Of a stretch of DNA of 64,000 nt, positions 1-64,000 are shown one piece after another; positions within the stretch are counted from its first letter, which is position 1; every line of letters starts with the position of its first letter. The translations under genes were made by a program, and so were the position numbers. A model generated the notes under the pieces. The model searched no databases and had not been told where the DNA came from. It saw nothing but the letters and a program-made list of their open reading frames with translations. The stretch is from Bacteroidetes bacterium HGW-Bacteroidetes-1 (GTDB lineage Bacteria; Bacteroidota; Bacteroidia; Bacteroidales; F082), in assembly GCA_002842755.1 (NCBI GenBank), contig PHDU01000006.1:1-64000 (forward strand), read 5' to 3'.

Positions 1-1159
1 CAAAACAATCAGAATGCGTTAATAATTAGGCTAAGATACTAATTATTAATCATATAATCAAACAAACCACCACTTTTTCAATTTGGTAAAGTAGAACTAG
101 TAATAAGCTGCAAAAGCATACCTCCAAACGCTCTGCTGTGCCTTGTAGTCCGCTTCCTACCCACATTAGCACTTTGCCTGCCAGCCCTAAAACAAAAACA
201 CACGCCAAAACCTAACATCTTTCTTCTAAAATCACCTCGAAAAACCACAAAAACCCCACCACCCATATAGGAGCAGCAGCTAGGCAAAAAAACAACTAAC
301 TCATTTCCATATGCTTGCGGCAGTTTCATGTGCTTCCATTCCATTTCGCTTCGCACCATGCGTCATTTCGGTCATCGTCGTGCCTCCTCGACCTTCATTC
401 CTTTGGATCCTCAGCGGCATTTCATTCAGCCCATTTCAACAGCCTCAGCAACCCTCATGGCAGGTGTCAACACTTAACCATCAAATCCAACCCAATCGCT
501 CTCCCCAACATTTGAAACCACCATCTCCACCCGCCATCTTTCCTCCCCAAAAAAAATCCATCTTACTTTTTGCCTATCTACTGCATCTTGTTCACCCCTG
601 AAAACCAACATCCTAAAGCCACTTCTTGATCTTGATTTAGGGAATCTTTGAATTAGGAATTCTAAATCTTCTTGAATAAAAATTTAAAAAACCTTATGCA
701 AAGATGAGCTTCACAGCCACTCAAAAGCAAGGCTAAAATGAATGTCTGCAAAAAAATCTCCACCCCCAAATCGCATCTCAATCAATAAGATACCCTTTCT
801 AGGGGGTAGTATATATTTTGTGTGCAGCCTTGCTTTTGTGCGTCTGTTCCGCTCTTTTGGGGCATAAGGCTTTATAAATCCTTTTTTCTGTTTTTTGGGT
901 GTGTCAGCCGCCGACCACGGTCAACGAAGGCACAACTATAAAAAAATCGCATTTTTGTGTAAATCTATTTCACCTCAAAAAGGTAATCGAGTGCATTTTG
1001 ATGCATATAGCATCATAACATACAGAATATCAGATTAATACGTCTGATTTACGTTTTCTTTAGTTATATTTGTTTTGACTTTGATCGACAAGGGGTTAAA
1101 TCCTTACCAAGTCCGTATCAAGGCTACTTAAAACAATTAATCACTAAATACTCAAAAAG
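1..1159. other. Long stretch without a recognisable gene
   Basis: About 1.1 kb in which I recognise no protein or RNA gene. The open frames present (for example about 78-359 minus and 311-601 plus) give low-complexity translations with no family resemblance, and they overlap each other in unrelated frames. Roughly 300-600 is C-rich and pyrimidine-rich on the plus strand, unlike the AT-rich intergenic DNA elsewhere in the window. A TAnnTTTG element lies at 1065-1072 and could drive the following DUF6266 gene, leaving a leader of about 80 nt. The stretch could be a decayed element or an undescribed non-coding RNA; nothing visible decides this. Confidence 0.5.
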
Positions 1160-1831
1160 ATGGCTATCGTACAAAACCCCATCACCGGCAGAACCAGAAA
1201 AAAGTTTGGAACTGCAGTTTTCTCGAAACATTACGAGCAAAACACTATGAGAAGCCGCCCTAAGCAGGTTTCTAATCCACGCACCGAAGGACAGGTATTG
1301 CAAAGAAGCAAATTTGCAAAAATTGTAGACCTCATCCGACAGGTACTCCCGTTTGTCAATGAAGCATATGCTACTAAATTGAAAAACATGTCTCCATTCA
1401 ATAAAATAGTCAGTATCAATTCAAAAACGGTATTCTTTGAAGGAACCAGTGATATTGATTATTCAAAAGTGCAATTCTGCGATAATACCGGCAGCACTGT
1501 ATCAGAAGTTGAATGGTCTTGCGAAGACAATCAGGCGATTAACTTAGCCTGGAATCCTAATACGGTTGATCCGTTGGAGCTTGATTCACCAGTTGGAATG
1601 ATCCTTGTGAATACCACACAAAACAAAGCGATTCATTTAAAAAACATTGCTTTGAGGTCTGAAGCTTCCACAATTATTACAGCTCCAATAGAATGGGTTG
1701 GCGACGTTGTAGCTGTGTATTTGATCACTGATGATTATACAACCTCCACACCAAAAAGTGATGGAACAGTTCCACAGAAAAAGGTTGTAAAATTTAAGCC
1801 AGGTACTGAGCTTTCGAGTTCTGTTAAGTAA
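1160..1831 (+). CDS. DUF6266 family protein
   Basis: A 223-residue protein of unknown function. The N-terminus (MAIVQNPITGRTRKKFG, then a segment around SRPKQVSNPRTEGQ) matches the conserved start I know for the Bacteroidota DUF6266 family, whose members are usually about 200-220 residues and encoded alone. There is no signal peptide or membrane segment. The N-terminal 70 residues are strongly basic, while the rest looks like beta-sandwich sequence. The start is the first ATG, after an A-rich run with no Shine-Dalgarno sequence. A terminator follows directly, so the gene is probably monocistronic. It sits between a gene-poor stretch and the 3' end of a tRNA gene, a place where integrated elements are often found, but no integrase is visible. 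Confidence 0.75.
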   Translation: MAIVQNPITGRTRKKFGTAVFSKHYEQNTMRSRPKQVSNPRTEGQVLQRSKFAKIVDLIRQVLPFVNEAYATKLKNMSPFNKIVSINSKTVFFEGTSDIDYSKVQFCDNTGSTVSEVEWSCEDNQAINLAWNPNTVDPLELDSPVGMILVNTTQNKAIHLKNIALRSEASTIITAPIEWVGDVVAVYLITDDYTTSTPKSDGTVPQKKVVKFKPGTELSSSVK

Positions 1832-1851
1832 AGAAAGCTATTCAATTTTAT

Positions 1852-1881
1852 ACCTGCAGGCTTTGGTTTGCAGGTTTTTTT
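1852..1881 (+). terminator. Rho-independent terminator of the DUF6266 gene
   Basis: A 7-bp perfect stem (1852-1858 pairing with 1869-1875) with a 10-nt loop is followed by a T run to 1881. It lies 21 bp after the stop codon of the DUF6266 gene. Confidence 0.8.
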
Positions 1882-1943
1882 ATTCATTTATTTCCTATTA
1901 TCCTTCTTTTGATTGTTAATATATTCCAAAACAACAAAAAGAT

Positions 1944-1967
1944 TTGGTCGCATTTTTGGTCGCATTT
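1944..1967. repeat. Direct repeat of a 12-bp unit next to tRNA-Asn
   Basis: The 12-mer TTGGTCGCATTT occurs twice with no gap (1944-1955 and 1956-1967). It lies between the DUF6266 gene and the terminator of tRNA-Asn, about 45 bp from the tRNA 3' end. Short tandem repeats beside a tRNA 3' end can be remains of a recombination site, but no integrase or second copy of the tRNA end is visible here. Confidence 0.6.
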
Positions 1968-1973
1968 ATTAAA

Positions 1974-2002
1974 AAAGGGTTACGAAAATTTCGTAACCCT
2001 TT
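1974..2002 (-). terminator. Terminator of tRNA-Asn
   Basis: A perfect 12-bp inverted repeat with a 5-nt loop. Read on the minus strand it is followed by a run of T, and it begins 10 bp beyond the tRNA 3' end. The flanking A and T tracts on both sides could also let it stop plus-strand transcripts. Confidence 0.85.
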
Positions 2003-2012
2003 GATTTTGAAG

Positions 2013-2086
2013 CTCCCCCTTCTGGACTTGAACCAGAGACCCTCTGATTAACAGTCAGATGCTCTAACCAACTGAGCTAAGGAGGA
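2013..2086 (-). tRNA. tRNA-Asn (anticodon GTT)
   Basis: A 74-nt cloverleaf read on the minus strand. The acceptor stem begins TCCTCCT and pairs with AGGGGGA near the 3' end (one G-U pair), with G as discriminator base. The D-arm contains AGCTCAGTTGGTTAGAGC. The anticodon arm has a 5-bp stem and loop CTGTTAA, giving anticodon GTT (complement of 2050-2052). The T-arm contains GGTTCAAGTCC. CCA is not encoded. A strong terminator follows at once, so the tRNA is probably expressed alone. Confidence 0.97.
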
Positions 2087-2182
2087 GTGTTTCTCTATTT
2101 GAGCGTGCAAAATTACACCTTTTTTAAAAGCGTCCAAATTTTTTTTAAAAAAAAGATGGATCAGTAAGACTCATAAGCATTT

Positions 2183-2211
2183 AAAAAAAAAGCAGGAGAA
2201 AATCCTGCTTT
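2183..2211 (-). terminator. Terminator of the small barrel gene
   Basis: On the minus strand a 9-bp stem (2203-2211 with 2189-2197) and short A-rich loop lead into a T run. It lies about 20 bp after the stop codon of the barrel gene at 2234-2788. Confidence 0.85.
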
Positions 2212-2233
2212 AAAATTGTCTTGCTCTTTATTT

Positions 2234-2788
2234 TTAGAATTTAAAAGCCACACCTATATTGAAATAGGCAATACCAGTGCCAAGTTCAACCATAGCTGCA
2301 ATATTATCAGTGAAATAATACCTTCCGCCTACATAGCCTGAAAAAATAACTCCACTTGAAGATCCACTGTAATTTCCTCCAAGAAGATTTCCCGTTTCTT
2401 TACTTGTAACAACATTGTAGCCAAGTAAAACACCTGCATAAGTGTCTAGTTTATCTACCAAAGGATAATGGAATGATCCGCGGGCACCAATAATAAAGTT
2501 GGAAACCTTCCATCCAAAACCTAAATATTCCCATTTTGCTGAAGTATAACCCAAATATCCTCCAACACCAATTGAACCAACATCAAGTACTCCATCCTTT
2601 ATGCCTTGCTCAAAAGAAATAGAGATAGGGGGTGTTTTACTTGAATAAAAGGAACCAGAATAAAACCCAGATAAAAGGCCTATGCCAAGATTCACTACTT
2701 TATCATCTTTACCAAACATGTTTTCCTGTGCTTGCATTGTACCGGCAATCATGAGGAATGCCACTGCTGCCATGATAATTTTCTTCAT
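2234..2788 (-). CDS. Small outer-membrane beta-barrel protein
   Basis: A 184-residue protein with a clear Sec signal peptide (MKKIIMAAVAFLMIAGTMQAQ; cleavage likely after AQ). The mature part is glycine- and aromatic-rich, with alternating beta-strand pattern (for example GVGGYLGYTSAKWEYLG) and ends in F-K-F, a C-terminal aromatic typical of outer-membrane barrels. Its size fits an eight-stranded porin-like or OmpW/OmpX-like barrel of about 160 residues. No ligand or partner can be inferred. It is monocistronic, with its own terminator downstream and AT-rich DNA upstream. Confidence 0.75.
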   Translation of the reverse strand: MKKIIMAAVAFLMIAGTMQAQENMFGKDDKVVNLGIGLLSGFYSGSFYSSKTPPISISFEQGIKDGVLDVGSIGVGGYLGYTSAKWEYLGFGWKVSNFIIGARGSFHYPLVDKLDTYAGVLLGYNVVTSKETGNLLGGNYSGSSSGVIFSGYVGGRYYFTDNIAAMVELGTGIAYFNIGVAFKF

Positions 2789-3170
2789 AATACGTGTTTT
2801 TTTGTTGTTTAAACCAGTTAATTATGAAGCAAAGTTAGAGGTGTTATTCAATATTCCAAATAAAATCAAGAAAAATTATTTTGTGAGGCATATAAGCTAA
2901 TTGATGATATTTTTATTTATACAAAAACAACAAAATTTTACATCAATACAAGAAAAAATATTTTAAATACTTTGAAAGAATGCCGAAACTTACATATTAT
3001 GTTTGATTCTACTAATAAAGAAAATTAATAAGAATACAATCCATCAGCTTATATTCTTAAAAATCATACATATATGTAAGATTGAAGCATTCAACCATGC
3101 TGTTTTTGGATGGGTTTTTTTGTTTCGCATCATCATATATCCAACTTATCATTAATTTTATCCCTTCAAA
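2789..3170. other. AT-rich intergenic region between divergent genes
   Basis: This 380-bp region separates the minus-strand barrel gene from the plus-strand T9SS module and must hold promoters for both. A TAnnTTTG element (2998-3005) with a TTTG at 2971-2974 faces the module; the 23-bp spacer is longer than the usual 19-21, so it is only a candidate. No small gene or RNA was recognised. Confidence 0.4.
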
Positions 3171-5954
3171 ATGGCAACATTTGTATTAATGACACAATTG
3201 AAAATCGTAATTATATTTTGCATTTGCTTATCAATAAGCACTGGTACTGGTCTGGCGCAGTCATCACGAAGTAGCATCGAAGATTTCTCAATTACGATTA
3301 CATTTGCCCAACCTCCTGTTGACCCACCGATTGTAAAAAAAGCGCCACTTAAGTACAACAAAGACTTCGCATTGATACTGCATATGGATGATGGAAATCC
3401 TGCTGTTAACGATCAGGTGATGCCCTTTTTTAAAGGACAAAACGGAAATCCAGGTCTGTTTTTCACGGAAGGCAATACACAGAACAACCAGCCTTTCAAA
3501 ATGGATGCGGTCCATTTCTCTTTTGCGGCCAATGGTGTTGATATCCATAATTATGTCCCGGGTTATCTGCATTGGGATAACCTTATCAATTTATGGGCGG
3601 GCGAATTTGGCATTGTAAATCTTGGACTCACCAATCCTCCTCAATCTGATCCGGACGTCGAGGTGCTTCGAAACGCGAGTTACACAAAAAGAAAAACTTT
3701 AAGCGGAACTGTTCATGGCGGTTACGATATGAATGTATACGTGATTCCAAACAATGATATCAGCCAGTTACCTGCGGCAAAAGCAAATAATCTGGCGGTA
3801 TATTATGAAGGCATATCAGCAATAGAGAACCCACAGCGTGTCGAAGATTTACCTTCCATCAGCGGGATTGAAATTTCCAGAAGCAGTATCACGAATAATC
3901 TTTTTCAGCAGGTTCAGACAATTGCAAGTCAAAGTGGACCTGATAATCATTTCATTGCCACCTATTTCAATCATGGCTTTGGTGGTGTTGACATTACCTT
4001 TGATCAGTTTAAAACACAGATGAATCAAATTGCTTCAACTTATGGCCGTGATGGTTTAAACAGCATCTGGTCGGCTTCTTCAGCCGAGGTGTTCGAATAT
4101 CTTCGCATAAAAGAGTCGGTAACTGTAAATACAAATTTGAATGAAAATGTCCTTACCATAACATTTTCCGGACAAAATATTCCCGAGAATTTCAGATATT
4201 ATGCACTTTCTTTAACGGTTGAAGGTGAATCAAATATTGTAGATTTGGTGGTTCAGCAACCAGATAATATTTCGACTTATTTGTTCACGCAGAATAAAGC
4301 GCTTGTAAATTTGAAATGGAATGGCCGCGTGATTGAAGATGCGCTTCAGCGTGCAACCACAAAAGTGGTTGAAGCAGAACAGCAGCCGGTTGCGTCCATA
4401 GCATTGGTGGCAATGGATTATGTGCAGATGCTTCCCGATGGCGATGAAAAAGAGCAATTGCGTGAACGGCTTTGCGCTTTGCCGGGTATAGTTTATGAAC
4501 AAGGATTTTGTCGTGCTCCGGAGTTTTTAGGTCCTGATACAGCCTATTGTTTTGGAAACTCTGTTATTTTTATCGCCCCCGAAGCTGCTTCCTATTTTTG
4601 GCATACCGGAGCAACTACTCAGTCAATAACCCTGACGATTGATGAACCCATGGAAGTTTGGGCAAGAGTAACCGATAATACCGGTTTTGTTATTTCTGAT
4701 ACGGTTGCAGTAGGTGTATTGCCAGTTCCTGATGTAATTGTTTCGCCTTTACAATCTATTATTGATCCTGGAACTTCGGTTCAACTCAATGCTACTGGCG
4801 CTTTGACGTATAACTGGTCGAATGGGAGTACCGGCTCTCAGATAATCGTTAGTCCTGTACTAACAACGATCTATTGGGTGGATGGCACCAATGCGGAAGG
4901 CTGTATCTCAAGGGCAGAGGCCGAAGTTGAAGTAGTTTACACGACAGAAGTAGATTTTCTGCACAACATAGTGTGTTTTGGCGACACAACCCACCTTATG
5001 GCACAGGTTACAACCAACGATTCAGTTTTGACAACAGACTGGGATCTCACCGGAGATGGCATGTTTACCGATGAAACGGGTGATAGTATTCACATTGTAT
5101 TCGATCAGCCCGGCGAATGGCTCATCGGATTACGGATTAAAACCAGAAGTGGCGCCTTGCACACCGTTTATCATTCTGTGATCATTGCCGACTATCCTAT
5201 CGCTGGTTTCGGGGTGAATGGCTTTTGTTTGGAACAGCCTGCAATTTTCACAGATGAATCAACTGTTTCTTTCGGTACTATTGATAGTTGGGAATGGGCT
5301 GTTGGTGATGGCAACCTTTTTGGGGAACAATCATTTGAATATATGTATGACATCAGTGGTCTTTATGAGGTTAATCTGGTGGTCATTTCAAATTACGGAT
5401 GTTCTGATACTACTGCTGCTGAAATTCAAATCAGCCCCTTGCCTCTGATTGATCTTCGTCTTGAAGATGGAACCATTGTACAGGAAGGTGTAGAAGTTAA
5501 TTTGGCCAATGGAAGTAGCCTGACTTTTAAAGTTGAAAGCGTTTACGATAGTATTTTATGGATTGGATCAATAAATACAGGCACTTTAAGGGTAATCAAC
5601 AGCGGCAATTTTTATGTTGATGTCTTTAAAAACGGCTGCTCAAACAGAAGAAATTTTGCAGTTAAAGATAGTGGAGGAGGTCCCACTACCGCTATTGTAG
5701 GTGTTATGAATCTTATTACCCCGAACGGAGATGGGTTTAATGATTTATGGCTGATTGAAGATATTGATAAAATATCACCTGCCCGTGTTGCAGTTTACAC
5801 CCGCAGCGGGGGATTGGTGTTTCAGTCGAACGACTATAAAAACGACTGGGATGGGTATTATAATGGTAATCCGTTGCCTGAAGGCACTTATTATTATGTC
5901 ATTGAATCGGTGGGTATTATCGCAATTAAGGGGCCATTAAGTATCATACGATGA
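3171..5954 (+). CDS. Secreted protein with deacetylase-like domain, PKD domains and CHU_C (type B) C-terminus
   Basis: A 927-residue T9SS cargo protein. Residues 1-30 are a signal peptide; ATG at 3189 (MTQLKIV...) is an equally good start. Residues about 57-330 resemble a polysaccharide-deacetylase (NodB-like) fold: KDFALILHMDDG (DDG at 73-75) fits motif 1, but the His-containing second motif of its paralogue is replaced by NLGLTNP (150-156), so it may be inactive. Ig-like and two PKD-type domains follow (WEWAVGDG marks the second). Residues 848-927 (ITPNGDGFNDLW onward) are the gliding-motility-associated CHU_C domain, a type B sorting signal known to depend on a PorP/SprF partner. The stop codon overlaps the start of such a gene by 4 bp (ATGA). 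The neighbour at 7062 shares the N-terminal domain, and the protein at 11021 shares the PKD-CHU_C half. Confidence 0.85.
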   Translation: MATFVLMTQLKIVIIFCICLSISTGTGLAQSSRSSIEDFSITITFAQPPVDPPIVKKAPLKYNKDFALILHMDDGNPAVNDQVMPFFKGQNGNPGLFFTEGNTQNNQPFKMDAVHFSFAANGVDIHNYVPGYLHWDNLINLWAGEFGIVNLGLTNPPQSDPDVEVLRNASYTKRKTLSGTVHGGYDMNVYVIPNNDISQLPAAKANNLAVYYEGISAIENPQRVEDLPSISGIEISRSSITNNLFQQVQTIASQSGPDNHFIATYFNHGFGGVDITFDQFKTQMNQIASTYGRDGLNSIWSASSAEVFEYLRIKESVTVNTNLNENVLTITFSGQNIPENFRYYALSLTVEGESNIVDLVVQQPDNISTYLFTQNKALVNLKWNGRVIEDALQRATTKVVEAEQQPVASIALVAMDYVQMLPDGDEKEQLRERLCALPGIVYEQGFCRAPEFLGPDTAYCFGNSVIFIAPEAASYFWHTGATTQSITLTIDEPMEVWARVTDNTGFVISDTVAVGVLPVPDVIVSPLQSIIDPGTSVQLNATGALTYNWSNGSTGSQIIVSPVLTTIYWVDGTNAEGCISRAEAEVEVVYTTEVDFLHNIVCFGDTTHLMAQVTTNDSVLTTDWDLTGDGMFTDETGDSIHIVFDQPGEWLIGLRIKTRSGALHTVYHSVIIADYPIAGFGVNGFCLEQPAIFTDESTVSFGTIDSWEWAVGDGNLFGEQSFEYMYDISGLYEVNLVVISNYGCSDTTAAEIQISPLPLIDLRLEDGTIVQEGVEVNLANGSSLTFKVESVYDSILWIGSINTGTLRVINSGNFYVDVFKNGCSNRRNFAVKDSGGGPTTAIVGVMNLITPNGDGFNDLWLIEDIDKISPARVAVYTRSGGLVFQSNDYKNDWDGYYNGNPLPEGTYYYVIESVGIIAIKGPLSIIR

Positions 5955-7054
5955 AGCATCTGACTCGTATTTTAGTTTTGTTACTGTTGTTCGTGTTTGC
6001 TGGGATGGATACATGGGCACAACAATTTCCGATTTCATCCCATTATACGGTTAATCCCTATGCATTAAATCCAGCCTTTGCGGGTGCTAATAACCGTTCC
6101 GAGTTTTATATGAATTATCGTAAAGACTGGTCATCAATTGCCGGAAGTCCTCAGACTTATCGCATCAATGGAAACAGAAAGGTGTACAACAATATGTATG
6201 TTGGAGGAGAAATAATGGCTGATTTTGCTGATATTTTTTACCGGTTGAAAATGGGACTCAGTTATACATATCGTGTTCAACTGGCTACTGATCAATATCT
6301 TAGTTTTGGTCTTGCCGGTCATTTTTATCAAAGCGTGATCCGTCTCGATCAGGTAAACGCTGATTTTGATGATCCGATTTTCCGAAATCTGGACCGGCTT
6401 TTCAAATCGAGTTATAATGCTGGCTTTGGACTGGTTTATAACCGCGATAACTTATATCTGGGCTTCGGAATGCCTGTGATGATGCGCACACAGGACGCTT
6501 ACCTGAATTTGAGTGAAGGTACTTTTGCTTTTGAGAGAGCTTATGATTTTTATGCCGGTAATCGTTATCAGCTTGATAGTCGCTGGGAAGTTCAGCCTGC
6601 TTTTGTTTTGCGAAAGACGTTGAACCAGCCTGTAATTATGGATTTCTCGGCAATGTTTATTTATGATAAACAATATTGGCTCGGGGGGCTTTACAGAAAC
6701 ACCTCTCTTTTTGGACTGACGGTCGGAGGCCAGCTCACCAATAGAATGATGCTAAATTATACCTATGAAATTGGTGTTGGAGGTATTCATAGCCAATCAG
6801 GCGGAACGCATGAAATAACTTTAGGTTTTCGACGTGAAAAAGAAGACGCACGATCAATCCGTAGCAGAACTAAAACCAAAAATTCGGCCAATATTTCAAA
6901 ACAAAAGCAACAAAAAGAAACCAAGTTAAAAAAGGATAAAATTACTCGTGAAAGAGAAAAAACCCAGCGTTATAAGAAAAAGAAAACGTATCTTAGACGA
7001 ACTCGAACTTCCACTAAACTGCCAAAATACGCTCCTTACGAGAATTTTAAATAA
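5951..7054 (+). CDS. PorP/SprF family T9SS outer-membrane protein, with basic C-terminal tail
   Basis: A 367-residue PorP/SprF-family protein. The family acts in the outer membrane and helps secrete or anchor adjacent type B (CHU_C) cargo, as SprF does for the adhesin SprB. It has a signal peptide (to WAQ), then the hallmark start QQFPISSHYTVNPYALNPAFAG, NYRKDW, and the late strand GGTHEITLGFR. Its start overlaps the stop codon of the CHU_C gene, suggesting coupled translation and a dedicated pair. Residues from about 292 to 367 form an unusually long Lys/Arg-rich tail after the last predicted barrel strand; the paralogue at 12595 has only about 40 residues there. The next gene begins 7 bp downstream. 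Confidence 0.88.
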   Translation: MKHLTRILVLLLLFVFAGMDTWAQQFPISSHYTVNPYALNPAFAGANNRSEFYMNYRKDWSSIAGSPQTYRINGNRKVYNNMYVGGEIMADFADIFYRLKMGLSYTYRVQLATDQYLSFGLAGHFYQSVIRLDQVNADFDDPIFRNLDRLFKSSYNAGFGLVYNRDNLYLGFGMPVMMRTQDAYLNLSEGTFAFERAYDFYAGNRYQLDSRWEVQPAFVLRKTLNQPVIMDFSAMFIYDKQYWLGGLYRNTSLFGLTVGGQLTNRMMLNYTYEIGVGGIHSQSGGTHEITLGFRREKEDARSIRSRTKTKNSANISKQKQQKETKLKKDKITREREKTQRYKKKKTYLRRTRTSTKLPKYAPYENFK

Positions 7055-7061
7055 AATACTA

Positions 7062-10000
7062 ATGAAAAATCATCAACTTCGGGTTGTAACAAAAGGATTG
7101 GTCTTCCTTTGTTGTTCCCTTTTATTTATTTCAAAGTTGATGGCTCAAACAGGATTCAAGCAACCAGGAATCCAGTTTGTTATGATAAGCTTTGATCAGC
7201 CACCAACAAATGTTACCGTGCAAAAGGCACCGTTGCGCTATAACAAGGATTTCGCATTATCTTTTCATGCGGACGATGGCATTGCTGATTTGTTCACGGT
7301 AGGCTTTCCTTTTTTTACAGGAATCAACACCTCCGGCTCTAATTATCCCGGACTTTTCTATACCGATGGTTGTGGAAACGATATTTCTTTTAAGTTGAGC
7401 TCTTCCGTTTTTTCGTACAGCGGATATAATAATGAAGACATGCATCAACCTGACAATGGCTATGGAACAGTAACCTGGCCGCAGCTGTCACTAATGTACC
7501 AAAATGGCTGCGCAATTTTCAATCATGGGTTTACTTCCGATGCGTTCACCAATCCATCCTATATGGCATACTCTATCCGCAGAAATGAAAGCTTTATCCG
7601 GCGCGAACTGCTCACTACCACTCCTGGCGGTGTGCGAACAAGAGTTTTTGTAAATCCAAATGGTGCTACTGATTATACGCAGGCAGCTTTCAGCGAAGGC
7701 TATCTTGTTACTTTCCGAATGGGTTCACAAGCAGTAATTCCTGATAACGGACTTGATGTTAATAGTTTTACCAACTGGAATCAACCGCTTGAAATGAACA
7801 GAAAACTGGCTGAAAGTGTAAACGTTCAACAATTGGCGGATCAATTAGCGGCAAACAGCACCAATGGCGCCAATTTTTGGATGCCAGTATTTACGCATCG
7901 AATTATTGAAGATTATCCGCAAAATTCATTTTTCAGTGATTTTAATTACATCGCCAATACGTATGGAAAAAGTGGAGCTGATAATATCTGGATGACCAAT
8001 GAGCAGGAGATTATTGATTATTTGCAGATTGGTGATGCAACTACTGTCAATTATGGCATCAGCGGAAACACTTTAATTATTACTTTTTCAGGAAATATTC
8101 CGGACGACCTTCGTTATTATCCGCTCACACTCACGGTTCAGGCAGACGCCACCATTACAAGTATCAATATTGCAGGCGGCACCAACAATAGTTATGCAGG
8201 CGTTGGTCAAACGCAAGCGCTGATTAATTTAGAATGGAATGGATTTACGCTTTCGGATAAAACCGATTTGGCTGAAAGTGTTGTGGCTATTGCCGAGCAA
8301 GATCCAACCCAGTACAATGCTTTGATCGCTATGGATTATGTGTTGATGATGCCCAATGGACCGTTGCGTGAAGCTTTGAAAAACAGATTGTGTGCCATCG
8401 AGGGTGTTACTTTTGAAACAGGATTCTGTGTTACTTGCGAATTCAATCTTGGGCCGGATGAAACGATATGTGCAGGGGAATGCCTCACCCTTTTTGCGCC
8501 TGAGGCCAGCGGATCGACCTATATATGGAATACTGGTGAGACAACATCTTCAATCAATGTTTGCCCCACCGAAACAAGTACTTTTTATGTCCAGATGACA
8601 ACTGCAGATGCCTGTATCGCTTCAGATACAATCGTGATAACGGTGCTACCTGCACCGGTTTTTGATTTGGGGCCTGATAAAAGCGAATGCCGGGGCGAAA
8701 CAATTCTTATTGAAGGACCTGTGAACAGCACCTATACCTATCAATGGTTTGCCAATGGGAGTTTGCTGCCAGAAACTTCGGCAACACTTGAATTTATTCT
8801 GTTAGAAAATACTTTTATTCGGCTCGATATCACTGTTGACAATGGCTGCATTGCTTCTGATATTCTGAATGTAACACTTCTGCCAGCGCCGGATTTTGAT
8901 TTAGGCCCTGACAGAAATGGGTGTCAGGGTGAGACCTTGCATATTGAAGGCCCTGAAAATCCGGCATACAGTTACCAATGGTTTGCAGATGGTAGTTTAT
9001 TGCCTGATACCAATTCTTATTTGGAAATCACATTGGTTGATACAGTCACCATACGCCTTGAGGTGACCGGAGAAAATGGTTGCAGCAATTCCGACTCACT
9101 TGTAGTTCATGTTTGGGATGTGCCGACCGTTAACATCAATCCAACTTCCGCTAATCTCTGTGTTGGTGAAACACTTGACCTTACCGCTTCTGCTCAGTTT
9201 GCTCAAGAGCTTTTGTGGTGGAACGGGGATTCGGGGACCACTAATATATTTTTTGCAGAAGAGCCCGGAACGTTTCACCTTTGGGTGAATGCCACCAACG
9301 GCTATGGCTGCACGGTTGCTGATACTGCATTTGTTACTGTTAACCCACTTCCGCAGTTTCAATTGGAGATTTTTGAGGGTAGTGCAACAATATGTGCCGG
9401 AGAAACGGTTACACTTCAGGTTACTATTTTAGGTCAGACCGTTGTTGATCAAATTGTCTGGAATGTCACAGATACCATTTCATTGAACGGGCAAACAACG
9501 CTTTATCAGGATTTCTTGCTGACGCAAACAACCAGCATAACAGCAACAGCAATAACAAATCAAGGGTGTTCTGATAGTAAAATGTTGTTGTTTTCAGTAA
9601 CTCCATTGCCTGATATAACAGTTACGTCAGATAAGGAAGGTTGCCTGGGAACAGTTCATACCCTCGAAGCTGTAGGCGGTGTACAATGCGCGTGGTATGA
9701 TGCCGGCGGATTGATTGTCAATGGATACACGATTACCGTGGAACCTCAGGAGACAAAAAAATACTATGCTGTTGTTACGGGAGATTCACCAACATTTTGC
9801 AACGCCACAGATTCGGTTTTAGTGACAGTTTATCCATTGCCAATTATTGATATTGTTGCTTCTTCGACAACAGTTTGTCAAGGAAGTCCGGTAACGCTTG
9901 TTGCATCAGGTGCTTCAACCTACGAGTGGTCAACCAATCAAATTGGAAGTCAGATTACTGTAAACCCACAACAGGATGAAACCTATCTGGTTCAGGGTTT

Positions 10001-10790
10001 TACTGACTTTGGATGTAGTGCTGATGACTCCATTTCAATCTCTATTTATCCGGTGACTCCAGTGTCTTTTTCGGGTTTGTCACCTGTTTATTGCGAAAAT
10101 GATCCTTCTGTTATACTGACTGGTAACCCTCTAGGAGGAATCTTTTTAGGTTCTGGTATGGTGACGAATCTTTTTAATCCTATCCTTGCAGGACCTGGAA
10201 TTCATGAGATTATTTATAAAATCACCAACGAGTTTGAATGCTATAGTGCGGATACGGTTTCCACTTTTGTAATTGCGTTTAACAAAACCATCAATCTTGG
10301 GCCAGACACGCTTTTTTGTCCCAATCAATCAATACTACTTGATGCCGGTGAGGGTTTTGCTGATTACCTTTGGTCAAACGGTCAAACAACACAGCAGATT
10401 GTTGTTTCCGGGTTGGATTATCCTGCGGGAACTTCCAGGAATATTGCTGTTGCCGGAATTTTCAATGGATGCACTGCCACCGGAAATGTTCATGTTACTA
10501 TTCGGGATGATTGTTTTATCGGGCTTGAGGAAAGGGCTGATCAACCACCTATCAGGATAGCACCTAACCCAAATACAGGAAGTTTTGATATACTATGGCT
10601 TTTACCAACCAATCAGGTTTCATTGAATTTATACGATTCAAAAGGGGCGGTTGTTTTAAATAAAAAAATTGCTGAAATTTCAATTTCTGATTTCACAAAT
10701 GTTACTTTGCCACAAAATTCTAAAGGGGTTTATTTGTTATCCGTAATGACCAATTTTTGGTCCTATACAACTAAAGTTATTGTTGAATAA
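7062..10790 (+). CDS. Secreted deacetylase-like/Ig-repeat protein with T9SS type A sorting domain
   Basis: A 1,242-residue protein starting at ATG 7062. A longer frame reaches 6948, but that part lies inside the preceding gene and would bury the signal peptide (MKNHQLRVV...LMAQ). Residues about 54-340 are a deacetylase-like domain paralogous to that of the gene at 3171: DFALSFHADDG (DDG 71-73) and NHGFTSD (154-160) recall NodB motifs 1 and 2, although the second histidine of motif 2 is absent. Then come Ig-like domains with paired cysteines, two of them near-duplicates (about 8650-9110). A region close to the C-terminal part of the giant protein at 13594 (YCENDPSV, GPGIHEIIYK, IRDDCFIG) precedes the type A domain (PNPNTGSFDI...GVYLLSV) at residues about 1168-1242. 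Confidence 0.85.
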   Translation: MKNHQLRVVTKGLVFLCCSLLFISKLMAQTGFKQPGIQFVMISFDQPPTNVTVQKAPLRYNKDFALSFHADDGIADLFTVGFPFFTGINTSGSNYPGLFYTDGCGNDISFKLSSSVFSYSGYNNEDMHQPDNGYGTVTWPQLSLMYQNGCAIFNHGFTSDAFTNPSYMAYSIRRNESFIRRELLTTTPGGVRTRVFVNPNGATDYTQAAFSEGYLVTFRMGSQAVIPDNGLDVNSFTNWNQPLEMNRKLAESVNVQQLADQLAANSTNGANFWMPVFTHRIIEDYPQNSFFSDFNYIANTYGKSGADNIWMTNEQEIIDYLQIGDATTVNYGISGNTLIITFSGNIPDDLRYYPLTLTVQADATITSINIAGGTNNSYAGVGQTQALINLEWNGFTLSDKTDLAESVVAIAEQDPTQYNALIAMDYVLMMPNGPLREALKNRLCAIEGVTFETGFCVTCEFNLGPDETICAGECLTLFAPEASGSTYIWNTGETTSSINVCPTETSTFYVQMTTADACIASDTIVITVLPAPVFDLGPDKSECRGETILIEGPVNSTYTYQWFANGSLLPETSATLEFILLENTFIRLDITVDNGCIASDILNVTLLPAPDFDLGPDRNGCQGETLHIEGPENPAYSYQWFADGSLLPDTNSYLEITLVDTVTIRLEVTGENGCSNSDSLVVHVWDVPTVNINPTSANLCVGETLDLTASAQFAQELLWWNGDSGTTNIFFAEEPGTFHLWVNATNGYGCTVADTAFVTVNPLPQFQLEIFEGSATICAGETVTLQVTILGQTVVDQIVWNVTDTISLNGQTTLYQDFLLTQTTSITATAITNQGCSDSKMLLFSVTPLPDITVTSDKEGCLGTVHTLEAVGGVQCAWYDAGGLIVNGYTITVEPQETKKYYAVVTGDSPTFCNATDSVLVTVYPLPIIDIVASSTTVCQGSPVTLVASGASTYEWSTNQIGSQITVNPQQDETYLVQGFTDFGCSADDSISISIYPVTPVSFSGLSPVYCENDPSVILTGNPLGGIFLGSGMVTNLFNPILAGPGIHEIIYKITNEFECYSADTVSTFVIAFNKTINLGPDTLFCPNQSILLDAGEGFADYLWSNGQTTQQIVVSGLDYPAGTSRNIAVAGIFNGCTATGNVHVTIRDDCFIGLEERADQPPIRIAPNPNTGSFDILWLLPTNQVSLNLYDSKGAVVLNKKIAEISISDFTNVTLPQNSKGVYLLSVMTNFWSYTTKVIVE

Positions 10791-11020
10791 TTCCATATTG
10801 GCAAGATGTTTTCTTTAATATGCCAGTGTATGGATTAAAACGCAATGCCAATAAATGAAAGAATCAAATTTATCCTTATTGAATTAGCTCATTTATTTTG
10901 GATTTGATCAAACAGAATACTTATTTTTGTTGATGGAATGCTAAAAAATAGTAAATAAATTTTGAGTTTTAGCGTAGAGCACTTACTTTTACCAGTCAAT
11001 TTTAAACCAAAGGCCAACGC

Positions 11021-12598
11021 ATGAAGCAATTGTACAATTCAATAGTAGGACTGACGCTGTTTTTTCTTTTGGCTTTTAGTGTGAAGGGAAATCTTTTGCA
11101 TGCTGAAAACCTTTCCAAAGACAACCTAGAGAAAGTGAAACTGTCAGTCAGCACTCAGGATGGTTTTCTTGGTCCTGATAAAACTATTTGTTTAAACGAA
11201 GAAGTAATTCTTGAGGCACCGCTTGCTTTCAGCTATGTATGGAGTACGGGTCAAACCACACGTTTTATAACCGTCAAACCACTTGTTGAAACAGATTTCT
11301 GGGTGAACATCATCGACCTTCAGAATCAGGTCCAGAAAGATACAATTCGCATTTTAGTGAATCAACTTCCGGATGTAATTATTTCTCCCACGAGCACACA
11401 GCTCCTTCCCGGTGAGGCGGTCTTGCTCACTGCCTCGGGTGCTAATAGCTATCTATGGTCAAACGGTGATGAGGGGAAACGTATTTTTGTTAGCCCTTCT
11501 TTACCTGAAAACATATTCTGGGTGGAAGGAACAAGCCTGGAAGGATGTAAAAGCCGTGCTATTGCAAATGTTGATGTTATTTACACGACCAATCCGTCTT
11601 TCGAAAGTGATCCCGTTTGCCTTGGTGACACCACTTTTTTTACGGCTAAAATTCTAACCAATGATACCATACTTTCTATTGAATGGGATTTGGACGAAGA
11701 TCTGATGTTTGATGATGGAACAGGACCTAATCAGAAAAAGTATTTTACTGGACCAGGTGAATGGCTGGTGGGTATAAAAGTAACAACCAAGTATAGCCCT
11801 ATTGCTCACATAAAGTATTTACCAGTGCAGGTTGGCGATGAGCCAAATGTAAATTTTGATTATTCAATTTCATGTGCTTTGAATCCCGTTCAGTTCAGCG
11901 ACAGGACTTCGGTGGGTGTAGGTGCAATTGAAAGCTGGAAATGGACTTTCGATGACGGACAGTCGTCAACATTGCAAAACCCAACTAAAACCTATCAGCA
12001 AAGTGGTATTTACAGCATAGCACTCGAAGTTACTTCATCTGTTGGATGTGTTGGTTCTTTCACACGTAACTACAATGCGGCTGCTCCTCCCATAGCAAAT
12101 ATTGCATTTTTTGACAATTCTCCTCTGCCCGAAAACATGATGTTGATGCTTTACCGCAACGACACATTAAAATTAAAGACAGTTGGAATCTATGATAGTG
12201 TTTTCTGGACCGGGCAAGTTAGGAGTAGTACCTTTAATGTTGTTCGGGCAGGTAATTACAATGTTACGGTTTACCGCAACGGATGTAGCAGCAGCAAGTC
12301 GTTTACTGTACAGCAAAACGAACAGCCCTATGACCCCAGCCTGAGAATCCAGAATTTTTTAACGCCAAATGGAGATGGATTCAACGATTTGTGGGAGATT
12401 GGCATTTTAAATAATATTCGTCCTGCCAAGGTTAGTATTTATACACGTTCCGGACTTCCTGTTTTAGAGACTACCAACTATCAGAATGATTGGGGAGGAT
12501 CTTACAACAATAATCCTCTTCCTGAAGGGTCCTATTTTTACGTGATTGAAGGCGCCAATGGTGAAGTTTTTAAAGGCACAATAACCCTACTGCGATGA
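11021..12598 (+). CDS. Secreted PKD protein with CHU_C (type B) C-terminus
   Basis: A 525-residue secreted protein with a signal peptide to about residue 28. It is paralogous to the second half of the protein at 3171: two Ig-like segments (LSVSTQDGFLGPDKTIC, then LPDVIISPTSTQLLPGE), two PKD-type domains (WDLDEDLMF, WKWTFDDGQSS) and the C-terminal CHU_C domain (LTPNGDGFNDLW, YTRSGLPVL, PLPEGSYFYVIE, TLLR). The deacetylase-like N-terminal domain of its paralogue is absent. The stop codon overlaps the next gene's ATG by 4 bp, as in the first module. By family knowledge it should be exported by the T9SS and held by the adjacent PorP/SprF protein. It opens the second copy of the module, after a 230-bp spacer. 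Confidence 0.87.
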   Translation: MKQLYNSIVGLTLFFLLAFSVKGNLLHAENLSKDNLEKVKLSVSTQDGFLGPDKTICLNEEVILEAPLAFSYVWSTGQTTRFITVKPLVETDFWVNIIDLQNQVQKDTIRILVNQLPDVIISPTSTQLLPGEAVLLTASGANSYLWSNGDEGKRIFVSPSLPENIFWVEGTSLEGCKSRAIANVDVIYTTNPSFESDPVCLGDTTFFTAKILTNDTILSIEWDLDEDLMFDDGTGPNQKKYFTGPGEWLVGIKVTTKYSPIAHIKYLPVQVGDEPNVNFDYSISCALNPVQFSDRTSVGVGAIESWKWTFDDGQSSTLQNPTKTYQQSGIYSIALEVTSSVGCVGSFTRNYNAAAPPIANIAFFDNSPLPENMMLMLYRNDTLKLKTVGIYDSVFWTGQVRSSTFNVVRAGNYNVTVYRNGCSSSKSFTVQQNEQPYDPSLRIQNFLTPNGDGFNDLWEIGILNNIRPAKVSIYTRSGLPVLETTNYQNDWGGSYNNNPLPEGSYFYVIEGANGEVFKGTITLLR

Positions 12599-13590
12599 TC
12601 AGAAAAGTAAAATATATGATATTGGGGCTTGTATGCTTTCTTTTTGGGAAAGCAGCGGTTGGTCAGCAGTTTCCGCTCACCAACCACTACCTTTTCAACC
12701 CTTACTCTCTCAGTCCTACTTTTGCCGGAAGCAAAGGCGCCGGCGAATTCTTCTTCAACTATAGAAAAGATTGGCTGAATTTTGCAAACAGCCCGGAAAC
12801 CTATCGTTTTAATACCAATTTTCATATTGGCAACAATATGTATCTGGGTGCAGAGGCCTTTATGGACCAGGTGGATATTTTTCAGCGATTCAAAGGCTCA
12901 TTGAGCTATACCTACCGTTTGCAGATGGCCGAAAATCAGTTTCTGCACTTTGGCATCTGGGGCAGCGTTTATCAGAATATAATCAATATTGACGATATCA
13001 GTGGCAACCTCAACGACCCGTTGATTCGAAATCTTGATCAGCTTTCGAAGATGACCTACAATGGTGGATTTAGTCTGATCTATTTTAACAAAGCTTTTAA
13101 TGTGGGATTTGGTATGCCCACAATAATGCGCACAAGAGACGCTTATCTGTTACAAAGTCAGGGTAATTTTGCCTTTGAACAGGAGTATCAGTTTCATATC
13201 TCCAATACTTTTAACCTTGGAGGCGATATTGGTTTAATGCCCTTTGTTGTGGTCCGGCGCACTTCAAACCAGCCTACCATCATTGATGCCTCAGCTACGT
13301 TTATATTTAGTAATCGATTCTGGATGAGCGCACTCTATCGCAACAGTCAGGTGCTTGCATTAGGAATAGGAGGGGAACTTTTCAATACCATGAATCTCAA
13401 TTATACCTATGAGCTTGGTATAGGAGGAATTCATTACCGCTCTGGCGGAACGCACGAAATTACGCTGGGCTTCAGATTTGGGCATTATGATGGCGATGTA
13501 CGTGAGATGAATCAGCCAAAACAGAAAAATAAAAGATATATGCTGCACGATTATCAGCAATTGTACGAACAAAAATACAGAAAGGACTAA
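12595..13590 (+). CDS. PorP/SprF family T9SS outer-membrane protein
   Basis: A 331-residue paralogue of the protein at 5951. It has a signal peptide (ending VGQ), then QQFPLTNHYLFNPYSLSPTFAG, NYRKDW, GNNMYLGAE, FGMPTIMRTRDAY and GGTHEITLGFRFG, all matching the family and the first copy. The C-terminal extension is about 40 residues and moderately basic. It starts in the ATGA overlap with the CHU_C gene and is followed after 3 bp by the giant Ig-repeat gene, so all three genes are probably co-transcribed and the protein is likely the dedicated outer-membrane partner of the preceding type B cargo. Confidence 0.9.
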   Translation: MIRKVKYMILGLVCFLFGKAAVGQQFPLTNHYLFNPYSLSPTFAGSKGAGEFFFNYRKDWLNFANSPETYRFNTNFHIGNNMYLGAEAFMDQVDIFQRFKGSLSYTYRLQMAENQFLHFGIWGSVYQNIINIDDISGNLNDPLIRNLDQLSKMTYNGGFSLIYFNKAFNVGFGMPTIMRTRDAYLLQSQGNFAFEQEYQFHISNTFNLGGDIGLMPFVVVRRTSNQPTIIDASATFIFSNRFWMSALYRNSQVLALGIGGELFNTMNLNYTYELGIGGIHYRSGGTHEITLGFRFGHYDGDVREMNQPKQKNKRYMLHDYQQLYEQKYRKD

Positions 13591-13593
13591 AGC

Positions 13594-16500
13594 ATGAAAC
13601 ACATATACAAAACATCAATAATATTGGCCATTGGCCTGTTGCTTCTGTCCTTTGGAGCCAATAAAGTGATTGGGCAGACAGTCACACTTACTCCAAACCC
13701 AAATCAATCCGAATATTGCGAGGGTTCTTCAATAGAATTTGAAGCTGCTGTTACTCCACCTGGCACCTATACGTACACTTGGACAATAGGCTCTGGTGCT
13801 CCAACAATAGGAACAGAGACATATAGTTATACTGTGCCTGTTGCTTCAATAGTATCTGAAACAATAATTGTAGAAATTAATAGCGGTACTGTTACAGACA
13901 CAGATACTTTTACTGTAAATATTGACCCTCTTCCAACAGCATCAGCCGGTGGATCGGCTACAATTTGTCAAAACTCAAGCTATACATTAACCTCAGGGCA
14001 AGCTACTGCCTCAAATGGTACAATATTCTGGACAGAAAATGGAGCAGGATCAATTACTTCAGGTGCGACAACTTTAACCCCAACTTATACTGCAGCCGCT
14101 GGTGATGCTGGTAATACAGTTATTTTGACAATGACAGTTACAAGCAATAATACTTGTGGAGCAGCTACGGAAACAGTTGTTTTTAATGTGAATGTAGATG
14201 AAACCCAAATTATAACACTTAATACAGGAAACAATATACAATCCGTTTGTAATAATACTACAATAGACAACATAACGTATTCTCTAAGTGGTGGTGCTTC
14301 AAATGTAACACTTTCAGGCTCTTTACCGCCAGGTGTAAATGGTGTTCTTGCAGGTACAACATACACTATTAGTGGTACCCCTGTCACGGCTGGAATTTAT
14401 ACCTACACTTTAACAACAACAGGAAACAGCTGCACCGGTGCTTCAGCCACAGGAACAATTACAGTTAAAGCTTTACCTGCAGTCAGTCTTTCACCTTCAA
14501 TAGAAACTATTTGTGAGGAAACACCTGTCTCCATAACAATGACTATTGAGTCAGGTGCAAACTGGGCTTGGTTTGACAGTTATCCCGGACCGGAGAAAAC
14601 CAGAATTTTTCCTTCTCTGCCAATTGGAAGCAATGATATTTACGTTACCGCATATAAAAATGGATGTCAAAATATTGCACATTCCTATATTACTGTGGTT
14701 GGAAATGTGACAGCAACTGTTTCTATTTCATCCAGTGATCCTGATAATATTGTTTGCGATGGAACCGAGGTTACATATACTGCCTCGCCTGTAAATGGCG
14801 GAGCATCTCCTGTTTATGAATGGTTTGTTAACGATGTTAGTCAAACAGGCGAAACTTCTGCACTTTTTGCATTTACACCTTCAAATGGAGATGATATAAG
14901 AGTTGAGATGGAATCAAGTTTGTGTAACAACGGCATAGCAATTTCCAATACAATATCGATGACGGTTAATGCAATTGTTGCACCTTCAGTAAGTATTAGC
15001 CCATCAGCAACCAATGTTTGTGCAGGAACGGAAGTTACCTATACAGCCATCCCGCAAAATGGAGGCACAAGTCCTTCCTATCAGTGGAAGGTTAATGGAG
15101 GAAATGTTGGACTGAATAATAATACATATTCATATTTTCCTGTAAACGGAGACCAAATTACCGTTGTAATGACTTCAAACCGTGACTGTATTACAACTCC
15201 AACAGCAACATCTGTTGCAATTACCATGATTGTAAATCCAATACTTACTGCCAGCGTAACGATAACTGTCAGCGATCCTGATCTTGAAGTTTGCGAAAAC
15301 ACACAAGTAACATTCACAGCAAACCCGGTAAACGGAGGAAATGCGCCATCTTATCAATGGAAAGTTAATAGTATTAATGTTGGAAGCAATAGCAGCGCTT
15401 ATTCATACATTCCATCAGATAATGATTTAATAACGGTGGTCATGACATCCAATGCAATTTGTGTTACAGGAAGTCCGGCCACTTCACCTGCTGTTCAAAT
15501 GACTGTTAACGATCAATTGATTGTGGGTGTTGGATTACAGGTTTCCGAAAATAATATTTGTGAAGGCGATAACGTCACCTTTACAGCTACTCCATACAAT
15601 GGAGGCGCTTCTCCCATTTATCAATGGAAAGTGAACGGAGTGAATAGTGGTGCTCCTACCACCAGTAATACCTTTGTTTTTACACCTTCTAATGGTCAGC
15701 AGATTTCAGTAATGATGACTTCAAACGAAACTTGTATCCTGAATACTACTGCAACTTCTGATCCCATAACAATGGTGGTTAATCCAAATGAAGTGCCGAC
15801 GGCAGTAATTTTTGCAACCAACACTGAAATATGCGAAGGAGAAGCTGTAGCATTTTCAGCTTTGATAACCAATGGAGGATCAACCCCTTTCTATCAATGG
15901 AAGGTGAATGGAATCAATGCAGGTACAAATAATCCTATTTTTACTTATACACCTGAAGATGGCGACATCGTTACAGTTCTTATGACATCAAGTCTTAATT
16001 GTGTAACAATTGAAACAGTTGAAGCGCAGCCCATTGAGATGACGGTAAATCCTTTACTTCCTGTTAGTGTTATTGTGAATGCATCTGAAAATAATGTATG
16101 TGCCGGAGAAGCAGTTACTTTTAGTGCGATACCCACAAATGGGGGAGTAACCCCTGTTTATCAATGGAAAATCAATGGAAGTAATGTGGGAATAAACACA
16201 AATACTTACACTTATGCCCCCGCCAATACAGACCAGGTGCATGTTGTAATGACTTCCAGCGAACAGTGCATTACCGGTAATCCGGCTACGGCCACTGCTG
16301 TTGTTATGAATGTGCTTCCTGCCCCTTCTGTAAATCTTACTTTTATTCAGGGTAGCACATCTGCTTGTGTAGGCGACTTAATCAAAATGACAACGGTTTA
16401 CAATGCGGCTTATACTTATACCTGGTTCAACGGAATTACACAAGTGAAAACAGGGCAGGGATCGGGAGCAAATTTATATGAATTCAATCTGAATGAAACA

Positions 16501-19500
16501 AGTACCATTAGAATCGAAGTCACACTTGGCGGCTGTATATTAGAAGATATTAAGACTATTGTTGCCAATCCTTTGCCTAATATTAATATTACTCCTGATA
16601 ACGCATCCATCTGTGAAGGACAGTCACTGACACTTACCCTGACTGGTATTTCAGGTACTACTTGGCATTGGATCAACCCTGATTATGTGTTGAATTATAC
16701 ACCAATAACAATATTTCCAGAATCAGGCGATCATATCTTTTCTGCAACAGCCACTAATTTCTTTGGGTGTATCAATACTGCATCCATTAGTGTTACAGTT
16801 TTACCCCTGCCTCAAGTAGCCATCACAGCACAAGGTGGGTTAAATGCTTGTACTAATGCCCCAAAAACGTATGAAGCAACCCAAAATCCAAATTATTCTT
16901 ACAAATGGTTTGTCAACGACCTTGAAATACCTGATACGGACAATTATATCTTCACTGATACACTTATAGGCACGACCCCAACAGAGATTAAAGTAGTAGC
17001 AACAGATGATTTGACAGGATGTGACAATGCAGATTCGCTGATGGTAAACCCGGTTCAGCCGCCTGTTTTGAATATGGTTGCAACCAGATTACAGCTTTGT
17101 CGCGGCGATCAAACCTATATCACGCTTTCCTCTCCCAGCACACCTCCGGTTTATTTTGCATGGGGTGATGGGTTACAAGGCAATGTACTTACACGTGGCT
17201 TTATTCCAACCCAGGATACAAGTATATGGGCTGAAGCTATCAATTCAACTGGCTGCATTACTCGAAAAACGGTTAATATCCTTGTAAGGGATACCCTCGC
17301 ATTTACGATTGCATCATCCATAGGAAATGATCCCGTTTGCGCTGGAACTGATGTAACTTTTACAGGCCCAACAGGTTTGAATTATACCTATCAATGGTTT
17401 CTTAACGGCGTTGCACAAGGGGGTGCTACCAGCCGTACTTTTATTAAAAGTTTCACCCAAAACACCCTGGTTAGACTGGTTGTTACAGATACCGTTGTAG
17501 GATGCTCCGGTTCGGCTATTAAAAACATTATCGTAAAAAATGCTCCTATTGTCGATCTTGGCCCTGATCAGGAAGTTTGTCAAAATTATATGGTTACGCT
17601 CGAAGGCCCTGTTGGCACCGGATATACTTTCAAATGGTTCAGAAATACAGAAACAACACCTATAAGCTTACAAAGGGTGCTCAATTTCCTCGTCCCTGCA
17701 GGTGTTACAACTTTGAGCCTAGAAGCTTCATCCGTTGAAGGTTGTACAACTTCTGATGCGATTCAGATTACATCAAAGGCGGTACCTGGAATAACCCTTG
17801 CAACCAATAATTCAGAAATTTGTTTGGAAGATAATGTGACCTTAACCGCAACCACAACTTCGGCTAATTCAGTTTTATGGTTTGATGGTTTAACCACATT
17901 TGGTCCGCATTTACGAAATATAGTTCCAAATATCGGTGATTCAACTTTTATATACTGGGCTCAGGCTGTCAATAGTATTGGATGTACATCGCGAGACAGT
18001 ATTACTGTATTGGTGAATAATCCGCCCATTGTTACCATTCAGGCTGTAGGCGGCTCCAATTCAGTCTGTGTCAATAGTTCAATTACCATACAGGGGCCAC
18101 AACAAACAGGATACAGTTATCAATGGTACATAGACGGATTACCCTTTGGAACAAACAGTTATCAAATTTCATTTGTTGTTACCGAAAATGTTGATATTAC
18201 GTTAAAAGTAACCGATGGTAATACTTGTTCTGCAACTTCTGCACCTTTAACTATTCAGGCAATAGATCTGCCGGGAATAGAAATCCTGCAGAGTGAAACA
18301 GATATTTGTCTTGGCGAATCGGTTCAGCTTACAATAAACCAGCAAAATATCAGCTACTATATTTGGGCTGATGGTTTGGGAGGCAATCAGCCAGTTCGCA
18401 GCTTCACGCCTGCAAATGTTGGCGTATTTAAGTTTTGGGCCAGCGGAGTTCACGCTGTTACCGGTTGTATTTCAACAGATACAGTTTCTGTGAATGTTCA
18501 TCCCATTCCGGTTGCTTTGATCAACCCCCCGGCACAAACCACCGTTTGTAGGGGGCAAAATGTTGTTCTGACCACAGCGGTGCTTCCAAACCATCAATAT
18601 AAATGGAGTATTAATGGCGATTCTGTTGCAGCAGGCGCTTCATATACATTTGCTGCTTTGCAGACAAGAACGGTTGTTCTCACCGTTAAGAATCAGTTTG
18701 GTTGCGTGAAAACAGACGAAATTGTTATTACAGTAGAAGACGCTCCCGAAGTTAATTTGGGTGGCAACCGACAGATTTGTACGAATTATTTGCTTGAACT
18801 GGCTGGTCCCAACGTAACCGGATATACCTATAAATGGTTTGTAAACAATGTGCAAATAGCTAATACTACTTATCAATATGCATTTATTGTTACACAGCCT
18901 GTTACAGTCAGGCTTGAAGCCACGGTGGGTAATTGCACGAGTAGTGATCAGATTACGGTTACTCCGCTTGAAGTTCCAGGAATTAATGTGACTGCAAACA
19001 ATTCTGAGATTTGTCTGGGAGAAACAGTAATTCTTCAGGTGAGTACAACTTTTGCTAATTCGTTCATTTGGTGGGATGGTCTCGGCGGCAATCTAACCAC
19101 GCGTTCGGTTGTTCCTTTGCAGGCTGACACCACGGTGGCATACTGGGCAGAGGCTATTAATGGAATCGGGTGTCGCTCACGTGATACAGTTTTGGTTCAT
19201 GTTAATCCTCTTCCTGAAGTGCCTTTGACTGTTGTAGGTGGTTCAAATGTAATTTGCTTTAATGGCACGGCAACAGTTGAGGGGCCACAACTGGAGGGAT
19301 ATAATTACGAATGGTTCATTAACGATTCCATCGTTGGAACAGATTTCTATCAACATAGTTTTGTTGTAACCTCTGATGTGGTAGTTAAACTCCGTGTGAC
19401 GGATGCCAATGGTTGTTTGAATACCAATCAGATTGCAGTTCTTGTGCTGAACCTTCCGGGAATAATACTCAGTCCTGATACATTGGAAATTTGTCTTGAT

Positions 19501-22500
19501 GAATCTTTCACATTAACAATCAACAATCAGTTTGTTAATTCATACAGTTGGTTCGATGGATTGGCAGGTAATCTACTTTCGCGCACATTTACCGCAAACA
19601 CCCCTGGATCATTTATTTACTGGGCTGAAGGAGTCAACAACTTTGGATGTGTTAGTCGTGATACAGCATTCATTACCGTACATCCTTTACCGAATCTTGT
19701 AATTCAATTGCCAGCCGGTGGAAACACTATTTGTCAGAATGAACCAATGGTTTTACAGGCATCACCAACATCAGGGTTCAATTATGAGTGGTATGTTGAT
19801 GGGGTACTGGCTGATACAAATGCATTATTCATTTTTATTGCAGAATCGGATGTTGAAGTAACCCTTATAGGTACTGATATCAATGGATGTCAGGCTTCGG
19901 ATGTTGTTGCAATAAATGTACTGGATGCCCCTGAAGTAGATTTAGGCGGAAACCAAGAGATATGTATTGGTTATATGCAAACCTTCTTTGGTCCAACTGA
20001 CGGGGTCTTTAACTATGCATGGTATGTAAACAATGTATTTGTAAGCACTGATTCGGCATATAGCATTATTGTAAATGAAAACATTATGCTTAAACTTGAA
20101 GTTGTTTCTGAAACCGGATGTTATGCATTCGATGAAATTACAATTACTTCTCTTGCTTCACCTGCTATTAATTTAACCCCGGATTCTATCGCTTTTTGTC
20201 TCGGCGAAACGGCAACAATTAGCCTTGCAACCGATGGCACCTCATACATTTGGTGGGATGGTTTGGGAACCAATGTCAGTACAAGAAGTTTCACGCCTTT
20301 AATAGGAGATTCAACCTATATCTACTGGGCTCAAGCTGTAAACTCCATTGGTTGCACAGCACGCGACACAACTTTTGTAACTGTTTTTAACCACCCGATC
20401 ATTGATATTAACATTCAAGGCCTTGCCAACACTTTCTGTTTTGGAACAGAAGCAACAGTTGTTGGTCCTGTTGTCGAAGGATATGATTACCAATGGTTTG
20501 TTAACAACCTTCCAACCGGAGATAATATTGACAGGCTGGTATTTACCGTCACTGGAAATTCTATGGTGAAGTTAGAAGTAACGGATACCAACGGATGTTT
20601 TGGTACGGATTCTGTAGCTGTATTTATGCATACTGCTCCAGGAGTGCTGCTCTCGCCTGATAGTCTGGATATTTGTATTGGTGAATCATTTACACTGACA
20701 ATTAATCCACAAAATGTACTTTCTTATGCCTGGTGGGACGGCCTTGCTGGAAATCAAACCAGTCGTACAATAACGCCTGTTATTGCTGATACTACTTTCA
20801 TTTATTGGGCTGAGGGCATAAATTCAATTGGGTGTATTTCGCGAGATACAGCCTATATCAGTGTGCATAGCCTGCCAGAGATTTCTATTCTTACACCGAT
20901 TGGAACTGCTATCTGCCAGGGTGATACCATGGTACTTCAAACACCTCTTGTGGAAAGTTATACCTATGAATGGATTGTAAACGACTTTATTGTTTCAACT
21001 GAATCAGAGCTTGCCTTTGTAGCTGAATCCAATGTAACTGTACTCTTGTCTATTACCAACGAGTTTGGCTGTGTAAGTACGGAAACTATTGATATTGAAG
21101 TATGGGTAAGACCATCCATAGATCTTGGAGAAGATGTTTTTGCCTGTCTTGACGAAGCACTTGTTTTTGAAGGGCCTCTAGGTGAAGGATTTACCTATGC
21201 ATGGTATTTAAATGGTGCGGCTACTGGCATAGTATCAAGTCAGTTTACATACTTGGTTGCAGATACTGTTTCTATCCGCCTGGATATGAATACGCAAAAT
21301 GGATGTTTTGCCAGCGATACTATTCTCGTTACTTCATTACTGACACCAAAAGTTGTCATCACTCCTTCTGCAGAAGAGCTATGTATGGGTGAGAGCTTGA
21401 CATTGACGGCCTCCACTACAGATGCAGTTAGCTTTGAGTGGTGGGATGGTTTTACAAGCCTCACACGCATTGTGACCCCAGACAATATTGGGATCAATTC
21501 ATATTGGGCTGAGGTAGTAAGTGTCGATAACTGCTCTTTCAGGGATAGTGTTTCTGTTGTGGTTCATCCAACACCTCAAATATTACTTTTAATTCAGGAA
21601 GGGGCTTCAACAATATGTGAAGGTGAATCAGTAACATTCTCCTTGCAGGAAACATCTGGTCTGGCAATTGATCATGTTGTTTGGAACCAGTCAATAACCG
21701 TTCCAATGGGCACAGATATCATTAAGTATTATACTTATACTTTCGAAGAAAGCATGTGGTTTTATGGTGAAATGGTAACGCTGAATGGTTGCTCTCTAAT
21801 GGACAGCATCTTTATTGAAGTTCAGCCTTTGCCCGAAATGACCATCAGTAATGATACAATTGTTTGCGCCGGACAACCGGTTGTGCTTCAGGCTACAGGC
21901 GGTAGTTCCTGCATCTGGATGGATGAAACAGGTATCATTGGTGCCGGCTATACGCTTCAGCTGGTTGCTACCACATCAAAAACTTACTATGCTACAGTTT
22001 ATGACAACAGCAATCTGAGTTGCTCAAGCATTGATAGTGTATTAGTGTCGGTTGAGCCTTTGCCGGTTTTGATACTTGAAGCTTCACAGCAAAATGTATG
22101 TGGTGGGACACCAATTGTACTGACAGCTCAGGGTGCTTCTGCTTATGTTTGGTCAACCGGACAAACTGGACCTACCATTACTGTTTTACCTATGCAGACT
22201 ACGATTTATACTGTTACAGGACTGAATGAACAGGGATGTATAGCCGAAAAGTCCATTGTAGTAAATATAATACCTTCACCAGAGGTAACCCTTACCGGAT
22301 TGAATCCTTTATATTGTATGAATGACGATCCATCGGTCCTAACCGGAACACCGGTTGGGGGCATTTTCACCGGGGCTGGTGTGGTTGGTGGAGTATTCCA
22401 TCCGGATCTGGCCGGAGCTGGTGCACATCAGGTGATTTATTCCTACATCAATCAATTTGGGTGCGTTGGATCCGATACACTTCAAACAACCATTGTTGTC

Positions 22501-23019
22501 ATTTCAGATGTCATTAATTTGGGTGATGATGCAGCTATTTGTCCGCACGAGGAAATTATTTTTGATGCTGGTCCGGGATACCAAAAATATTACTGGTCAA
22601 CAGGAGATACTACCCGAACGACTATTATTAGTGGAAACAGTTATTTTCCAGGAACAACCCGAACCATAACTGTCATTGGAACAATTCAGGAATGTTCTGT
22701 AATGGGTACTGTAAATCTTACTATTCGTAATGATTGCTATATCAGTATTGATGAACTTGAGAAAAACCAGAGCATGACACTTATTCCAAACCCAAGCAGG
22801 GGTGAGTTTGTGATTCAGCATCTGGGAGGAGAAGGCCGGTTAATTGTTAATATTTTTGATAGCAGAGGTGTTTCAGTTCATTCAGGAACATTTGAAAATT
22901 GCAATGAAAATGGAAATTCCCAATGTCGTTTTAACCTGTCTTATTTGCCAAAAGGCATTTATATGGTTACCGTTATCAATGAAGGACGTCAGTTCGTTAG
23001 AAAAATGGTTATCATGTAA
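13594..23019 (+). CDS. Giant Ig-repeat secreted protein with T9SS type A sorting domain
   Basis: A 3,141-residue protein, probably a cell-surface adhesin or fibre. Residues 1-27 are a signal peptide (ending VIGQ). Residues about 112-300 hold PKD-like and He_PIG-like domains (SGGASNVTLSGSLPPGV; SGTPVTAGIYTYTL). Residues about 373-910 contain six tandem domains of about 90 residues. From about residue 1155 to 2650 there is a second repeat system of about 395 residues, each unit holding alternating Ig-like domains with a G-[YF]-x-Y-x-W-[FY] strand, a paired-Cys pattern (ICLGE ... GCxSRD) and a WxDGL loop. Residues about 2900-3040 match the homologous region of the protein at 7062. The last 80 residues are a type A sorting domain (PNPSRGEF, LPKGIYMVTV). 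No enzyme domain was recognised. Ligand unknown. Confidence 0.88.
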   Translation: MKHIYKTSIILAIGLLLLSFGANKVIGQTVTLTPNPNQSEYCEGSSIEFEAAVTPPGTYTYTWTIGSGAPTIGTETYSYTVPVASIVSETIIVEINSGTVTDTDTFTVNIDPLPTASAGGSATICQNSSYTLTSGQATASNGTIFWTENGAGSITSGATTLTPTYTAAAGDAGNTVILTMTVTSNNTCGAATETVVFNVNVDETQIITLNTGNNIQSVCNNTTIDNITYSLSGGASNVTLSGSLPPGVNGVLAGTTYTISGTPVTAGIYTYTLTTTGNSCTGASATGTITVKALPAVSLSPSIETICEETPVSITMTIESGANWAWFDSYPGPEKTRIFPSLPIGSNDIYVTAYKNGCQNIAHSYITVVGNVTATVSISSSDPDNIVCDGTEVTYTASPVNGGASPVYEWFVNDVSQTGETSALFAFTPSNGDDIRVEMESSLCNNGIAISNTISMTVNAIVAPSVSISPSATNVCAGTEVTYTAIPQNGGTSPSYQWKVNGGNVGLNNNTYSYFPVNGDQITVVMTSNRDCITTPTATSVAITMIVNPILTASVTITVSDPDLEVCENTQVTFTANPVNGGNAPSYQWKVNSINVGSNSSAYSYIPSDNDLITVVMTSNAICVTGSPATSPAVQMTVNDQLIVGVGLQVSENNICEGDNVTFTATPYNGGASPIYQWKVNGVNSGAPTTSNTFVFTPSNGQQISVMMTSNETCILNTTATSDPITMVVNPNEVPTAVIFATNTEICEGEAVAFSALITNGGSTPFYQWKVNGINAGTNNPIFTYTPEDGDIVTVLMTSSLNCVTIETVEAQPIEMTVNPLLPVSVIVNASENNVCAGEAVTFSAIPTNGGVTPVYQWKINGSNVGINTNTYTYAPANTDQVHVVMTSSEQCITGNPATATAVVMNVLPAPSVNLTFIQGSTSACVGDLIKMTTVYNAAYTYTWFNGITQVKTGQGSGANLYEFNLNETSTIRIEVTLGGCILEDIKTIVANPLPNINITPDNASICEGQSLTLTLTGISGTTWHWINPDYVLNYTPITIFPESGDHIFSATATNFFGCINTASISVTVLPLPQVAITAQGGLNACTNAPKTYEATQNPNYSYKWFVNDLEIPDTDNYIFTDTLIGTTPTEIKVVATDDLTGCDNADSLMVNPVQPPVLNMVATRLQLCRGDQTYITLSSPSTPPVYFAWGDGLQGNVLTRGFIPTQDTSIWAEAINSTGCITRKTVNILVRDTLAFTIASSIGNDPVCAGTDVTFTGPTGLNYTYQWFLNGVAQGGATSRTFIKSFTQNTLVRLVVTDTVVGCSGSAIKNIIVKNAPIVDLGPDQEVCQNYMVTLEGPVGTGYTFKWFRNTETTPISLQRVLNFLVPAGVTTLSLEASSVEGCTTSDAIQITSKAVPGITLATNNSEICLEDNVTLTATTTSANSVLWFDGLTTFGPHLRNIVPNIGDSTFIYWAQAVNSIGCTSRDSITVLVNNPPIVTIQAVGGSNSVCVNSSITIQGPQQTGYSYQWYIDGLPFGTNSYQISFVVTENVDITLKVTDGNTCSATSAPLTIQAIDLPGIEILQSETDICLGESVQLTINQQNISYYIWADGLGGNQPVRSFTPANVGVFKFWASGVHAVTGCISTDTVSVNVHPIPVALINPPAQTTVCRGQNVVLTTAVLPNHQYKWSINGDSVAAGASYTFAALQTRTVVLTVKNQFGCVKTDEIVITVEDAPEVNLGGNRQICTNYLLELAGPNVTGYTYKWFVNNVQIANTTYQYAFIVTQPVTVRLEATVGNCTSSDQITVTPLEVPGINVTANNSEICLGETVILQVSTTFANSFIWWDGLGGNLTTRSVVPLQADTTVAYWAEAINGIGCRSRDTVLVHVNPLPEVPLTVVGGSNVICFNGTATVEGPQLEGYNYEWFINDSIVGTDFYQHSFVVTSDVVVKLRVTDANGCLNTNQIAVLVLNLPGIILSPDTLEICLDESFTLTINNQFVNSYSWFDGLAGNLLSRTFTANTPGSFIYWAEGVNNFGCVSRDTAFITVHPLPNLVIQLPAGGNTICQNEPMVLQASPTSGFNYEWYVDGVLADTNALFIFIAESDVEVTLIGTDINGCQASDVVAINVLDAPEVDLGGNQEICIGYMQTFFGPTDGVFNYAWYVNNVFVSTDSAYSIIVNENIMLKLEVVSETGCYAFDEITITSLASPAINLTPDSIAFCLGETATISLATDGTSYIWWDGLGTNVSTRSFTPLIGDSTYIYWAQAVNSIGCTARDTTFVTVFNHPIIDINIQGLANTFCFGTEATVVGPVVEGYDYQWFVNNLPTGDNIDRLVFTVTGNSMVKLEVTDTNGCFGTDSVAVFMHTAPGVLLSPDSLDICIGESFTLTINPQNVLSYAWWDGLAGNQTSRTITPVIADTTFIYWAEGINSIGCISRDTAYISVHSLPEISILTPIGTAICQGDTMVLQTPLVESYTYEWIVNDFIVSTESELAFVAESNVTVLLSITNEFGCVSTETIDIEVWVRPSIDLGEDVFACLDEALVFEGPLGEGFTYAWYLNGAATGIVSSQFTYLVADTVSIRLDMNTQNGCFASDTILVTSLLTPKVVITPSAEELCMGESLTLTASTTDAVSFEWWDGFTSLTRIVTPDNIGINSYWAEVVSVDNCSFRDSVSVVVHPTPQILLLIQEGASTICEGESVTFSLQETSGLAIDHVVWNQSITVPMGTDIIKYYTYTFEESMWFYGEMVTLNGCSLMDSIFIEVQPLPEMTISNDTIVCAGQPVVLQATGGSSCIWMDETGIIGAGYTLQLVATTSKTYYATVYDNSNLSCSSIDSVLVSVEPLPVLILEASQQNVCGGTPIVLTAQGASAYVWSTGQTGPTITVLPMQTTIYTVTGLNEQGCIAEKSIVVNIIPSPEVTLTGLNPLYCMNDDPSVLTGTPVGGIFTGAGVVGGVFHPDLAGAGAHQVIYSYINQFGCVGSDTLQTTIVVISDVINLGDDAAICPHEEIIFDAGPGYQKYYWSTGDTTRTTIISGNSYFPGTTRTITVIGTIQECSVMGTVNLTIRNDCYISIDELEKNQSMTLIPNPSRGEFVIQHLGGEGRLIVNIFDSRGVSVHSGTFENCNENGNSQCRFNLSYLPKGIYMVTVINEGRQFVRKMVIM
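14710..16320 (+). repeat. Six tandem Ig-like repeats of about 90 residues within the giant gene
   Basis: The motif N-G-G-x(3)-P-x-Y-x-W-[KF]-V-N recurs with its NGG asparagine codon at 14794, 15058, 15331, 15598, 15871 and 16138. The spacing is 264-273 bp, that is 88-91 residues. Each unit has one Cys before a short VTFTA-type strand and one near its end (MTSNxxC), fitting a disulphide-bonded Ig-like sandwich. Copies are diverged rather than identical at DNA level. Confidence 0.9.
17065..21570 (+). repeat. Higher-order tandem repeat of about 1.19 kb within the giant gene
   Basis: Eight W-x-D-G-[LF] loops start at 17161, 17878, 18364, 19069, 19549, 20251, 20731 and 21439. The successive distances alternate: 717, 486, 705, 480, 702, 480 and 708 bp. 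The true unit is therefore about 1,182-1,203 bp (394-401 residues), built of a long and a short sub-unit, present about three and a half times. The long interval contains an extra Ig-like domain starting with a VDLG- or VNLGG-type strand. This points to growth by duplication of a multi-domain block rather than of single domains. Confidence 0.88.
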
Positions 23020-23060
23020 GCCCATTTAAGTTCTGGTTCTTGTCATTACCTGCTTTTCGC

Positions 23061-23068
23061 TACCTTTG
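23061..23068 (+). promoter_or_regulatory. Bacteroidota -7 promoter element of the PfkB kinase gene
   Basis: TACCTTTG matches TAnnTTTG, with a CTTG (23039-23042) 18 bp upstream in the -33 position. It lies 16 bp before ATG 23084 and so excludes the upstream TTG at 23066 as start. Confidence 0.6.
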
Positions 23069-23083
23069 CCGAAAAATCAGGTA

Positions 23084-24058
23084 ATGACGAGAATTTTAGG
23101 AATTGGAAATGCGTTGGTAGATATTCTTACCATCGTAGAACAGGAAGAATTATTGGTAGAATTGAATCTCCCAAAAGGAAGTATGCAGCTTGTTGATGCT
23201 GATACAGCTATAAAAGTAGCCCTTTTTACACAGCATTTGAAGAAATCAAAAGCAAGTGGAGGTTCAGCTGCAAACACCATTCATGGATTGGCCCGCTTAG
23301 GTGTCAATACTTCATTTATAGGTCATGTTGGTGAGGATGAAACAGGTGATTTTTTTTACAACGACATGCTTTTAGCAAATATTCAACCTGTTTTGTTCCG
23401 CAGTTCTACCCCATCAGGCATTGCCAATGCAATGATAACCAGTGATAGTGAAAGAACCTTTGCAACCTATCTTGGCGCGGCTATTGAGCTGTCGGAATTA
23501 CATCTTTCTCCTTCGCTTTTCGATGGTTTTACCATGCTTTATGTGGAAGGATATCTCGTTCAAAACGAGGCATTGCTGCTTAAAGCAATGCAGTTAGCAA
23601 AAGATGCAGGATTAAAAATCGTGCTTGACCTGGCCAGCTACAATGTTGTAGAAGCAAACAGAGCAATACTGAATCTTGTGTTGGAGCAATACGTTGATAT
23701 CGTTTTTGCAAATGAAGAGGAAGCAAAAGCCCTCACTTCGAAAGAACCGGAAGAAGCTCTTAGAGCGCTTGCTTCAGTTTGTGAGATAGCAATAGTGAAA
23801 ATAGGAGCCAAAGGATCTTTGATAAAAAAAGGCGATCAGGTTGTGCACATATATGCAATTCCTGCCAATCCTGTTGATACTACTGGCGCTGGAGATTTGT
23901 TCGCCTCAGGATTTATTTATGGCTTGGTCAGCGATTTTGATCTTGAAAAATCAGGAAGAATTGGTTCGCTTTTAGCAGGAAAAGTAATTGAGGTAGTTGG
24001 ACCTAAAATGGATGCTCAGCGCTGGAAGATGATCTTTGAAGAGATTGAGAAACTTTAG
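23084..24058 (+). CDS. PfkB family carbohydrate kinase, adenosine-kinase-like
   Basis: A 324-residue cytoplasmic kinase of the ribokinase/PfkB fold, which phosphorylates a sugar or nucleoside with ATP. Visible hallmarks are the N-terminal strand ILGIGNALVD, the first PfkB signature (KASGGSAANTIHGLARLG...FIGHVGEDETG) and the second signature DTTGAGDLFASGF with the catalytic Asp in GAGD. The overall resemblance is to the adenosine-kinase-like subfamily common in Bacteroidota, but the substrate cannot be fixed from sequence. ATG 23084 is chosen because a -7 promoter element ends 15 bp before it, overlapping the longer open frame. The EF-G paralogue follows after a 211-bp gap with its own promoter, so the two are probably separate units. 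Confidence 0.88.
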   Translation: MTRILGIGNALVDILTIVEQEELLVELNLPKGSMQLVDADTAIKVALFTQHLKKSKASGGSAANTIHGLARLGVNTSFIGHVGEDETGDFFYNDMLLANIQPVLFRSSTPSGIANAMITSDSERTFATYLGAAIELSELHLSPSLFDGFTMLYVEGYLVQNEALLLKAMQLAKDAGLKIVLDLASYNVVEANRAILNLVLEQYVDIVFANEEEAKALTSKEPEEALRALASVCEIAIVKIGAKGSLIKKGDQVVHIYAIPANPVDTTGAGDLFASGFIYGLVSDFDLEKSGRIGSLLAGKVIEVVGPKMDAQRWKMIFEEIEKL

Positions 24059-24214
24059 AAGTTTTCTGAATTGATTTGAAGGTGTTATAATTTTTCGAAC
24101 AATCATTTCATCTTTGCAGGGTTATAGGCGACTATGAGTAGTTTTCATTGGGTTTTTCTTATTCATCATGATTTTAAATAAGGACGGCATTATTATTTAT
24201 TTGGCCTAAATTCT

Positions 24215-24222
24215 TACATTTG
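24215..24222 (+). promoter_or_regulatory. -7 promoter element of the EF-G paralogue gene
   Basis: TACATTTG matches TAnnTTTG and lies 47 bp before the ATG. No -33 element at the usual spacing is evident. Confidence 0.5.
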
Positions 24223-24269
24223 CCTTCTTAATTTTCAGGCTTGAGTTTAAATTTAACAGATAACCTAAT

Positions 24270-26405
24270 ATGAAAGTTTTCCAGACAGATGAGATTAGAA
24301 ACATAGCCTTGATAGGTGCTGCCAAATCCGGTAAAACGACATTGGCTGAAAACATGCTCTTTGAGGGTAAAATGATTAACCGTAAAGGAACTGTTGACGA
24401 TAAAAATACACTTTCCGACTATCGTCCGATAGAATTGGAACGACAGATTTCAGTTAATTCATCCTTATTATATACCCTTCATAACGATATAAAAATCAAT
24501 ATTCTTGATGCCCCTGGATTTAGCGATTATACCGGTGATATTCTTTCATCTGTAAGTGTGGCTGACACAGCCATCCTTTTAGTAAATGGCCAATCGGGTG
24601 TTGAAGCTACAACTGAAAATGCATGGCGTCAGGCTGATAAAACTGAGAAACCTGTTGTGTTTTTCATCAATCAACTTGATCATCACAATGCCAATTTTGA
24701 TGAAGCTGTAAGGCAATTGAAGGACTACTTTGGCGATAAAGTTACAATAGCACAATATCCGGTAAAAACCGGAGAAGGCTTTGATTCAATTATCGACCTG
24801 ATGTTCATGAAGATGTTGAAATTTAAACAGGGTGGAGGAGCTCCCGAGGTTTTGGATATTCCAGATGATGAGCTTGAAAAAGCGGAGGAGTTGCGCCGTA
24901 AGCTGATAGAAAATGCAGCGGAGGGTGACGAAGCATTAATGGAAAAGTATTTTGAAAACGACACTTTATCACTTGATGATACCCGCCTTGGAATCAAATT
25001 AGGAATGATAACCAGAGGTATATTCCCTGTTTTTTGCGGTGCTTCAAAGCACGGTATTGGCGTTTATCGTCTGATGGATTTTGTGGTTTATACATGTCCG
25101 TCCCCCGATCAGGTTGCCCCCCGCAAAACCACAGCAGGAAAGGAGTTTCATTGCAAAAAAGCAGAACCTTCTGCATTGTTTATATTTAAGCTATCAAATG
25201 AACAACATTTAGGTGAGGTTTCCTTGATAAAAGTTTATGGTGGTGAAATATATGAAGGACAGGATCTCATAAATCCACGTACGGGTAATAAGGAAAGAGT
25301 ATCACAATTGTTTATTGTAAACGGAAAGAACCGCGAAAAAGTGGAGAGAGTTATTGCAGGAGATATGGCTGTTACTATCAAACTCAAAGATGCCCGCAGC
25401 AATGACTCTTTAATGGATCCAAAAGCAGCTGATGCTGCTTTAGAGCCTATTGCTTATCCCGAGCCAGTATTTGTAACCGCTGTAAAAGCAGCAAGCTCAA
25501 CTGATGATGAAAAGTTGGGTAGTGTTTTGCAGGACATGCATCGTATTGACCCAACTATTATCGCCGCTTTGTCGCGTGAACAACGCCAGTTAATTTTGCA
25601 ATGTCAGGGCGAATACCATATGAACACGGTAAAATGGTATTTGGATAATGTACACAAATTGGAAACTATATTCTATTCTCCAAAAATTCCTTACCGTGAA
25701 ACAATTACCAAAGCGGCCAGAGCGGACTACCGTCACAAAAAACAATCCGGTGGCTCAGGTCAGTTTGGTGAAGTGCATCTGATGGTTCAGCCTTATTTTG
25801 AAGGTTATAAAGATCCAACCGATTTTCCGGTAAGAGGAAAAGAAGAGCATAAACTTACATGGGGTGGTAAGCTCATTTTTAATAACTGTATCGTGGGTGG
25901 GTCTATTGATGCCCGTTTCATGCCGGCCATTTTGAAGGGTGTAATGGAAAATCTTGAAGAAGGACCTTTAACAGGCTCCTATGCCCGTGATATTGTGGTG
26001 TACGTGTATGATGGCAAGATGCACCCTGTTGATTCTAATGAAATTTCATTCAAACTGGCAGGCCGCCATGCTTTCAGTGATGCTTTCAAAAATGCAGGAC
26101 CGAAAATCATGGAACCTATACATGACTTTGCTGTCCGAATGCCCGAGGATATGATGGGTGCTGTTATGACCGACCTTCAGGGGCGTCGTGCAATCATTAT
26201 GGGAATGGATTCCGATGGTAAATATCAGATTATTAAAGCCAAAGTTCCTTTGGCTGAAATGGATCGCTATAGCACTTCATTGAGTGCCATAACATCAGGA
26301 CGAGGTACCTTTGCTATGAAATTTGCTGAGTATGCGCAGGTTCCGGGAGATGTGCAGTCTAAACTGCTAAAAGCATATGAAGAAAAGCTTAAAGAAGAAG
26401 ATTAA
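24270..26405 (+). CDS. fusA2: Elongation factor G paralogue (EF-G2 type) with altered GTPase motifs
   Basis: A 711-residue protein with full EF-G architecture: G domain, domain II (about residue 290-390) and domains III-V, including the domain IV stretch with SGGSGQFGEV. The G motifs differ from housekeeping EF-G: G1 is GAAKSGKT (16-23); the switch I RGITI is ERQISV (57-62); G3 is DAPGF (80-84) where EF-G has DTPGH, so the catalytic histidine is Phe84; G4 is NQLD (134-137) instead of NKxD. A Bacteroides EF-G paralogue (EF-G2) is reported to support translation under starvation without GTP hydrolysis, and these changes fit that type. Whether this protein is its orthologue is inference. It has its own promoter and terminator and stands outside any str operon. 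Confidence 0.85.
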   Translation: MKVFQTDEIRNIALIGAAKSGKTTLAENMLFEGKMINRKGTVDDKNTLSDYRPIELERQISVNSSLLYTLHNDIKINILDAPGFSDYTGDILSSVSVADTAILLVNGQSGVEATTENAWRQADKTEKPVVFFINQLDHHNANFDEAVRQLKDYFGDKVTIAQYPVKTGEGFDSIIDLMFMKMLKFKQGGGAPEVLDIPDDELEKAEELRRKLIENAAEGDEALMEKYFENDTLSLDDTRLGIKLGMITRGIFPVFCGASKHGIGVYRLMDFVVYTCPSPDQVAPRKTTAGKEFHCKKAEPSALFIFKLSNEQHLGEVSLIKVYGGEIYEGQDLINPRTGNKERVSQLFIVNGKNREKVERVIAGDMAVTIKLKDARSNDSLMDPKAADAALEPIAYPEPVFVTAVKAASSTDDEKLGSVLQDMHRIDPTIIAALSREQRQLILQCQGEYHMNTVKWYLDNVHKLETIFYSPKIPYRETITKAARADYRHKKQSGGSGQFGEVHLMVQPYFEGYKDPTDFPVRGKEEHKLTWGGKLIFNNCIVGGSIDARFMPAILKGVMENLEEGPLTGSYARDIVVYVYDGKMHPVDSNEISFKLAGRHAFSDAFKNAGPKIMEPIHDFAVRMPEDMMGAVMTDLQGRRAIIMGMDSDGKYQIIKAKVPLAEMDRYSTSLSAITSGRGTFAMKFAEYAQVPGDVQSKLLKAYEEKLKEED

Positions 26406-26464
26406 GCTTTTTTAGCAGAGCTAATAACTGGTTTGTCAAATTCCAAATCAGTAAAATTAATTTT

Positions 26465-26495
26465 AAACGGAACTCACTTAGGGTTCCGTTTTTTT
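26465..26495 (+). terminator. Terminator of the EF-G paralogue gene
   Basis: A 9-bp perfect stem (26465-26473 with 26483-26491) and 9-nt loop followed by T residues, 60 bp after the stop codon. It may also stop minus-strand transcription of the response regulator gene that ends at 26518. Confidence 0.85.
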
Positions 26496-26517
26496 AGTTG
26501 TCAGAATTGTAATAAAA

Positions 26518-26919
26518 TCAAGGCATAAGTTTGAAAACAGCTTGAGGATTTTTGAGTCGGTGATTTCGTACATCCTCAACAACTTTAACAAACAAATCAA
26601 TATCAATGGGTTTTTGTAAATATTTTAGTGCTCCAAATTGCTGTGCTTTTTTCTCAAATTTTGAGTAAGCGGTGATGAATACCACATCGAACCTGCGAAT
26701 CGGGAAGCGTTCCAACAGATCAAATCCACTGCCACGTGGTAAATCAATATCCAGAAAAACGAGATCGGGTTCTGTTTCCTTGATTTTATCCCAGCCTTTA
26801 TCAATTAAATTGGCTGTTGCTACTACTTCAACATTTTTACAAAACTCCTTTATTATAAGCTCAATAGAGGTTATTGCATCTGGTTCATCATCGATGATGG
26901 CTACTTTTAAAGAATTCAT
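26518..26919 (-). CDS. Receiver-only response regulator
   Basis: A 133-residue CheY-like protein. The conserved residues are present: acidic pair D10-D11, phospho-acceptor D57 in LVFLDIDLP, T83 in FITAYS and K103 in KYLQKPID. There is no output domain after the receiver; the LytTR DNA-binding domain expected for a partner of this class of kinase is missing and the frame ends in its own stop codon. ATG 26919 is chosen because it shares one base with the stop codon of the histidine kinase gene (TAATG), which indicates translational coupling. A longer frame upstream would lie inside the kinase gene. The output must come from another protein or from a protein interaction. Confidence 0.88.
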   Translation of the reverse strand: MNSLKVAIIDDEPDAITSIELIIKEFCKNVEVVATANLIDKGWDKIKETEPDLVFLDIDLPRGSGFDLLERFPIRRFDVVFITAYSKFEKKAQQFGALKYLQKPIDIDLFVKVVEDVRNHRLKNPQAVFKLMP

Positions 26920-29879
26920 TATAGTTTGGGTTTTAAATCCATTGATTGAAAAAACATGACGGCCTTGGTTCCACATGGGGTTTCTTCCTCGTCAGTAAGG
27001 TCTATATAAGTGAGGTAAATATTTGCCTTGTGGCTTTGGTTGATTAAAGATAATCTTTTCTGAATGATGCTGATTCCTAAGGATTTTTCACCCTTTTGCA
27101 TTGAAATTTCCTGAGCAGCTTTTCTGCCAATACCGTTGTCGGTTATTTCACAAATCAGGTCGTTTTTTTCTTTTCTGAAATAAATATCCAGTATACCATG
27201 ACGCGGACTATTCATTAATCCATGTTTGATAGCGTTTTCAGCTAAAGGTTGTATTAAAAAAACCGGCAACATAATTTTTTGTGGGTCAATGCCTGATTCG
27301 TAATGAACCATGTAATCAAAACGATCTTTAAACCTCGCACTCTCAAGTTCAAGATAAATGTTAAGTGCATCTATTTCATTTTGAAGACTAAGGTTTTGCT
27401 GCTGTGCGTTGTTGAGCATGGTACGCATCAGATTGGCAAATTTTGACAAATATCGACTCGATGACATTTTATCGTTTTCAAGAATGTATCGCTGAACAGT
27501 ATTGAGTGCGTTGAAAAGAAAATGTGGGTTCATTTGGTTTGCAAGGGCTTCCTGCCGATAGAAGATTAGATCAGACATTATTTTTTTTCTTTTGTTCGAA
27601 ACGCTATATGTCAAACTGAAAATTACAGCTATGATAAGGATTGAACCTACCAGCAAAATAAGAATGAACCACCATTCGCTCCAAAATGGTTTCAAAACAG
27701 TAAAACTTAATGATGTTCCTGCAGCATTCCAATCACCTCTGGAATTAAGCACTTCAACGTTGAAAGTATATTGACCAGGTGGCAGATAAGGGTACTGCGA
27801 AGTTGTTTTCTGATTGATGACCCACTCCTCCTGCAGGCCCAAGAGTTTGTGCCGATACGTTCTTTTTCCTGGGTTTTCGTAGCTTATAGCAAAATAGTCG
27901 ATAGAAATACTGTTCTTGTTATAGGGAATGTTCAAACCTTTAATGTTCTCAACGACTACATTTTGAACCTGAACCCCTGTAATATGAACCGGCATTGCGA
28001 AATCATGCGGAGCATAGCTGTTTTCCATGATGCTAATACCTTCTTTTGAAGCAATATATGTTTTATTAGAATTAAAAATTATTTTCTTTATTTCGCTACT
28101 TAATAAATTGGAAGCAGAAAAATGATTATACATTGCTGGTTTGTTTTTCACCATCTTTCGTTTTATCAAAGCAAGCCCGTTGTTGGTTCCAATAATAATG
28201 TCTTCAGTTCTTTTTTCTATTGTACTTATCGAATTGCTAGGGAGACCATCACTCGTAGTAAATTGCATCAGCTGATTTTTGACTAACATGAATAAGCCAT
28301 TTCCTCTCGTCCCAATCCAAAGACTGTCTCCTACACTGGCTAAAGCTGTAATTCGCTCTGATAAAGATGGATGAATGATCCCAATGTTATAAAAAGTATT
28401 GTTGTTATATTGAAAAAGGCCCCTTGTGGTGCCAATCCACAAAATACCATCAGTAGAAAATGTCAAACATTCAACACGTTCAAGAAAAGTAGTATCAAGA
28501 TAACTGTAAAAACTTGTACTGCCATCAGGTTTAAGATTCGAAATGCCACTAAAATGCCCGATATAAATTACTCCTGTTGCACTATCCTGAACTATGTATT
28601 TTGCTGCCGGAAATGTTTTTTGTGAAAGTTTCGGAGCGTAATTCATGGATTTTTTTCTTATATTATTACCTTCAATGCAGTATAGAAATTTGTCTGTTGT
28701 AACCCAAATACAATCTTTTTTATTGTCAGAAAGAATTTTGGAAGCGGAAACACCTTTGGGAAGATTAAGTTGAAAAAATTGAATACCTTGAGTTGTTATT
28801 TTGCCGCAAATATCTGGCTTACTGATAAACCACAGAGAGCCTTCCCGATCAACGGCAATGTCGGTAATTTCATTATCCGGAAGTCCGTCATTCATAGTAA
28901 AAGTAGTATGACTGATATCAGGGATATAAAAAACACCTTTGTTGAGTGAAGTCAGCCAAATACCTCCTTCGTGGTCCTGAAAAAAACTAGTGATGGATTC
29001 TTTTTCGAAAAATCTTGCAATAAAATTCAGTTCGTTATCGTAAAGAAAAACTCCTCCAGAGAGCGTCAAAACCCAGACATTCCCTCTATTGTCAATACCA
29101 AGACCAAGGTTGGTTTTTCCAGTGAATGCGATTTTTTTAATGCTGTCATCTTTAAACAGGAAAACTTTTTCATTCATGGAGAGAAAAATACTGCCATTGT
29201 TGTGCTTCGCTTCCAGATGTTGCGGTTTAGTATTATTTATCTGGTGAGCTGCAATATTGTATATTTTTTTTTGATGACCATCCGTTATTTCTATCATTGA
29301 AAAATTCAAATCGTTTGGTGGTTTTAAAAATGTTCTACCATTGGCGAGTAATTCTATTGATAAGATATTATCATATGTGCTACTATGAAGTGAAGTGATG
29401 TTTCCAGAAGTATCAATTTTTTGTGCTCCTGAACTTTGTAGAAAAAAACGTATGTTTTCGTTCTTATCAACATTATAACTCTGGTAGATTGCAAAAGTGT
29501 ACTTGTTCTTATCCAGAAAGGATTTCAGCTTGTCGTTGTGTTTATAGGAGAAAATTTTACCTTGGTCGTAATAACCAAACTTTCCATCATACGTGTTAAA
29601 CCATATTTTACCATAAGGATCAGGTTGTAAATAAAACACTGCATTTTCAGGCATCCCATCTACTATTTCAAAAGTCTTGAACCGGTAGCCGTCAAACCGT
29701 GCAAGGCCGTGGTCTGTTGCAAATAACAGATAACCCATGCTGTCCTGAACTACATCATAAACTTCTGATGAAGGAAGCCCGTGGCGAATATCATAGATGC
29801 GATAAAAGGGTGTTTGAGCAATAGAAATACAACTTAATAGCAACAGATTAATGATAATATTTATTTTCAGAAGTTGCAT
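26919..29879 (-). CDS. Two-component sensor histidine kinase with propeller ectodomain
   Basis: A 986-residue membrane sensor. A signal peptide (MQLLKINIIINLLLLSCISIAQ) is followed by about 600 residues of two-component-regulator propeller repeats (GLPSSEVYDVVQDSMG, GLPDNEITDIAVDREGSLWF, GLPSNSISTIEKR) and a Y_Y_Y domain ending near PPGQYTFNVEV. One membrane helix (about residues 715-740, WWFILILLVGSILIIAVIF) leads to a LytS/YesM-type kinase (His_kinase): NPHFLFNALN with phospho-acceptor His786, and an ATP-binding part with ENAIKHGL and DNGIG. It should sense a periplasmic signal and phosphorylate the receiver protein encoded next. ATG 29879 is chosen over the longer frame to 29942 since it gives the signal peptide directly. 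Ligand unknown. Confidence 0.9.
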   Translation of the reverse strand: MQLLKINIIINLLLLSCISIAQTPFYRIYDIRHGLPSSEVYDVVQDSMGYLLFATDHGLARFDGYRFKTFEIVDGMPENAVFYLQPDPYGKIWFNTYDGKFGYYDQGKIFSYKHNDKLKSFLDKNKYTFAIYQSYNVDKNENIRFFLQSSGAQKIDTSGNITSLHSSTYDNILSIELLANGRTFLKPPNDLNFSMIEITDGHQKKIYNIAAHQINNTKPQHLEAKHNNGSIFLSMNEKVFLFKDDSIKKIAFTGKTNLGLGIDNRGNVWVLTLSGGVFLYDNELNFIARFFEKESITSFFQDHEGGIWLTSLNKGVFYIPDISHTTFTMNDGLPDNEITDIAVDREGSLWFISKPDICGKITTQGIQFFQLNLPKGVSASKILSDNKKDCIWVTTDKFLYCIEGNNIRKKSMNYAPKLSQKTFPAAKYIVQDSATGVIYIGHFSGISNLKPDGSTSFYSYLDTTFLERVECLTFSTDGILWIGTTRGLFQYNNNTFYNIGIIHPSLSERITALASVGDSLWIGTRGNGLFMLVKNQLMQFTTSDGLPSNSISTIEKRTEDIIIGTNNGLALIKRKMVKNKPAMYNHFSASNLLSSEIKKIIFNSNKTYIASKEGISIMENSYAPHDFAMPVHITGVQVQNVVVENIKGLNIPYNKNSISIDYFAISYENPGKRTYRHKLLGLQEEWVINQKTTSQYPYLPPGQYTFNVEVLNSRGDWNAAGTSLSFTVLKPFWSEWWFILILLVGSILIIAVIFSLTYSVSNKRKKIMSDLIFYRQEALANQMNPHFLFNALNTVQRYILENDKMSSSRYLSKFANLMRTMLNNAQQQNLSLQNEIDALNIYLELESARFKDRFDYMVHYESGIDPQKIMLPVFLIQPLAENAIKHGLMNSPRHGILDIYFRKEKNDLICEITDNGIGRKAAQEISMQKGEKSLGISIIQKRLSLINQSHKANIYLTYIDLTDEEETPCGTKAVMFFQSMDLKPKL

Positions 29880-29989
29880 GTGAAAGCCCAGTTTTGATAC
29901 AAATGTATTAATCGATAAAGTAGAAAACAAGTTAAAATTCAAATTGGACCTTTTCGGTCTTTGAGTTTCCAGCTAGTGACCTATTCTCA

Positions 29990-31048
29990 TTATTCAATCA
30001 CACCACTACCAAGACAATAGGCTTCGGAGGAATGATATAAAACGCCAAACTGGCCTGGCGCAACACCTGAAATGGGTTTTGTGGTTTCTATGATAACTTG
30101 GTTGTCTTCTATTTTTACTTTTCCATTATTAAAGTCAGGTTGATGCCTTATTTTGAAACGGATGTCCATATCGTGTTCAAGTTTGAAAAGGGGATGTAGC
30201 AATTGCATATCAACCAAAGGAATTCTTTCACGGTATTGTGCAATAGGATCGTTTCCATTGGACACATATATGATATTTTCGCCAATATCCTTTTTAACAA
30301 CAAACCAGGGCCCCTGACTTAGGCTCAATCCTCGGCGCTGGCCTATTGTATGAAACCAAAAACCTTTGTGAGTGCCAAGTATTTTACCAGTTTCAAATTC
30401 AATGATTGGTCCCTCTCTTTCACCTGCATACCGGCGGATAAAGTCGTTGTAATTCACCTTGCCCAGAAAACAGATGCCTTGACTGTCGGGGCGGTGCGCG
30501 CTGGGGAGTCTCATTTTTTCAGCCAAAGTTCTCACCTCCGGTTTTAAAAGGCCCCCCACCGGAAACATTAGCTTTGAAAGCTGGGGGTATGTTATACGTG
30601 CGAGAAAATAAGTCTGATCCTTTACCGGATCAGCAGCTGTTCCAAGAAAAAAACCGTCATCGTTTTCGATTATTTGAGCATAATGACCGGTAGTAATTTT
30701 ATCGAATTGATTTCCAAATCGTTCTTCGAAAGCCCCGAATTTGATCAAGCGGTTGCACATCACATCCGGATTGGGAGTAAGGCCTTTTTTTACCGCATCG
30801 ATGGTGTAAGCAACAACACTTTCCCAATATTCTTTCTGAAGATCTACAATCACCATGTGGCAATCGTATTTATGAGCAATATAAGAAGTTATTTCAATAT
30901 CTTCTTCCGAAGGACAATCAACATAGCCAGGAACATCTTCCATACCAATTTTGATGTAAAAAATTACCGGGTCATATCCTTGGTCCTTGAGCAAAGGAAT
31001 GGTTACTGAGCTATCGACACCTCCTGAGACTAATGACGCAATTTCCAT
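29990..31048 (-). CDS. mnmA: tRNA-specific 2-thiouridylase MnmA
   Basis: A 352-residue enzyme that uses ATP and persulphide sulphur to thiolate U34 of tRNA-Lys, -Glu and -Gln. Visible motifs are the PP-loop SGGVDSS (8-14), the catalytic Cys98 in NPDVMCNRLIKFG, TGHYA, DQTYFL and the second catalytic Cys193 in DSQGICFLG. The RRGLSLSQGPWFVV segment is the central-domain motif. The usual MKNW after strand 2 is replaced by IKIGMED, as in the divergent Bacteroidota MnmA group, where several copies per genome are common. It is read divergently from kbl, with 185 bp between, and ends 48 bp before the longest possible start of the kinase gene. Confidence 0.93.
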   Translation of the reverse strand: MEIASLVSGGVDSSVTIPLLKDQGYDPVIFYIKIGMEDVPGYVDCPSEEDIEITSYIAHKYDCHMVIVDLQKEYWESVVAYTIDAVKKGLTPNPDVMCNRLIKFGAFEERFGNQFDKITTGHYAQIIENDDGFFLGTAADPVKDQTYFLARITYPQLSKLMFPVGGLLKPEVRTLAEKMRLPSAHRPDSQGICFLGKVNYNDFIRRYAGEREGPIIEFETGKILGTHKGFWFHTIGQRRGLSLSQGPWFVVKKDIGENIIYVSNGNDPIAQYRERIPLVDMQLLHPLFKLEHDMDIRFKIRHQPDFNNGKVKIEDNQVIIETTKPISGVAPGQFGVLYHSSEAYCLGSGVIE

Positions 31049-31173
31049 TGAATTTATTTTGGCTGCAAAGGTCGTTTTTTTTTCTCACTTGCGCTTTGCG
31101 GTTTTTGTATCTGGAAAGCCTAAGAATGATCAGTTTTACTGTCTGAAAATGGCAATTACATGGTCCTTTTTTA

Positions 31174-31181
31174 TACCTTTG
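31174..31181 (+). promoter_or_regulatory. -7 promoter element of kbl
   Basis: TACCTTTG matches TAnnTTTG, 52 bp before the ATG of kbl. No convincing -33 element. Confidence 0.5.
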
Positions 31182-31233
31182 AAGCGTTAAAAGAATTGCC
31201 TAAAAGGCACCACAAAACCTAAAAATCTGAATC

Positions 31234-32424
31234 ATGTACGGTAAATTTCAACAACATCTTCAACACGAGCTCAGCAGTATTCATGAAGCCGGGCTGTTTA
31301 AAAATGAACGCATCATTGTGAGCCCTCAAAATGCTGAAATACAGCTTGAAAGTGGACAAAAAGTACTGAACTTCTGTGCCAACAATTATCTTGGCCTTTC
31401 CGATCATCCGTCTTTGATTCAGGCAGCCAAAGATGCCCTCGACAGTCATGGCTATGGTATGAGTTCGGTGAGGTTTATTTGTGGAACGCAGGATTTGCAC
31501 AAAACGCTTGAAAGAAAAATTGCCGAATTTTTTGGAACTGAAGACACCATTCTTTATGCAGCTGCTTTTGATGCCAATGGCGGCATCTTTGAACCCCTAT
31601 TTGGTGAAGAAGACGCAATAATTTCTGATTCACTCAACCATGCTTCCATTATTGATGGTGTGCGATTAAGCAAAGCCAAAAGATATCGTTATGCCAATGC
31701 CGACATGGCTGATCTTGAAGAGCAACTCAAACTTGCTCAGGAACAGCGTTTCCGTATTATTGTCACTGACGGGGTTTTCTCCATGGATGGCAATGTAGCC
31801 CCAATGGACAAAATAAACGCACTAGCAAAGAAGTACGATGCGCTTATCATGGTTGATGAATGTCACTCAGCTGGCGTTGTTGGCCAGACCGGTCGCGGTG
31901 TAACTGAACTTTTCAATATTCGTGGTGAAGTTGATGTAATCACGGGTACACTTGGAAAAGCTTTTGGTGGTGCTATTGGAGGTTTCACAACCGGACGAAA
32001 GGAAATCATCGACTTGCTTCGTCAGCGTTCACGACCCTATCTGTTCTCAAACTCTCTGCCTCCTGTAGTTGTTAATGCCGGTATTAGAATGTTTGATATG
32101 ATGAGCGAAACATCAGAACTTCAAGATAAATTACATGCCAATACAGCCTATTTCATGGAGCGAATGACAGCTGCAGGCTTTGATATTAAACCAACGAAGT
32201 CAGCTATTTGTGCAGTAATGCTTTATGATGCCCCGTTATCTCAAAAAATGGCATCCATGCTACTCGAAGAAGGAATCTATGTGATTGGTTTTTATTTTCC
32301 GGTTGTTCCAAAAGGACAAGCACGTATCAGGGTGCAGTTATCAGCAGCACATGAAACAGCTCATCTTGATAAAGCCATTGCTGCTTTCAAAAAAGTTGGA
32401 AAGGCATTGGGAGTAATCAAATAG
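31234..32424 (+). CDS. kbl: Glycine C-acetyltransferase (2-amino-3-ketobutyrate CoA ligase)
   Basis: A 396-residue PLP enzyme of the alpha-oxoamine synthase family. Length and sequence match Kbl, which cleaves 2-amino-3-ketobutyrate with CoA to glycine and acetyl-CoA in threonine breakdown. Visible features: NFCANNYLGLSDHP, YGMSSVRFICGTQ, the PLP-binding DECHSAG and the Schiff-base lysine K242 in GTLGKAFGG. The family also contains serine palmitoyltransferase and AONS; the N-terminal MYGKFQQHL and RFICGTQDLHK favour Kbl. No threonine dehydrogenase gene is adjacent. It has its own promoter and terminator. Confidence 0.92.
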   Translation: MYGKFQQHLQHELSSIHEAGLFKNERIIVSPQNAEIQLESGQKVLNFCANNYLGLSDHPSLIQAAKDALDSHGYGMSSVRFICGTQDLHKTLERKIAEFFGTEDTILYAAAFDANGGIFEPLFGEEDAIISDSLNHASIIDGVRLSKAKRYRYANADMADLEEQLKLAQEQRFRIIVTDGVFSMDGNVAPMDKINALAKKYDALIMVDECHSAGVVGQTGRGVTELFNIRGEVDVITGTLGKAFGGAIGGFTTGRKEIIDLLRQRSRPYLFSNSLPPVVVNAGIRMFDMMSETSELQDKLHANTAYFMERMTAAGFDIKPTKSAICAVMLYDAPLSQKMASMLLEEGIYVIGFYFPVVPKGQARIRVQLSAAHETAHLDKAIAAFKKVGKALGVIK

Positions 32425-32448
32425 CCTGCTTTACGGTGTAAAATATAG

Positions 32449-32487
32449 AAGCCTGATCGAATCCTTTGATTTTTTCAGGCTTTTTTG
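32449..32487 (+). terminator. Terminator of kbl
   Basis: An 8-bp stem (32449-32456 with 32475-32482) followed by T residues to about 32486, 25 bp after the stop codon of kbl. The loop is 18 nt. Confidence 0.75.
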
Positions 32488-32558
32488 AGAAAAGACTGTA
32501 TTGGTTTTTCATTTTAGACAGCACACATAAACAACTGTAGTTTTGTTTGATTATCAAC

Positions 32559-32566
32559 TATCTTTG
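32559..32566 (+). promoter_or_regulatory. -7 promoter element of acpS
   Basis: TATCTTTG matches TAnnTTTG, 17 bp before the ATG, giving a very short leader. No clear -33 element at normal spacing. Confidence 0.55.
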
Positions 32567-32583
32567 CAAAAAACACATTTTGA

Positions 32584-32958
32584 ATGATTTTTGGAATAGG
32601 CACTGATATCATCGAAGTTGCACGCATGGAGCGCCATTTGAGCGAAAACATGAATCTTCGGAACAAGTTGTTTACTAAAAGAGAGCAGGCGTATGCAGAC
32701 CAACGCGCAACTGTATTTCAGCATTATGCAGCACGTTTTGCTGCCAAAGAAGCCTTCTTTAAAGCCTTGGGCACTGGTTATCGTTATGGGATGGCTTTTC
32801 ATGAAATAGAAGTTCTCAATGATGAATTAGGCAAGCCGGTGATTGAAGCGCATGGAAAAGTAAAGGAATACATAGATGCACACGGCGTGAAGTATATCCA
32901 CCTGACGATTTCTCATGTTAAAGAGATGGCCAATGCTTTTGTCATTCTTGAAAAATAA
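32584..32958 (+). CDS. acpS: Holo-[acyl-carrier-protein] synthase
   Basis: A 124-residue AcpS, the enzyme that moves 4'-phosphopantetheine from CoA to the acyl carrier protein of fatty acid synthesis. The Mg-binding motif GIGTDIIEVARME is at residues 4-16 and the second signature FAAKEAFFKALGTG at about 52-65; LTISHVKEMANAFVI is the C-terminal strand pair. Normal length for the family. It stands alone behind its own promoter. It is the last recognised housekeeping gene before the PqqD/ATP-grasp run; the small protein of that run has no serine attachment motif, so I do not link the two. Confidence 0.95.
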   Translation: MIFGIGTDIIEVARMERHLSENMNLRNKLFTKREQAYADQRATVFQHYAARFAAKEAFFKALGTGYRYGMAFHEIEVLNDELGKPVIEAHGKVKEYIDAHGVKYIHLTISHVKEMANAFVILEK

Positions 32959-33017
32959 TAGTTAAGATTTCACGTTTTTCTTTTCATTTCTTTGTTCCTG
33001 AAAGGTTTAAAATAATA

Positions 33018-33025
33018 TAGCTTTG
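33018..33025 (+). promoter_or_regulatory. -7 promoter element of the AraC-type regulator gene
   Basis: TAGCTTTG matches TAnnTTTG; a TTTG at 32991-32994 is 23 bp upstream, slightly far for a -33 element. It lies about 32 bp before the TTG start of the regulator. Confidence 0.45.
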
Positions 33026-33057
33026 CATCAACTGATCTCTATCTGAAAAAATAACTT

Positions 33058-33657
33058 TTGGAACTCAAAAAACATCACCGGTTCTTGCTTAGCAATATGC
33101 TTAGTGATTGTTGTCTGAAACTCCTTCTTCTGGAGCTTGAACGATTGGATGTTGAGGTTATTAAAGCAAAACTTGGTGATGTTACCCTTTCTTTTAATCC
33201 CGATAAAACGGATGTAAAAAAAATTGAACTACTCTTTTCCAATCTGGGTTTTGGTATCATCCAGGATAAAGAAAAAGCATTGGTTGAAGAAATAAAGCGA
33301 GTAGTAGTTGAACTGGTGCATTACACTACTTTTAATGCGATGGTGCGCAACTCTGATTTTATCGTCAGCCGTTTCGACAAGAGCTATCAGCATCTTACAA
33401 CACTGTTTACACGCCATGAACATATTACACTCGAAAAATACATCATCCTGCAGCGTATTGAAAAAGTAAAAGATTTGTTGCAGGCTGATGAATTGAGTCT
33501 GAGTGAAATAGCGTATATGATGGGATACAGCAGTGTACAGTATCTTTCAACACAATTCAAGCAGATTACAGGTTACTCCGTAACGGAATACAAGTTACTA
33601 CCAGAAAAGGAGAGACAAGGAATAAGGCTTGGAGATAATATTGCCACTACAGAATAG
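33058..33657 (+). CDS. AraC family transcriptional regulator with HMA-like N-terminus
   Basis: A 199-residue regulator. The C-terminal part (about 120-190) is an AraC-type pair of helix-turn-helix motifs: LQRIEKVKDLLQADELSLSEIAYMMGYSS and VQYLSTQFKQITGYSVTEYK. The N-terminal 60 residues (CCLKLLLLELERLDVEVIKAKLGDVTLSF, GFGIIQ) have the beta-alpha-beta pattern of a heavy-metal-associated-like ferredoxin fold, a combination seen in other Bacteroidota AraC proteins; the CxxC metal motif itself is absent. The start is a TTG, chosen because the promoter element ends just upstream and no ATG occurs before the domain. It faces the PqqD/ATP-grasp run 98 bp downstream and may control it, which is inference from position only. 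Confidence 0.82.
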   Translation: MELKKHHRFLLSNMLSDCCLKLLLLELERLDVEVIKAKLGDVTLSFNPDKTDVKKIELLFSNLGFGIIQDKEKALVEEIKRVVVELVHYTTFNAMVRNSDFIVSRFDKSYQHLTTLFTRHEHITLEKYIILQRIEKVKDLLQADELSLSEIAYMMGYSSVQYLSTQFKQITGYSVTEYKLLPEKERQGIRLGDNIATTE

Positions 33658-33755
33658 AATATAATTTTACACAAAAAGATAGTAATTTTGTTACATTCGT
33701 TTGGCAGAAAGGACCTAATCTTGCAAATTGAAAAAGGATATATAAATCATCTATT

Positions 33756-34007
33756 ATGAAAATTAAAAATAATATAGCGGTTAGTGACAATGGATTTGTA
33801 TTCAACCCGGGTTCGGGTGAGTCTTTCACCGTCAACCCTGTTGGGCTGGTGATGCTAAACATGCTTCGAAAAGGTTTGTCACAAAGTAAGATCGTTGCAA
33901 CCATCATAGAAGAATACAATATAGACGCATCCTCGGTTGAACGTGATCTTAATGATTTTAAAGAAATGATGCGCCAATACCGTCTGATGCAGCACGACGA
34001 TGAATAA
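33756..34007 (+). CDS. PqqD-like (RRE) peptide-binding protein
   Basis: An 83-residue protein with the winged-helix PqqD pattern: a beta start (NNIAVSDNGFVFNPGSGESFTVNPVG), then LVMLNMLRKGLSQSKIVATIIEEYNID and a last helix with DVxxF-like spacing (VERDLNDFKEMMRQYRLM). PqqD-type domains (RREs) bind leader peptides of ribosomally made peptides and deliver them to modifying enzymes. It is not an acyl or peptidyl carrier protein: there is no DSL serine site. It overlaps the ATP-grasp gene by 8 bp, so both are likely translated together. The obvious question is what it binds, as no separate precursor peptide gene is visible; the N-terminus of the decarboxylase two genes on is a candidate. Confidence 0.8.
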   Translation: MKIKNNIAVSDNGFVFNPGSGESFTVNPVGLVMLNMLRKGLSQSKIVATIIEEYNIDASSVERDLNDFKEMMRQYRLMQHDDE

Positions 34008-35046
34008 GCCCCTACTTACAATTGGCGTTACTGGATTAAATGCTATTGATAGTCCAGGCCCTGGCGTGGCAGTAATAAGAGGCCTCAGAGAAGCAACTTC
34101 ATTTGATTGCCGTATAATTGGTTTGTCATACGAATCGCTCGAACCAGGAATATATATGCATGATATTGTCGAAAAAACATATCAGATTCCCTATCCTTCA
34201 GCAGGAATGGAAGTGCTGATGAGCCGCCTGAAGTACATTCATGAGCAGGAGCATCTTGATGTGATTATTCCAAATTTTGATGCAGAATTGTATTCTTTTA
34301 TAAAACTTTCAGATGTTTTGAAAAATATGGGCATCCATACTTTTCTTCCAACAATGGAGCAGTTTGAAGAGCGTCACAAAGTAAACCTGAATGCATTTGG
34401 AAAGAAGTATAACATTCATGTTCCCAGAAGTAAATCAGTTTATTCTGTCAATGAAGTGCAGCAGCTTGAAAAGGATTATGACTGGCCTTTGGTTGTAAAG
34501 GGGAAGTATTATGATGCAATGCTTGCCTATAATTTTGATCAGGTAAAATCTGCCTTCAATAAAATTTCTGCCAAATGGGGCCTGCCTATTATCATCCAGG
34601 AATTCATTCATGGGACAGAATACAATGTTACCGGATTGGGAGACGGTTCAGGTAATACCATTGCAGCGGTACCAATGCGTAAACAATATATTACTGATAA
34701 AGGTAAGGCATGGGGGGGGATTTCCATTGCCGATAAAGAGATTCTTGCACTTACTGACCATTTTCTTCATTCAACAAAATGGTACGGAGGCTTTGAACTC
34801 GAGCTCATGAAAGATAAAAACGGACGTTATTATCTTTTAGAAATCAATCCACGTATGCCTGCATGGATTTATCTTGCAGTAGGGGTTGGACAAAACATTC
34901 CGGAAGCACTCACACGACTCGCTATGGGCTGGTCAACCGATGCTTTCACATCCTATGAAGTTGGAAAGATGTTCATCAGATACGCATGGGATATGATTGT
35001 TGATTTGAAAGAATTTGAGCAGATTTCTACACATGGAGAATTATAA
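34000..35046 (+). CDS. ATP-grasp ligase
   Basis: A 348-residue ATP-grasp enzyme. It has an N-terminal pre-ATP-grasp fold (TIGVTGLNAIDSPGPGVAVIRGL; IIPNFDAE), the ATP-binding lysine K167 in PLVVKGKY, the adenine-contacting IIIQEFIHGTEYNV (E201) and the Mg-binding EINPRM (E281, N283, R285). The family activates a carboxylate as acyl-phosphate and joins it to an amine or other nucleophile; the carbamoyl-phosphate-synthase/carboxylate-amine-ligase-like subgroup is the best fit. The substrate is unknown. It lies between the PqqD-like protein (8-bp overlap) and a PLP decarboxylase (21-bp gap). A comparable pairing of an ATP-grasp ligase with a type III decarboxylase acts on a carrier-bound amino acid in butirosin biosynthesis (BtrJ/BtrK), which is an analogy only. 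Confidence 0.83.
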   Translation: MNKPLLTIGVTGLNAIDSPGPGVAVIRGLREATSFDCRIIGLSYESLEPGIYMHDIVEKTYQIPYPSAGMEVLMSRLKYIHEQEHLDVIIPNFDAELYSFIKLSDVLKNMGIHTFLPTMEQFEERHKVNLNAFGKKYNIHVPRSKSVYSVNEVQQLEKDYDWPLVVKGKYYDAMLAYNFDQVKSAFNKISAKWGLPIIIQEFIHGTEYNVTGLGDGSGNTIAAVPMRKQYITDKGKAWGGISIADKEILALTDHFLHSTKWYGGFELELMKDKNGRYYLLEINPRMPAWIYLAVGVGQNIPEALTRLAMGWSTDAFTSYEVGKMFIRYAWDMIVDLKEFEQISTHGEL

Positions 35047-35067
35047 AAAATATAAAATATTGATAAG

Positions 35068-36429
35068 ATGACTGTTAAAAGAACTTATGAACGTCCGGTT
35101 ATAAAGAAGCTGGAAAGCAACATGCCAAACAAATTTGGTATGCGCACCATCTACGAACCTGTGACACATCTGGAAGAAAACGCAGTAAAAGATTTGATTT
35201 CAGAGTATGGTTCACCTTTGTTTGTTATTTCTGAAACCAAGATCAGAAAGAATTATAGTGCTTCGCGTCAAGCTTTTGAAACCAGGTATCCCCGTGTTCA
35301 GTTTGCGTGGAGTTATAAAACGAATTATCTGGATGCTATATGTAATATTTATCATCAGGAAGGATCCTGGGCTGAAGTGGTTTCTGGCTTTGAATATGAT
35401 AAAGCCATTCGTAACGGGGTAAACGGAAGCAAGATCATTTTTAATGGCCCCGACAAATCAGAGGAAGATTTGCGAAAAGCTGTCACCAATAATTCATTGA
35501 TTCACATCGACCATCTGGATGAGCTGTATCTATTGCAGGATATTGCAAGAGCAACGAAACAACGTCCTAAAGTGGCCATCCGAGTTAATATGGACACAGG
35601 CGTTTTTCCAATGTGGGATCGGTTTGGTTTCAATTACGAAAACGGACAGGCCTGGGACGCATTGAATAAAATTATGTTTTCAGGTCAGATGGATCTTGTT
35701 GGATTGCACACACACATCGGCACTTTTATGCTTGCTCCCTCTGCCTATGCTGTCGCCGCATCAAAGCTGGCTCATCTTGCGCAAAGTGTGCTGACAAAGT
35801 ACAATCATGAAATCAAATACATTGACATGGGTGGTGGATTTGCCTCAAAAAACACCCTAAAAGGATCATATCTTCCAGGAAGCGATATTAGTCCCTCTAT
35901 TGATGATTTTGCTGAAGCAATTACCTCTGCTCTTATGAACAGCGATTACCGGCCTAAAACACCGCCATTGCTGATCATCGAATCTGGTCGGGTACTCATT
36001 GATGATGCAGCCTGGCTACTGGGTACAGTACTTGCCAATAAGCGTCTTTCTGATGGCAGAAGAAGTGTTATTTTAGATGTTGGGGTCAACATTTTGTTTA
36101 CTGCTTTCTGGTATGATCATAAAATAACTCCAGCACAGGCATTTACCTCTTACACTGAAGATACAGCCCTTTACGGCCCTCTCTGTATGAATATTGATGT
36201 GGTAAGGGAAAACATTAATATGCCGATGCTCAACAAGGGCGACCAATTGGTGGTACACCATGTGGGCGCTTACAATATGACCCAGTGGATGCAGTTCATT
36301 ACCCTCAGACCCAAAGTGGTGCTGATAGATGAAAAATTTAAAGTTCATGTGATCAGAAACAATGAAACGCTTTCCATTCTAACAGATTTGGAGGCAGTTC
36401 CTTCGCATCTGGTCGATTTTGAGCTATGA
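35068..36429 (+). CDS. PLP fold-type III decarboxylase (DAP/ornithine decarboxylase family) with leader-like N-terminus
   Basis: A 453-residue enzyme of the LysA/ornithine decarboxylase family. Catalytic features are all there: PLP lysine K84 (AWSYKTNYL, in place of YAxKAN), HTHIGTF (213-219), the glycine loop GGGF (254-257), ESGRVL (304-309), Cys372 in GPLCMNID with the following Asp, and GAY (399-401). It should therefore be active on an amino acid, but the substrate is not defined. Before the usual family start (DLISEYGSPLFV, about residue 42) there are some 40 extra residues with the pattern Y7-x2-P10-x-I12-x2-L15, resembling the YxxPxL leader motif bound by RRE domains in lasso-peptide systems. 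A PqqD-like RRE is encoded two genes upstream. The stop overlaps the next start (ATGA). Confidence 0.85.
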   Translation: MTVKRTYERPVIKKLESNMPNKFGMRTIYEPVTHLEENAVKDLISEYGSPLFVISETKIRKNYSASRQAFETRYPRVQFAWSYKTNYLDAICNIYHQEGSWAEVVSGFEYDKAIRNGVNGSKIIFNGPDKSEEDLRKAVTNNSLIHIDHLDELYLLQDIARATKQRPKVAIRVNMDTGVFPMWDRFGFNYENGQAWDALNKIMFSGQMDLVGLHTHIGTFMLAPSAYAVAASKLAHLAQSVLTKYNHEIKYIDMGGGFASKNTLKGSYLPGSDISPSIDDFAEAITSALMNSDYRPKTPPLLIIESGRVLIDDAAWLLGTVLANKRLSDGRRSVILDVGVNILFTAFWYDHKITPAQAFTSYTEDTALYGPLCMNIDVVRENINMPMLNKGDQLVVHHVGAYNMTQWMQFITLRPKVVLIDEKFKVHVIRNNETLSILTDLEAVPSHLVDFEL

Positions 36430-38621
36430 TAGCTGCAAGGCTGAAATATATTTTCCCATACTTCTGGCAAAGCCTGAGTAATAGTTATACCCAGATTTTC
36501 TTTTCTAAAAATAAAGTGCTGGGGTTACTGTTGATTTTTGTTTCTATGTTCGATCTCAACGCTGGCTTCATTGGATTGCTTTCAGTAATTACTTCTAACG
36601 TAGCCGCCTATCTTATAGGACTTAACAGGCAAAAAGTGATTGATGGCCTTTACGGATTCAATGCCTTACTGGTGGGGTTAGGATTGGGAATATATTATCA
36701 AATCAGCTTACCCTTTCTTGTCATTGTGATTTTTGTTTCGTTGCTTACCTTACTGCTGACCAATACCCTTGAGGGAGTGCTTTACAAATATGGTTTACCT
36801 TATTTAAGCCTTCCATTCTTATTTGCGATCTGGATTGCAATGCTGAGCACCAGGTACTTTACACAACTCGAAATCAGTCAGCGGGGTATTTATATGCTCA
36901 ATGAAATGTATCTGCTGGGCGGTTTCCCCATGGTGAAAGTTTACGATTGGTTTTATACTCTATCCTGGCCTGAGGCTATTAAGATTTATTTTCGTGCTCT
37001 TGGCGCTATTTTTTTTCAATACCATCTTTTTGCCGGTCTGGTTATTGCCATCGGTCTGCTTTATTGGTCGAGGCTTGCTTTTCTGTATTCGGTGGTAGGA
37101 TTCTCTTCGGCCTGGGTTTTTTATAATTTTATTGGCTCAGGATTGAATGATCTAAGCTACACCTACATTGGTTTTAATTATATTCTAACGGCAATTGCAG
37201 TTGGAGCTTTTTTTGTAATCCCTTCTGCTATCTCTTTTGTTTGGGTTATGATATCCATTCCTTTGGTTGCGTTTCTAATAGCTTCCGGCAATGCTGTACT
37301 TGGTGGATATCAGCTGGCAATTTTTTCGTTGCCTTTCAATCTGGTAGTGATAATGTTTCTTTATCTTTTCCGCCTTCGCGAACGCTTTCATGACAAGCCA
37401 TCATTGGTTTATCTTCAGCAATACAGTCCTGAGAAAAACCTCTACAGTTTTCTTGTAAACAAAAAGAGACTACCCGGATTGGACAAAATACAGATAAAAA
37501 TGCCTTTTATGGGAAAATGGAAGGTGACCCAGGGTATAGAAGGCACCCATACGCATAAGGATGTTTGGAAATTTGCCTGGGATTTTGAAATGACTGACGA
37601 TGAGGGCATAACATTTCGTGAAAAAGGGCTAAAAGTTGAGGACTATTATTGCTTTAATAAGCCTGTTGTTGCCCCGGCAGATGGTTATATAAGTGAAATA
37701 ATGGATGGGATAGAAGACAATCTCATCGGTGATGCCAATTTAAAGCATAATTGGGGAAACTCTGTTGTAATGAGCCATGCCCTGGGATTGTTTTCCCAAA
37801 TGAGCCACCTTAAACGGGGAAGTATTCTTGTAAAAAGTGGTCAATTTGTTCGTAAGGGTGAGCAAGTAGCCAGTTGTGGCAATTCGGGCCGGTCACCATA
37901 TCCACATTTGCATTTCCAGTTTCAGGCAGCAGGAGAAGTAGGAGCAGCAACGCTTAACTATCCATTTTCAGCTTTTCTGACCCACAACGATGAGACTGTT
38001 TTTTTTTCAGCATCGCAGCCTGTTCTCAACGATTTTGTATCCAATAATCAGATTGTTGATCTGTTGGATCTTGCTTTGCACTTTGTGCCTGGACAGATGC
38101 TTCATTTTTCAGTTGATGACGAAAAGGAAAGTTATCATCTTTCCTGGAAAATTGAAACGGATATTTATAACAATACTTTTATTCAATGCGGTGAATCAGG
38201 TGCTAAAGCATGGTTTATCCGACAACCTGACATCTTCTATTTTACACATTATGAAGGAGATAAGAAGAGTCTTTTGTTCGACTTCTATCTTGGAGCCTAT
38301 CAACTAATAACGGGTTTTGTGCCTGGACTCAAGATGAAAGAACACATTACACTTGCCTTGTATCCTAACAAATTTGTACTTGCAATTCAGGATATCATTG
38401 CTCCATTTTATCGTTTTTTAAATGCAGAATATTGTCTTGAACATACACGTTTCATCAATGATCTGAGCACCCCCATCATCGAAATGTATGCTGAAGTTAC
38501 CTTCTCTATGTTTGGCCGCCTCAACGAAAAACGTTCCTTTGAAATGAAATTCAGCGAAAATCATATGCAGTCATTCATCATTCGTCGCGGCGATACAAAA
38601 ATTGTTTTAAACCGTGAGTAA
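36426..38621 (+). CDS. Urea-transporter domain fused to M23 metallopeptidase
   Basis: A 731-residue inner-membrane protein. Residues about 15-320 match the urea transporter (UT) family, with about ten membrane helices and the internally repeated loop: GLYGFNALLVGLGLG (74-88) and YIGFNYILTAIAVG (247-260). A short linker leads to an M23/LytM-like peptidase domain (about 360-505) with THTHKDVWKFAWDF, APADGYI, GNSVVMSH and the zinc motif HLHFQF (H494, H496). The remaining 225 residues are beta-rich and not recognised. M23 enzymes cut peptidoglycan peptides, so the C-terminal part is expected in the periplasm. The fusion of a small-solute channel to a peptidoglycan hydrolase is unusual. It overlaps genes on both sides (4 bp and 8 bp) and thus belongs to the PqqD/ATP-grasp/decarboxylase operon. 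Confidence 0.85.
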   Translation: MIAARLKYIFPYFWQSLSNSYTQIFFSKNKVLGLLLIFVSMFDLNAGFIGLLSVITSNVAAYLIGLNRQKVIDGLYGFNALLVGLGLGIYYQISLPFLVIVIFVSLLTLLLTNTLEGVLYKYGLPYLSLPFLFAIWIAMLSTRYFTQLEISQRGIYMLNEMYLLGGFPMVKVYDWFYTLSWPEAIKIYFRALGAIFFQYHLFAGLVIAIGLLYWSRLAFLYSVVGFSSAWVFYNFIGSGLNDLSYTYIGFNYILTAIAVGAFFVIPSAISFVWVMISIPLVAFLIASGNAVLGGYQLAIFSLPFNLVVIMFLYLFRLRERFHDKPSLVYLQQYSPEKNLYSFLVNKKRLPGLDKIQIKMPFMGKWKVTQGIEGTHTHKDVWKFAWDFEMTDDEGITFREKGLKVEDYYCFNKPVVAPADGYISEIMDGIEDNLIGDANLKHNWGNSVVMSHALGLFSQMSHLKRGSILVKSGQFVRKGEQVASCGNSGRSPYPHLHFQFQAAGEVGAATLNYPFSAFLTHNDETVFFSASQPVLNDFVSNNQIVDLLDLALHFVPGQMLHFSVDDEKESYHLSWKIETDIYNNTFIQCGESGAKAWFIRQPDIFYFTHYEGDKKSLLFDFYLGAYQLITGFVPGLKMKEHITLALYPNKFVLAIQDIIAPFYRFLNAEYCLEHTRFINDLSTPIIEMYAEVTFSMFGRLNEKRSFEMKFSENHMQSFIIRRGDTKIVLNRE

Positions 38622-40098
38622 TAGAAATTGGTCTTTTATTGCAATGATAATAGTAATGCAATTCATGATGTTCATGGAAAGCGCTGCACAGAATTTACCC
38701 GAAACAGTAAATTATGATAGCCTGACTTACCAGCTTTATATGAAAGGGTCATGGAAAGAGTTGCTCAGGACTGGTAATAGAATGCCTGCCGAAGGGATGG
38801 ATTATTATTATTTGCGCATGCGAACAGGTATTGCAGCAATGCAGGTGAAGGACTATGCCCAGGCAGAGAAGCACTTCCGAAAAGCGCTCTCTTTTAATCC
38901 AATGGATAAAAACGCAGTTCTTTTTCTGGCACAAACACTTGCAGCAAACAATAAAAATGTTGAATCGGGTTCACTTTATAGGAGTATGTCAACACAGAGC
39001 CGCAAAGAATCAGGACTAAAAGAGGGCTGGGTGCCCATTTCTGCACACGTTGATATAGGAGCTGTTTTCCGGAATAAAAAAAACGGACTTGGCTTTGATG
39101 ATCTTACCGGATCTGCAGGCGTTTACGGTCAGGAACGGATTTATAAAAATAATTTGTTTTACGATGCTGGCCTTTATTTTAAAACAAACCCTCAATGGCT
39201 CTTTTATGCCGGTTTTCAGTCTATTGGAATTGATGTTACCGATCGCTTCGCTTTCATTGAGTCATCATTAACAAACGATTCCATTATAGTTTCTGATGCT
39301 GGAAAAGCATATTATTATTCTGTTGATACAATCCATAAAACGAATAATTATGAGCATCAGCTGAAGCAGCAATCAGCGTATTTTCAAGCTCAATGGAGCT
39401 CATCAACAAAGTGGAGTCTGGTTGCTGGTCTTCACGTTCTTAGTGTGAAGAGTGATTTTACTTTGACTGAGGAAGAGAGGATTTCAATTAATGATACTGC
39501 ATTCTATAATAATAATACGGGGCAGGTTGAGCTGTTTAATACATATTTGGAGCAGGTTAGCTTTTATAATGTGCCCTGGAAAACTTACGACATAAATGTA
39601 TCACTAAACGGAAAGTTACATTTTGGAAAATTTACAGCATTGGCAGGTATAAGTACTGGCAGCATTAATGATTCATCCGTATTTCAAGCCAATACAGGAT
39701 TTTTGTATATGCCTTTTGGTAACCTGAATACTTTCAATCAGACTGAGTTTTTTGCTTTACACACAAATGGGCAGGTCAGTTGGGCTGCTAAAACTCGTTT
39801 TGGAATACAACCTTTAAAATCGACCTGGCTCGAGGCAGAAATTTTCGCTGGAGCGTTAAATAATCTCAACGATCAATATGGATATATTATTTACAATAAT
39901 CCTGATAAATTAAATTTGCGTTTTGAAGCCACACTTTCAAAAGCTTTAACAGATAGAGTAATAATCCAGATTCGTTATCGTTATATGGAGTCCGAAAGAC
40001 AATTCAGTCACCTTGATGATAGTGGAAACGATCTTATATTAGGAAGTTATCACATTAATTCACAAACAATTATTGGAGGAATAAAATGGATATTTTAA
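38614..40098 (+). CDS. TPR-containing outer-membrane beta-barrel protein
   Basis: A 494-residue envelope protein. It has a hydrophobic signal segment (WSFIAMIIVMQFMMFMESAAQ), then two or three TPR-like helices (about 30-125; DYAQAEKHFRKALSFNPMDKNAV is the clearest) and about 330 residues of alternating strands rich in aromatics, ending in W-I-F, which suggests a barrel. The start is GTG at 38614, overlapping the transporter-peptidase gene by 8 bp; no ATG gives the signal peptide. Its layout recalls YaiO-like TPR barrel proteins. It overlaps the next TPR gene by 13 bp, so it is in the same operon and may form an outer-membrane exit or docking site for the product of this cluster (inference). 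Confidence 0.75.
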   Translation: MSNRNWSFIAMIIVMQFMMFMESAAQNLPETVNYDSLTYQLYMKGSWKELLRTGNRMPAEGMDYYYLRMRTGIAAMQVKDYAQAEKHFRKALSFNPMDKNAVLFLAQTLAANNKNVESGSLYRSMSTQSRKESGLKEGWVPISAHVDIGAVFRNKKNGLGFDDLTGSAGVYGQERIYKNNLFYDAGLYFKTNPQWLFYAGFQSIGIDVTDRFAFIESSLTNDSIIVSDAGKAYYYSVDTIHKTNNYEHQLKQQSAYFQAQWSSSTKWSLVAGLHVLSVKSDFTLTEEERISINDTAFYNNNTGQVELFNTYLEQVSFYNVPWKTYDINVSLNGKLHFGKFTALAGISTGSINDSSVFQANTGFLYMPFGNLNTFNQTEFFALHTNGQVSWAAKTRFGIQPLKSTWLEAEIFAGALNNLNDQYGYIIYNNPDKLNLRFEATLSKALTDRVIIQIRYRYMESERQFSHLDDSGNDLILGSYHINSQTIIGGIKWIF

Positions 40099-40703
40099 AA
40101 ACAATAAGTATTATTCTTGTCTTTTTTTTGACGCAAACTATGCAGGCGCAGGAGTTTGAAAAACAACTGAAGGCTTTTGAGGACTCATATGCTGCTGAAA
40201 TTAAGGGTGAGCATTCTACTGCAATACAACTGATGACAGGTATTTATAAGGCAGATAGTTATGAGATAAACATTCGCTTAGGATGGTTAAATTATGTTTC
40301 AGGAAAGTTTTCTGATGCACTTCCATATTATCAGAAAAGTATTGAGCTAATGCCGGTGTCAATTGAGGCCAGACTAGGATATGTGAACCCTGCTGCCGCA
40401 CTTGGAAATTGGGCTCAGGTCGAAAAACAGTATCAGGAAATATTGAAAATCGACCCTATGAACACAACTGCTAACTATCGAATGGGTCTTATAACCTATG
40501 GTAGAGAAGATTATGCTTCAGCTCTGAAGTATTTCAGTAAGGTACTGAACCTTTATCCTTTTGATTATGACACGGTCATTATGGTGGCTTGGACACAATT
40601 GAAATCAGGAAAATTACGTGAAGCTAAGATCATGTTTCAAAAGGCCCTCCTCATTAAACCAGGCGACAGCAGCGCCATCGAAGGATTAGGGATGATCAGG
40701 TGA
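40086..40703 (+). CDS. Periplasmic TPR protein
   Basis: A 205-residue protein with a signal peptide (MDILKTISIILVFFLTQTMQAQ) and then about five tandem TPR units (for example GKFSDALPYYQKSIELMP, AQVEKQYQEILKIDPMNTTA, DYASALKYFSKVLNLYP, LREAKIMFQKALLIKPGDSS). TPR proteins act as scaffolds for protein partners; no enzyme domain is present. The gene overlaps the preceding TPR-barrel gene by 13 bp and is the last of the overlapping run that begins with the PqqD-like gene. The two TPR proteins probably work together in the envelope. Confidence 0.8.
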   Translation: MDILKTISIILVFFLTQTMQAQEFEKQLKAFEDSYAAEIKGEHSTAIQLMTGIYKADSYEINIRLGWLNYVSGKFSDALPYYQKSIELMPVSIEARLGYVNPAAALGNWAQVEKQYQEILKIDPMNTTANYRMGLITYGREDYASALKYFSKVLNLYPFDYDTVIMVAWTQLKSGKLREAKIMFQKALLIKPGDSSAIEGLGMIR

Positions 40704-40750
40704 GATTTGTGATAAAAGCCGGATTCAGGTATTGCTTGCGAATCAATGCC

Positions 40751-40758
40751 TACTTTTG
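40751..40758 (+). promoter_or_regulatory. -7 promoter element of the amidase gene
   Basis: TACTTTTG matches TAnnTTTG. It lies downstream of the first in-frame start codon (40746), so translation must begin at one of the later ATGs (40779, 40824 or 40830). Confidence 0.55.
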
Positions 40759-40823
40759 CAAACTTATCTAATCCCATTATGATACAGTCTGGTTTTCTTG
40801 ATTTTTTTACGAAGTCGATCCTA

Positions 40824-42062
40824 ATGGGCATGCAATTTCTATATTCAATTTTGGTTTTCTTCCTTCTTTCGTTTTCAACACTTTTTGCACAAAACACCCA
40901 AAGGATAATTGTTGCACAAACACGAGACGCATTAATTGGTTTTGAGAAACCGGTGAATGCGATTGTGATTAAAGCAAAAATAGAAGCTTTTTCACAACTG
41001 AGGCTTGGTTATGGTGATGTTACTTTACAACCTTTAATTGACGATCATGTTGAGCCTACCGATGGCCTGTATCAGAGCAACCTTATTTTTTTTGATGAAA
41101 CAAAATCAGAAATTCGATTAAGCGGATTAATACAGAGTGTTCCAGTTGAACTGATTCTGATTCACGTCCCTCCCTGTGAAAATGCGACTTCAGAACTGAG
41201 CCTTCGTAACGATTGTGAATTGCCTGAAATGATAAGCCAGGAAATCTGGCGTGTAGGCCTTTCTGCTCCCGATTATGAACGTATTAAGACAGAAATTAAA
41301 AATATTATTCTTCATCACTCTGCTACATCCAATAATATCACGGATTTTTATGGGCTGGTGCGAAGTTTTTATATCTCTCATACCCAGGTAAACGGTTGGT
41401 CAGATATCGGCTACAATTATCTTATTGCACCTGATGGAACCATCTTTGCCGGTCGCGATCCAGGTTTGATGATGGAACAGGATGAAGTGATGGGAGCCCA
41501 TTTTTGCGCTTCCAATAACGGAACGCTTGGTATATGCATGATCGGAACTTTCATGAATGCATTACCGACAGAGGAGGCTCTATTATCCCTCAACAAGCTA
41601 CTGGTTTGGAAAACAGCTAAAGATTCGTTATCACCGTTTGAAGTAAATCCTCATCCTCTAAACCCACAGTTGAGTGTAATTTCAGGACACCGTGATGGTT
41701 GTGCAACTTTGTGCCCGGGTGATAGCTTATATAAACATATTCACCCAGTTAGAGAAGCATGCAATCATGGACTCGAAAATTGTGGGGTTTATTTGTTTGA
41801 GAATGAAAACAATGCCAGTATAATGCCAACACTCTTTCCTAATCCCACTAACATTGATAATTTTCAAATCTGCTCTGCCGAAATTCAAGGTGAAAGTAAA
41901 ATTTTAATTTCCGATATTGAGGGGCGAATGGTCTATTCATCAGTATATAAATCTGACCACCAATGCATTGATATAAATCATGTTCTTCCCCAAGGTTTAT
42001 ATTTTGTGCACCTTATTACACACAAACAATATTTTGTTTTCAAGTTAATACGTTCACTTTAA
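40824..42062 (+). CDS. N-acetylmuramoyl-L-alanine amidase (PGRP type) with T9SS type A sorting domain
   Basis: A 412-residue secreted enzyme that should cut the bond between muramic acid and L-Ala in peptidoglycan. ATG 40824 gives a compact signal peptide (MGMQFLYSILVFFLLSFSTLFAQ); 40779 is possible, while the longer frame from 40746 starts inside the promoter. The amidase_2/PGRP domain has the zinc His in IILHHSAT, YNYLIAPDGTIFAGR, and the second His and the Cys ligand in GHRDGCATLCPGD. The last 75 residues are a type A sorting domain (FPNPTNIDNFQI, LPQGLYFVHLI), so it is exported across the outer membrane and probably acts outside the cell. It follows the TPR genes after a gap with its own promoter; a linked role with the M23 fusion protein is plausible. 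Confidence 0.88.
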   Translation: MGMQFLYSILVFFLLSFSTLFAQNTQRIIVAQTRDALIGFEKPVNAIVIKAKIEAFSQLRLGYGDVTLQPLIDDHVEPTDGLYQSNLIFFDETKSEIRLSGLIQSVPVELILIHVPPCENATSELSLRNDCELPEMISQEIWRVGLSAPDYERIKTEIKNIILHHSATSNNITDFYGLVRSFYISHTQVNGWSDIGYNYLIAPDGTIFAGRDPGLMMEQDEVMGAHFCASNNGTLGICMIGTFMNALPTEEALLSLNKLLVWKTAKDSLSPFEVNPHPLNPQLSVISGHRDGCATLCPGDSLYKHIHPVREACNHGLENCGVYLFENENNASIMPTLFPNPTNIDNFQICSAEIQGESKILISDIEGRMVYSSVYKSDHQCIDINHVLPQGLYFVHLITHKQYFVFKLIRSL

Positions 42063-42138
42063 AGCTATCCCAGCGTACCTTATTTTCAAAATATGCTTGA
42101 TTCTCAATTCCAATTTAGCAATTCAAACCAACTTTGAT

Positions 42139-42146
42139 TACATTTG
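42139..42146 (+). promoter_or_regulatory. -7 promoter element of the hybrid kinase gene
   Basis: TACATTTG matches TAnnTTTG, 34 bp before ATG 42181. It sits inside the longer open frame from 42097 and argues against that start. Confidence 0.5.
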
Positions 42147-42180
42147 TACCGTTCATATTGGATTTTTTATAATTCAACAG

Positions 42181-43821
42181 ATGAAAAACGACAAAACAAG
42201 ACAACTGTTGATGGAAAGAATTTCGCATCTTGAAGCGACAATTACCCATCTCAGCGAAAGACTGCATCATTTAAATCAGACTTCAGAGAAGGATCTGGAG
42301 CAACGTCTTGCCATTACGATTAATAATATACCGTTGGCCATTCTCAATACTGACCGACACGGATATATTACTGCGGCAAATCCGGCATTTCTAAAAGTGT
42401 TTGATCTTCAATCAACCGATGTAATTAATAAACAGAACATCAAATTTTTTCAGCCTTTTCAGAATACTGAGCTACAAAAAAAAATAATTGAGCTTATTGA
42501 TGACAGAGTTCAATTCGACATCGAGTTACCATTCCCTACGAGTAAAAAAGATACTTTTTTTCGTTGTCGCGGTATCAGTATTAGCAGTACAATCAGCGAT
42601 GCACTTTCTTTCATTATCATTATTGGAGATGTATCAAAACGAAAACTTACTGAGCATGAACTGATCAAGGCTCTTGAAAAGGCAGAAGAGTCGGATAAAT
42701 TGAAAACCGCTTTTCTTGCAAGTATGTCTCATGAAATACGTACTCCAATGAATCATATCATTGGCTTTACTGAATTTCTGAAAGATCCTGATCTTCCGGT
42801 GAATGAAAGAGAGGAGTATTCGCAGATCGTTTATGATAGCGGGCATGTGCTTTTGCGACTCGTTGATGATATTATCGATATCGCTAAGATCGAATCTGGT
42901 CAAATGCAAGTCAATCCAAGTGTTTTTTCGCTTAATGAGTTGTTAGCCAATGTATATCGATCGTTTAATGAAATGCGGGGTAAGAAGGATAAGGAGCATA
43001 TCACTTTTTCACTCATTGTTCCTGACAAAAACATGAATGTTTTTATTAAAACAGATGCGGTAAGATTACAGCAAATACTAAGTAACCTGCTTGATAATGC
43101 CTTTAAATTTACTGAATCTGGGTTTATTGAGATGGGCTATACGATAGAGAATCAACAGGCACATATGTTTGTCAAGGATTCGGGAAACGGAATCTCTCCT
43201 GATATGCACACGTTAATTTTCAAGCGATTCAGGCAATTGGATTATAGTTCAACAAAAAAATATGGCGGAACCGGACTTGGTTTATCGATTGTAAAAGGCC
43301 TTTTGGATTTACTTGAAGGAGAGATCAGACTTGAGTCAATACCTGGAAAAGGCAGTTTATTCAGCTTTAGTATTCCGGGAATTATAATTCAGACCGATAA
43401 AATTCATAAAAAACCAGAAACTGTTTCTGATAAAAAAACCGATTGGTCACAGTTTACTTTTCTTGTTGTCGAAGATGAGCGTACAAATTATAATCTTTTA
43501 ATGATTATGTTACGTCCTTTCAAAGCAAATTTGATTTGGGCAAAAGACGGTCAGGAAGCCATTAACCTGATGGAAGCAAATAAAGATATTATTGATTTGG
43601 TGCTGATGGACATTCGATTGCCACGTATCAATGGTTATGATGCAACCATTGCCATCAAAAAAATAAATCCCGGTATTCCGGTTATTGCACAAACGGCTTA
43701 CGCAATGGAAATTGAAATACAAAAGGCAATGGAGGTTGGTTGCGATGATTATGTCACAAAACCTATTGAAAGGATACTTTTATTAGATAGTATCGAGAGA
43801 CATTTGCCTAAAAAGAAATAA
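42181..43821 (+). CDS. Cytoplasmic hybrid histidine kinase (PAS-HisKA-HATPase-REC)
   Basis: A 546-residue protein without signal peptide or membrane segment. A short coiled coil (about 8-45) precedes a PAS domain (about 45-155, INNIPLAILNTDRHGYITAANPAF). The kinase core has the H box SMSHEIRTPMNHIIGF (His184), the N box LLDNAFKF and the G boxes DSGNGI and GGTGLGLSIVKGLL. A C-terminal receiver (about 425-540) carries the phospho-acceptor D477 in LVLMDIRLP and K in YVTKP. It should phosphorylate its own receiver and pass the signal to an HPt or regulator encoded elsewhere. ATG 42181 is chosen by promoter position and by the coiled-coil start. It converges with queD, with 2 bp between the stop codons. 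Confidence 0.92.
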   Translation: MKNDKTRQLLMERISHLEATITHLSERLHHLNQTSEKDLEQRLAITINNIPLAILNTDRHGYITAANPAFLKVFDLQSTDVINKQNIKFFQPFQNTELQKKIIELIDDRVQFDIELPFPTSKKDTFFRCRGISISSTISDALSFIIIIGDVSKRKLTEHELIKALEKAEESDKLKTAFLASMSHEIRTPMNHIIGFTEFLKDPDLPVNEREEYSQIVYDSGHVLLRLVDDIIDIAKIESGQMQVNPSVFSLNELLANVYRSFNEMRGKKDKEHITFSLIVPDKNMNVFIKTDAVRLQQILSNLLDNAFKFTESGFIEMGYTIENQQAHMFVKDSGNGISPDMHTLIFKRFRQLDYSSTKKYGGTGLGLSIVKGLLDLLEGEIRLESIPGKGSLFSFSIPGIIIQTDKIHKKPETVSDKKTDWSQFTFLVVEDERTNYNLLMIMLRPFKANLIWAKDGQEAINLMEANKDIIDLVLMDIRLPRINGYDATIAIKKINPGIPVIAQTAYAMEIEIQKAMEVGCDDYVTKPIERILLLDSIERHLPKKK

Positions 43822-43823
43822 TC

Positions 43824-44273
43824 CTATATTTGATCGGCAGCTATCCACTCAGCAAACGATGTTGCTGTTTCGCGAAGCATTACTCGTATTAGTTTAACTC
43901 CATCCGGTAATTCTGAAGCAATTTTTTCCGCGAAATCTATTACCATTAACTCGCTGGTAGGTTGATAGTTGAGTAAAATTACCTTATCAAAATTCTGTCG
44001 AAGCTGATTGGTGATTTCAGTTGACATTTCATTGTTCAGGACCAAAGCGTGATCAAAAACATTAATAATTTTTCTCATTACTACGCGTTTTAGGTCACCG
44101 AAATCCATCACCATTCCAAGCTTTACATGCTTTTTATCGGTTATTGGTTCACCTATTGCAGTTATTTCTAACTCATAGGAGTGTCCATGAACATTGCGGC
44201 ATGGTCCATCATAACCCAGCAAGGCGTGTGCCATCTCAAACTTGAATTCTTTGGTAATTCTAATTTTTGCCAT
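43824..44273 (-). CDS. queD: 6-carboxytetrahydropterin synthase QueD (6-pyruvoyl-tetrahydropterin synthase family)
   Basis: A 149-residue enzyme of the PTPS/QueD family, which in bacteria makes 6-carboxytetrahydropterin for queuosine and other 7-deazaguanines. The zinc histidines are in FEMAHAL and NVHGHSYEL, the catalytic Cys in GPCRNVHGH, then VMDFGDLK, FDHALVLN and the Glu in RETATSFAEW. The spacing fits QueD. ATG 44273 (MAKIRITKEF) is the start matching the family; the longer frame would run into the end of the endonuclease gene. It lies 19 bp after the endonuclease stop, on the same strand, so it may be co-transcribed with it although the functions are unrelated. Confidence 0.9.
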   Translation of the reverse strand: MAKIRITKEFKFEMAHALLGYDGPCRNVHGHSYELEITAIGEPITDKKHVKLGMVMDFGDLKRVVMRKIINVFDHALVLNNEMSTEITNQLRQNFDKVILLNYQPTSELMVIDFAEKIASELPDGVKLIRVMLRETATSFAEWIAADQI

Positions 44274-44292
44274 TCGTTCGATAATTGTTATT

Positions 44293-45390
44293 CTAGTTTC
44301 TAATAAGTTTCGCAGTTGAAATAATACGGTTTCCTTCAATTAGGTGTACAAAGTAAAATCCAGGTTGTAGCATCGAAATATCAACCTGTTTGCTGTTTTG
44401 ACATTTATTAAATGGGCTTATATACACTGTTTTGCCTGTGAGATCAGTAAAATACAGGTTGGGTTGAGCTGTTGTACTATATTCAGTAAAGGAAACAGTA
44501 ATAGTAGAGTTTGAAGGATTAGGACTCAGCCTCAAAGAAGGTTGTATCGCTAAAGTCGTTTCGACTGATGCAGTTGGATCCCAAATAGACATAGCAAACT
44601 CAGGGCGATCGACAAATGGGTTACGGTTGAGTTGTATCAAATAGACTGCATTATTTCGGTCTATCTCTTTCTGGGTTACCGGATCCTGTAGATGCCATGT
44701 TAACATCAGAGATTTAGCCCAGTCGAGGAGTTCAGCTCCGTTGGTCATGCCACTACCTGTCCAGTTGCCGTCTTCACCATAATAGCGTACCGACATATAC
44801 ATCATTCCTCTTGCAAAGTCACCTTTGTAGGAATCAATAGGCTCAAACACAACTCCTGAATAACCTTGTGTACTACTTGGCCCAAGTTTAGAGCCATTTG
44901 TTGAAGTCCAGCTTGCCAGGCCTACTTCTCCATAAGGATAGTTTCCTCGTTTGTTGTTAACATAGCCATCTGTTGGTACAATATGAAACAAGTCAGTGTA
45001 CATCGGCATTTGGTCGTTAAACCAACTCTTGGGCCAACTGTGTTCACGATTATAGCATTGACCTTCGCCTCCATAATTACCGCATTGGTCTGTAAAAAAA
45101 GTGTATTCATAGGCAGGAATACCATCTGGAACATCAGAATACATATCCCAGACCTTTTCGTTTGGTTTTTTGTCTGTTGAGGAAAACGCTTGCCAAAGTT
45201 GGGCGTAGGTTTGCGGTTGATGGTCTTTTATGATGTTGTGTAAAGCAATTTTAAGATCATTCCCGTTCAGCTGTTCGGCTGTATCGTAATAGCCTGAAGG
45301 TATTTGCGCAAAAACTTTTGTAAAACCGACAATAAAAAGTAACCCCATGATTAATGGAAACGTAGTTAAAATCCTTTTTCTGTTTGTCAT
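44293..45390 (-). CDS. Secreted endonuclease I with T9SS type A sorting domain
   Basis: A 365-residue nuclease of the EndA/Vibrio Dns (endonuclease I) family. Residues 1-28 are a signal peptide (GFTKVFAQ). The catalytic beta-beta-metal region is visible as CYNREHSWPKSWF followed by TDLFHIVPTDGYVNNKRGNYPYG. The family cleaves DNA and often RNA with a divalent metal. A C-terminal type A sorting domain (LSPNPSNSTITVSF ... LQPGFYFVHLIEGN) shows T9SS export, so the enzyme is surface-bound or released and probably scavenges nucleotides. It ends one base after the MntP-like gene's stop codon region (the coding parts are 1 bp apart), suggesting one transcript. Confidence 0.92.
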   Translation of the reverse strand: MTNRKRILTTFPLIMGLLFIVGFTKVFAQIPSGYYDTAEQLNGNDLKIALHNIIKDHQPQTYAQLWQAFSSTDKKPNEKVWDMYSDVPDGIPAYEYTFFTDQCGNYGGEGQCYNREHSWPKSWFNDQMPMYTDLFHIVPTDGYVNNKRGNYPYGEVGLASWTSTNGSKLGPSSTQGYSGVVFEPIDSYKGDFARGMMYMSVRYYGEDGNWTGSGMTNGAELLDWAKSLMLTWHLQDPVTQKEIDRNNAVYLIQLNRNPFVDRPEFAMSIWDPTASVETTLAIQPSLRLSPNPSNSTITVSFTEYSTTAQPNLYFTDLTGKTVYISPFNKCQNSKQVDISMLQPGFYFVHLIEGNRIISTAKLIRN

Positions 45391-45391
45391 T

Positions 45392-45952
45392 TTAGAACCA
45401 ATTGTTTGTTAAAATGTACACCAGTGCAACAATAAAAAGGACAATAGAGGCTCCTAAATGCATCATACTGGATAATAAAATATTTGTTCTTGATAGATTC
45501 ATGCTAATTCCTGCAATCGACCAAAGAAAACTTGCTGCTACTAAAAACACTGGCATCAATTCGTCAAATGGAGAAAAATAGTTGGCGGTCATACCAATGA
45601 TTAAAGTGTTGATGCCGGCAGCTATAGTCATTATTATAAACTTGACATAGTTATCGAAAGAGAAAAGCCGCTCGCCTTTGCGTATTTTAAATGCTTCAAG
45701 CATCATTCGAACACTTACTGCAATGATAATTCCAAAAACAACCCACTTATAACGAAGAATGAAAACATGCATGAAAGTGTCTCCAAGCAATGACCCTATA
45801 TAATACATGATTCCCTGAAGCAAACCAAAAATAGCTGCAAGCAACAGATTTGTCAGATGTTTGTTGCGATGATCACGATTCAGACCTAATGCAAGCGGGA
45901 ATGTATTATAAGCTAAAGCTATAATAAAAAGTATGTAAAGGAAGTATTTCAA
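45392..45952 (-). CDS. MntP-like membrane protein lacking the key aspartates
   Basis: A 186-residue inner-membrane protein with six predicted helices and the internally repeated layout of the MntP (manganese efflux) family: FIIALAYNTFPLALGLN in the first half, FGLLQGIMYYIGSLLG after it, and AAGINTLIIGMT in the second half. In MntP the corresponding sites are DAF and DAL, with intramembrane aspartates (D16 and D118 in E. coli) needed for Mn efflux. Here both are asparagine (N16 and N115). Glutamate 86 in MMLEAF is kept. So it is a family member with probably changed or lost ion specificity. The gene precedes the endonuclease gene on the same strand. Confidence 0.75.
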   Translation of the reverse strand: MKYFLYILFIIALAYNTFPLALGLNRDHRNKHLTNLLLAAIFGLLQGIMYYIGSLLGDTFMHVFILRYKWVVFGIIIAVSVRMMLEAFKIRKGERLFSFDNYVKFIIMTIAAGINTLIIGMTANYFSPFDELMPVFLVAASFLWSIAGISMNLSRTNILLSSMMHLGASIVLFIVALVYILTNNWF

Positions 45953-45997
45953 TGCCGTTGTTTATTGTAACAAATCTACCACAAATTTATTGTTTTG

Positions 45998-46471
45998 TTA
46001 ATGATTAGCATGAACCAGTGCAACTAATTTTTCTAACCATTTGGCATCCGTTTCATCAAACGATGACAACTCACTGCTATCCACGTCAAGTATGCCAACT
46101 ATTGTTCCCTTCGAATCGCGCAATGGTACAACGATCTCTGATTTGGAGCGACTGTCGCAGGCTATATGTCCTGGAAATGCATGAACATCATTAACTATAA
46201 TGGTTGCGTTCTGATAAATTCCTGCCCAGCAAACTCCTGTATCCTTTTTCAAGTCAATACATGCAAGCGAACCCTGATAGGGGCCAACCTGCAATTTTCC
46301 ATCTTGTAGCATGTAAAAACCTGTCCAGAAAAAATAATCTATCTTATGATGAAGCACGGCTAAAATTGTAACCATATTAGAAACAGGGTTGTTGCTTTTG
46401 ACGATTAAATCTATTATCTGCTGATAAAGACGTTCATAACGTCCATCTTTCTTGGAATTTGTATCTTTCAT
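45998..46471 (-). CDS. msrC: Free methionine-(R)-sulfoxide reductase (GAF domain)
   Basis: A 157-residue GAF-domain enzyme that reduces free methionine-R-sulphoxide, a repair and antioxidant role in the cytoplasm. The fRMsr signature is clear: FFWTGFYML, LQVGPYQGSLAC (C71), GVCWAG (C81), VNDVHAFPGHIACDSRSKSEIVVPL (C105). All three cysteines of the family's redox mechanism are present. Length is normal. The gene is read leftward and lies 45 bp upstream of the MntP-like gene, with an AT-rich 277-bp region on its other side facing the glycogen-binding-domain gene. Confidence 0.92.
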   Translation of the reverse strand: MKDTNSKKDGRYERLYQQIIDLIVKSNNPVSNMVTILAVLHHKIDYFFWTGFYMLQDGKLQVGPYQGSLACIDLKKDTGVCWAGIYQNATIIVNDVHAFPGHIACDSRSKSEIVVPLRDSKGTIVGILDVDSSELSSFDETDAKWLEKLVALVHANH

Positions 46472-46682
46472 TGAAATGGATATTCTTTATTTAAACAAAT
46501 GCAAAATTAGAGAATAATTGACTTCAATTGGATTAAATTCTTGCAAACAGGTATAAATCAAAGCGTTCCGAAACCGATTGATGTTTTTATTATTTATAAA
46601 AAATCATACATAGTTTATTGATATAGTGTTACTTAGATAAATTAACTATTTATTAAACGAATACCAATTGGTTAGAATCAGC

Positions 46683-46690
46683 TATTTTTG
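46683..46690 (+). promoter_or_regulatory. -7 promoter element of the glycogen-binding-domain gene
   Basis: TATTTTTG matches TAnnTTTG, 58 bp before the ATG. The -33 position has only a partial match. Confidence 0.45.
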
Positions 46691-46748
46691 CCTTTAGAAA
46701 ACACGAAAGTGTTTTATTTTTTTATACAAATTAAAAACCCAGACTACA

Positions 46749-47054
46749 ATGAGCATTAAAAAACAAGTACTCAAGAGCAAACCAGTTTGCAAAGTCAGTT
46801 TCAAAATTTCAAAGGAACAGGCTGACCACGCATCAGAAGTTGCCTTACTGGGCGATTTCAATGAATGGAACCCATTAGCAGATATAATGAACAAGCTTAA
46901 AGATGGTTCGTTTAGTTATAATATTGAATTGCCAGCAGGATCAAGCTATTGTTTCCGTTATTTGGCCGATGGCACTACCTGGTTCGATGAACCTGAAGCT
47001 GATGGATATGAAAGAGGTGAATTTGGTGCGGTCAATAACGTGATTAGTACCTAA
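46749..47054 (+). CDS. Stand-alone isoamylase early-set / glycogen-binding (CBM48-like) domain protein
   Basis: A 101-residue cytoplasmic protein consisting of one early-set E domain, as in glycogen branching enzymes and the AMPK glycogen-binding domain. Typical strands are CKVSFKISKEQADHASEVALLGDFNEWNPLA (with the GDFNxW core), LPAGSSYCFRYLADGTTWFDEP and GAVNNVI. No catalytic domain is attached. Such small proteins occur alone in Bacteroidota and are thought to bind glycogen or a glycogen enzyme, but function is unproven. A glycogen-synthase-like protein is encoded far away at 62293. The gene has its own promoter and shares a bidirectional terminator with tnaA. Confidence 0.87.
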   Translation: MSIKKQVLKSKPVCKVSFKISKEQADHASEVALLGDFNEWNPLADIMNKLKDGSFSYNIELPAGSSYCFRYLADGTTWFDEPEADGYERGEFGAVNNVIST

Positions 47055-47098
47055 AAGATGCTTTAACTCACAAGCTGATAAGGTTGTGTGAATTACTT

Positions 47099-47162
47099 AA
47101 AGACTCTCTTAAAAAAGGCTTTTATATTTCAAAAAAGTGCTTTTTTTTAGAGGGTCTTTTTA
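47099..47162. terminator. Bidirectional terminator between the CBM48 gene and tnaA
   Basis: A long imperfect inverted repeat (arms about 47098-47110 and 47147-47160, with further A/T pairing inside) ends in T residues on both strands. It separates two convergent genes and reaches the stop codon of tnaA. Confidence 0.7.
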
Positions 47163-48539
47163 TTTAACTTTCTCCAATTCTACAGTAAAGTGCCTTAAGA
47201 TGGGCGCTTCCTTCACAATGCAATAGCCTGTTTTTATACCAGATCTTCTTTCAAAAACATTTATTAAGCTTGCTGCAACATATTCCATGTGATTATTGGT
47301 GTAAGTTCGTCGTGGAATTGCAAGTCGTACCATCTCAAGGTTTGGATAACGATTTTCGCGCGTGATTGGATCCCTGTCGGCCATGATCGTGCCAATCTCA
47401 ACACCTCTTACCCCGCCTTCAAGGTAAAGCTCTACCGCAAGAGTTTGTGCAATGTATTGCTCTTTTGGTAAATCAGGTAAAAATCGCTTGGCATCAACAA
47501 AAATGGCATGACCACCAAACGGGAATTGTGCAGGTACTCCTGCATCCTTCAACATCTTTCCAAGATATTCAACCTGACTGATACGTGTTTCGAGGTAGTC
47601 AAAATCGGTCCCTTCGTACAATCCTTGTGCAAGTGCATTCATGTCGCGTCCCGACATTCCACCATAAGTAATGAAGCCTTCAAACATGATGTTAAAAACA
47701 CTGGCCTTGTTGAAAAGTTCTTCTTCGCGAAAACCAATAAAGCCACCCATATTGACAATAGCGTCTTTCTTGCTGCTCATTGTCATGGCATCGCTGTATG
47801 AAAACATTTCACGCACTATTTCCCGAATGGTTTTGTCAGCATATGCTGGCTCACGTTTTTTTATGAAATATGCATTTTCAGCAAATCGGGCACCGTCGAA
47901 AATAACCTTTACACCGTATTTTTGGGAAAGTTGAGACACCTGCTGAATATTTTGCATCGATACCGGTTGTCCACCAGAAGTGTTACAGGTAATTGTGATG
48001 ATTACCATCGGGATTTTATGACCAGAGTTGTTTATGAATACATTTTCCAGTTTTTCGATGTCAATGTTTCCTTTAAATGGATGATCAAGCGTGGTGTCAA
48101 ATGCCTCATCAATGGTACAGTCCACAGCTATTGCTTTTCTGAATTCTATGTGTCCCTTTGTAGTATCGAAATGAGAGTTTCCGGGAACAATATCCCCTTC
48201 CTTAATCATAGCTGAGAACAAAACGTTTTCAGCAGCCCTTCCCTGATGGGTTGGTAAAAAGAATTCAAAGCCAGTGATATCGGCAATGGCATTTTTAAGT
48301 TTGTAGTATGAAGATGCTCCAGCATAAGACTCGTCTCCAAGCATCATTTCCGACCATTGACGGTCACTCATGGCGCCAGTACCAGAGTCGGTAAGCAAGT
48401 CAACGAAAACCTGTTCGCTGCGGAGGTTGAAAAGATTGTAACGTGCTTCCTTAATCCACTTTTCGCGTTCATTGCGATTGCTTCGGTGAATAGATTCCAC
48501 CATTTTTATTTTATAAGATTCGGCAAATGGTAATTGCAT
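47160..48539 (-). CDS. tnaA: Tryptophanase
   Basis: A 459-residue PLP enzyme that splits tryptophan into indole, pyruvate and ammonia. The family includes tyrosine phenol-lyase, and the N-terminal half is intermediate (LLTDSGTGAMSDRQW, GDESYAGASSYYKL). Two diagnostic sites favour tryptophanase: His450 in ILRHFTVEL, where tyrosine phenol-lyase has Phe, and GVEIGT, where tyrosine phenol-lyase has MERG with its substrate-binding Arg. The PLP lysine is in MSSKKDA (257-258), and THQGR (97-101) binds the cofactor. Indole made this way is a common signal. Upstream lies a leader of about 155 nt with strong secondary structure. No tryptophan permease gene is adjacent. Confidence 0.92.
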   Translation of the reverse strand: MQLPFAESYKIKMVESIHRSNRNEREKWIKEARYNLFNLRSEQVFVDLLTDSGTGAMSDRQWSEMMLGDESYAGASSYYKLKNAIADITGFEFFLPTHQGRAAENVLFSAMIKEGDIVPGNSHFDTTKGHIEFRKAIAVDCTIDEAFDTTLDHPFKGNIDIEKLENVFINNSGHKIPMVIITITCNTSGGQPVSMQNIQQVSQLSQKYGVKVIFDGARFAENAYFIKKREPAYADKTIREIVREMFSYSDAMTMSSKKDAIVNMGGFIGFREEELFNKASVFNIMFEGFITYGGMSGRDMNALAQGLYEGTDFDYLETRISQVEYLGKMLKDAGVPAQFPFGGHAIFVDAKRFLPDLPKEQYIAQTLAVELYLEGGVRGVEIGTIMADRDPITRENRYPNLEMVRLAIPRRTYTNNHMEYVAASLINVFERRSGIKTGYCIVKEAPILRHFTVELEKVK

Positions 48540-48695
48540 GATTTCCTGATTTTATGAATAGTAAAAAATTTGATAAATACGACCGTTAATAAAGCCGCTA
48601 CGACCCGGAAATCAGGTAAACCTGTCGCGTTCCTTTATATTAAGGTAATTCAGCTTTATGGATGGCTGATAAATCATTGTACGTTGATTGTAATT
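48540..48695 (-). promoter_or_regulatory. Structured leader of tnaA, candidate cis-regulatory RNA
   Basis: Between the promoter and the start codon the minus strand can form a closed three-branch structure. P1 pairs 48651-48658 with 48590-48597 (8 bp, one G-U). Inside it, P2 pairs 48642-48645 with 48632-48635, and P3 pairs 48624-48627 with 48601-48604, topped by a CAGG/CCTG hairpin (48613-48616 with 48621-48624). Further, the segment 48609-48616 (CCTGATTT on the RNA) is perfectly complementary to 48545-48552 (AAATCAGG), which holds the only Shine-Dalgarno-like AGGA just before the ATG. So CCTG can pair either within P3 or with the start region, the layout expected of a translational switch. 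It matches no riboswitch class I know; it is not a TnaC-type leader as far as I can see. Confidence 0.5.
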
Positions 48696-48701
48696 CAGCA
48701 G

Positions 48702-48733
48702 CAAAAGTAGTGCAAACGATTGAAAAGCGCAAT
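48702..48733 (-). promoter_or_regulatory. Promoter of tnaA
   Basis: On the minus strand TACTTTTG (complement of 48702-48709) matches TAnnTTTG, and ATTG (complement of 48730-48733) stands 20 bp upstream as -33 element. Transcription should begin near 48695, giving a leader of about 155 nt. Confidence 0.6.
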
Positions 48734-48949
48734 AGAGAATGTTTGTCTGGCGAAAAATAGAAAAGGATGTATTGTTGATTAGATGTTTAGAATAATCAAC
48801 TCGTAAATTTTATAGTTAACAAAGAAATTGGATTCACCACTTCTAAATGATTATACATACAACCATTTCATTTATATCTGCTAATAAAAAGAAAAAATAC
48901 AGGCAAATTGCAACCGTTTAATTTTCGGCCTGTCATTTGTAGGTGAAGA

Positions 48950-49525
48950 TTGGAAAGAAACTTTTCGCTGGTGGAGACATTCGAACTTAACACGCATAAG
49001 GACCTTATTGAACAGTGTATAACGGGAAACCGAAAGGCACAGTACAAGCTTTATCAGCTGTATGCTAAAGCCATGTTAAATGTATGTTTCAGAATGATGC
49101 AAAACAAAGAAGATGCTGAGGATATGTTGCAGGATGCTTTTGCTGATGCATTTAAACGAATGTCAGGTTTCCGGTTTGAATCAACTTTTGGTGCATGGCT
49201 CAAGCGTATAGTTATTAACCGTTGCATCAATGAATTAAGAAGAAAAAAAATCAATCTGCAGTACTTTGAGGATATGCATGTATTCGCGCAAAAAGCAGTC
49301 GAAGAAACGGAATTGATCGGATTGAGTGTCGAGAGGGTAAGAAAGGCGATGGAAATATTGCCATCGGGCAGCCGAATGATTTTTTCGCTTTATCTTCTGG
49401 AAGGCTATGACCACAACGAAATATCAGAAATATTAGATGTTTCGGTCTCTAATTCAAAAACGCAATATATGCGGGCACGTCAAAGGGTAAAAGAGATACT
49501 AACACAACACGAAAATGAAAACTAA
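48950..49525 (+). CDS. ECF-type RNA polymerase sigma factor
   Basis: A 191-residue sigma-70 family protein with region 2 (YKLYQLYAKAMLNVCFRMMQNKEDAEDMLQDAFADAFKRM, then FGAWLKRIVINRCINELRRKK) and region 4 (LPSGSRMIFSLYLLEGYDHNEISEILDVSVSNSKTQYMRARQRVKEIL). Regions 1 and 3 are absent, as in ECF sigma factors. The start is TTG at 48950 or GTG at 48971; no ATG precedes region 2. It overlaps the next gene, a putative membrane anti-sigma factor, by 11 bp. The module of sigma factor, anti-sigma factor and envelope proteins suggests a response to envelope stress. Confidence 0.9.
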   Translation: MERNFSLVETFELNTHKDLIEQCITGNRKAQYKLYQLYAKAMLNVCFRMMQNKEDAEDMLQDAFADAFKRMSGFRFESTFGAWLKRIVINRCINELRRKKINLQYFEDMHVFAQKAVEETELIGLSVERVRKAMEILPSGSRMIFSLYLLEGYDHNEISEILDVSVSNSKTQYMRARQRVKEILTQHENEN

Positions 49526-50066
49526 TCCTTTAGAAAAATTTGTTTGCGACAACAAGGAAGATTTTGATTTATTGGAGCCTTCAGCCGGTCTTTGGGAGGG
49601 GATTGCAGAAAGATTACCATCAAAAAGGAGATTAATTTGGCAGCCTTTACTATTAAAGGCAATGGCAGTAGCTGCTATTTTCATCGCAGGCTATTTTTTT
49701 AGCTTCCTGATCAACCAGGAAATTGAGATTCAACCACAAACAAGTAGTACCCTTTCTCCCGAGCTGCAGGAACTGTTTGAGGCAAAAGCTTTTTACAACC
49801 TTCAAATTCAGGAAAGAAAAGATCAGGTTTTTCATCTGGCAGGTAACAACGCAATGATAAAAAATGAAATCAGTAACGAATTCAATGCTATGGACAAAGC
49901 TTTTGCTGAATTGCAATTGGATCTTGCTGATCAGGTAGCCAACGAAATTGTTATTGAGGCAATGATACAGCATTACAGACTTAAATTAGAACTACTGGAA
50001 GACATTCTTCAGCAGCTTCAAGCGGCTGATTTTGAAAAAGAAAAGGAGGAGCCTTATGTATTGTAA
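49515..50066 (+). CDS. Putative membrane anti-sigma factor
   Basis: A 183-residue protein with a cytoplasmic N-terminus of about 50 residues (DLLEPSAGLWEGIAERLP is typical of Bacteroidota anti-sigma-like proteins), one membrane helix (about 48-67, LLLKAMAVAAIFIAGYFFSFLI) and a periplasmic helical, Glu/Gln-rich part that probably forms a coiled coil. No classic zinc anti-sigma motif (HxxxCxxC) is present. The call rests on its position, overlapping the ECF sigma gene by 11 bp, and on its layout. The end overlaps the next start by 11 bp. Confidence 0.72.
   Translation: MKTNPLEKFVCDNKEDFDLLEPSAGLWEGIAERLPSKRRLIWQPLLLKAMAVAAIFIAGYFFSFLINQEIEIQPQTSSTLSPELQELFEAKAFYNLQIQERKDQVFHLAGNNAMIKNEISNEFNAMDKAFAELQLDLADQVANEIVIEAMIQHYRLKLELLEDILQQLQAADFEKEKEEPYVL
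50044..50049 (+). promoter_or_regulatory. Strong ribosome binding site deciding the start of the DUF4097 gene
   Basis: AGGAGG lies 6 bp before ATG 50056, inside the end of the anti-sigma gene. It favours 50056 over the in-frame ATG at 50032. Such a full Shine-Dalgarno sequence is rare in this window. Confidence 0.7.
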
Positions 50067-51150
50067 ACACATTCTGATGACATTACTTGTCATAATAGGA
50101 GTAGCAATAAGCACACATGCGCAAGTAATAGAAAAATCTAAACACTTTGATCGTACCTTTAGCCTTCAGAGAAGCGTAGAGGTCAGTATAAGTAACAAAT
50201 ATGGCAATATCCATATCATCAACTGGGACAAAGACTCTGTAAGATTCGTTGTGGATATGGTGGTGCGATCAACCAAACAGGCTAGGGTTGATAAAGTGTT
50301 TAACGAAATTGATATCAAATTTTCGCAAACACCATACTATGTAATGGCTATTTCTACCTTTCCCAATTCCGGAAAGCTGTGGTCGGAAATATCTGATGTT
50401 ACAAAATCGGTGATTAATGCTTCCAATGAAGCTGAAATTGATTATACCATTTACCTCCCTTCATGGGTGAGGTTGAAGGTTGAAAACCGTTTTGGAAATA
50501 TTTATACAACCGATCATGAAGGTGAAACAGAGTTTAAGCTTTCAAATGGTATGTTTCAGGCAAATAATCTGGAAGGGAAGAGCAAGTTGGTAATCTCTTT
50601 CGGAAGTGCTAATATCAACCAAATCAACGATGGATCAATAGAGCTCAATTACTCTGATCTTGAACTCAGAAAGATTAACAAAGTGCAATTGACCGGACGC
50701 TCTTCAAATATGCGGATTGAAGAAGCGGGGCATATCCATCTGGATTCGCGACGTGACAAGTTAAGTGTTGGGCAGTTACAGTCGCTAAGTGGTGAGAGTT
50801 CATTTTCACGTATTGTAATCAATAGTCTAAACCGTGATATGATGCTTAGTTCAAACTATGGCAATCTAAATCTGATGAAAATAAATGGACAAATGCAGTT
50901 ATTACAACTTAATGCTAGCTATACCAATATTCAGGTATTTGTTCAACCTCAGCTTTCAGCCGAACTTGAAATCCTGCATTCCAAAAAAACAAAATTGAAT
51001 TATCCATCTGCAATGACTATCAGTGATCGGGTTGAGGCCATTTCTGAAAACGAGTTTAGTTTAATTAAAGGCAGAATTGGTAAAGAAAAAGGGTGTAATC
51101 TAAAATTTAATCTTACTGGAGGAGAGTTGAATATTATTCTCAAGCAATAG
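50056..51150 (+). CDS. DUF4097-type beta-repeat envelope protein
   Basis: A 364-residue exported protein. The signal peptide (MYCKHILMTLLVIIGVAISTHAQ) is followed by an entirely beta-rich chain with regularly spaced short strands and turn motifs (SISNKYGNIHIINWDKD, VENRFGNIYTTDHEG, LSSNYGNLNLMKING), the pattern of DUF4097/putative-adhesin right-handed solenoids. Function is unknown; such proteins are commonly encoded beside ECF sigma factors in Bacteroidota. The start at 50056 is set by the Shine-Dalgarno sequence and the overlap with the preceding gene. Confidence 0.8.
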   Translation: MYCKHILMTLLVIIGVAISTHAQVIEKSKHFDRTFSLQRSVEVSISNKYGNIHIINWDKDSVRFVVDMVVRSTKQARVDKVFNEIDIKFSQTPYYVMAISTFPNSGKLWSEISDVTKSVINASNEAEIDYTIYLPSWVRLKVENRFGNIYTTDHEGETEFKLSNGMFQANNLEGKSKLVISFGSANINQINDGSIELNYSDLELRKINKVQLTGRSSNMRIEEAGHIHLDSRRDKLSVGQLQSLSGESSFSRIVINSLNRDMMLSSNYGNLNLMKINGQMQLLQLNASYTNIQVFVQPQLSAELEILHSKKTKLNYPSAMTISDRVEAISENEFSLIKGRIGKEKGCNLKFNLTGGELNIILKQ

Positions 51151-51267
51151 CACCATTATTGATTATTCTTATTTTAAAAATATAAGTGAATTGATTCGCC
51201 TACACATTACTATGAAATTTTATGATCGTTTTGAAAAAGTTATAACAAATAATCAATTTTTTGAAAA

Positions 51268-52002
51268 ATGAAAAAAAAATCACAAATCAGTCGCCTCTTT
51301 CTGATGCTTTTTATCCCAGTTACTTTGATAAACTTCAGTGGCTGTCGCAAAGACGGTATTTGTATTAGGGGCAACGGACAGCCAATTATTGAAACTAGAA
51401 GCACTCAGGCATTTCATGAGGTAATAAACAACGGATCTTTTGAAGTACATATTTTACCTGCCGATTACTATGAGGTTCAGGTAGATGCTGAATCGAATCT
51501 GATGGCGTATATTCGAACAAGTGTCTCAGGAGGCAGACTATTCATCGAAACTGTTGGAAACAGATGTATTAACAATACGATGACCATTATAATTACTGTT
51601 TATACTCCGTTTGTGGATGGTATAGAGTTAAATGGATCTGGATTCGTATCGGTGTATGACCTCTATCTTGATGATTTAAACATAAGGTTAACTGGTTCCG
51701 GACAAATTATAGCTGATGCTGATGCTCTTTCAATCAAGGCAAATATATCTGGATCAGGCTCTATTGACCTTTCCGGAATCGCTGAAACTACTGATTTTTC
51801 AATCAGTGGATCAGGTGCAATCAATTCTTTTTCTCTTTCTCAGCAGCAATGCTTTGCAACCATTAGCGGATCAGGCAATATGTATATAAGGGTTTCCCAA
51901 TTGCTGGACGCATATATTACGGGTAGCGGAAATATATACTACCGGGGTAATCCTGATGTGGTGCAGCGGATAACAGGATCGGGACGTGTGATCAGGCAGT
52001 AA
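51268..52002 (+). CDS. GIN-domain lipoprotein (DUF2807)
   Basis: A 244-residue protein with a lipoprotein signal (INFSGC, lipidated Cys at about residue 26). The rest is a GIN-type beta-solenoid: the start RGNGQPIIETRSTQAFHEVINNGSFEVHIL is the family's head region, and the motif S/N-G-S-G recurs (NGSGFVSV, TGSGQII, SGSGSIDL, SGSGAINS, SGSGNMYI, TGSGNIYY, TGSGRVI). Function is unknown; the protein should sit on the periplasmic or surface face of a membrane. A 117-bp gap separates it from the DUF4097 gene. It is related in fold to that protein. Confidence 0.88.
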   Translation: MKKKSQISRLFLMLFIPVTLINFSGCRKDGICIRGNGQPIIETRSTQAFHEVINNGSFEVHILPADYYEVQVDAESNLMAYIRTSVSGGRLFIETVGNRCINNTMTIIITVYTPFVDGIELNGSGFVSVYDLYLDDLNIRLTGSGQIIADADALSIKANISGSGSIDLSGIAETTDFSISGSGAINSFSLSQQQCFATISGSGNMYIRVSQLLDAYITGSGNIYYRGNPDVVQRITGSGRVIRQ

Positions 52003-52034
52003 TAGGAAAGTTTCATAACTAAATCTGAATAAAT

Positions 52035-52535
52035 ATGAAATATGTAGCAATTATCCTCTTTTTAACACTGGGCATTTCTATTTCAGCACAACCATTACAA
52101 CATGCTGCAGGGATTCGTGGGGGTGTGAGCAGCGGCCTTACTTATCAGTATTTTTATAATCCGATGGAAGATGTTAAGCTTTTGTTGAGTTTTCGCGATA
52201 GTGGCATGCAGCTATCAGCCTTAATGGAGCATTATGAATCGGTGATGATTAATTATCACGATCAGTTTTTTATGTATTATGGAGCGGGATTACACTTAGG
52301 TTATACTCGAAGTTATTCAACCCGTTATAGCTTAATTTCTTCCAGACCCTTCGAAACTTATCCAATAACACGACCTGTTTTGGGAGCCGACGCAATTGTT
52401 GGCCTCGAATACCGTGTTGGCGTTATTCCTATTGCATTTGGTATAGATTACAAACCATTTTTTGAATTTTTCGGTAATAGGTTTTTTAAAATCTCGGTCT
52501 GGGACATCGCTTTTTCAGTAAAATATCAATTCTAA
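52035..52535 (+). CDS. Small outer-membrane barrel protein
   Basis: A 166-residue protein with signal peptide (to SISAQ) and alternating strands ending V-K-Y-Q-F, a barrel-type C-terminus. Glycine- and tyrosine-rich segments (GGVSSGLTYQYFYN, YYGAGLHLGYTRSYS, GADAIVGLEYRVGVIPIAFGIDYKPFFEF) fit an eight-stranded barrel. No specific family can be assigned. It lies 32 bp after the GIN gene and 12 bp before another barrel gene, so is probably part of the sigma-factor module. Confidence 0.75.
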   Translation: MKYVAIILFLTLGISISAQPLQHAAGIRGGVSSGLTYQYFYNPMEDVKLLLSFRDSGMQLSALMEHYESVMINYHDQFFMYYGAGLHLGYTRSYSTRYSLISSRPFETYPITRPVLGADAIVGLEYRVGVIPIAFGIDYKPFFEFFGNRFFKISVWDIAFSVKYQF

Positions 52536-52547
52536 ACGCTTAAACAA

Positions 52548-53174
52548 ATGAAATACAATTATTTAATCATCACTTTGTTGCTTTTAACTCATGTTGCATG
52601 GGGTCAGGAGCGCAGCCAAAATGAGTATCAAACGGTTTTTGGAAATAAAAAGAATATTTCTCACGGAGGCTATGGTGCACTCACTATAGGAACCAGTTCT
52701 ATTGGTGGAAGCCAGGCTGTTTTCACAGGTATTAAAGGGGGCTGGCTCATTGATCATAGGTTAACTATAGGAATCGCAGGGACAGGTTTTGTAAATAATA
52801 TTCATATCGATTTGGAGCCTGGATCGGTAAACTCTGGCCTGTCAGGTGGCTACGGCGGTTTGCTTATCGAACCGATACTTGCACCATTCTCCCCTGTGCA
52901 TCTATCTTTCCCTGTGATCATAGGTGCTGGAGGTATCGCATATATCGATCGCTATTATTGGGAAAATGGCAACTATGATCCCTGGGTTATGGATGCAGAT
53001 GCATTCTTTGTGGTTGAACCTGGTGTTGAAGTTGAGCTCAATATTGTTCGTTTTTTACGATTGGCAGTGGGTGTTTCCTATCGCTACACTTCTGAAATCC
53101 TTATGGACAATGCTGCAAAAGATGTCCTTCATGGACTCTCGGGAGGCTTAAGCTTAAAGTTTGGAAAGTTCTGA
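52548..53174 (+). CDS. Outer-membrane barrel protein
   Basis: A 208-residue protein with signal peptide (MKYNYLIITLLLLTHVAWGQ) and glycine-rich strands (SHGGYGALTIGTSSIGG, LTIGIAGTGFVNN, GLSGGYGGLLIEPIL), ending S-L-K-F-G-K-F. An outer-membrane barrel of unknown role. It is the last gene of the run that starts with the ECF sigma factor; a hairpin lies about 135 bp beyond its stop. Confidence 0.75.
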   Translation: MKYNYLIITLLLLTHVAWGQERSQNEYQTVFGNKKNISHGGYGALTIGTSSIGGSQAVFTGIKGGWLIDHRLTIGIAGTGFVNNIHIDLEPGSVNSGLSGGYGGLLIEPILAPFSPVHLSFPVIIGAGGIAYIDRYYWENGNYDPWVMDADAFFVVEPGVEVELNIVRFLRLAVGVSYRYTSEILMDNAAKDVLHGLSGGLSLKFGKF

Positions 53175-53585
53175 AAGAAAATGAACTCCTCTTTAGCATT
53201 GATACTGTAAGCATTCTTAGTAATTGAACAAAGCTTTTTTTGTTGAGACGCATTAAAACTTTTCCTTCTGTTTTAAGTTTATTTTCAATGTCTTTTTTGT
53301 AGTGTTACAATATCCGGATATAGCAGTGCTAAGTCCGGATATTTTAGCTTTTCTGAGATTGATAGAATATTCATAAGAATATTTCTTGACTGGCTTATAC
53401 TAACTTATTTGAAAAATGGCAAGAATCATTGTTGTCAATCACAGAAAAATGGAATTATAATTTTTTTAATACAATTGATTCTCAAGTGTATTTTAGAGGC
53501 TATTTTGTACCGAAAACTGATTCCTTGATGGTATATATCTTTTTATTTTTAATTTTAACCACTCGAATCTAATAATCCTGATTTT
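53175..53585. other. Intergenic region with a hairpin
   Basis: This 411-bp AT-rich region holds no gene I can support. It contains a perfect 10-bp inverted repeat (53309-53318 with 53334-53343) around a 15-nt loop. T-rich DNA follows, so it may be the terminator of the sigma-factor module, although it is about 135 bp from the last stop codon. The rest presumably includes the promoter of the C69 peptidase gene. Confidence 0.45.
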
Positions 53586-55190
53586 ATGAATATGCGTTTT
53601 CTTCCTTTAATCATAGCCGCCTTTCTGGCGTCAAATTTTATTTCAGCTCAGACACAGAAGTCAGACCCTTGGTTTGGTGAAAGCTGTACCAGCATTATGG
53701 TGGGCAAAAAAGCGTCAGCAGACGGCTCAGTTATTACTTCTCACACTTGCGATGGCAATTATCGTACATGGTTGCGTATGGAGCCGGCAAAGGATCATAA
53801 TGATACCACCTTTCATGAGGTTTTTAAAGGTACACTTCACACAGAAACACCATGGGATATGCGTAATGTAAAACTCGCAGGTAAAATACCGCAGGTAAAA
53901 CACACCTATGCCTATCTGAATACAGCTTATCCCAGCCTTAATGAGAAGCAACTTGCCATTGGTGAAACAACGTTTGTAGGACCTGATACCCTAGTAAATA
54001 AAAATGGCATGTTCCTGATTGAAGAATTACAACGCATTGCGCTTCAACGATGTGACAACGCCAGAGGTGCTGTCAAACTGATAGGGGAATTGATTAAGGA
54101 ATACGGTTATGGTGACTGGGGAGAATGTATTACTATAGCTGACAAATACGAAGTGTGGCAGATGGAGATATTAGGTGAAGGGCCGGCTCGTATTGGAGGT
54201 GTTTGGGCTGCACAACGAATTCCCGACGACCATGTAGGCATTTCAGCCAACATTTCTCGCATTGGTGTAATCGACAGGAATAATCCTGATTTTTTTATGG
54301 CATCTGATAATATTGAAGCCGTCGCCAAAGAATTTGGACTTTGGGATGGTGAAGGCATCTTCAAATTCTGGAAGGCATATGGTGATCAGGAAAAGCCATT
54401 CAAAATAAGAGAGTTTTTTGTATTGAGCAGTCTGGCTCCTGCATTGAAACTTACAATGGATATGGATGAACTTCCTTTTTCAGTAAAGCCCGAGCAGAAA
54501 ATTACAATGGAAAAAATGATGGGGTTATACCGCGCCACTTACGAAGGAACAGAATTTGATATGACGCAAAACGTAAAGTATATCAAAAAGAAATATGATG
54601 ATAACCGCAAAGAAATTGGTCAGGATACGATTATTAGTCCTGTGGCAAATCCCTGGCTGACTACCGATATGCGCAATACGTTGAATTTCCTTTCTGAAGG
54701 AACCATAGAGTTTCAACGCACGGTTTCTGTTTCATGGTGTTCTTATTCATTTATTACGCAGTTACGCGACTGGCTTCCTGATGCAGTTGGTGGCATTTCG
54801 TGGTTTTCGTTCGACAACCCAGGTGAAAGTCCACGTATCCCAATATTTGCGGGAGTAAATAGTTTACCTGAATCTTTTGAATTATGTGGACAAAAAGGCT
54901 ACCGTGAAGATGCTGCTATTTGGAACTATCGCAGGGCCAATAAGCTGGCCACAGTTAGCTGGGGAAAGACAAAGCATGTAATGCTTGAAAATGTAAAAGA
55001 GTTTGAGCACAAAGCTTTCGATGAAATGCCACTCATCGAAAATAAAGCCATAATGTTGCTCAAAGAAGGTAAAGACGAAGAAACATCAAAGTATCTTTCG
55101 CAATACACAAGCAATTTTTCTGGAACAACTGTACAGCGCTGGAAAGAACTCGAACATCGTTTCTGGGGCATGTTTGGACGTGGCTTTTGA
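53586..55190 (+). CDS. C69 family dipeptidase (PepD-like), exported
   Basis: A 534-residue peptidase of family C69, Ntn hydrolases that cleave dipeptides. A signal peptide (to SAQ at about residue 22) is followed by ESCTSIMVGKKASADGSVITSHT, where Cys34 is the expected N-terminal nucleophile exposed by autoprocessing; GISANISRIG and FMASDNIEAVAKEFG are conserved in the family. Length is normal. Periplasmic or extracellular location fits peptide scavenging. ATG 53586 and 53592 are both possible. Monocistronic, converging on the ClC gene. Confidence 0.9.
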   Translation: MNMRFLPLIIAAFLASNFISAQTQKSDPWFGESCTSIMVGKKASADGSVITSHTCDGNYRTWLRMEPAKDHNDTTFHEVFKGTLHTETPWDMRNVKLAGKIPQVKHTYAYLNTAYPSLNEKQLAIGETTFVGPDTLVNKNGMFLIEELQRIALQRCDNARGAVKLIGELIKEYGYGDWGECITIADKYEVWQMEILGEGPARIGGVWAAQRIPDDHVGISANISRIGVIDRNNPDFFMASDNIEAVAKEFGLWDGEGIFKFWKAYGDQEKPFKIREFFVLSSLAPALKLTMDMDELPFSVKPEQKITMEKMMGLYRATYEGTEFDMTQNVKYIKKKYDDNRKEIGQDTIISPVANPWLTTDMRNTLNFLSEGTIEFQRTVSVSWCSYSFITQLRDWLPDAVGGISWFSFDNPGESPRIPIFAGVNSLPESFELCGQKGYREDAAIWNYRRANKLATVSWGKTKHVMLENVKEFEHKAFDEMPLIENKAIMLLKEGKDEETSKYLSQYTSNFSGTTVQRWKELEHRFWGMFGRGF

Positions 55191-55246
55191 TCTGATTTTA
55201 TAATGGTGGTTCCAGCTTGGATGTCGTATTATGGTATGCCTGGTTT

Positions 55247-57025
55247 TTAGTCTTGCGACATCTCGCTTAATTTCTTCCGATAAGTGATAAACACATTTGC
55301 ACGTGAAATGTAGCCTATATATTTCGTTTCTTGCAACACAACAATGTTGTACTTACCCGATTCCTGAAATTTTGCTGCTACTTCTTCCATCGGATCGTTT
55401 GGGTTAATCACAAAACTTGGAAAAACCATAATGTTTTCAACCACATTTTCATAAAGATCTTGATCAAACATGATGTTTCGGATATCGTCAAGTAAAATAT
55501 GACCACGGAAAACGCCCTTTTCATCAACAACTGGGAAAATGTTTCGTTTTGATTTACTAATGATTTTAACGAGGTCGCCAAGTGTTTCGCCTGGTTTAAC
55601 CATATGAAAGTTTGTTTCAACCAAACGACTTACTTTCATCATATTGAGTACATTTTTATCCTTATTGTGCGTTAAAAGTTCTCCGCGGCGCGCCAGCTGA
55701 TATGTGTAAATTGAATTACTAACAAAAATTTTGACTGTGGCATACGAAATGGTTGAAACAATCATAAGTGGTACAAATAAGGAGTACCCACCTGTAATTT
55801 CTGCAATTAGGAAGATGCCGGTAAGAGGAGCATGAAGAATTCCTGCAATCATACCTGCCATACCTACCATAGCAAATTTGCCTGGATGCAATTGACCAAT
55901 CCCTGTTTCATTGATGACAAGCGCATAAAATAACCCCATAAATGCTCCAAGGAAAAGGGCTGGCGCAAAAATACCACCAACACCTCCGGCAGCAAAGGTG
56001 AAAGAAGAGGCAAAAGCCTTCATCAGTATAACGGCTATAAACAAGGCAAAAACAACCCAAACCTGGTCTCGATAATCAAAGAAGATACTATTGTTGTATA
56101 AAGCTCCGTAATCTCCCTGCAAACTTTGATTAATAGCTTCATATCCTTCACCATAAAGGGCAGGGAAGAAGAAAATTAATAATCCAAGAAGTGAGCTTCC
56201 CAAAAGGAAACGCACCCACCACTTTTTTATTTTTAAGTCGAAAAATTCTTCAACGCTAATTGAAATCCGGGTGAAATAGGTAGATACAAGTCCGGTAAAA
56301 ACTCCAAGTCCAACATATAATAATGTATTGGATGGATTAAAGATTTCATGGGTATCAATAGGATACATAACTGCTTGACCCAAAACAAAATAGGAGGTTA
56401 AAACTGCTGTCACCGTGGCAATAAGAAGAGGGACAAGGGAAGTCATGGCTAAATCGATCATAATCACCTCGAGTGCAAAAACAATTGCAGCTACCGGAGC
56501 CTGAAAAATGGCAGCCATTGCAGCCGCACTTGCCAGACTAATCAAGAGTGTGATCTGACGATAATTCAGGCGTAATGCCTGACCAATATTGGAGCCGATG
56601 GCTGCACCTGTTGATACAGTTGGTCCTTCCAATCCGACAGAACCACCAAACCCAACAGTAAATGCACTTGAAACGATTGCTGAAAATGTATTATGAAATT
56701 TAATAAGGCCGTTTTTACGAGAAATCGCATATAAAACACCCGGTATTCCATGGCCTGATTCCTGACGGATGACAAACTTCATAAACAATACCGCCAGAAT
56801 AATTCCAATGGAAGGATATAAAAAGTATAAATAGTTTTCGTACTGATTAGCGAAACTGCTGGTAAGCATGGATTGAATGAAGTGTGCAGATTTTTTGATG
56901 ATAATTGCAGATGCCGCTGCCAAAAAACCTACAATTACACTCAGAATATAAATGTATTGCCTGTCGTTGATATGTTTGATGCGCCAATCAAAAAAACGGC
57001 TCAACCATAAATTGTATTTCACCAT
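55247..57025 (-). CDS. ClC family chloride channel/transporter with CBS domains
   Basis: A 592-residue inner-membrane protein. Residues about 25-430 are the ClC core with its signatures: GHGIPG (91-96, usually GSGIPE), GLEGPTV (131-137, gating glutamate E133, usual GREGP) and GGIFAP. Two CBS domains follow (about 450-580; VKPGETLGDLVKIISKSKRNIFPVVDEKG and INPNDPMEEVAAKFQESGKYNIVVLQE), which in the family bind adenine nucleotides and regulate gating. The histidine in place of the filter serine may alter anion choice. It should move chloride or another anion across the inner membrane, as channel or H+ antiporter. Monocistronic. Confidence 0.92.
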   Translation of the reverse strand: MVKYNLWLSRFFDWRIKHINDRQYIYILSVIVGFLAAASAIIIKKSAHFIQSMLTSSFANQYENYLYFLYPSIGIILAVLFMKFVIRQESGHGIPGVLYAISRKNGLIKFHNTFSAIVSSAFTVGFGGSVGLEGPTVSTGAAIGSNIGQALRLNYRQITLLISLASAAAMAAIFQAPVAAIVFALEVIMIDLAMTSLVPLLIATVTAVLTSYFVLGQAVMYPIDTHEIFNPSNTLLYVGLGVFTGLVSTYFTRISISVEEFFDLKIKKWWVRFLLGSSLLGLLIFFFPALYGEGYEAINQSLQGDYGALYNNSIFFDYRDQVWVVFALFIAVILMKAFASSFTFAAGGVGGIFAPALFLGAFMGLFYALVINETGIGQLHPGKFAMVGMAGMIAGILHAPLTGIFLIAEITGGYSLFVPLMIVSTISYATVKIFVSNSIYTYQLARRGELLTHNKDKNVLNMMKVSRLVETNFHMVKPGETLGDLVKIISKSKRNIFPVVDEKGVFRGHILLDDIRNIMFDQDLYENVVENIMVFPSFVINPNDPMEEVAAKFQESGKYNIVVLQETKYIGYISRANVFITYRKKLSEMSQD

Positions 57026-57229
57026 GGAATTACAGTCTCCTCATATTTTTTGCGAATTTAACCATTTCCCATTACCTGCAATACAATATTCTATCTCTGG
57101 TTCATGAGCTGGTGAAGTGTAATTAGAATAAAGTTCGTCTTCTGTTATGCGCTTCAATTGGATTTTTCTTTTTCTTTTAATATTTAAACCACTTCATTTG
57201 ATTATTTTCGTCGCATCAAAATCTTATGA

Positions 57230-57994
57230 ATGAAAATAATCAGCTACAATGTCAATGGCATCAGAGCATCCATCAACAGAGGATTGTTAAACTGGATTGC
57301 AGAGGTACAGCCCGATGTTTTATGTTTTCAGGAAATTAAGGCCACTACCGACCAAATACCGTTGCTTGAATTTGATGCACTTGGATATATTCATCACTGG
57401 TTTCCAGCTCAGAAGAAAGGCTATAGTGGGGTGGCAATTTTATCGCGTCTGCAACCAGATCATGTAGAATTTGGAATGAATATTCCGAAGTATGACAACG
57501 AAGGCAGGGTTCTTCGTGCTGATTTTGGTGACCTTTCAGTTGTATCAGTTTATCATCCATCCGGAAGCAGCGGCGATGAACGGCAAGCATTTAAAATGCA
57601 ATGGCTTGATGATTTTGGGAACTATGTAGAAAAGCTAAGAGAGGAGCGACCAAAACTGATCTTATCTGGAGATTTCAATATTTGCCATCAGCCTATTGAT
57701 ATTCACGATCCCATCCGCAATGCAACTGTTTCAGGTTTCTTGCCGGAAGAGCGTGAATGGTTAAACCGCTTTTTAAACAGTGGATATATCGATACTTTCA
57801 GACATCTTGTAAAAGAACCTCACAACTATAGCTGGTGGAGTTATCGGGCCAATGCCCGGGCAAATAATAAAGGTTGGCGCATTGACTATAATATGATTAC
57901 CGAAAATTTGTTACCTCAACTCCGATCTGCAGCCATTTTTTCTAATGCAGTGCATTCTGATCATTGCCCTGTCTTCGTTGAATTAGATGCATAG
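57230..57994 (+). CDS. xth: Exodeoxyribonuclease III
   Basis: A 254-residue exonuclease III/AP endonuclease for base-excision repair. Family motifs: MKIISYNVNGIRASINRGL, VLCFQEIKAT (metal-binding Glu), YHPSGSS, LSGDFNICH, WWSYRANARANNKGWRIDY and SDHCPVFVE (catalytic Asp-His). Length and order are normal. It converges with fabH, with 45 bp between the stop codons, and is preceded by a 204-bp region containing a weak TAnnTTTG-like element close to the ATG. Confidence 0.95.
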   Translation: MKIISYNVNGIRASINRGLLNWIAEVQPDVLCFQEIKATTDQIPLLEFDALGYIHHWFPAQKKGYSGVAILSRLQPDHVEFGMNIPKYDNEGRVLRADFGDLSVVSVYHPSGSSGDERQAFKMQWLDDFGNYVEKLREERPKLILSGDFNICHQPIDIHDPIRNATVSGFLPEEREWLNRFLNSGYIDTFRHLVKEPHNYSWWSYRANARANNKGWRIDYNMITENLLPQLRSAAIFSNAVHSDHCPVFVELDA

Positions 57995-58039
57995 GGCTTG
58001 AAGCCTGTCTAAGAAAGAATATTGAAAGTGCAATCGGTA

Positions 58040-59038
58040 TTATTTGGGGTCATAACCCCATTTAAGCCAAATTGAGCCCCATGTGAATCCACCCCCAAAA
58101 GCAGCCAGAATCAGGTTGTCACCTTTGTGAAGCTGGTTTTCCCATTCTGATAAACACAATGGCAATGTCCCGTTGGTCGTATTGCCATAGCGCTCAATAT
58201 TGATCATCACTTTTTCTTTTGCAATACCCATGCGGCGAGCAGTAGCATCAATGATACGCATATTTGCCTGATGTGGAACCAGCCATGCAATATTTTCAGA
58301 TTTTAAATTGTTTTTATCCATGATCGATCCGGCAACGTCGGCCATATTGGTAACAGCAAATTTGAAAACTGCCTGACCCTCCTGATAAATATAATGTTCG
58401 CGAGCATCAACTGTAGTTTGGGATGCTGGGTTTTTTGAGCCACCAGCCTTTTGATGAAGGTGTATCATTCCACCGCCATCAGAATGCATGATTGAATCCA
58501 TAATGCCAAATGAATCATCTGTAGGCTCAAGAAGGACAGCTCCACCGCCATCCCCAAAAATAATGCAGGTAGAACGATCTGTATAATCAACAATCGACGA
58601 CATTTTATCGGCACCTACAACGATTACTTTCTTATGGGAGCCACTTTGGATAAATTTAGAAGCTGTAACTAACGCATAGAGAAACCCTGAACAGGCTGCA
58701 TTTATATCAAAACTGAAAGCGTTTCTAATGCCACATTCGTGGCTTATGATGTTGGCAGTAGCCGGAAATTGCATATCAGGGGTTACAGTTGCACAAATCA
58801 GCAGATCTACTTCTTCTGGCCTGGTACCTGTTTTCTCTAGCAAACCCTTCACCGCCTCAGTACCAATTACCGAAGTGCCTGCACCATCTCCTTTTAAAAT
58901 ACGTCGTTCCTTAATTCCCGTACGTGAAATAATCCATTCATCAGTGGTATCGACCATTTTCTCGAGTTCAGCATTGGTCAAAATGTCCTTTGGAACCCAA
59001 CTATGAATGCCAGTAATTGAGGCTCTATATTTAGTCAT
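58040..59038 (-). CDS. fabH: 3-oxoacyl-[acyl-carrier-protein] synthase III
   Basis: A 332-residue KAS III that condenses acetyl-CoA (or branched acyl-CoA) with malonyl-ACP to start fatty acid synthesis. The catalytic triad is visible: Cys116 in [11 protein letters not shown], His in PHQANMRI and Asn in [11 protein letters not shown]. The N-terminal [15 protein letters not shown] is the CoA-binding region. The gene is last in the run yceD-rpmF-plsX-fabH, 32 bp after plsX, the classical arrangement that links lipid synthesis with ribosome genes. The biotin carboxylase genes that often follow it in Bacteroidota are not here. Confidence 0.96.
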
Positions 59039-59070
59039 ACAAATTATGGAAATTGTCCTCTAAAGTAAGT

Positions 59071-60048
59071 TTAAACAACAAACCCCTTTAAAGCTTCTTT
59101 GATTTTTTTATTTAATTGTGATGCAGCAACATTGCGAGCAAGTAACATCATGTTTTTAATTGCGAGTGGACTACTGATCCCATGTCCTAAAACAACATTA
59201 CCATTGATTCCGATAATAGGGCTGCCACCATGCAATTCATAATTAAATCGCGCAAAATAATCATCAACCAATCCACGCTTCTGCATAATACGAAACATGG
59301 CCTGAATTTGCTTAATGACAATATTTCCAGTAAATCCGTCACAAACAACAACATCCGTCTTATCGTTAAAAAGGTCACGTCCTTCCACATTGCCAATAAA
59401 ATTGAAATCTTGAGTCTCCTTCATTAGCATATATGCTGATTGAACAAGCAAATTACCTTTTTTTTCTTCTTCGCCTATGCTAAGCAGCCCAACCTTAGGA
59501 TCTTCGACACCAAGGACATATTTTGCATACAATGAACCAAGAAAACCATATTGATAAAGTACGTCTGGTTTTGCGTCAGGATTGGTGCCAACATCAAGTA
59601 TTATATTACTTGTTCCACTAAGTTTAGGGATCATCACTACACTGGAAGGACGAATAATACCAGGAATTGTATTTACCACGTTCATGGCCCCAACCATCAT
59701 AGCTCCACTGTTGCCAGCACTTGCGAAAGTATCAATTTTCCTTTCATGAAGGAATTCGAACCCTTTTACAATACTCGATTGCTTTTTCCCTTGAAAGGCT
59801 TTTATGGGCTTTTCACCCATCCCTATCACTTCAGGTGAATGAACAATTTCAACTCTACCGGTTTCAATAAGGTTGGAATCAACAGTTGATCGAATGATTT
59901 CTTCATCTCCAAACAATACAACTATTTCACCTTCTTTGAGTTCTGGTAAAAGCAAAACCAGTCCATCTAATGTTACAGCAGGAGCGAAATCACCGCCAGT
60001 AACATCAAGACCTAAACGTAGTTTGCCAATATGTTGAATCAAATTCAT
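59071..60048 (-). CDS. plsX: Phosphate acyltransferase PlsX
   Basis: A 325-residue PlsX, which converts acyl-ACP to acyl-phosphate for phospholipid synthesis. Family motifs: LGLDVTGGDFAP near the start, GEKPIKAFQGKKQSS, FASAGNSGAMMVGA, LDVGTNPDAKPD and CDGFTGNIVIKQ. A peripheral membrane enzyme, normal length. It lies 14 bp after rpmF and before fabH on the same strand, in the conserved operon. The first ATG gives about nine residues more than most homologues; no better start is visible. Confidence 0.95.
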   Translation of the reverse strand: MNLIQHIGKLRLGLDVTGGDFAPAVTLDGLVLLLPELKEGEIVVLFGDEEIIRSTVDSNLIETGRVEIVHSPEVIGMGEKPIKAFQGKKQSSIVKGFEFLHERKIDTFASAGNSGAMMVGAMNVVNTIPGIIRPSSVVMIPKLSGTSNIILDVGTNPDAKPDVLYQYGFLGSLYAKYVLGVEDPKVGLLSIGEEEKKGNLLVQSAYMLMKETQDFNFIGNVEGRDLFNDKTDVVVCDGFTGNIVIKQIQAMFRIMQKRGLVDDYFARFNYELHGGSPIIGINGNVVLGHGISSPLAIKNMMLLARNVAASQLNKKIKEALKGFVV

Positions 60049-60062
60049 CCCTAAGCCTAAGT

Positions 60063-60248
60063 TCAGGCTTTGGCTTCCATTACAAGTTTTCCCTTATAAT
60101 AGAGGTCTCCGTCTACATAATATGCTCTATGGTAAACATGGATTGCTCCGGTAACCGGACATTTTGCTAAGGTTGGCATTACAGCTTTGTCGTGCGTTCT
60201 TCTTTTATCTCTTCTTGTTGTAGAAATTTTTCTTTTAGGATGTGGCAT
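60063..60248 (-). CDS. rpmF: 50S ribosomal protein L32
   Basis: A 61-residue L32: MPHPKRKISTTRRDKRRTHD at the start and KCPVTGAIHVYHRAYYVDG in the middle. The zinc-binding form has two CxxC pairs; here only one cysteine remains, so this is the zinc-independent form. It lies in the operon between yceD and plsX, as in most bacteria. Confidence 0.97.
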   Translation of the reverse strand: MPHPKRKISTTRRDKRRTHDKAVMPTLAKCPVTGAIHVYHRAYYVDGDLYYKGKLVMEAKA

Positions 60249-60278
60249 TTTTCGAATTTATTGATGTTACAAAAAACA

Positions 60279-60800
60279 TTATGATTGAAAATTTATTTTT
60301 TTTAGTGCTTCCCACCGAGGGTCAGACTCTGTTTCTATGCGCAATTGTTCAAGTTTGCTTAAAACCTCCTTATTACAGAGGGTATTTCCATTATTGTCAT
60401 CGGGATGAACTTTTCGAATGGGTAAAAGCAAAATGATATACTCATATAAAAGCTTGCTTATATCAAACTCATGATGATCAGCAGGTATAATAATAATTTC
60501 GTCAGTTTCTTCCTCATATCTTTCTCCATATTTGAGGATCAGGATCTGATTGCCTTCGATGGGTTGATGAAATTCATCAGCACAACGATCGCATGGTACT
60601 TCTAACCAACCATTAATTGTGAAATGCAGCTCAATCATGTTTTCACGTTTATCAAGCTGCAATTCAACGTTTACTTTCCCATTGATCACTTCATCATCAT
60701 CCACCAATGCAAAGAAAGGACGACCTAAATTAAAGGTAAAGTTAGTTTTACCAGGCGCCAGGCCTGCAATTGGAAGTATGAATTCGCGCGCGTATTTCAC
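60279..60800 (-). CDS. YceD/DUF177 family protein
   Basis: A 173-residue protein of the YceD (DUF177) family, whose members are linked to 23S rRNA processing or stability and are almost always encoded before rpmF. The recognisable core is VPCDRCADEFHQPIEG followed by acidic strands and DISKLLYEYIILLLPIRKVH, with the C-terminal DPRWEALKKI. The start is GTG at 60800, about 20 nt after the expected transcription start; no nearby ATG fits. First gene of the yceD-rpmF-plsX-fabH operon. Confidence 0.93.
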   Translation of the reverse strand: MKYAREFILPIAGLAPGKTNFTFNLGRPFFALVDDDEVINGKVNVELQLDKRENMIELHFTINGWLEVPCDRCADEFHQPIEGNQILILKYGERYEEETDEIIIIPADHHEFDISKLLYEYIILLLPIRKVHPDDNNGNTLCNKEVLSKLEQLRIETESDPRWEALKKINFQS

Positions 60801-60827
60801 TGTTCAATCCTTTTCAAAATCGGGCGG

Positions 60828-60859
60828 CAAAGATATATAAATCTCTCATGTTATACAAA
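60828..60859 (-). promoter_or_regulatory. Promoter of the yceD-rpmF-plsX-fabH operon
   Basis: On the minus strand TTTG (complement of 60856-60859), a 20-bp spacer and TATCTTTG (complement of 60828-60835) form a full match to the Bacteroidota housekeeping promoter. It lies 27 bp before the GTG start of yceD. It is the clearest promoter in the window. Confidence 0.8.
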
Positions 60860-61141
60860 TTATTGTTTCAATCATCTCTAAATGACTGTAAATGATTATC
60901 ATTATTTTAGTTATTTCCTGTTTGACCATTCTGCCAAAAACCAAAAATATAATGTTCTTGATGGAAGGAATAATATCCTTTGGAAATGCCTTAAATAATA
61001 ATTGTTATTTTTTTAACAGTAACAACGCTTTTATTAAATTTGCACCTTGAATCAAGTTGCTTCACCAGTAGGTAAGGTGGAATGAAATTTTAGAAAGCGA
61101 ATTGAAATAAACTATCACAAAAACCATTAAAACGTATCATT
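60836..61141. other. Intergenic region between divergent yceD and proline dehydrogenase genes
   Basis: About 300 bp of AT-rich DNA carrying the two divergent promoters. I see no gene or RNA in it. Between about 60870 and 60920 there are several copies of a TAAATGA/TGATTAT-like motif, which may be chance in such AT-rich sequence. Confidence 0.4.
61035..61042 (+). promoter_or_regulatory. -7 promoter element of the proline dehydrogenase gene
   Basis: TAAATTTG matches TAnnTTTG; a T-rich -33 region (61011-61014) stands 20 bp upstream. The leader would be about 90 nt. Confidence 0.5.
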
Positions 61142-62059
61142 ATGATGTGGATTAACAAAATGATTGCCGGCTTATTGCCCTTTATGCCAAAGAATCTGGT
61201 ATGGATATTTTCTAAACGATACATTGCCGGAAAAAACATTGAAGATGCGATAATCATAAGTAAGAAACTCAATGATGAAGGAATGATGGTAACAATTGAC
61301 CTTTTAGGTGAATTTATTACCAAGCTGCATCAGGCTGAGGATAATAAGAATCAATATCTTAATATTATTGAGACAATTCAGAAAGCAAAGATTGATGGTA
61401 ATTACTCGCTCAAGCCAACTATGTTTGGACTGCTTATTGACAAAGATGTTTGCTACGAGAATATACGGGAGATTGTAGCAAAGGCAGCATCTTTCAATAA
61501 TTTTGTCAGGATAGACATGGAGGATTCTCAATGTGTAGATCTTGAAATAGACTTATTCAGAAAACTTAAGAAAGAGTTTCCAAAAAACGTAGGACTTGTT
61601 TTACAGGCTTATCTCAAGCGTACTGGTAGCGATATAAAAAACTTGATTGATATCCATTCAAAAGATACGCCAATAAATTACAGACTGTGTAAAGGAATTT
61701 ATGTTGAGCCTGAAAAAATAGCCTTTAAAAAGTACCATGAAATCAATAATCACTTCCTTGAAGATTTGGAGTTAATGTTTCAAAACGGAATTTATCCTGG
61801 AATTGCAACCCATGATAAAGCTCTTGTTGAAGGCGCCTATGAGTTGATTGAAAAATATAATGTTCCAAAAGAAAAGTATGAATTTCAAATGCTCTATGGT
61901 GTGACACCTCAATTGAGGAAATCAATTGTTGATGCCAACCATCGCATGCGTATTTATGTTCCGTTTGGAGAACAGTGGTTTGCTTATTCGACCCGTCGAC
62001 TAAAAGAAAATCCAGCTATGGCCAAAGAAATTATTAAAGCATTGTTTGTAAGGGGCTGA
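61142..62059 (+). CDS. Proline dehydrogenase family protein
   Basis: A 305-residue FAD enzyme of the PRODH family, which oxidises proline to pyrroline-5-carboxylate. Family motifs: VRIDMEDS (FAD/substrate barrel), LVLQAYLKRT, RLCKGIYVEP (usual RLVKGAYxxE), GIATHD, EFQMLYGV, and the substrate-binding YVPFGEQWFAYSTRRLKENP with both arginines. It lacks the PutA fusion domains, as in Bacteroidota and Gram-positive monofunctional enzymes. No pyrroline-5-carboxylate dehydrogenase is adjacent. The start could be either of the two ATGs at 61142 and 61145. Confidence 0.93.
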   Translation: MMWINKMIAGLLPFMPKNLVWIFSKRYIAGKNIEDAIIISKKLNDEGMMVTIDLLGEFITKLHQAEDNKNQYLNIIETIQKAKIDGNYSLKPTMFGLLIDKDVCYENIREIVAKAASFNNFVRIDMEDSQCVDLEIDLFRKLKKEFPKNVGLVLQAYLKRTGSDIKNLIDIHSKDTPINYRLCKGIYVEPEKIAFKKYHEINNHFLEDLELMFQNGIYPGIATHDKALVEGAYELIEKYNVPKEKYEFQMLYGVTPQLRKSIVDANHRMRIYVPFGEQWFAYSTRRLKENPAMAKEIIKALFVRG

Positions 62060-62248
62060 TATCAGAATAACTTTAGAAAATTGGAGGCGGTAAAGACACT
62101 TCCTGTTTTTTGTAATTTCATTATATATTTTCAAAAAGGCATCAAATTCGATCAGAATCATACTTGATCCTTCGTGAAAAGTTAATTTTTTGAGCAGTAG
62201 AAATAAGGGACAGGAAAACACGAGATTGTATTTCAAATATTTTTTGGT

Positions 62249-62256
62249 TACCTTTG
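62249..62256 (+). promoter_or_regulatory. -7 promoter element of the glycogen-synthase-like gene
   Basis: TACCTTTG matches TAnnTTTG; ATTG (62225-62228) stands 20 bp upstream as -33 element. It shows that the TTG at 62254 cannot be the start and supports ATG 62293. Confidence 0.6.
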
Positions 62257-62292
62257 CACTCTTATTTACTACGTTCATCAACATTTTATCTA

Positions 62293-63105
62293 ATGAAAAA
62301 AGCAAGGATTCTTTTTGTTGAGCAGGTTATTACACCTTATCTTAAAGAAACCCATATGAGCAAAATTGGTCGCTTTTTGCCACAGGGTATTCAGGAAAGG
62401 GGTAAAGAGATCCGTACTTTTATGCCTCGATTTGGCAATATCAACGAAAGACGCAATCAATTGCATGAGGTGATTCGTTTATCAGGGATGAATTTGATCA
62501 TCAACGATGCCGATCATCCTCTTATTATAAAAGTTGCCTCAATACAGCAGGCAAGAATGCAGATTTATTTTATTGATAACGAAGATTTGTTTCACAGAAA
62601 GTTTACTATAAAAGATAAAGCCGGTAAATTTTATGAGGACAATGACGATCGTACCATTTTCTTTTCTCGTGGTGTTATCGAAACTGTAAAAAAACTCGGT
62701 TGGGGGCCTGATATTATTCATTGTCATGGATGGATGTCGGTTTTGGTGCCTTTATATGTAAAACGAGCTTTTAAGGATAATCCACTATTCACAGACGCCA
62801 AAGTGATATATTCACTTTATGATGATGACTTTAAAGAAACATTTAGAGACAGTTTTGAGAAGAAACTGAAACTTCCAGGCATCACAGCAAAAGATGTCAA
62901 ATACTATAAAGAACCAAATTACGTTAACCTTACCAAAGCAGCAATTGACTACTCAGATGCAATTATCATTGGCAGTGACAAGGTAAATCCAGAACTGCTG
63001 GAATATGTAAGTCAGAAAAAAAAGGTTGTACTAGAATACAATCATGATGAAAAATATGTTGATGCTTACAATGAGTTTTACAATAGTTTACTTGGGAAAA
63101 AATAG
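62293..63105 (+). CDS. GT5-type glycogen/starch synthase N-terminal domain protein
   Basis: A 270-residue protein matching the N-terminal Rossmann half of glycogen/starch synthases: ARILFVEQVITPYL, MSKIGRFLPQGIQERGKEIRTFMPRFG, YFIDNEDLFHRK, FFSRGVIETVKKLGWGPDIIHCHGWMSVLVPLYVK and a last part with ADAIIIGSDKVN-like sequence. The C-terminal nucleotide-sugar-binding GT-B half is absent, and the gene ends in a normal stop. Proteins of this length and composition are known in Bacteroidota as glycogen-synthase homologues, but a complete GT-B active site cannot form from one chain. It may be non-catalytic or act with a partner. It uses its own promoter; the DUF4270 gene follows 24 bp later and could be read through. 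Confidence 0.83.
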   Translation: MKKARILFVEQVITPYLKETHMSKIGRFLPQGIQERGKEIRTFMPRFGNINERRNQLHEVIRLSGMNLIINDADHPLIIKVASIQQARMQIYFIDNEDLFHRKFTIKDKAGKFYEDNDDRTIFFSRGVIETVKKLGWGPDIIHCHGWMSVLVPLYVKRAFKDNPLFTDAKVIYSLYDDDFKETFRDSFEKKLKLPGITAKDVKYYKEPNYVNLTKAAIDYSDAIIIGSDKVNPELLEYVSQKKKVVLEYNHDEKYVDAYNEFYNSLLGKK

Positions 63106-63129
63106 TTCATACCCTTTAAATTTCTGACC

Positions 63130-64000
63130 TTGAAAAAACATTTTCTGCGCTTGCATAGCATGCAAGCCATTTTGTGGTTTATAGCCTTTGGATTAATGAC
63201 CCAGGCTTGTAATAAAAGACCTGAGCAAATCGGTTCCAGCATCCAACCTGATAAAGATTTAATCAATCTATTTTACGTAGATACCTTAAGCATTGTGGCA
63301 TATAGTTTCCTTGAAGATTCGGTAAGAACCGATGAACCAGAAAGAATTTTGCTTGGAAGCATGAAAGATCCTGTCTTTGGGACAACTGTGGCTGGTTTCT
63401 ACAGTCAGGTGCGTCTCTCAACCAGTACCCACGATTTTGGTGCCAACCCCATGCTTGATTCGCTGGTTTTGCAACTAGCTTATGCAGGATATTATGGAGA
63501 TACAACAACTCAGCAAACCATCAGAGTGCATGAACTGCAGGATGATATTTTTTTGGATTCAGCTTATTATTCAACATCAGTAAAAAACTATAGTGTTACG
63601 GATTTTGCATCTTATACTTACAATCCCAGGCCCAAAACAAGATTTCCTTGGGAGGGAGATACGCTTTCTCCACTTATCAGGATGCGATTGAGTGATATTT
63701 CGCCTGATTTAGGAAATAAACTGTTGTCTGCAACCACCGATGATTTATCAACCAATGAAAAATTTGTAGCTTTTTTTAAAGGACTCTTCATCACGGTGGA
63801 TCAGGTAAATCATGGAGGTGCTATCGTTTATTACAACCTACCCGTGAATCTATCCAGAATGACAATCTATTACAATAATGATGAACAAGACTCCCTACGA
63901 TACGAATTTTTTATCAGTGGCTCAGAAGCGCGTTTCAATTATTTTGATCATTTAGGTTATCAGGATGCCGACCCTGAATTTAAGAGTCAGGTGATTGATG
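63130..64000 (+). CDS. DUF4270 family lipoprotein (partial, cut by window edge)
   Basis: An open frame running past the end of the window; 290 residues are visible. It has a lipoprotein-like start: from TTG 63130 the chain reads MKKHFLRLHSMQAILWFIAFGLMTQAC, with the Cys as probable lipidation site; ATG 63160 is the alternative but leaves the signal without positive charges. The following sequence (EQIGSSIQPDKDLINLFYVDT, LLGSMKDPVFGTTVAGFYSQV, LDSLVLQLAYAGYYGDT, VNHGGAIVYYNLP) fits the DUF4270 family, exported Bacteroidota proteins of about 450 residues and unknown function, often encoded after a glycogen-synthase homologue, as here. Confidence 0.82.
   Translation, partial: MKKHFLRLHSMQAILWFIAFGLMTQACNKRPEQIGSSIQPDKDLINLFYVDTLSIVAYSFLEDSVRTDEPERILLGSMKDPVFGTTVAGFYSQVRLSTSTHDFGANPMLDSLVLQLAYAGYYGDTTTQQTIRVHELQDDIFLDSAYYSTSVKNYSVTDFASYTYNPRPKTRFPWEGDTLSPLIRMRLSDISPDLGNKLLSATTDDLSTNEKFVAFFKGLFITVDQVNHGGAIVYYNLPVNLSRMTIYYNNDEQDSLRYEFFISGSEARFNYFDHLGYQDADPEFKSQVID

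Follow-up and report, generated by a model that had tools for sequence, protein, structure and literature searches.

A conserved Bacteroidota operon in which a PqqD-like RRE protein may dock the leader-like N-terminal arm of its neighboring decarboxylase

RREs serve as markers of RiPP clusters, their ligand being assumed to be the precursor peptide, according to PMC7470986. The conserved positions of the lasso leader are given in PMC10368454 as Tyr -17, Pro -14, Leu -12, Thr -2 and Gly 1. Section 10 of PMC13381572 describes how, in LppB, Asn33 grips the backbone where the leader has its Pro and Asp70 hydrogen-bonds the leader Tyr, both mutation-tested, and the same source names 5v1u and 5v1v as TbiB1-leader complexes. 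The TbiB1/TbiA, FusB1/FusA and LppB/LppA pairs have the RRE family and an LppB-type Asn/Asp pair in common with the locus described here. ATP-grasp and fold-type III decarboxylase enzymes are likewise found both here and in the butirosin system BtrJ/BtrI/BtrK, of which we take BtrJ to be the ATP-grasp enzyme. FslC is the N-citrylornithine decarboxylase of rhizoferrin. The dvUT-type urea transporter has a UT domain in common with the locus, where the domain is fused to an M23 domain.

The window analyzed is a 64,000-nucleotide stretch of Bacteroidetes bacterium HGW-Bacteroidetes-1 (contig PHDU01000006.1, positions 1 to 64,000). Six genes lie together on its plus strand. A PqqD-like RRE protein gene (33756-34007, 83 aa) is overlapped by 8 bp by an ATP-grasp ligase gene (34000-35046, 348 aa), which is followed after a 21-bp gap by a fold-type III PLP decarboxylase gene (35068-36429, 453 aa). 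The transporter-peptidase gene, with a UT channel domain fused to an M23 domain (36426-38621, 731 aa), overlaps the decarboxylase gene by 4 bp. The last two genes encode a TPR protein with a probable outer-membrane beta-barrel, judged by eye (38614-40098, 494 aa, 8-bp overlap upstream), and a TPR protein with a signal-like start, also judged by eye (40086-40703, 205 aa, 13-bp overlap upstream). ORF coordinates, overlaps and gap are exactly as in the preliminary description, and the single operon that it proposed is well supported. An AraC-type regulator gene (33058-33657, plus strand, 199 aa; HTH_18, 54.5 bits) adjoins it; 43 of the 126 sources have a profile match to this regulator above 50 bits, and it is accessory to the locus, not universal. 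Neither promoters nor terminators rose above chance in the scans run (26 against 22.0, sd 6.1, for the former; 5 against 5.8, sd 2.7, for the latter). A defence system was rejected, the six proteins having no PADLOC match at E ≤ 1e-3.

Of the 395 genomes sampled from the phylum, 34 carry the locus; in a class sample of the same size, 75 do. All 33 other decarboxylase carriers in the phylum sample also had genes for the PqqD-like protein, the ATP-grasp enzyme and the transporter-peptidase within the region fetched, and 30 of these 33 loci had the sixth gene. The order pqqD, ATP-grasp, decarboxylase, UT-M23 on one strand was kept at 112 of the 113 loci holding all four genes, which is beyond chance. 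The locus is a discrete, linked Bacteroidota unit, and because the linkage is conserved across Bacteroidota the refutation by scattered homologues that the preliminary description allowed for fails. From the class carriers, 67 of 75 genomes were fetched (the other eight being the genome itself, four fetched earlier and three whose matches were broken), and from another carrier set 20 of 23; some genomes are present twice under two handles (e.g. L026 and L161). The most widespread neighbor family other than the six genes and the AraC regulator occurred in 12 of 73 sources (ORFs of at least 60 aa, fetched flanks). It is a secreted-looking protein of ∼265 aa, located upstream. At some loci diverse ORFs lie between the decarboxylase and UT-M23 genes.

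The PqqD-like protein matched PF05402 at 39.9 bits (cut-off 23.4) and is the sole match of its genome at E ≤ 0.1. Profile matches to lasso RREs were obtained for TbiB1 (1e-12), TfuB1 (2.6e-8) and PbaB1 (1e-3), TbiB1 being the nearest solved relative, with a leader-bound structure (5v1u/5v1v). That the protein is a true PqqD/RRE relative, as first proposed, rests on these profiles and is well supported; the structure model is only consistent with it (RRE block of the fused model of homologue L078: E14-16, E23-25, H28-38, H43-54, H58-74; pLDDT 60-87). Asn27 (codon 33834-33836, plus strand) is the equivalent of LppB Asn33, is aligned with 9x90_B G60 (PbaB1 G42) and is kept in 188 of 188 sequences; TbiB1 has Asp, not Asn, in this column of the alignment. 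Asp64 (codon 33945-33947, plus strand), the equivalent of LppB Asp70, is aligned with 9x90_B Q97 (PbaB1 Q79) and is kept in 174 of 188.

The decarboxylase matched PF02784 (Orn_Arg_deC_N) at 99.6 bits (cut-off 23.4) and also PF00278; with the solved relatives FslC and BtrK, these matches bear out its initial assignment as a fold-type III PLP decarboxylase. FslC (7kh2) is the closest solved relative both by sequence (5.4e-60) and by the model of the homologue from L078 (TMq 0.79-0.81, TMt 0.87-0.88, 29-30% identity), and GPxCM is common to both enzymes; the FslC NCBIfam cut-off was not reached (245 against 500 bits). The analogy with butirosin drawn in the preliminary description stands in that BtrK is a structural relative, but FslC is closer, and the locus differs from butirosin in having no acyl-carrier protein among its recurrent neighbors and an RRE and arm instead. 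Identity as LysA (diaminopimelate decarboxylase) was rejected. The operon's enzyme scored 216 bits, below the equivalog cut-off of 297.9, against 377 bits, above the curated cut-off, for a separate lysA on another contig. Its CMNID is invariant in 56 rows, at a place where the LysA structures 1twi and 2p3e have C-E; C-E after G-P/G is presumably the LysA substrate motif.

The N-terminus of the decarboxylase is a leader-like arm at residues 7-24 (YERPVIKKLESNMPNKFG; 35086-35139, plus strand), with the Lys22 codon at 35131-35133, a feature that the preliminary description did not foresee. The pattern [YF]xxPx[ILV]x9Kx[GA] opens the decarboxylase with fixed spacing in 191 of 191 sequences (141 distinct 21-mers). 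In the set with 118 distinct decarboxylases (see below), the narrower [YF]ERP is missing from the first residues in 11 sequences, namely L168, an over-long ORF, and ten with EK, ES or TK for ER, all of which fit the pattern. The conserved residues coincide with lasso-leader positions -17, -14, -12, -2 and +1. Lasso/LPP leaders and the arm both have YxxPx[LIV] with conserved -2 and +1 positions, position -2 being Lys in the arm and Thr in lasso leaders, whereas the putative ligand here is the start of an enzyme of 450 aa. Mean entropy is 0.7 bits for residues 7-12 against 2.0 bits for residues 25-45 behind the arm (118 distinct decarboxylases, L059 left out), and the FslC alignment begins at residue 35, also behind the arm. 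In the model of the isolated homologue L078 enzyme, residues 7-25 fall below pLDDT 50 and are predicted to be unstructured. The genome itself has a single copy of the arm peptide, on the operon's decarboxylase. A search of 21 genomes gave 15 matches, one of them off-decarboxylase (G029:C120, E 0.8, 37-aa frame), which was taken as chance. The arm is well supported.

Because this leader-like arm is carried by the decarboxylase, the enzyme, and not a separate peptide, is most likely the RRE ligand. The reading that we favor, with somewhat better than even confidence, is that of a non-canonical RRE locus in which the RRE docks the decarboxylase's own arm and so builds an ATP-grasp/decarboxylase complex without a precursor. 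The PqqD-like RRE would bind the arm at Tyr/Phe -17, Pro -14, Ile/Leu/Val -12, Lys -2 and Gly +1. We infer that docking would join the decarboxylase and the RRE in a complex that most likely also includes the ATP-grasp ligase, encoded by a gene overlapping pqqD; a separate precursor peptide would not be needed.

The arm might do more than dock. It is conceivable, at perhaps one chance in several, that Lys22, presented by the RRE, is acylated on its side chain by the ATP-grasp enzyme, and that the decarboxylase processes the amino acid on its own arm. Lys22 is invariant (191/191) though the RRE-binding motif stops at residue 12, but it might instead touch the RRE or ATP-grasp partner, or the body of its own enzyme. 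It lies at leader position -2, thought to be read jointly by the lasso RRE and peptidase according to PMC10368454. At RRE position 23, 187 of 188 sequences have S/T where TbiB1, TfuB1 and PbaB1 have Tyr in the alignments, a Tyr that may or may not correspond to the FusE Tyr33 treated in PMC10368454, and the relative BtrK is titled a decarboxylase of a carrier-protein-bound amino acid; no enzyme was identified that would free a product from the arm. An enzyme acting as its own carrier in this way, like a tethered carrier domain, with the side chain of the next-step catalyst bearing the amino-acid chemistry and no precursor peptide, is an equally tentative proposal.

Docking of the arm to the RRE, as favored here, is supported by co-variation between the two. 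At Tyr-arm loci RRE residue 64 is D in 174 of 175 and N in one, and at Phe-arm loci it is D in 0 of 13, so that 13 of the 14 exceptions to Asp64 are paired with Phe arms. In the mutual information (MI) analysis, D64-Tyr7 ranked first of 25,662 column pairs by normalised MI (0.718, runner-up 0.384) and second of 37,599 by APC-corrected MI, after V26-Q194. Of the 188 RRE-arm pairs, 180 are distinct; L059 (ORF joined across N), L168 and 67 short loci with partial decarboxylases (L181-L247) were left out of the MI analysis. The Fisher p for the pairing is 4e-19 and is to be read as uncorrected for phylogeny, because the co-variation rests on two to three evolutionary events. The Y/F and D/non-D states each switch three times on the tree, all inside one clade of 22 rows, two of the three tag switches being forced by well supported branches; an independent-pairs test cannot reach significance. 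With only two to three switches, the match of Y/D and F/non-D could be a coincidence of shared ancestry and the arm could dock elsewhere, e.g. on the ATP-grasp enzyme. A fused single-chain AlphaFold model of the L078 PqqD-like, ATP-grasp and decarboxylase proteins agrees with this in showing no docking, the arm having no strand and falling below pLDDT 50, but it is a weak docking test because of its pTM of 0.52, 46 largely unpaired rows and four-residue linker; even so, it lends docking no support. Also against docking are the V26-Q194 pair that comes first by APC-corrected MI and the Asp of TbiB1 in the Asn27 column. We consider coincidence unlikely: the matched pair is a contact known beforehand from LppB and tops the normalised matrix, and the three kinds of non-D replacement (Y, S, H), together with L177, which pairs a Y arm with N, suggest more than one step. 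The arm-RRE co-variation is well supported.

Least probable of the readings, and doubtful, is an ordinary RiPP cluster in which the RRE acts on a precursor that is unlinked or has escaped annotation, and the arm is what remains of a fusion with a precursor: RREs do mark such clusters, but no further neighbor family recurs beyond the level given above, a search with the arm peptide as query matches the decarboxylase alone in its own genome, and the arm is strongly constrained, unlike a relic. Profile scans of eight window genes revealed neither a precursor peptide nor a B2 peptidase nor a lasso (Asn-synthetase-like) cyclase, and there were no lasso genes among the recurrent neighbors of 72 loci and the window, judged by recurrence and first residues.

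The ATP-grasp protein matched PF15632 (ATPgrasp_Ter) at 39.7 bits (cut-off 29.1), as expected from its first annotation, and the PRK12767 group at 79 bits, below the cut-off of 390. E266, E268 and E281INPR285 are kept in at least 97% of 114 rows. ATP-grasp enzymes act through an acyl phosphate, and in the docked complex favored here the ligase would join an amino acid to a carboxylate in this way. The decarboxylase, with N-citrylornithine decarboxylase as its nearest characterised relative, would then take the alpha-carboxylate off the N-acylated amino acid.

The transporter-peptidase fusion recognised previously was confirmed and sharpened to a UT-family channel. Its UT (urea transporter) domain (36474-37367, plus strand, residues 17-314) matched PF03253 at 184.6 bits (cut-off 25) and dvUT 3k3f at 3.2e-19; the TIGR03441 equivalog score of 107 bits is below the cut-off of 274.6. 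Of the Gln residues in the two FQ(N/D)N stretches of dvUT, the first aligns with Ser here and the second is kept as Q198. The M23 peptidase-like domain (37554-37934, plus strand) matched PF01551 at residues 411-503 (55.2 bits, cut-off 28.7). Its H377, D386, H461, H494 and H496 are kept in at least 97% of 102 rows; by analogy we take this His/Asp set to be metal ligands. Of the two TPR proteins first described, the sixth gene product holds (TPR_2, 65.2 bits, cut-off 27) and the fifth is weak (best 24.1, below the cut-off of 35.2); a homologue of the latter above 50 bits was present in 87 of 126 sources. A small neutral product may pass the inner membrane via the UT channel, which its M23 domain, together with the barrel and TPR proteins, may link to the outer membrane or the cell wall. 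These envelope functions may be unconnected with the rest of the locus, because UT-M23 is absent downstream at L054, L069 and L072 despite room there.

No description of the locus, or of an RRE that binds a leader-like start of an enzyme, was found in open-access PMC, searched mostly at the level of titles and abstract starts. The best supported RRE ligand here is the enzyme's own N-terminus, and the recognition of leaders would serve at the same time as a code for enzyme docking. If true, this would change the mining of RRE-bearing loci, point to a portable docking tag and give access to an uncharacterised pathway.

The six open reading frames of the operon (33756-40703) were confirmed at the positions of the preliminary description, all on the forward strand; neighbouring frames overlap by 8, 4, 8 and 13 bp, and one pair is separated by 21 bp. 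Pfam and NCBIfam assigned them as PqqD, ATP-grasp, fold-type III PLP decarboxylase, a protein joining a UT urea-channel domain to M23 (UT-M23) and two TPR proteins, the TPR assignment being weak for the first of these. The operon lies directly downstream of an AraC-type regulator (33058-33657) and is followed by an amidase_2 protein that carries a T9SS sorting tail (40746-42062). The N-terminal half of the regulator, which had profile matches in 43 of 126 sources, matched the MerP model weakly (18.3 bits against a cut-off of 110); it is perhaps HMA-like, a hint of metal control.

Contigs of GTDB species were scanned with the ATP-grasp protein, giving 72 loci whose titles were chiefly MAGs of Bacteroidales or unplaced Bacteroidota; also included were strains of Seonamhaeicola (two) and MAGs of Lutibacter (three), Flavobacterium (one) and Rhodothermaceae (one). 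Of the 73 sources that these make with the window, 72 had the decarboxylase, 71 pqqD, 64 UT-M23, 55 the barrel-type fifth gene, 51 the last TPR gene and 31 the AraC regulator, contig ends accounting for several of the missing genes. A search of 395 genomes of the phylum, scoring at most four candidates per genome, gave 34 decarboxylase matches at E ≤ 1e-45, including the window's own genome; since the weakest was 9.3e-133, the sample shows the family to be discrete. The other phylum regions all contained pqqD, ATP-grasp and UT-M23 (33/33), and 30 contained the last TPR gene. Among these regions, pqqD was 1.9 kb away at L140 and UT-M23 was divided between two ORFs at L145. The UT-M23 fusion was found in 23 of 41 genomes (the window's own and its relatives), and pqqD, ATP-grasp and decarboxylase in 18 of 20 regions fetched from relatives, the contigs of L174 and L176 starting inside the locus; at L180, UT-M23 was on the opposite strand. 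Among 395 genomes of the class 75 matched, and the same three genes were present in 67 of the 67 regions fetched from these. The order pqqD, ATP-grasp, decarboxylase, UT-M23 was kept on a single strand in 112 of 113 loci. The operon is real and conserved. One locus has a second PqqD-like ORF (L052:842-1090), lying ∼5.5 kb upstream of the pqqD that belongs to the operon.

From this distribution, the locus core is pqqD, ATP-grasp and decarboxylase; L054, L069 and L072 had no UT-M23 gene downstream of the decarboxylase despite >2.5 kb of sequence. The variable part was inspected by eye. Multicopper-oxidase-like and thioredoxin-like ORFs directly follow the decarboxylase in L072 (6243-8576), where the close relative L073 has UT-M23, and in L054 (12437-21044) repeats and Cas2/Cas1/Cas9-like ORFs occupy the place of UT-M23. 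Between decarboxylase and UT-M23, ∼600-aa membrane sensor-like and ∼380-aa aminotransferase-like ORFs were seen in L044 (12537-15485), L050, L091, L063 and L067, and a 191-aa sigma-factor-like ORF in L058 and L097 (12570-13145 in both). Several of eight loci without the barrel-type gene had a ∼275-aa outer-membrane-looking ORF adjoining the TPR gene. Twelve loci (L060:8934-9725 and eleven others) encode, upstream of the ATP-grasp gene by ∼1 kb and on its strand, a ∼265-aa secreted-looking protein.

The earlier call of the PqqD-like protein as an RRE was correct, its nearest solved relatives being lasso RREs (profile matches to TbiB1, 1e-12; TfuB1, 2.6e-8; PbaB1, 1e-3). Its ligand is very probably a leader-like arm at residues 7-24 of the decarboxylase. 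None of 43 alignments to solved relatives began before decarboxylase residue 22, and those of FslC and the best LysA chains began at residue 35 or 42. Across 118 distinct decarboxylases, residue 7 was Tyr or Phe (118), 8 Glu (117), 10 Pro (118), 12 Ile, Leu or Val (118), 22 Lys (118) and 24 Gly (117), and residues 25-45 behind the arm were variable on average. With the class sample included, [YF]xxPx[ILV]x9Kx[GA] fitted 191 of 191 decarboxylases at constant spacing (141 distinct 21-mers). AlphaFold2 modelled the L078 decarboxylase alone confidently, with a pLDDT of 84.8 and a pTM of 0.86, residues 7-25 and 265-271 falling below 50; a docking peptide would be expected to look so, conserved yet predicted unstructured. 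The motif read by discrete lasso RREs is given as [Y/W]xxPx[L/V/I/F/A] (PMC13381572), and lasso leaders as Tyr -17, Pro -14 and Leu -12, with conserved Thr, sometimes Ile or Val, at -2 and Gly1 opening the core (PMC10368454). Numbered from Tyr7, the arm places Pro10 at -14, Ile12 at -12, Lys22 at -2 and Gly24 at +1, agreeing with a lasso-type leader through the first core residue except that Lys replaces Thr.

In LppB, the leader Tyr is held by D70 and the backbone at the leader Pro by N33; N33A nearly abolished complex formation, D70A reduced it, and G42N/Q79D in PbaB1 strongly enhanced Tyr-leader binding (PMC13381572). A gapless alignment placed N27 and D64 of the window's RRE opposite PbaB1 chain residues G60 and Q97, which correspond to G42 and Q79 in the published numbering, both at an offset of 18. 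Residue 27 was Asn in 188 of 188 RREs. Of 175 Tyr-arm loci, 174 have Asp at residue 64 and one (L177) has Asn; in all 13 Phe-arm loci the residue is other than Asp (Tyr 9, Ser 3, His 1). In the nine with Tyr (L146, L147, L149, L152, L075, L077, L080, L095, L172) it is as if the hydroxyl had shifted from arm to RRE. Over column pairs between RRE and decarboxylase (114 distinct rows, both columns variable), D64-Tyr7 ranked first of 25,662 by normalised mutual information (0.718; runner-up 0.384) and second of 37,599 after APC correction, behind V26-Q194. Arms without the hydroxyl accompany RREs without the Asp, the co-variation predicted by the LppB contact. It calls for caution: on a quick tree of ATP-grasp and decarboxylase minus arm (120 rows), each trait required three changes, all inside one 22-row clade; well supported branches forced two of the arm changes. 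A paired-row test of the arm-RRE match had too few pairs for significance.

The three genes of L078 are in frame, so the stretch was read through its stops and modelled as a single polypeptide from an alignment whose rows were largely unpaired. The three proteins took on their secondary structure, but the arm gained no strand and its pLDDT remained under 50. This is weak evidence against docking, owing to the four-residue linker, 46 rows and monomer model.

LysA was rejected as the identity of the decarboxylase, whose 216 bits fall short of the cut-off (297.9); another gene elsewhere in the genome scored 377 bits. The nearest structure, by sequence (5.4e-60) and by fold, was FslC, an N-citrylornithine decarboxylase; both carry a GPxCM stretch where the LysA chains compared have C-E, and GPLCMNID was invariant across 56 decarboxylase rows. 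This kinship and common stretch point to an N-acylated amino acid, rather than a free diamino acid, as a possible substrate. The ATP-grasp enzyme, whose relatives among solved ligases are all remote (best 3.8e-4), keeps ExE and EINPR, which we take to be the metal site. The UT domain resembles dvUT, a hint that it may pass a small neutral solute, and the His/Asp set of the M23 domain is conserved. N-acyl amino acid chemistry at the locus is a tentative assignment. That the arm serves as the decarboxylase's own carrier, the RRE presenting Lys22 to the ATP-grasp enzyme, is unlikely. What stands out in this operon is that the likely ligand of its RRE is the leader-like arm of the decarboxylase itself.
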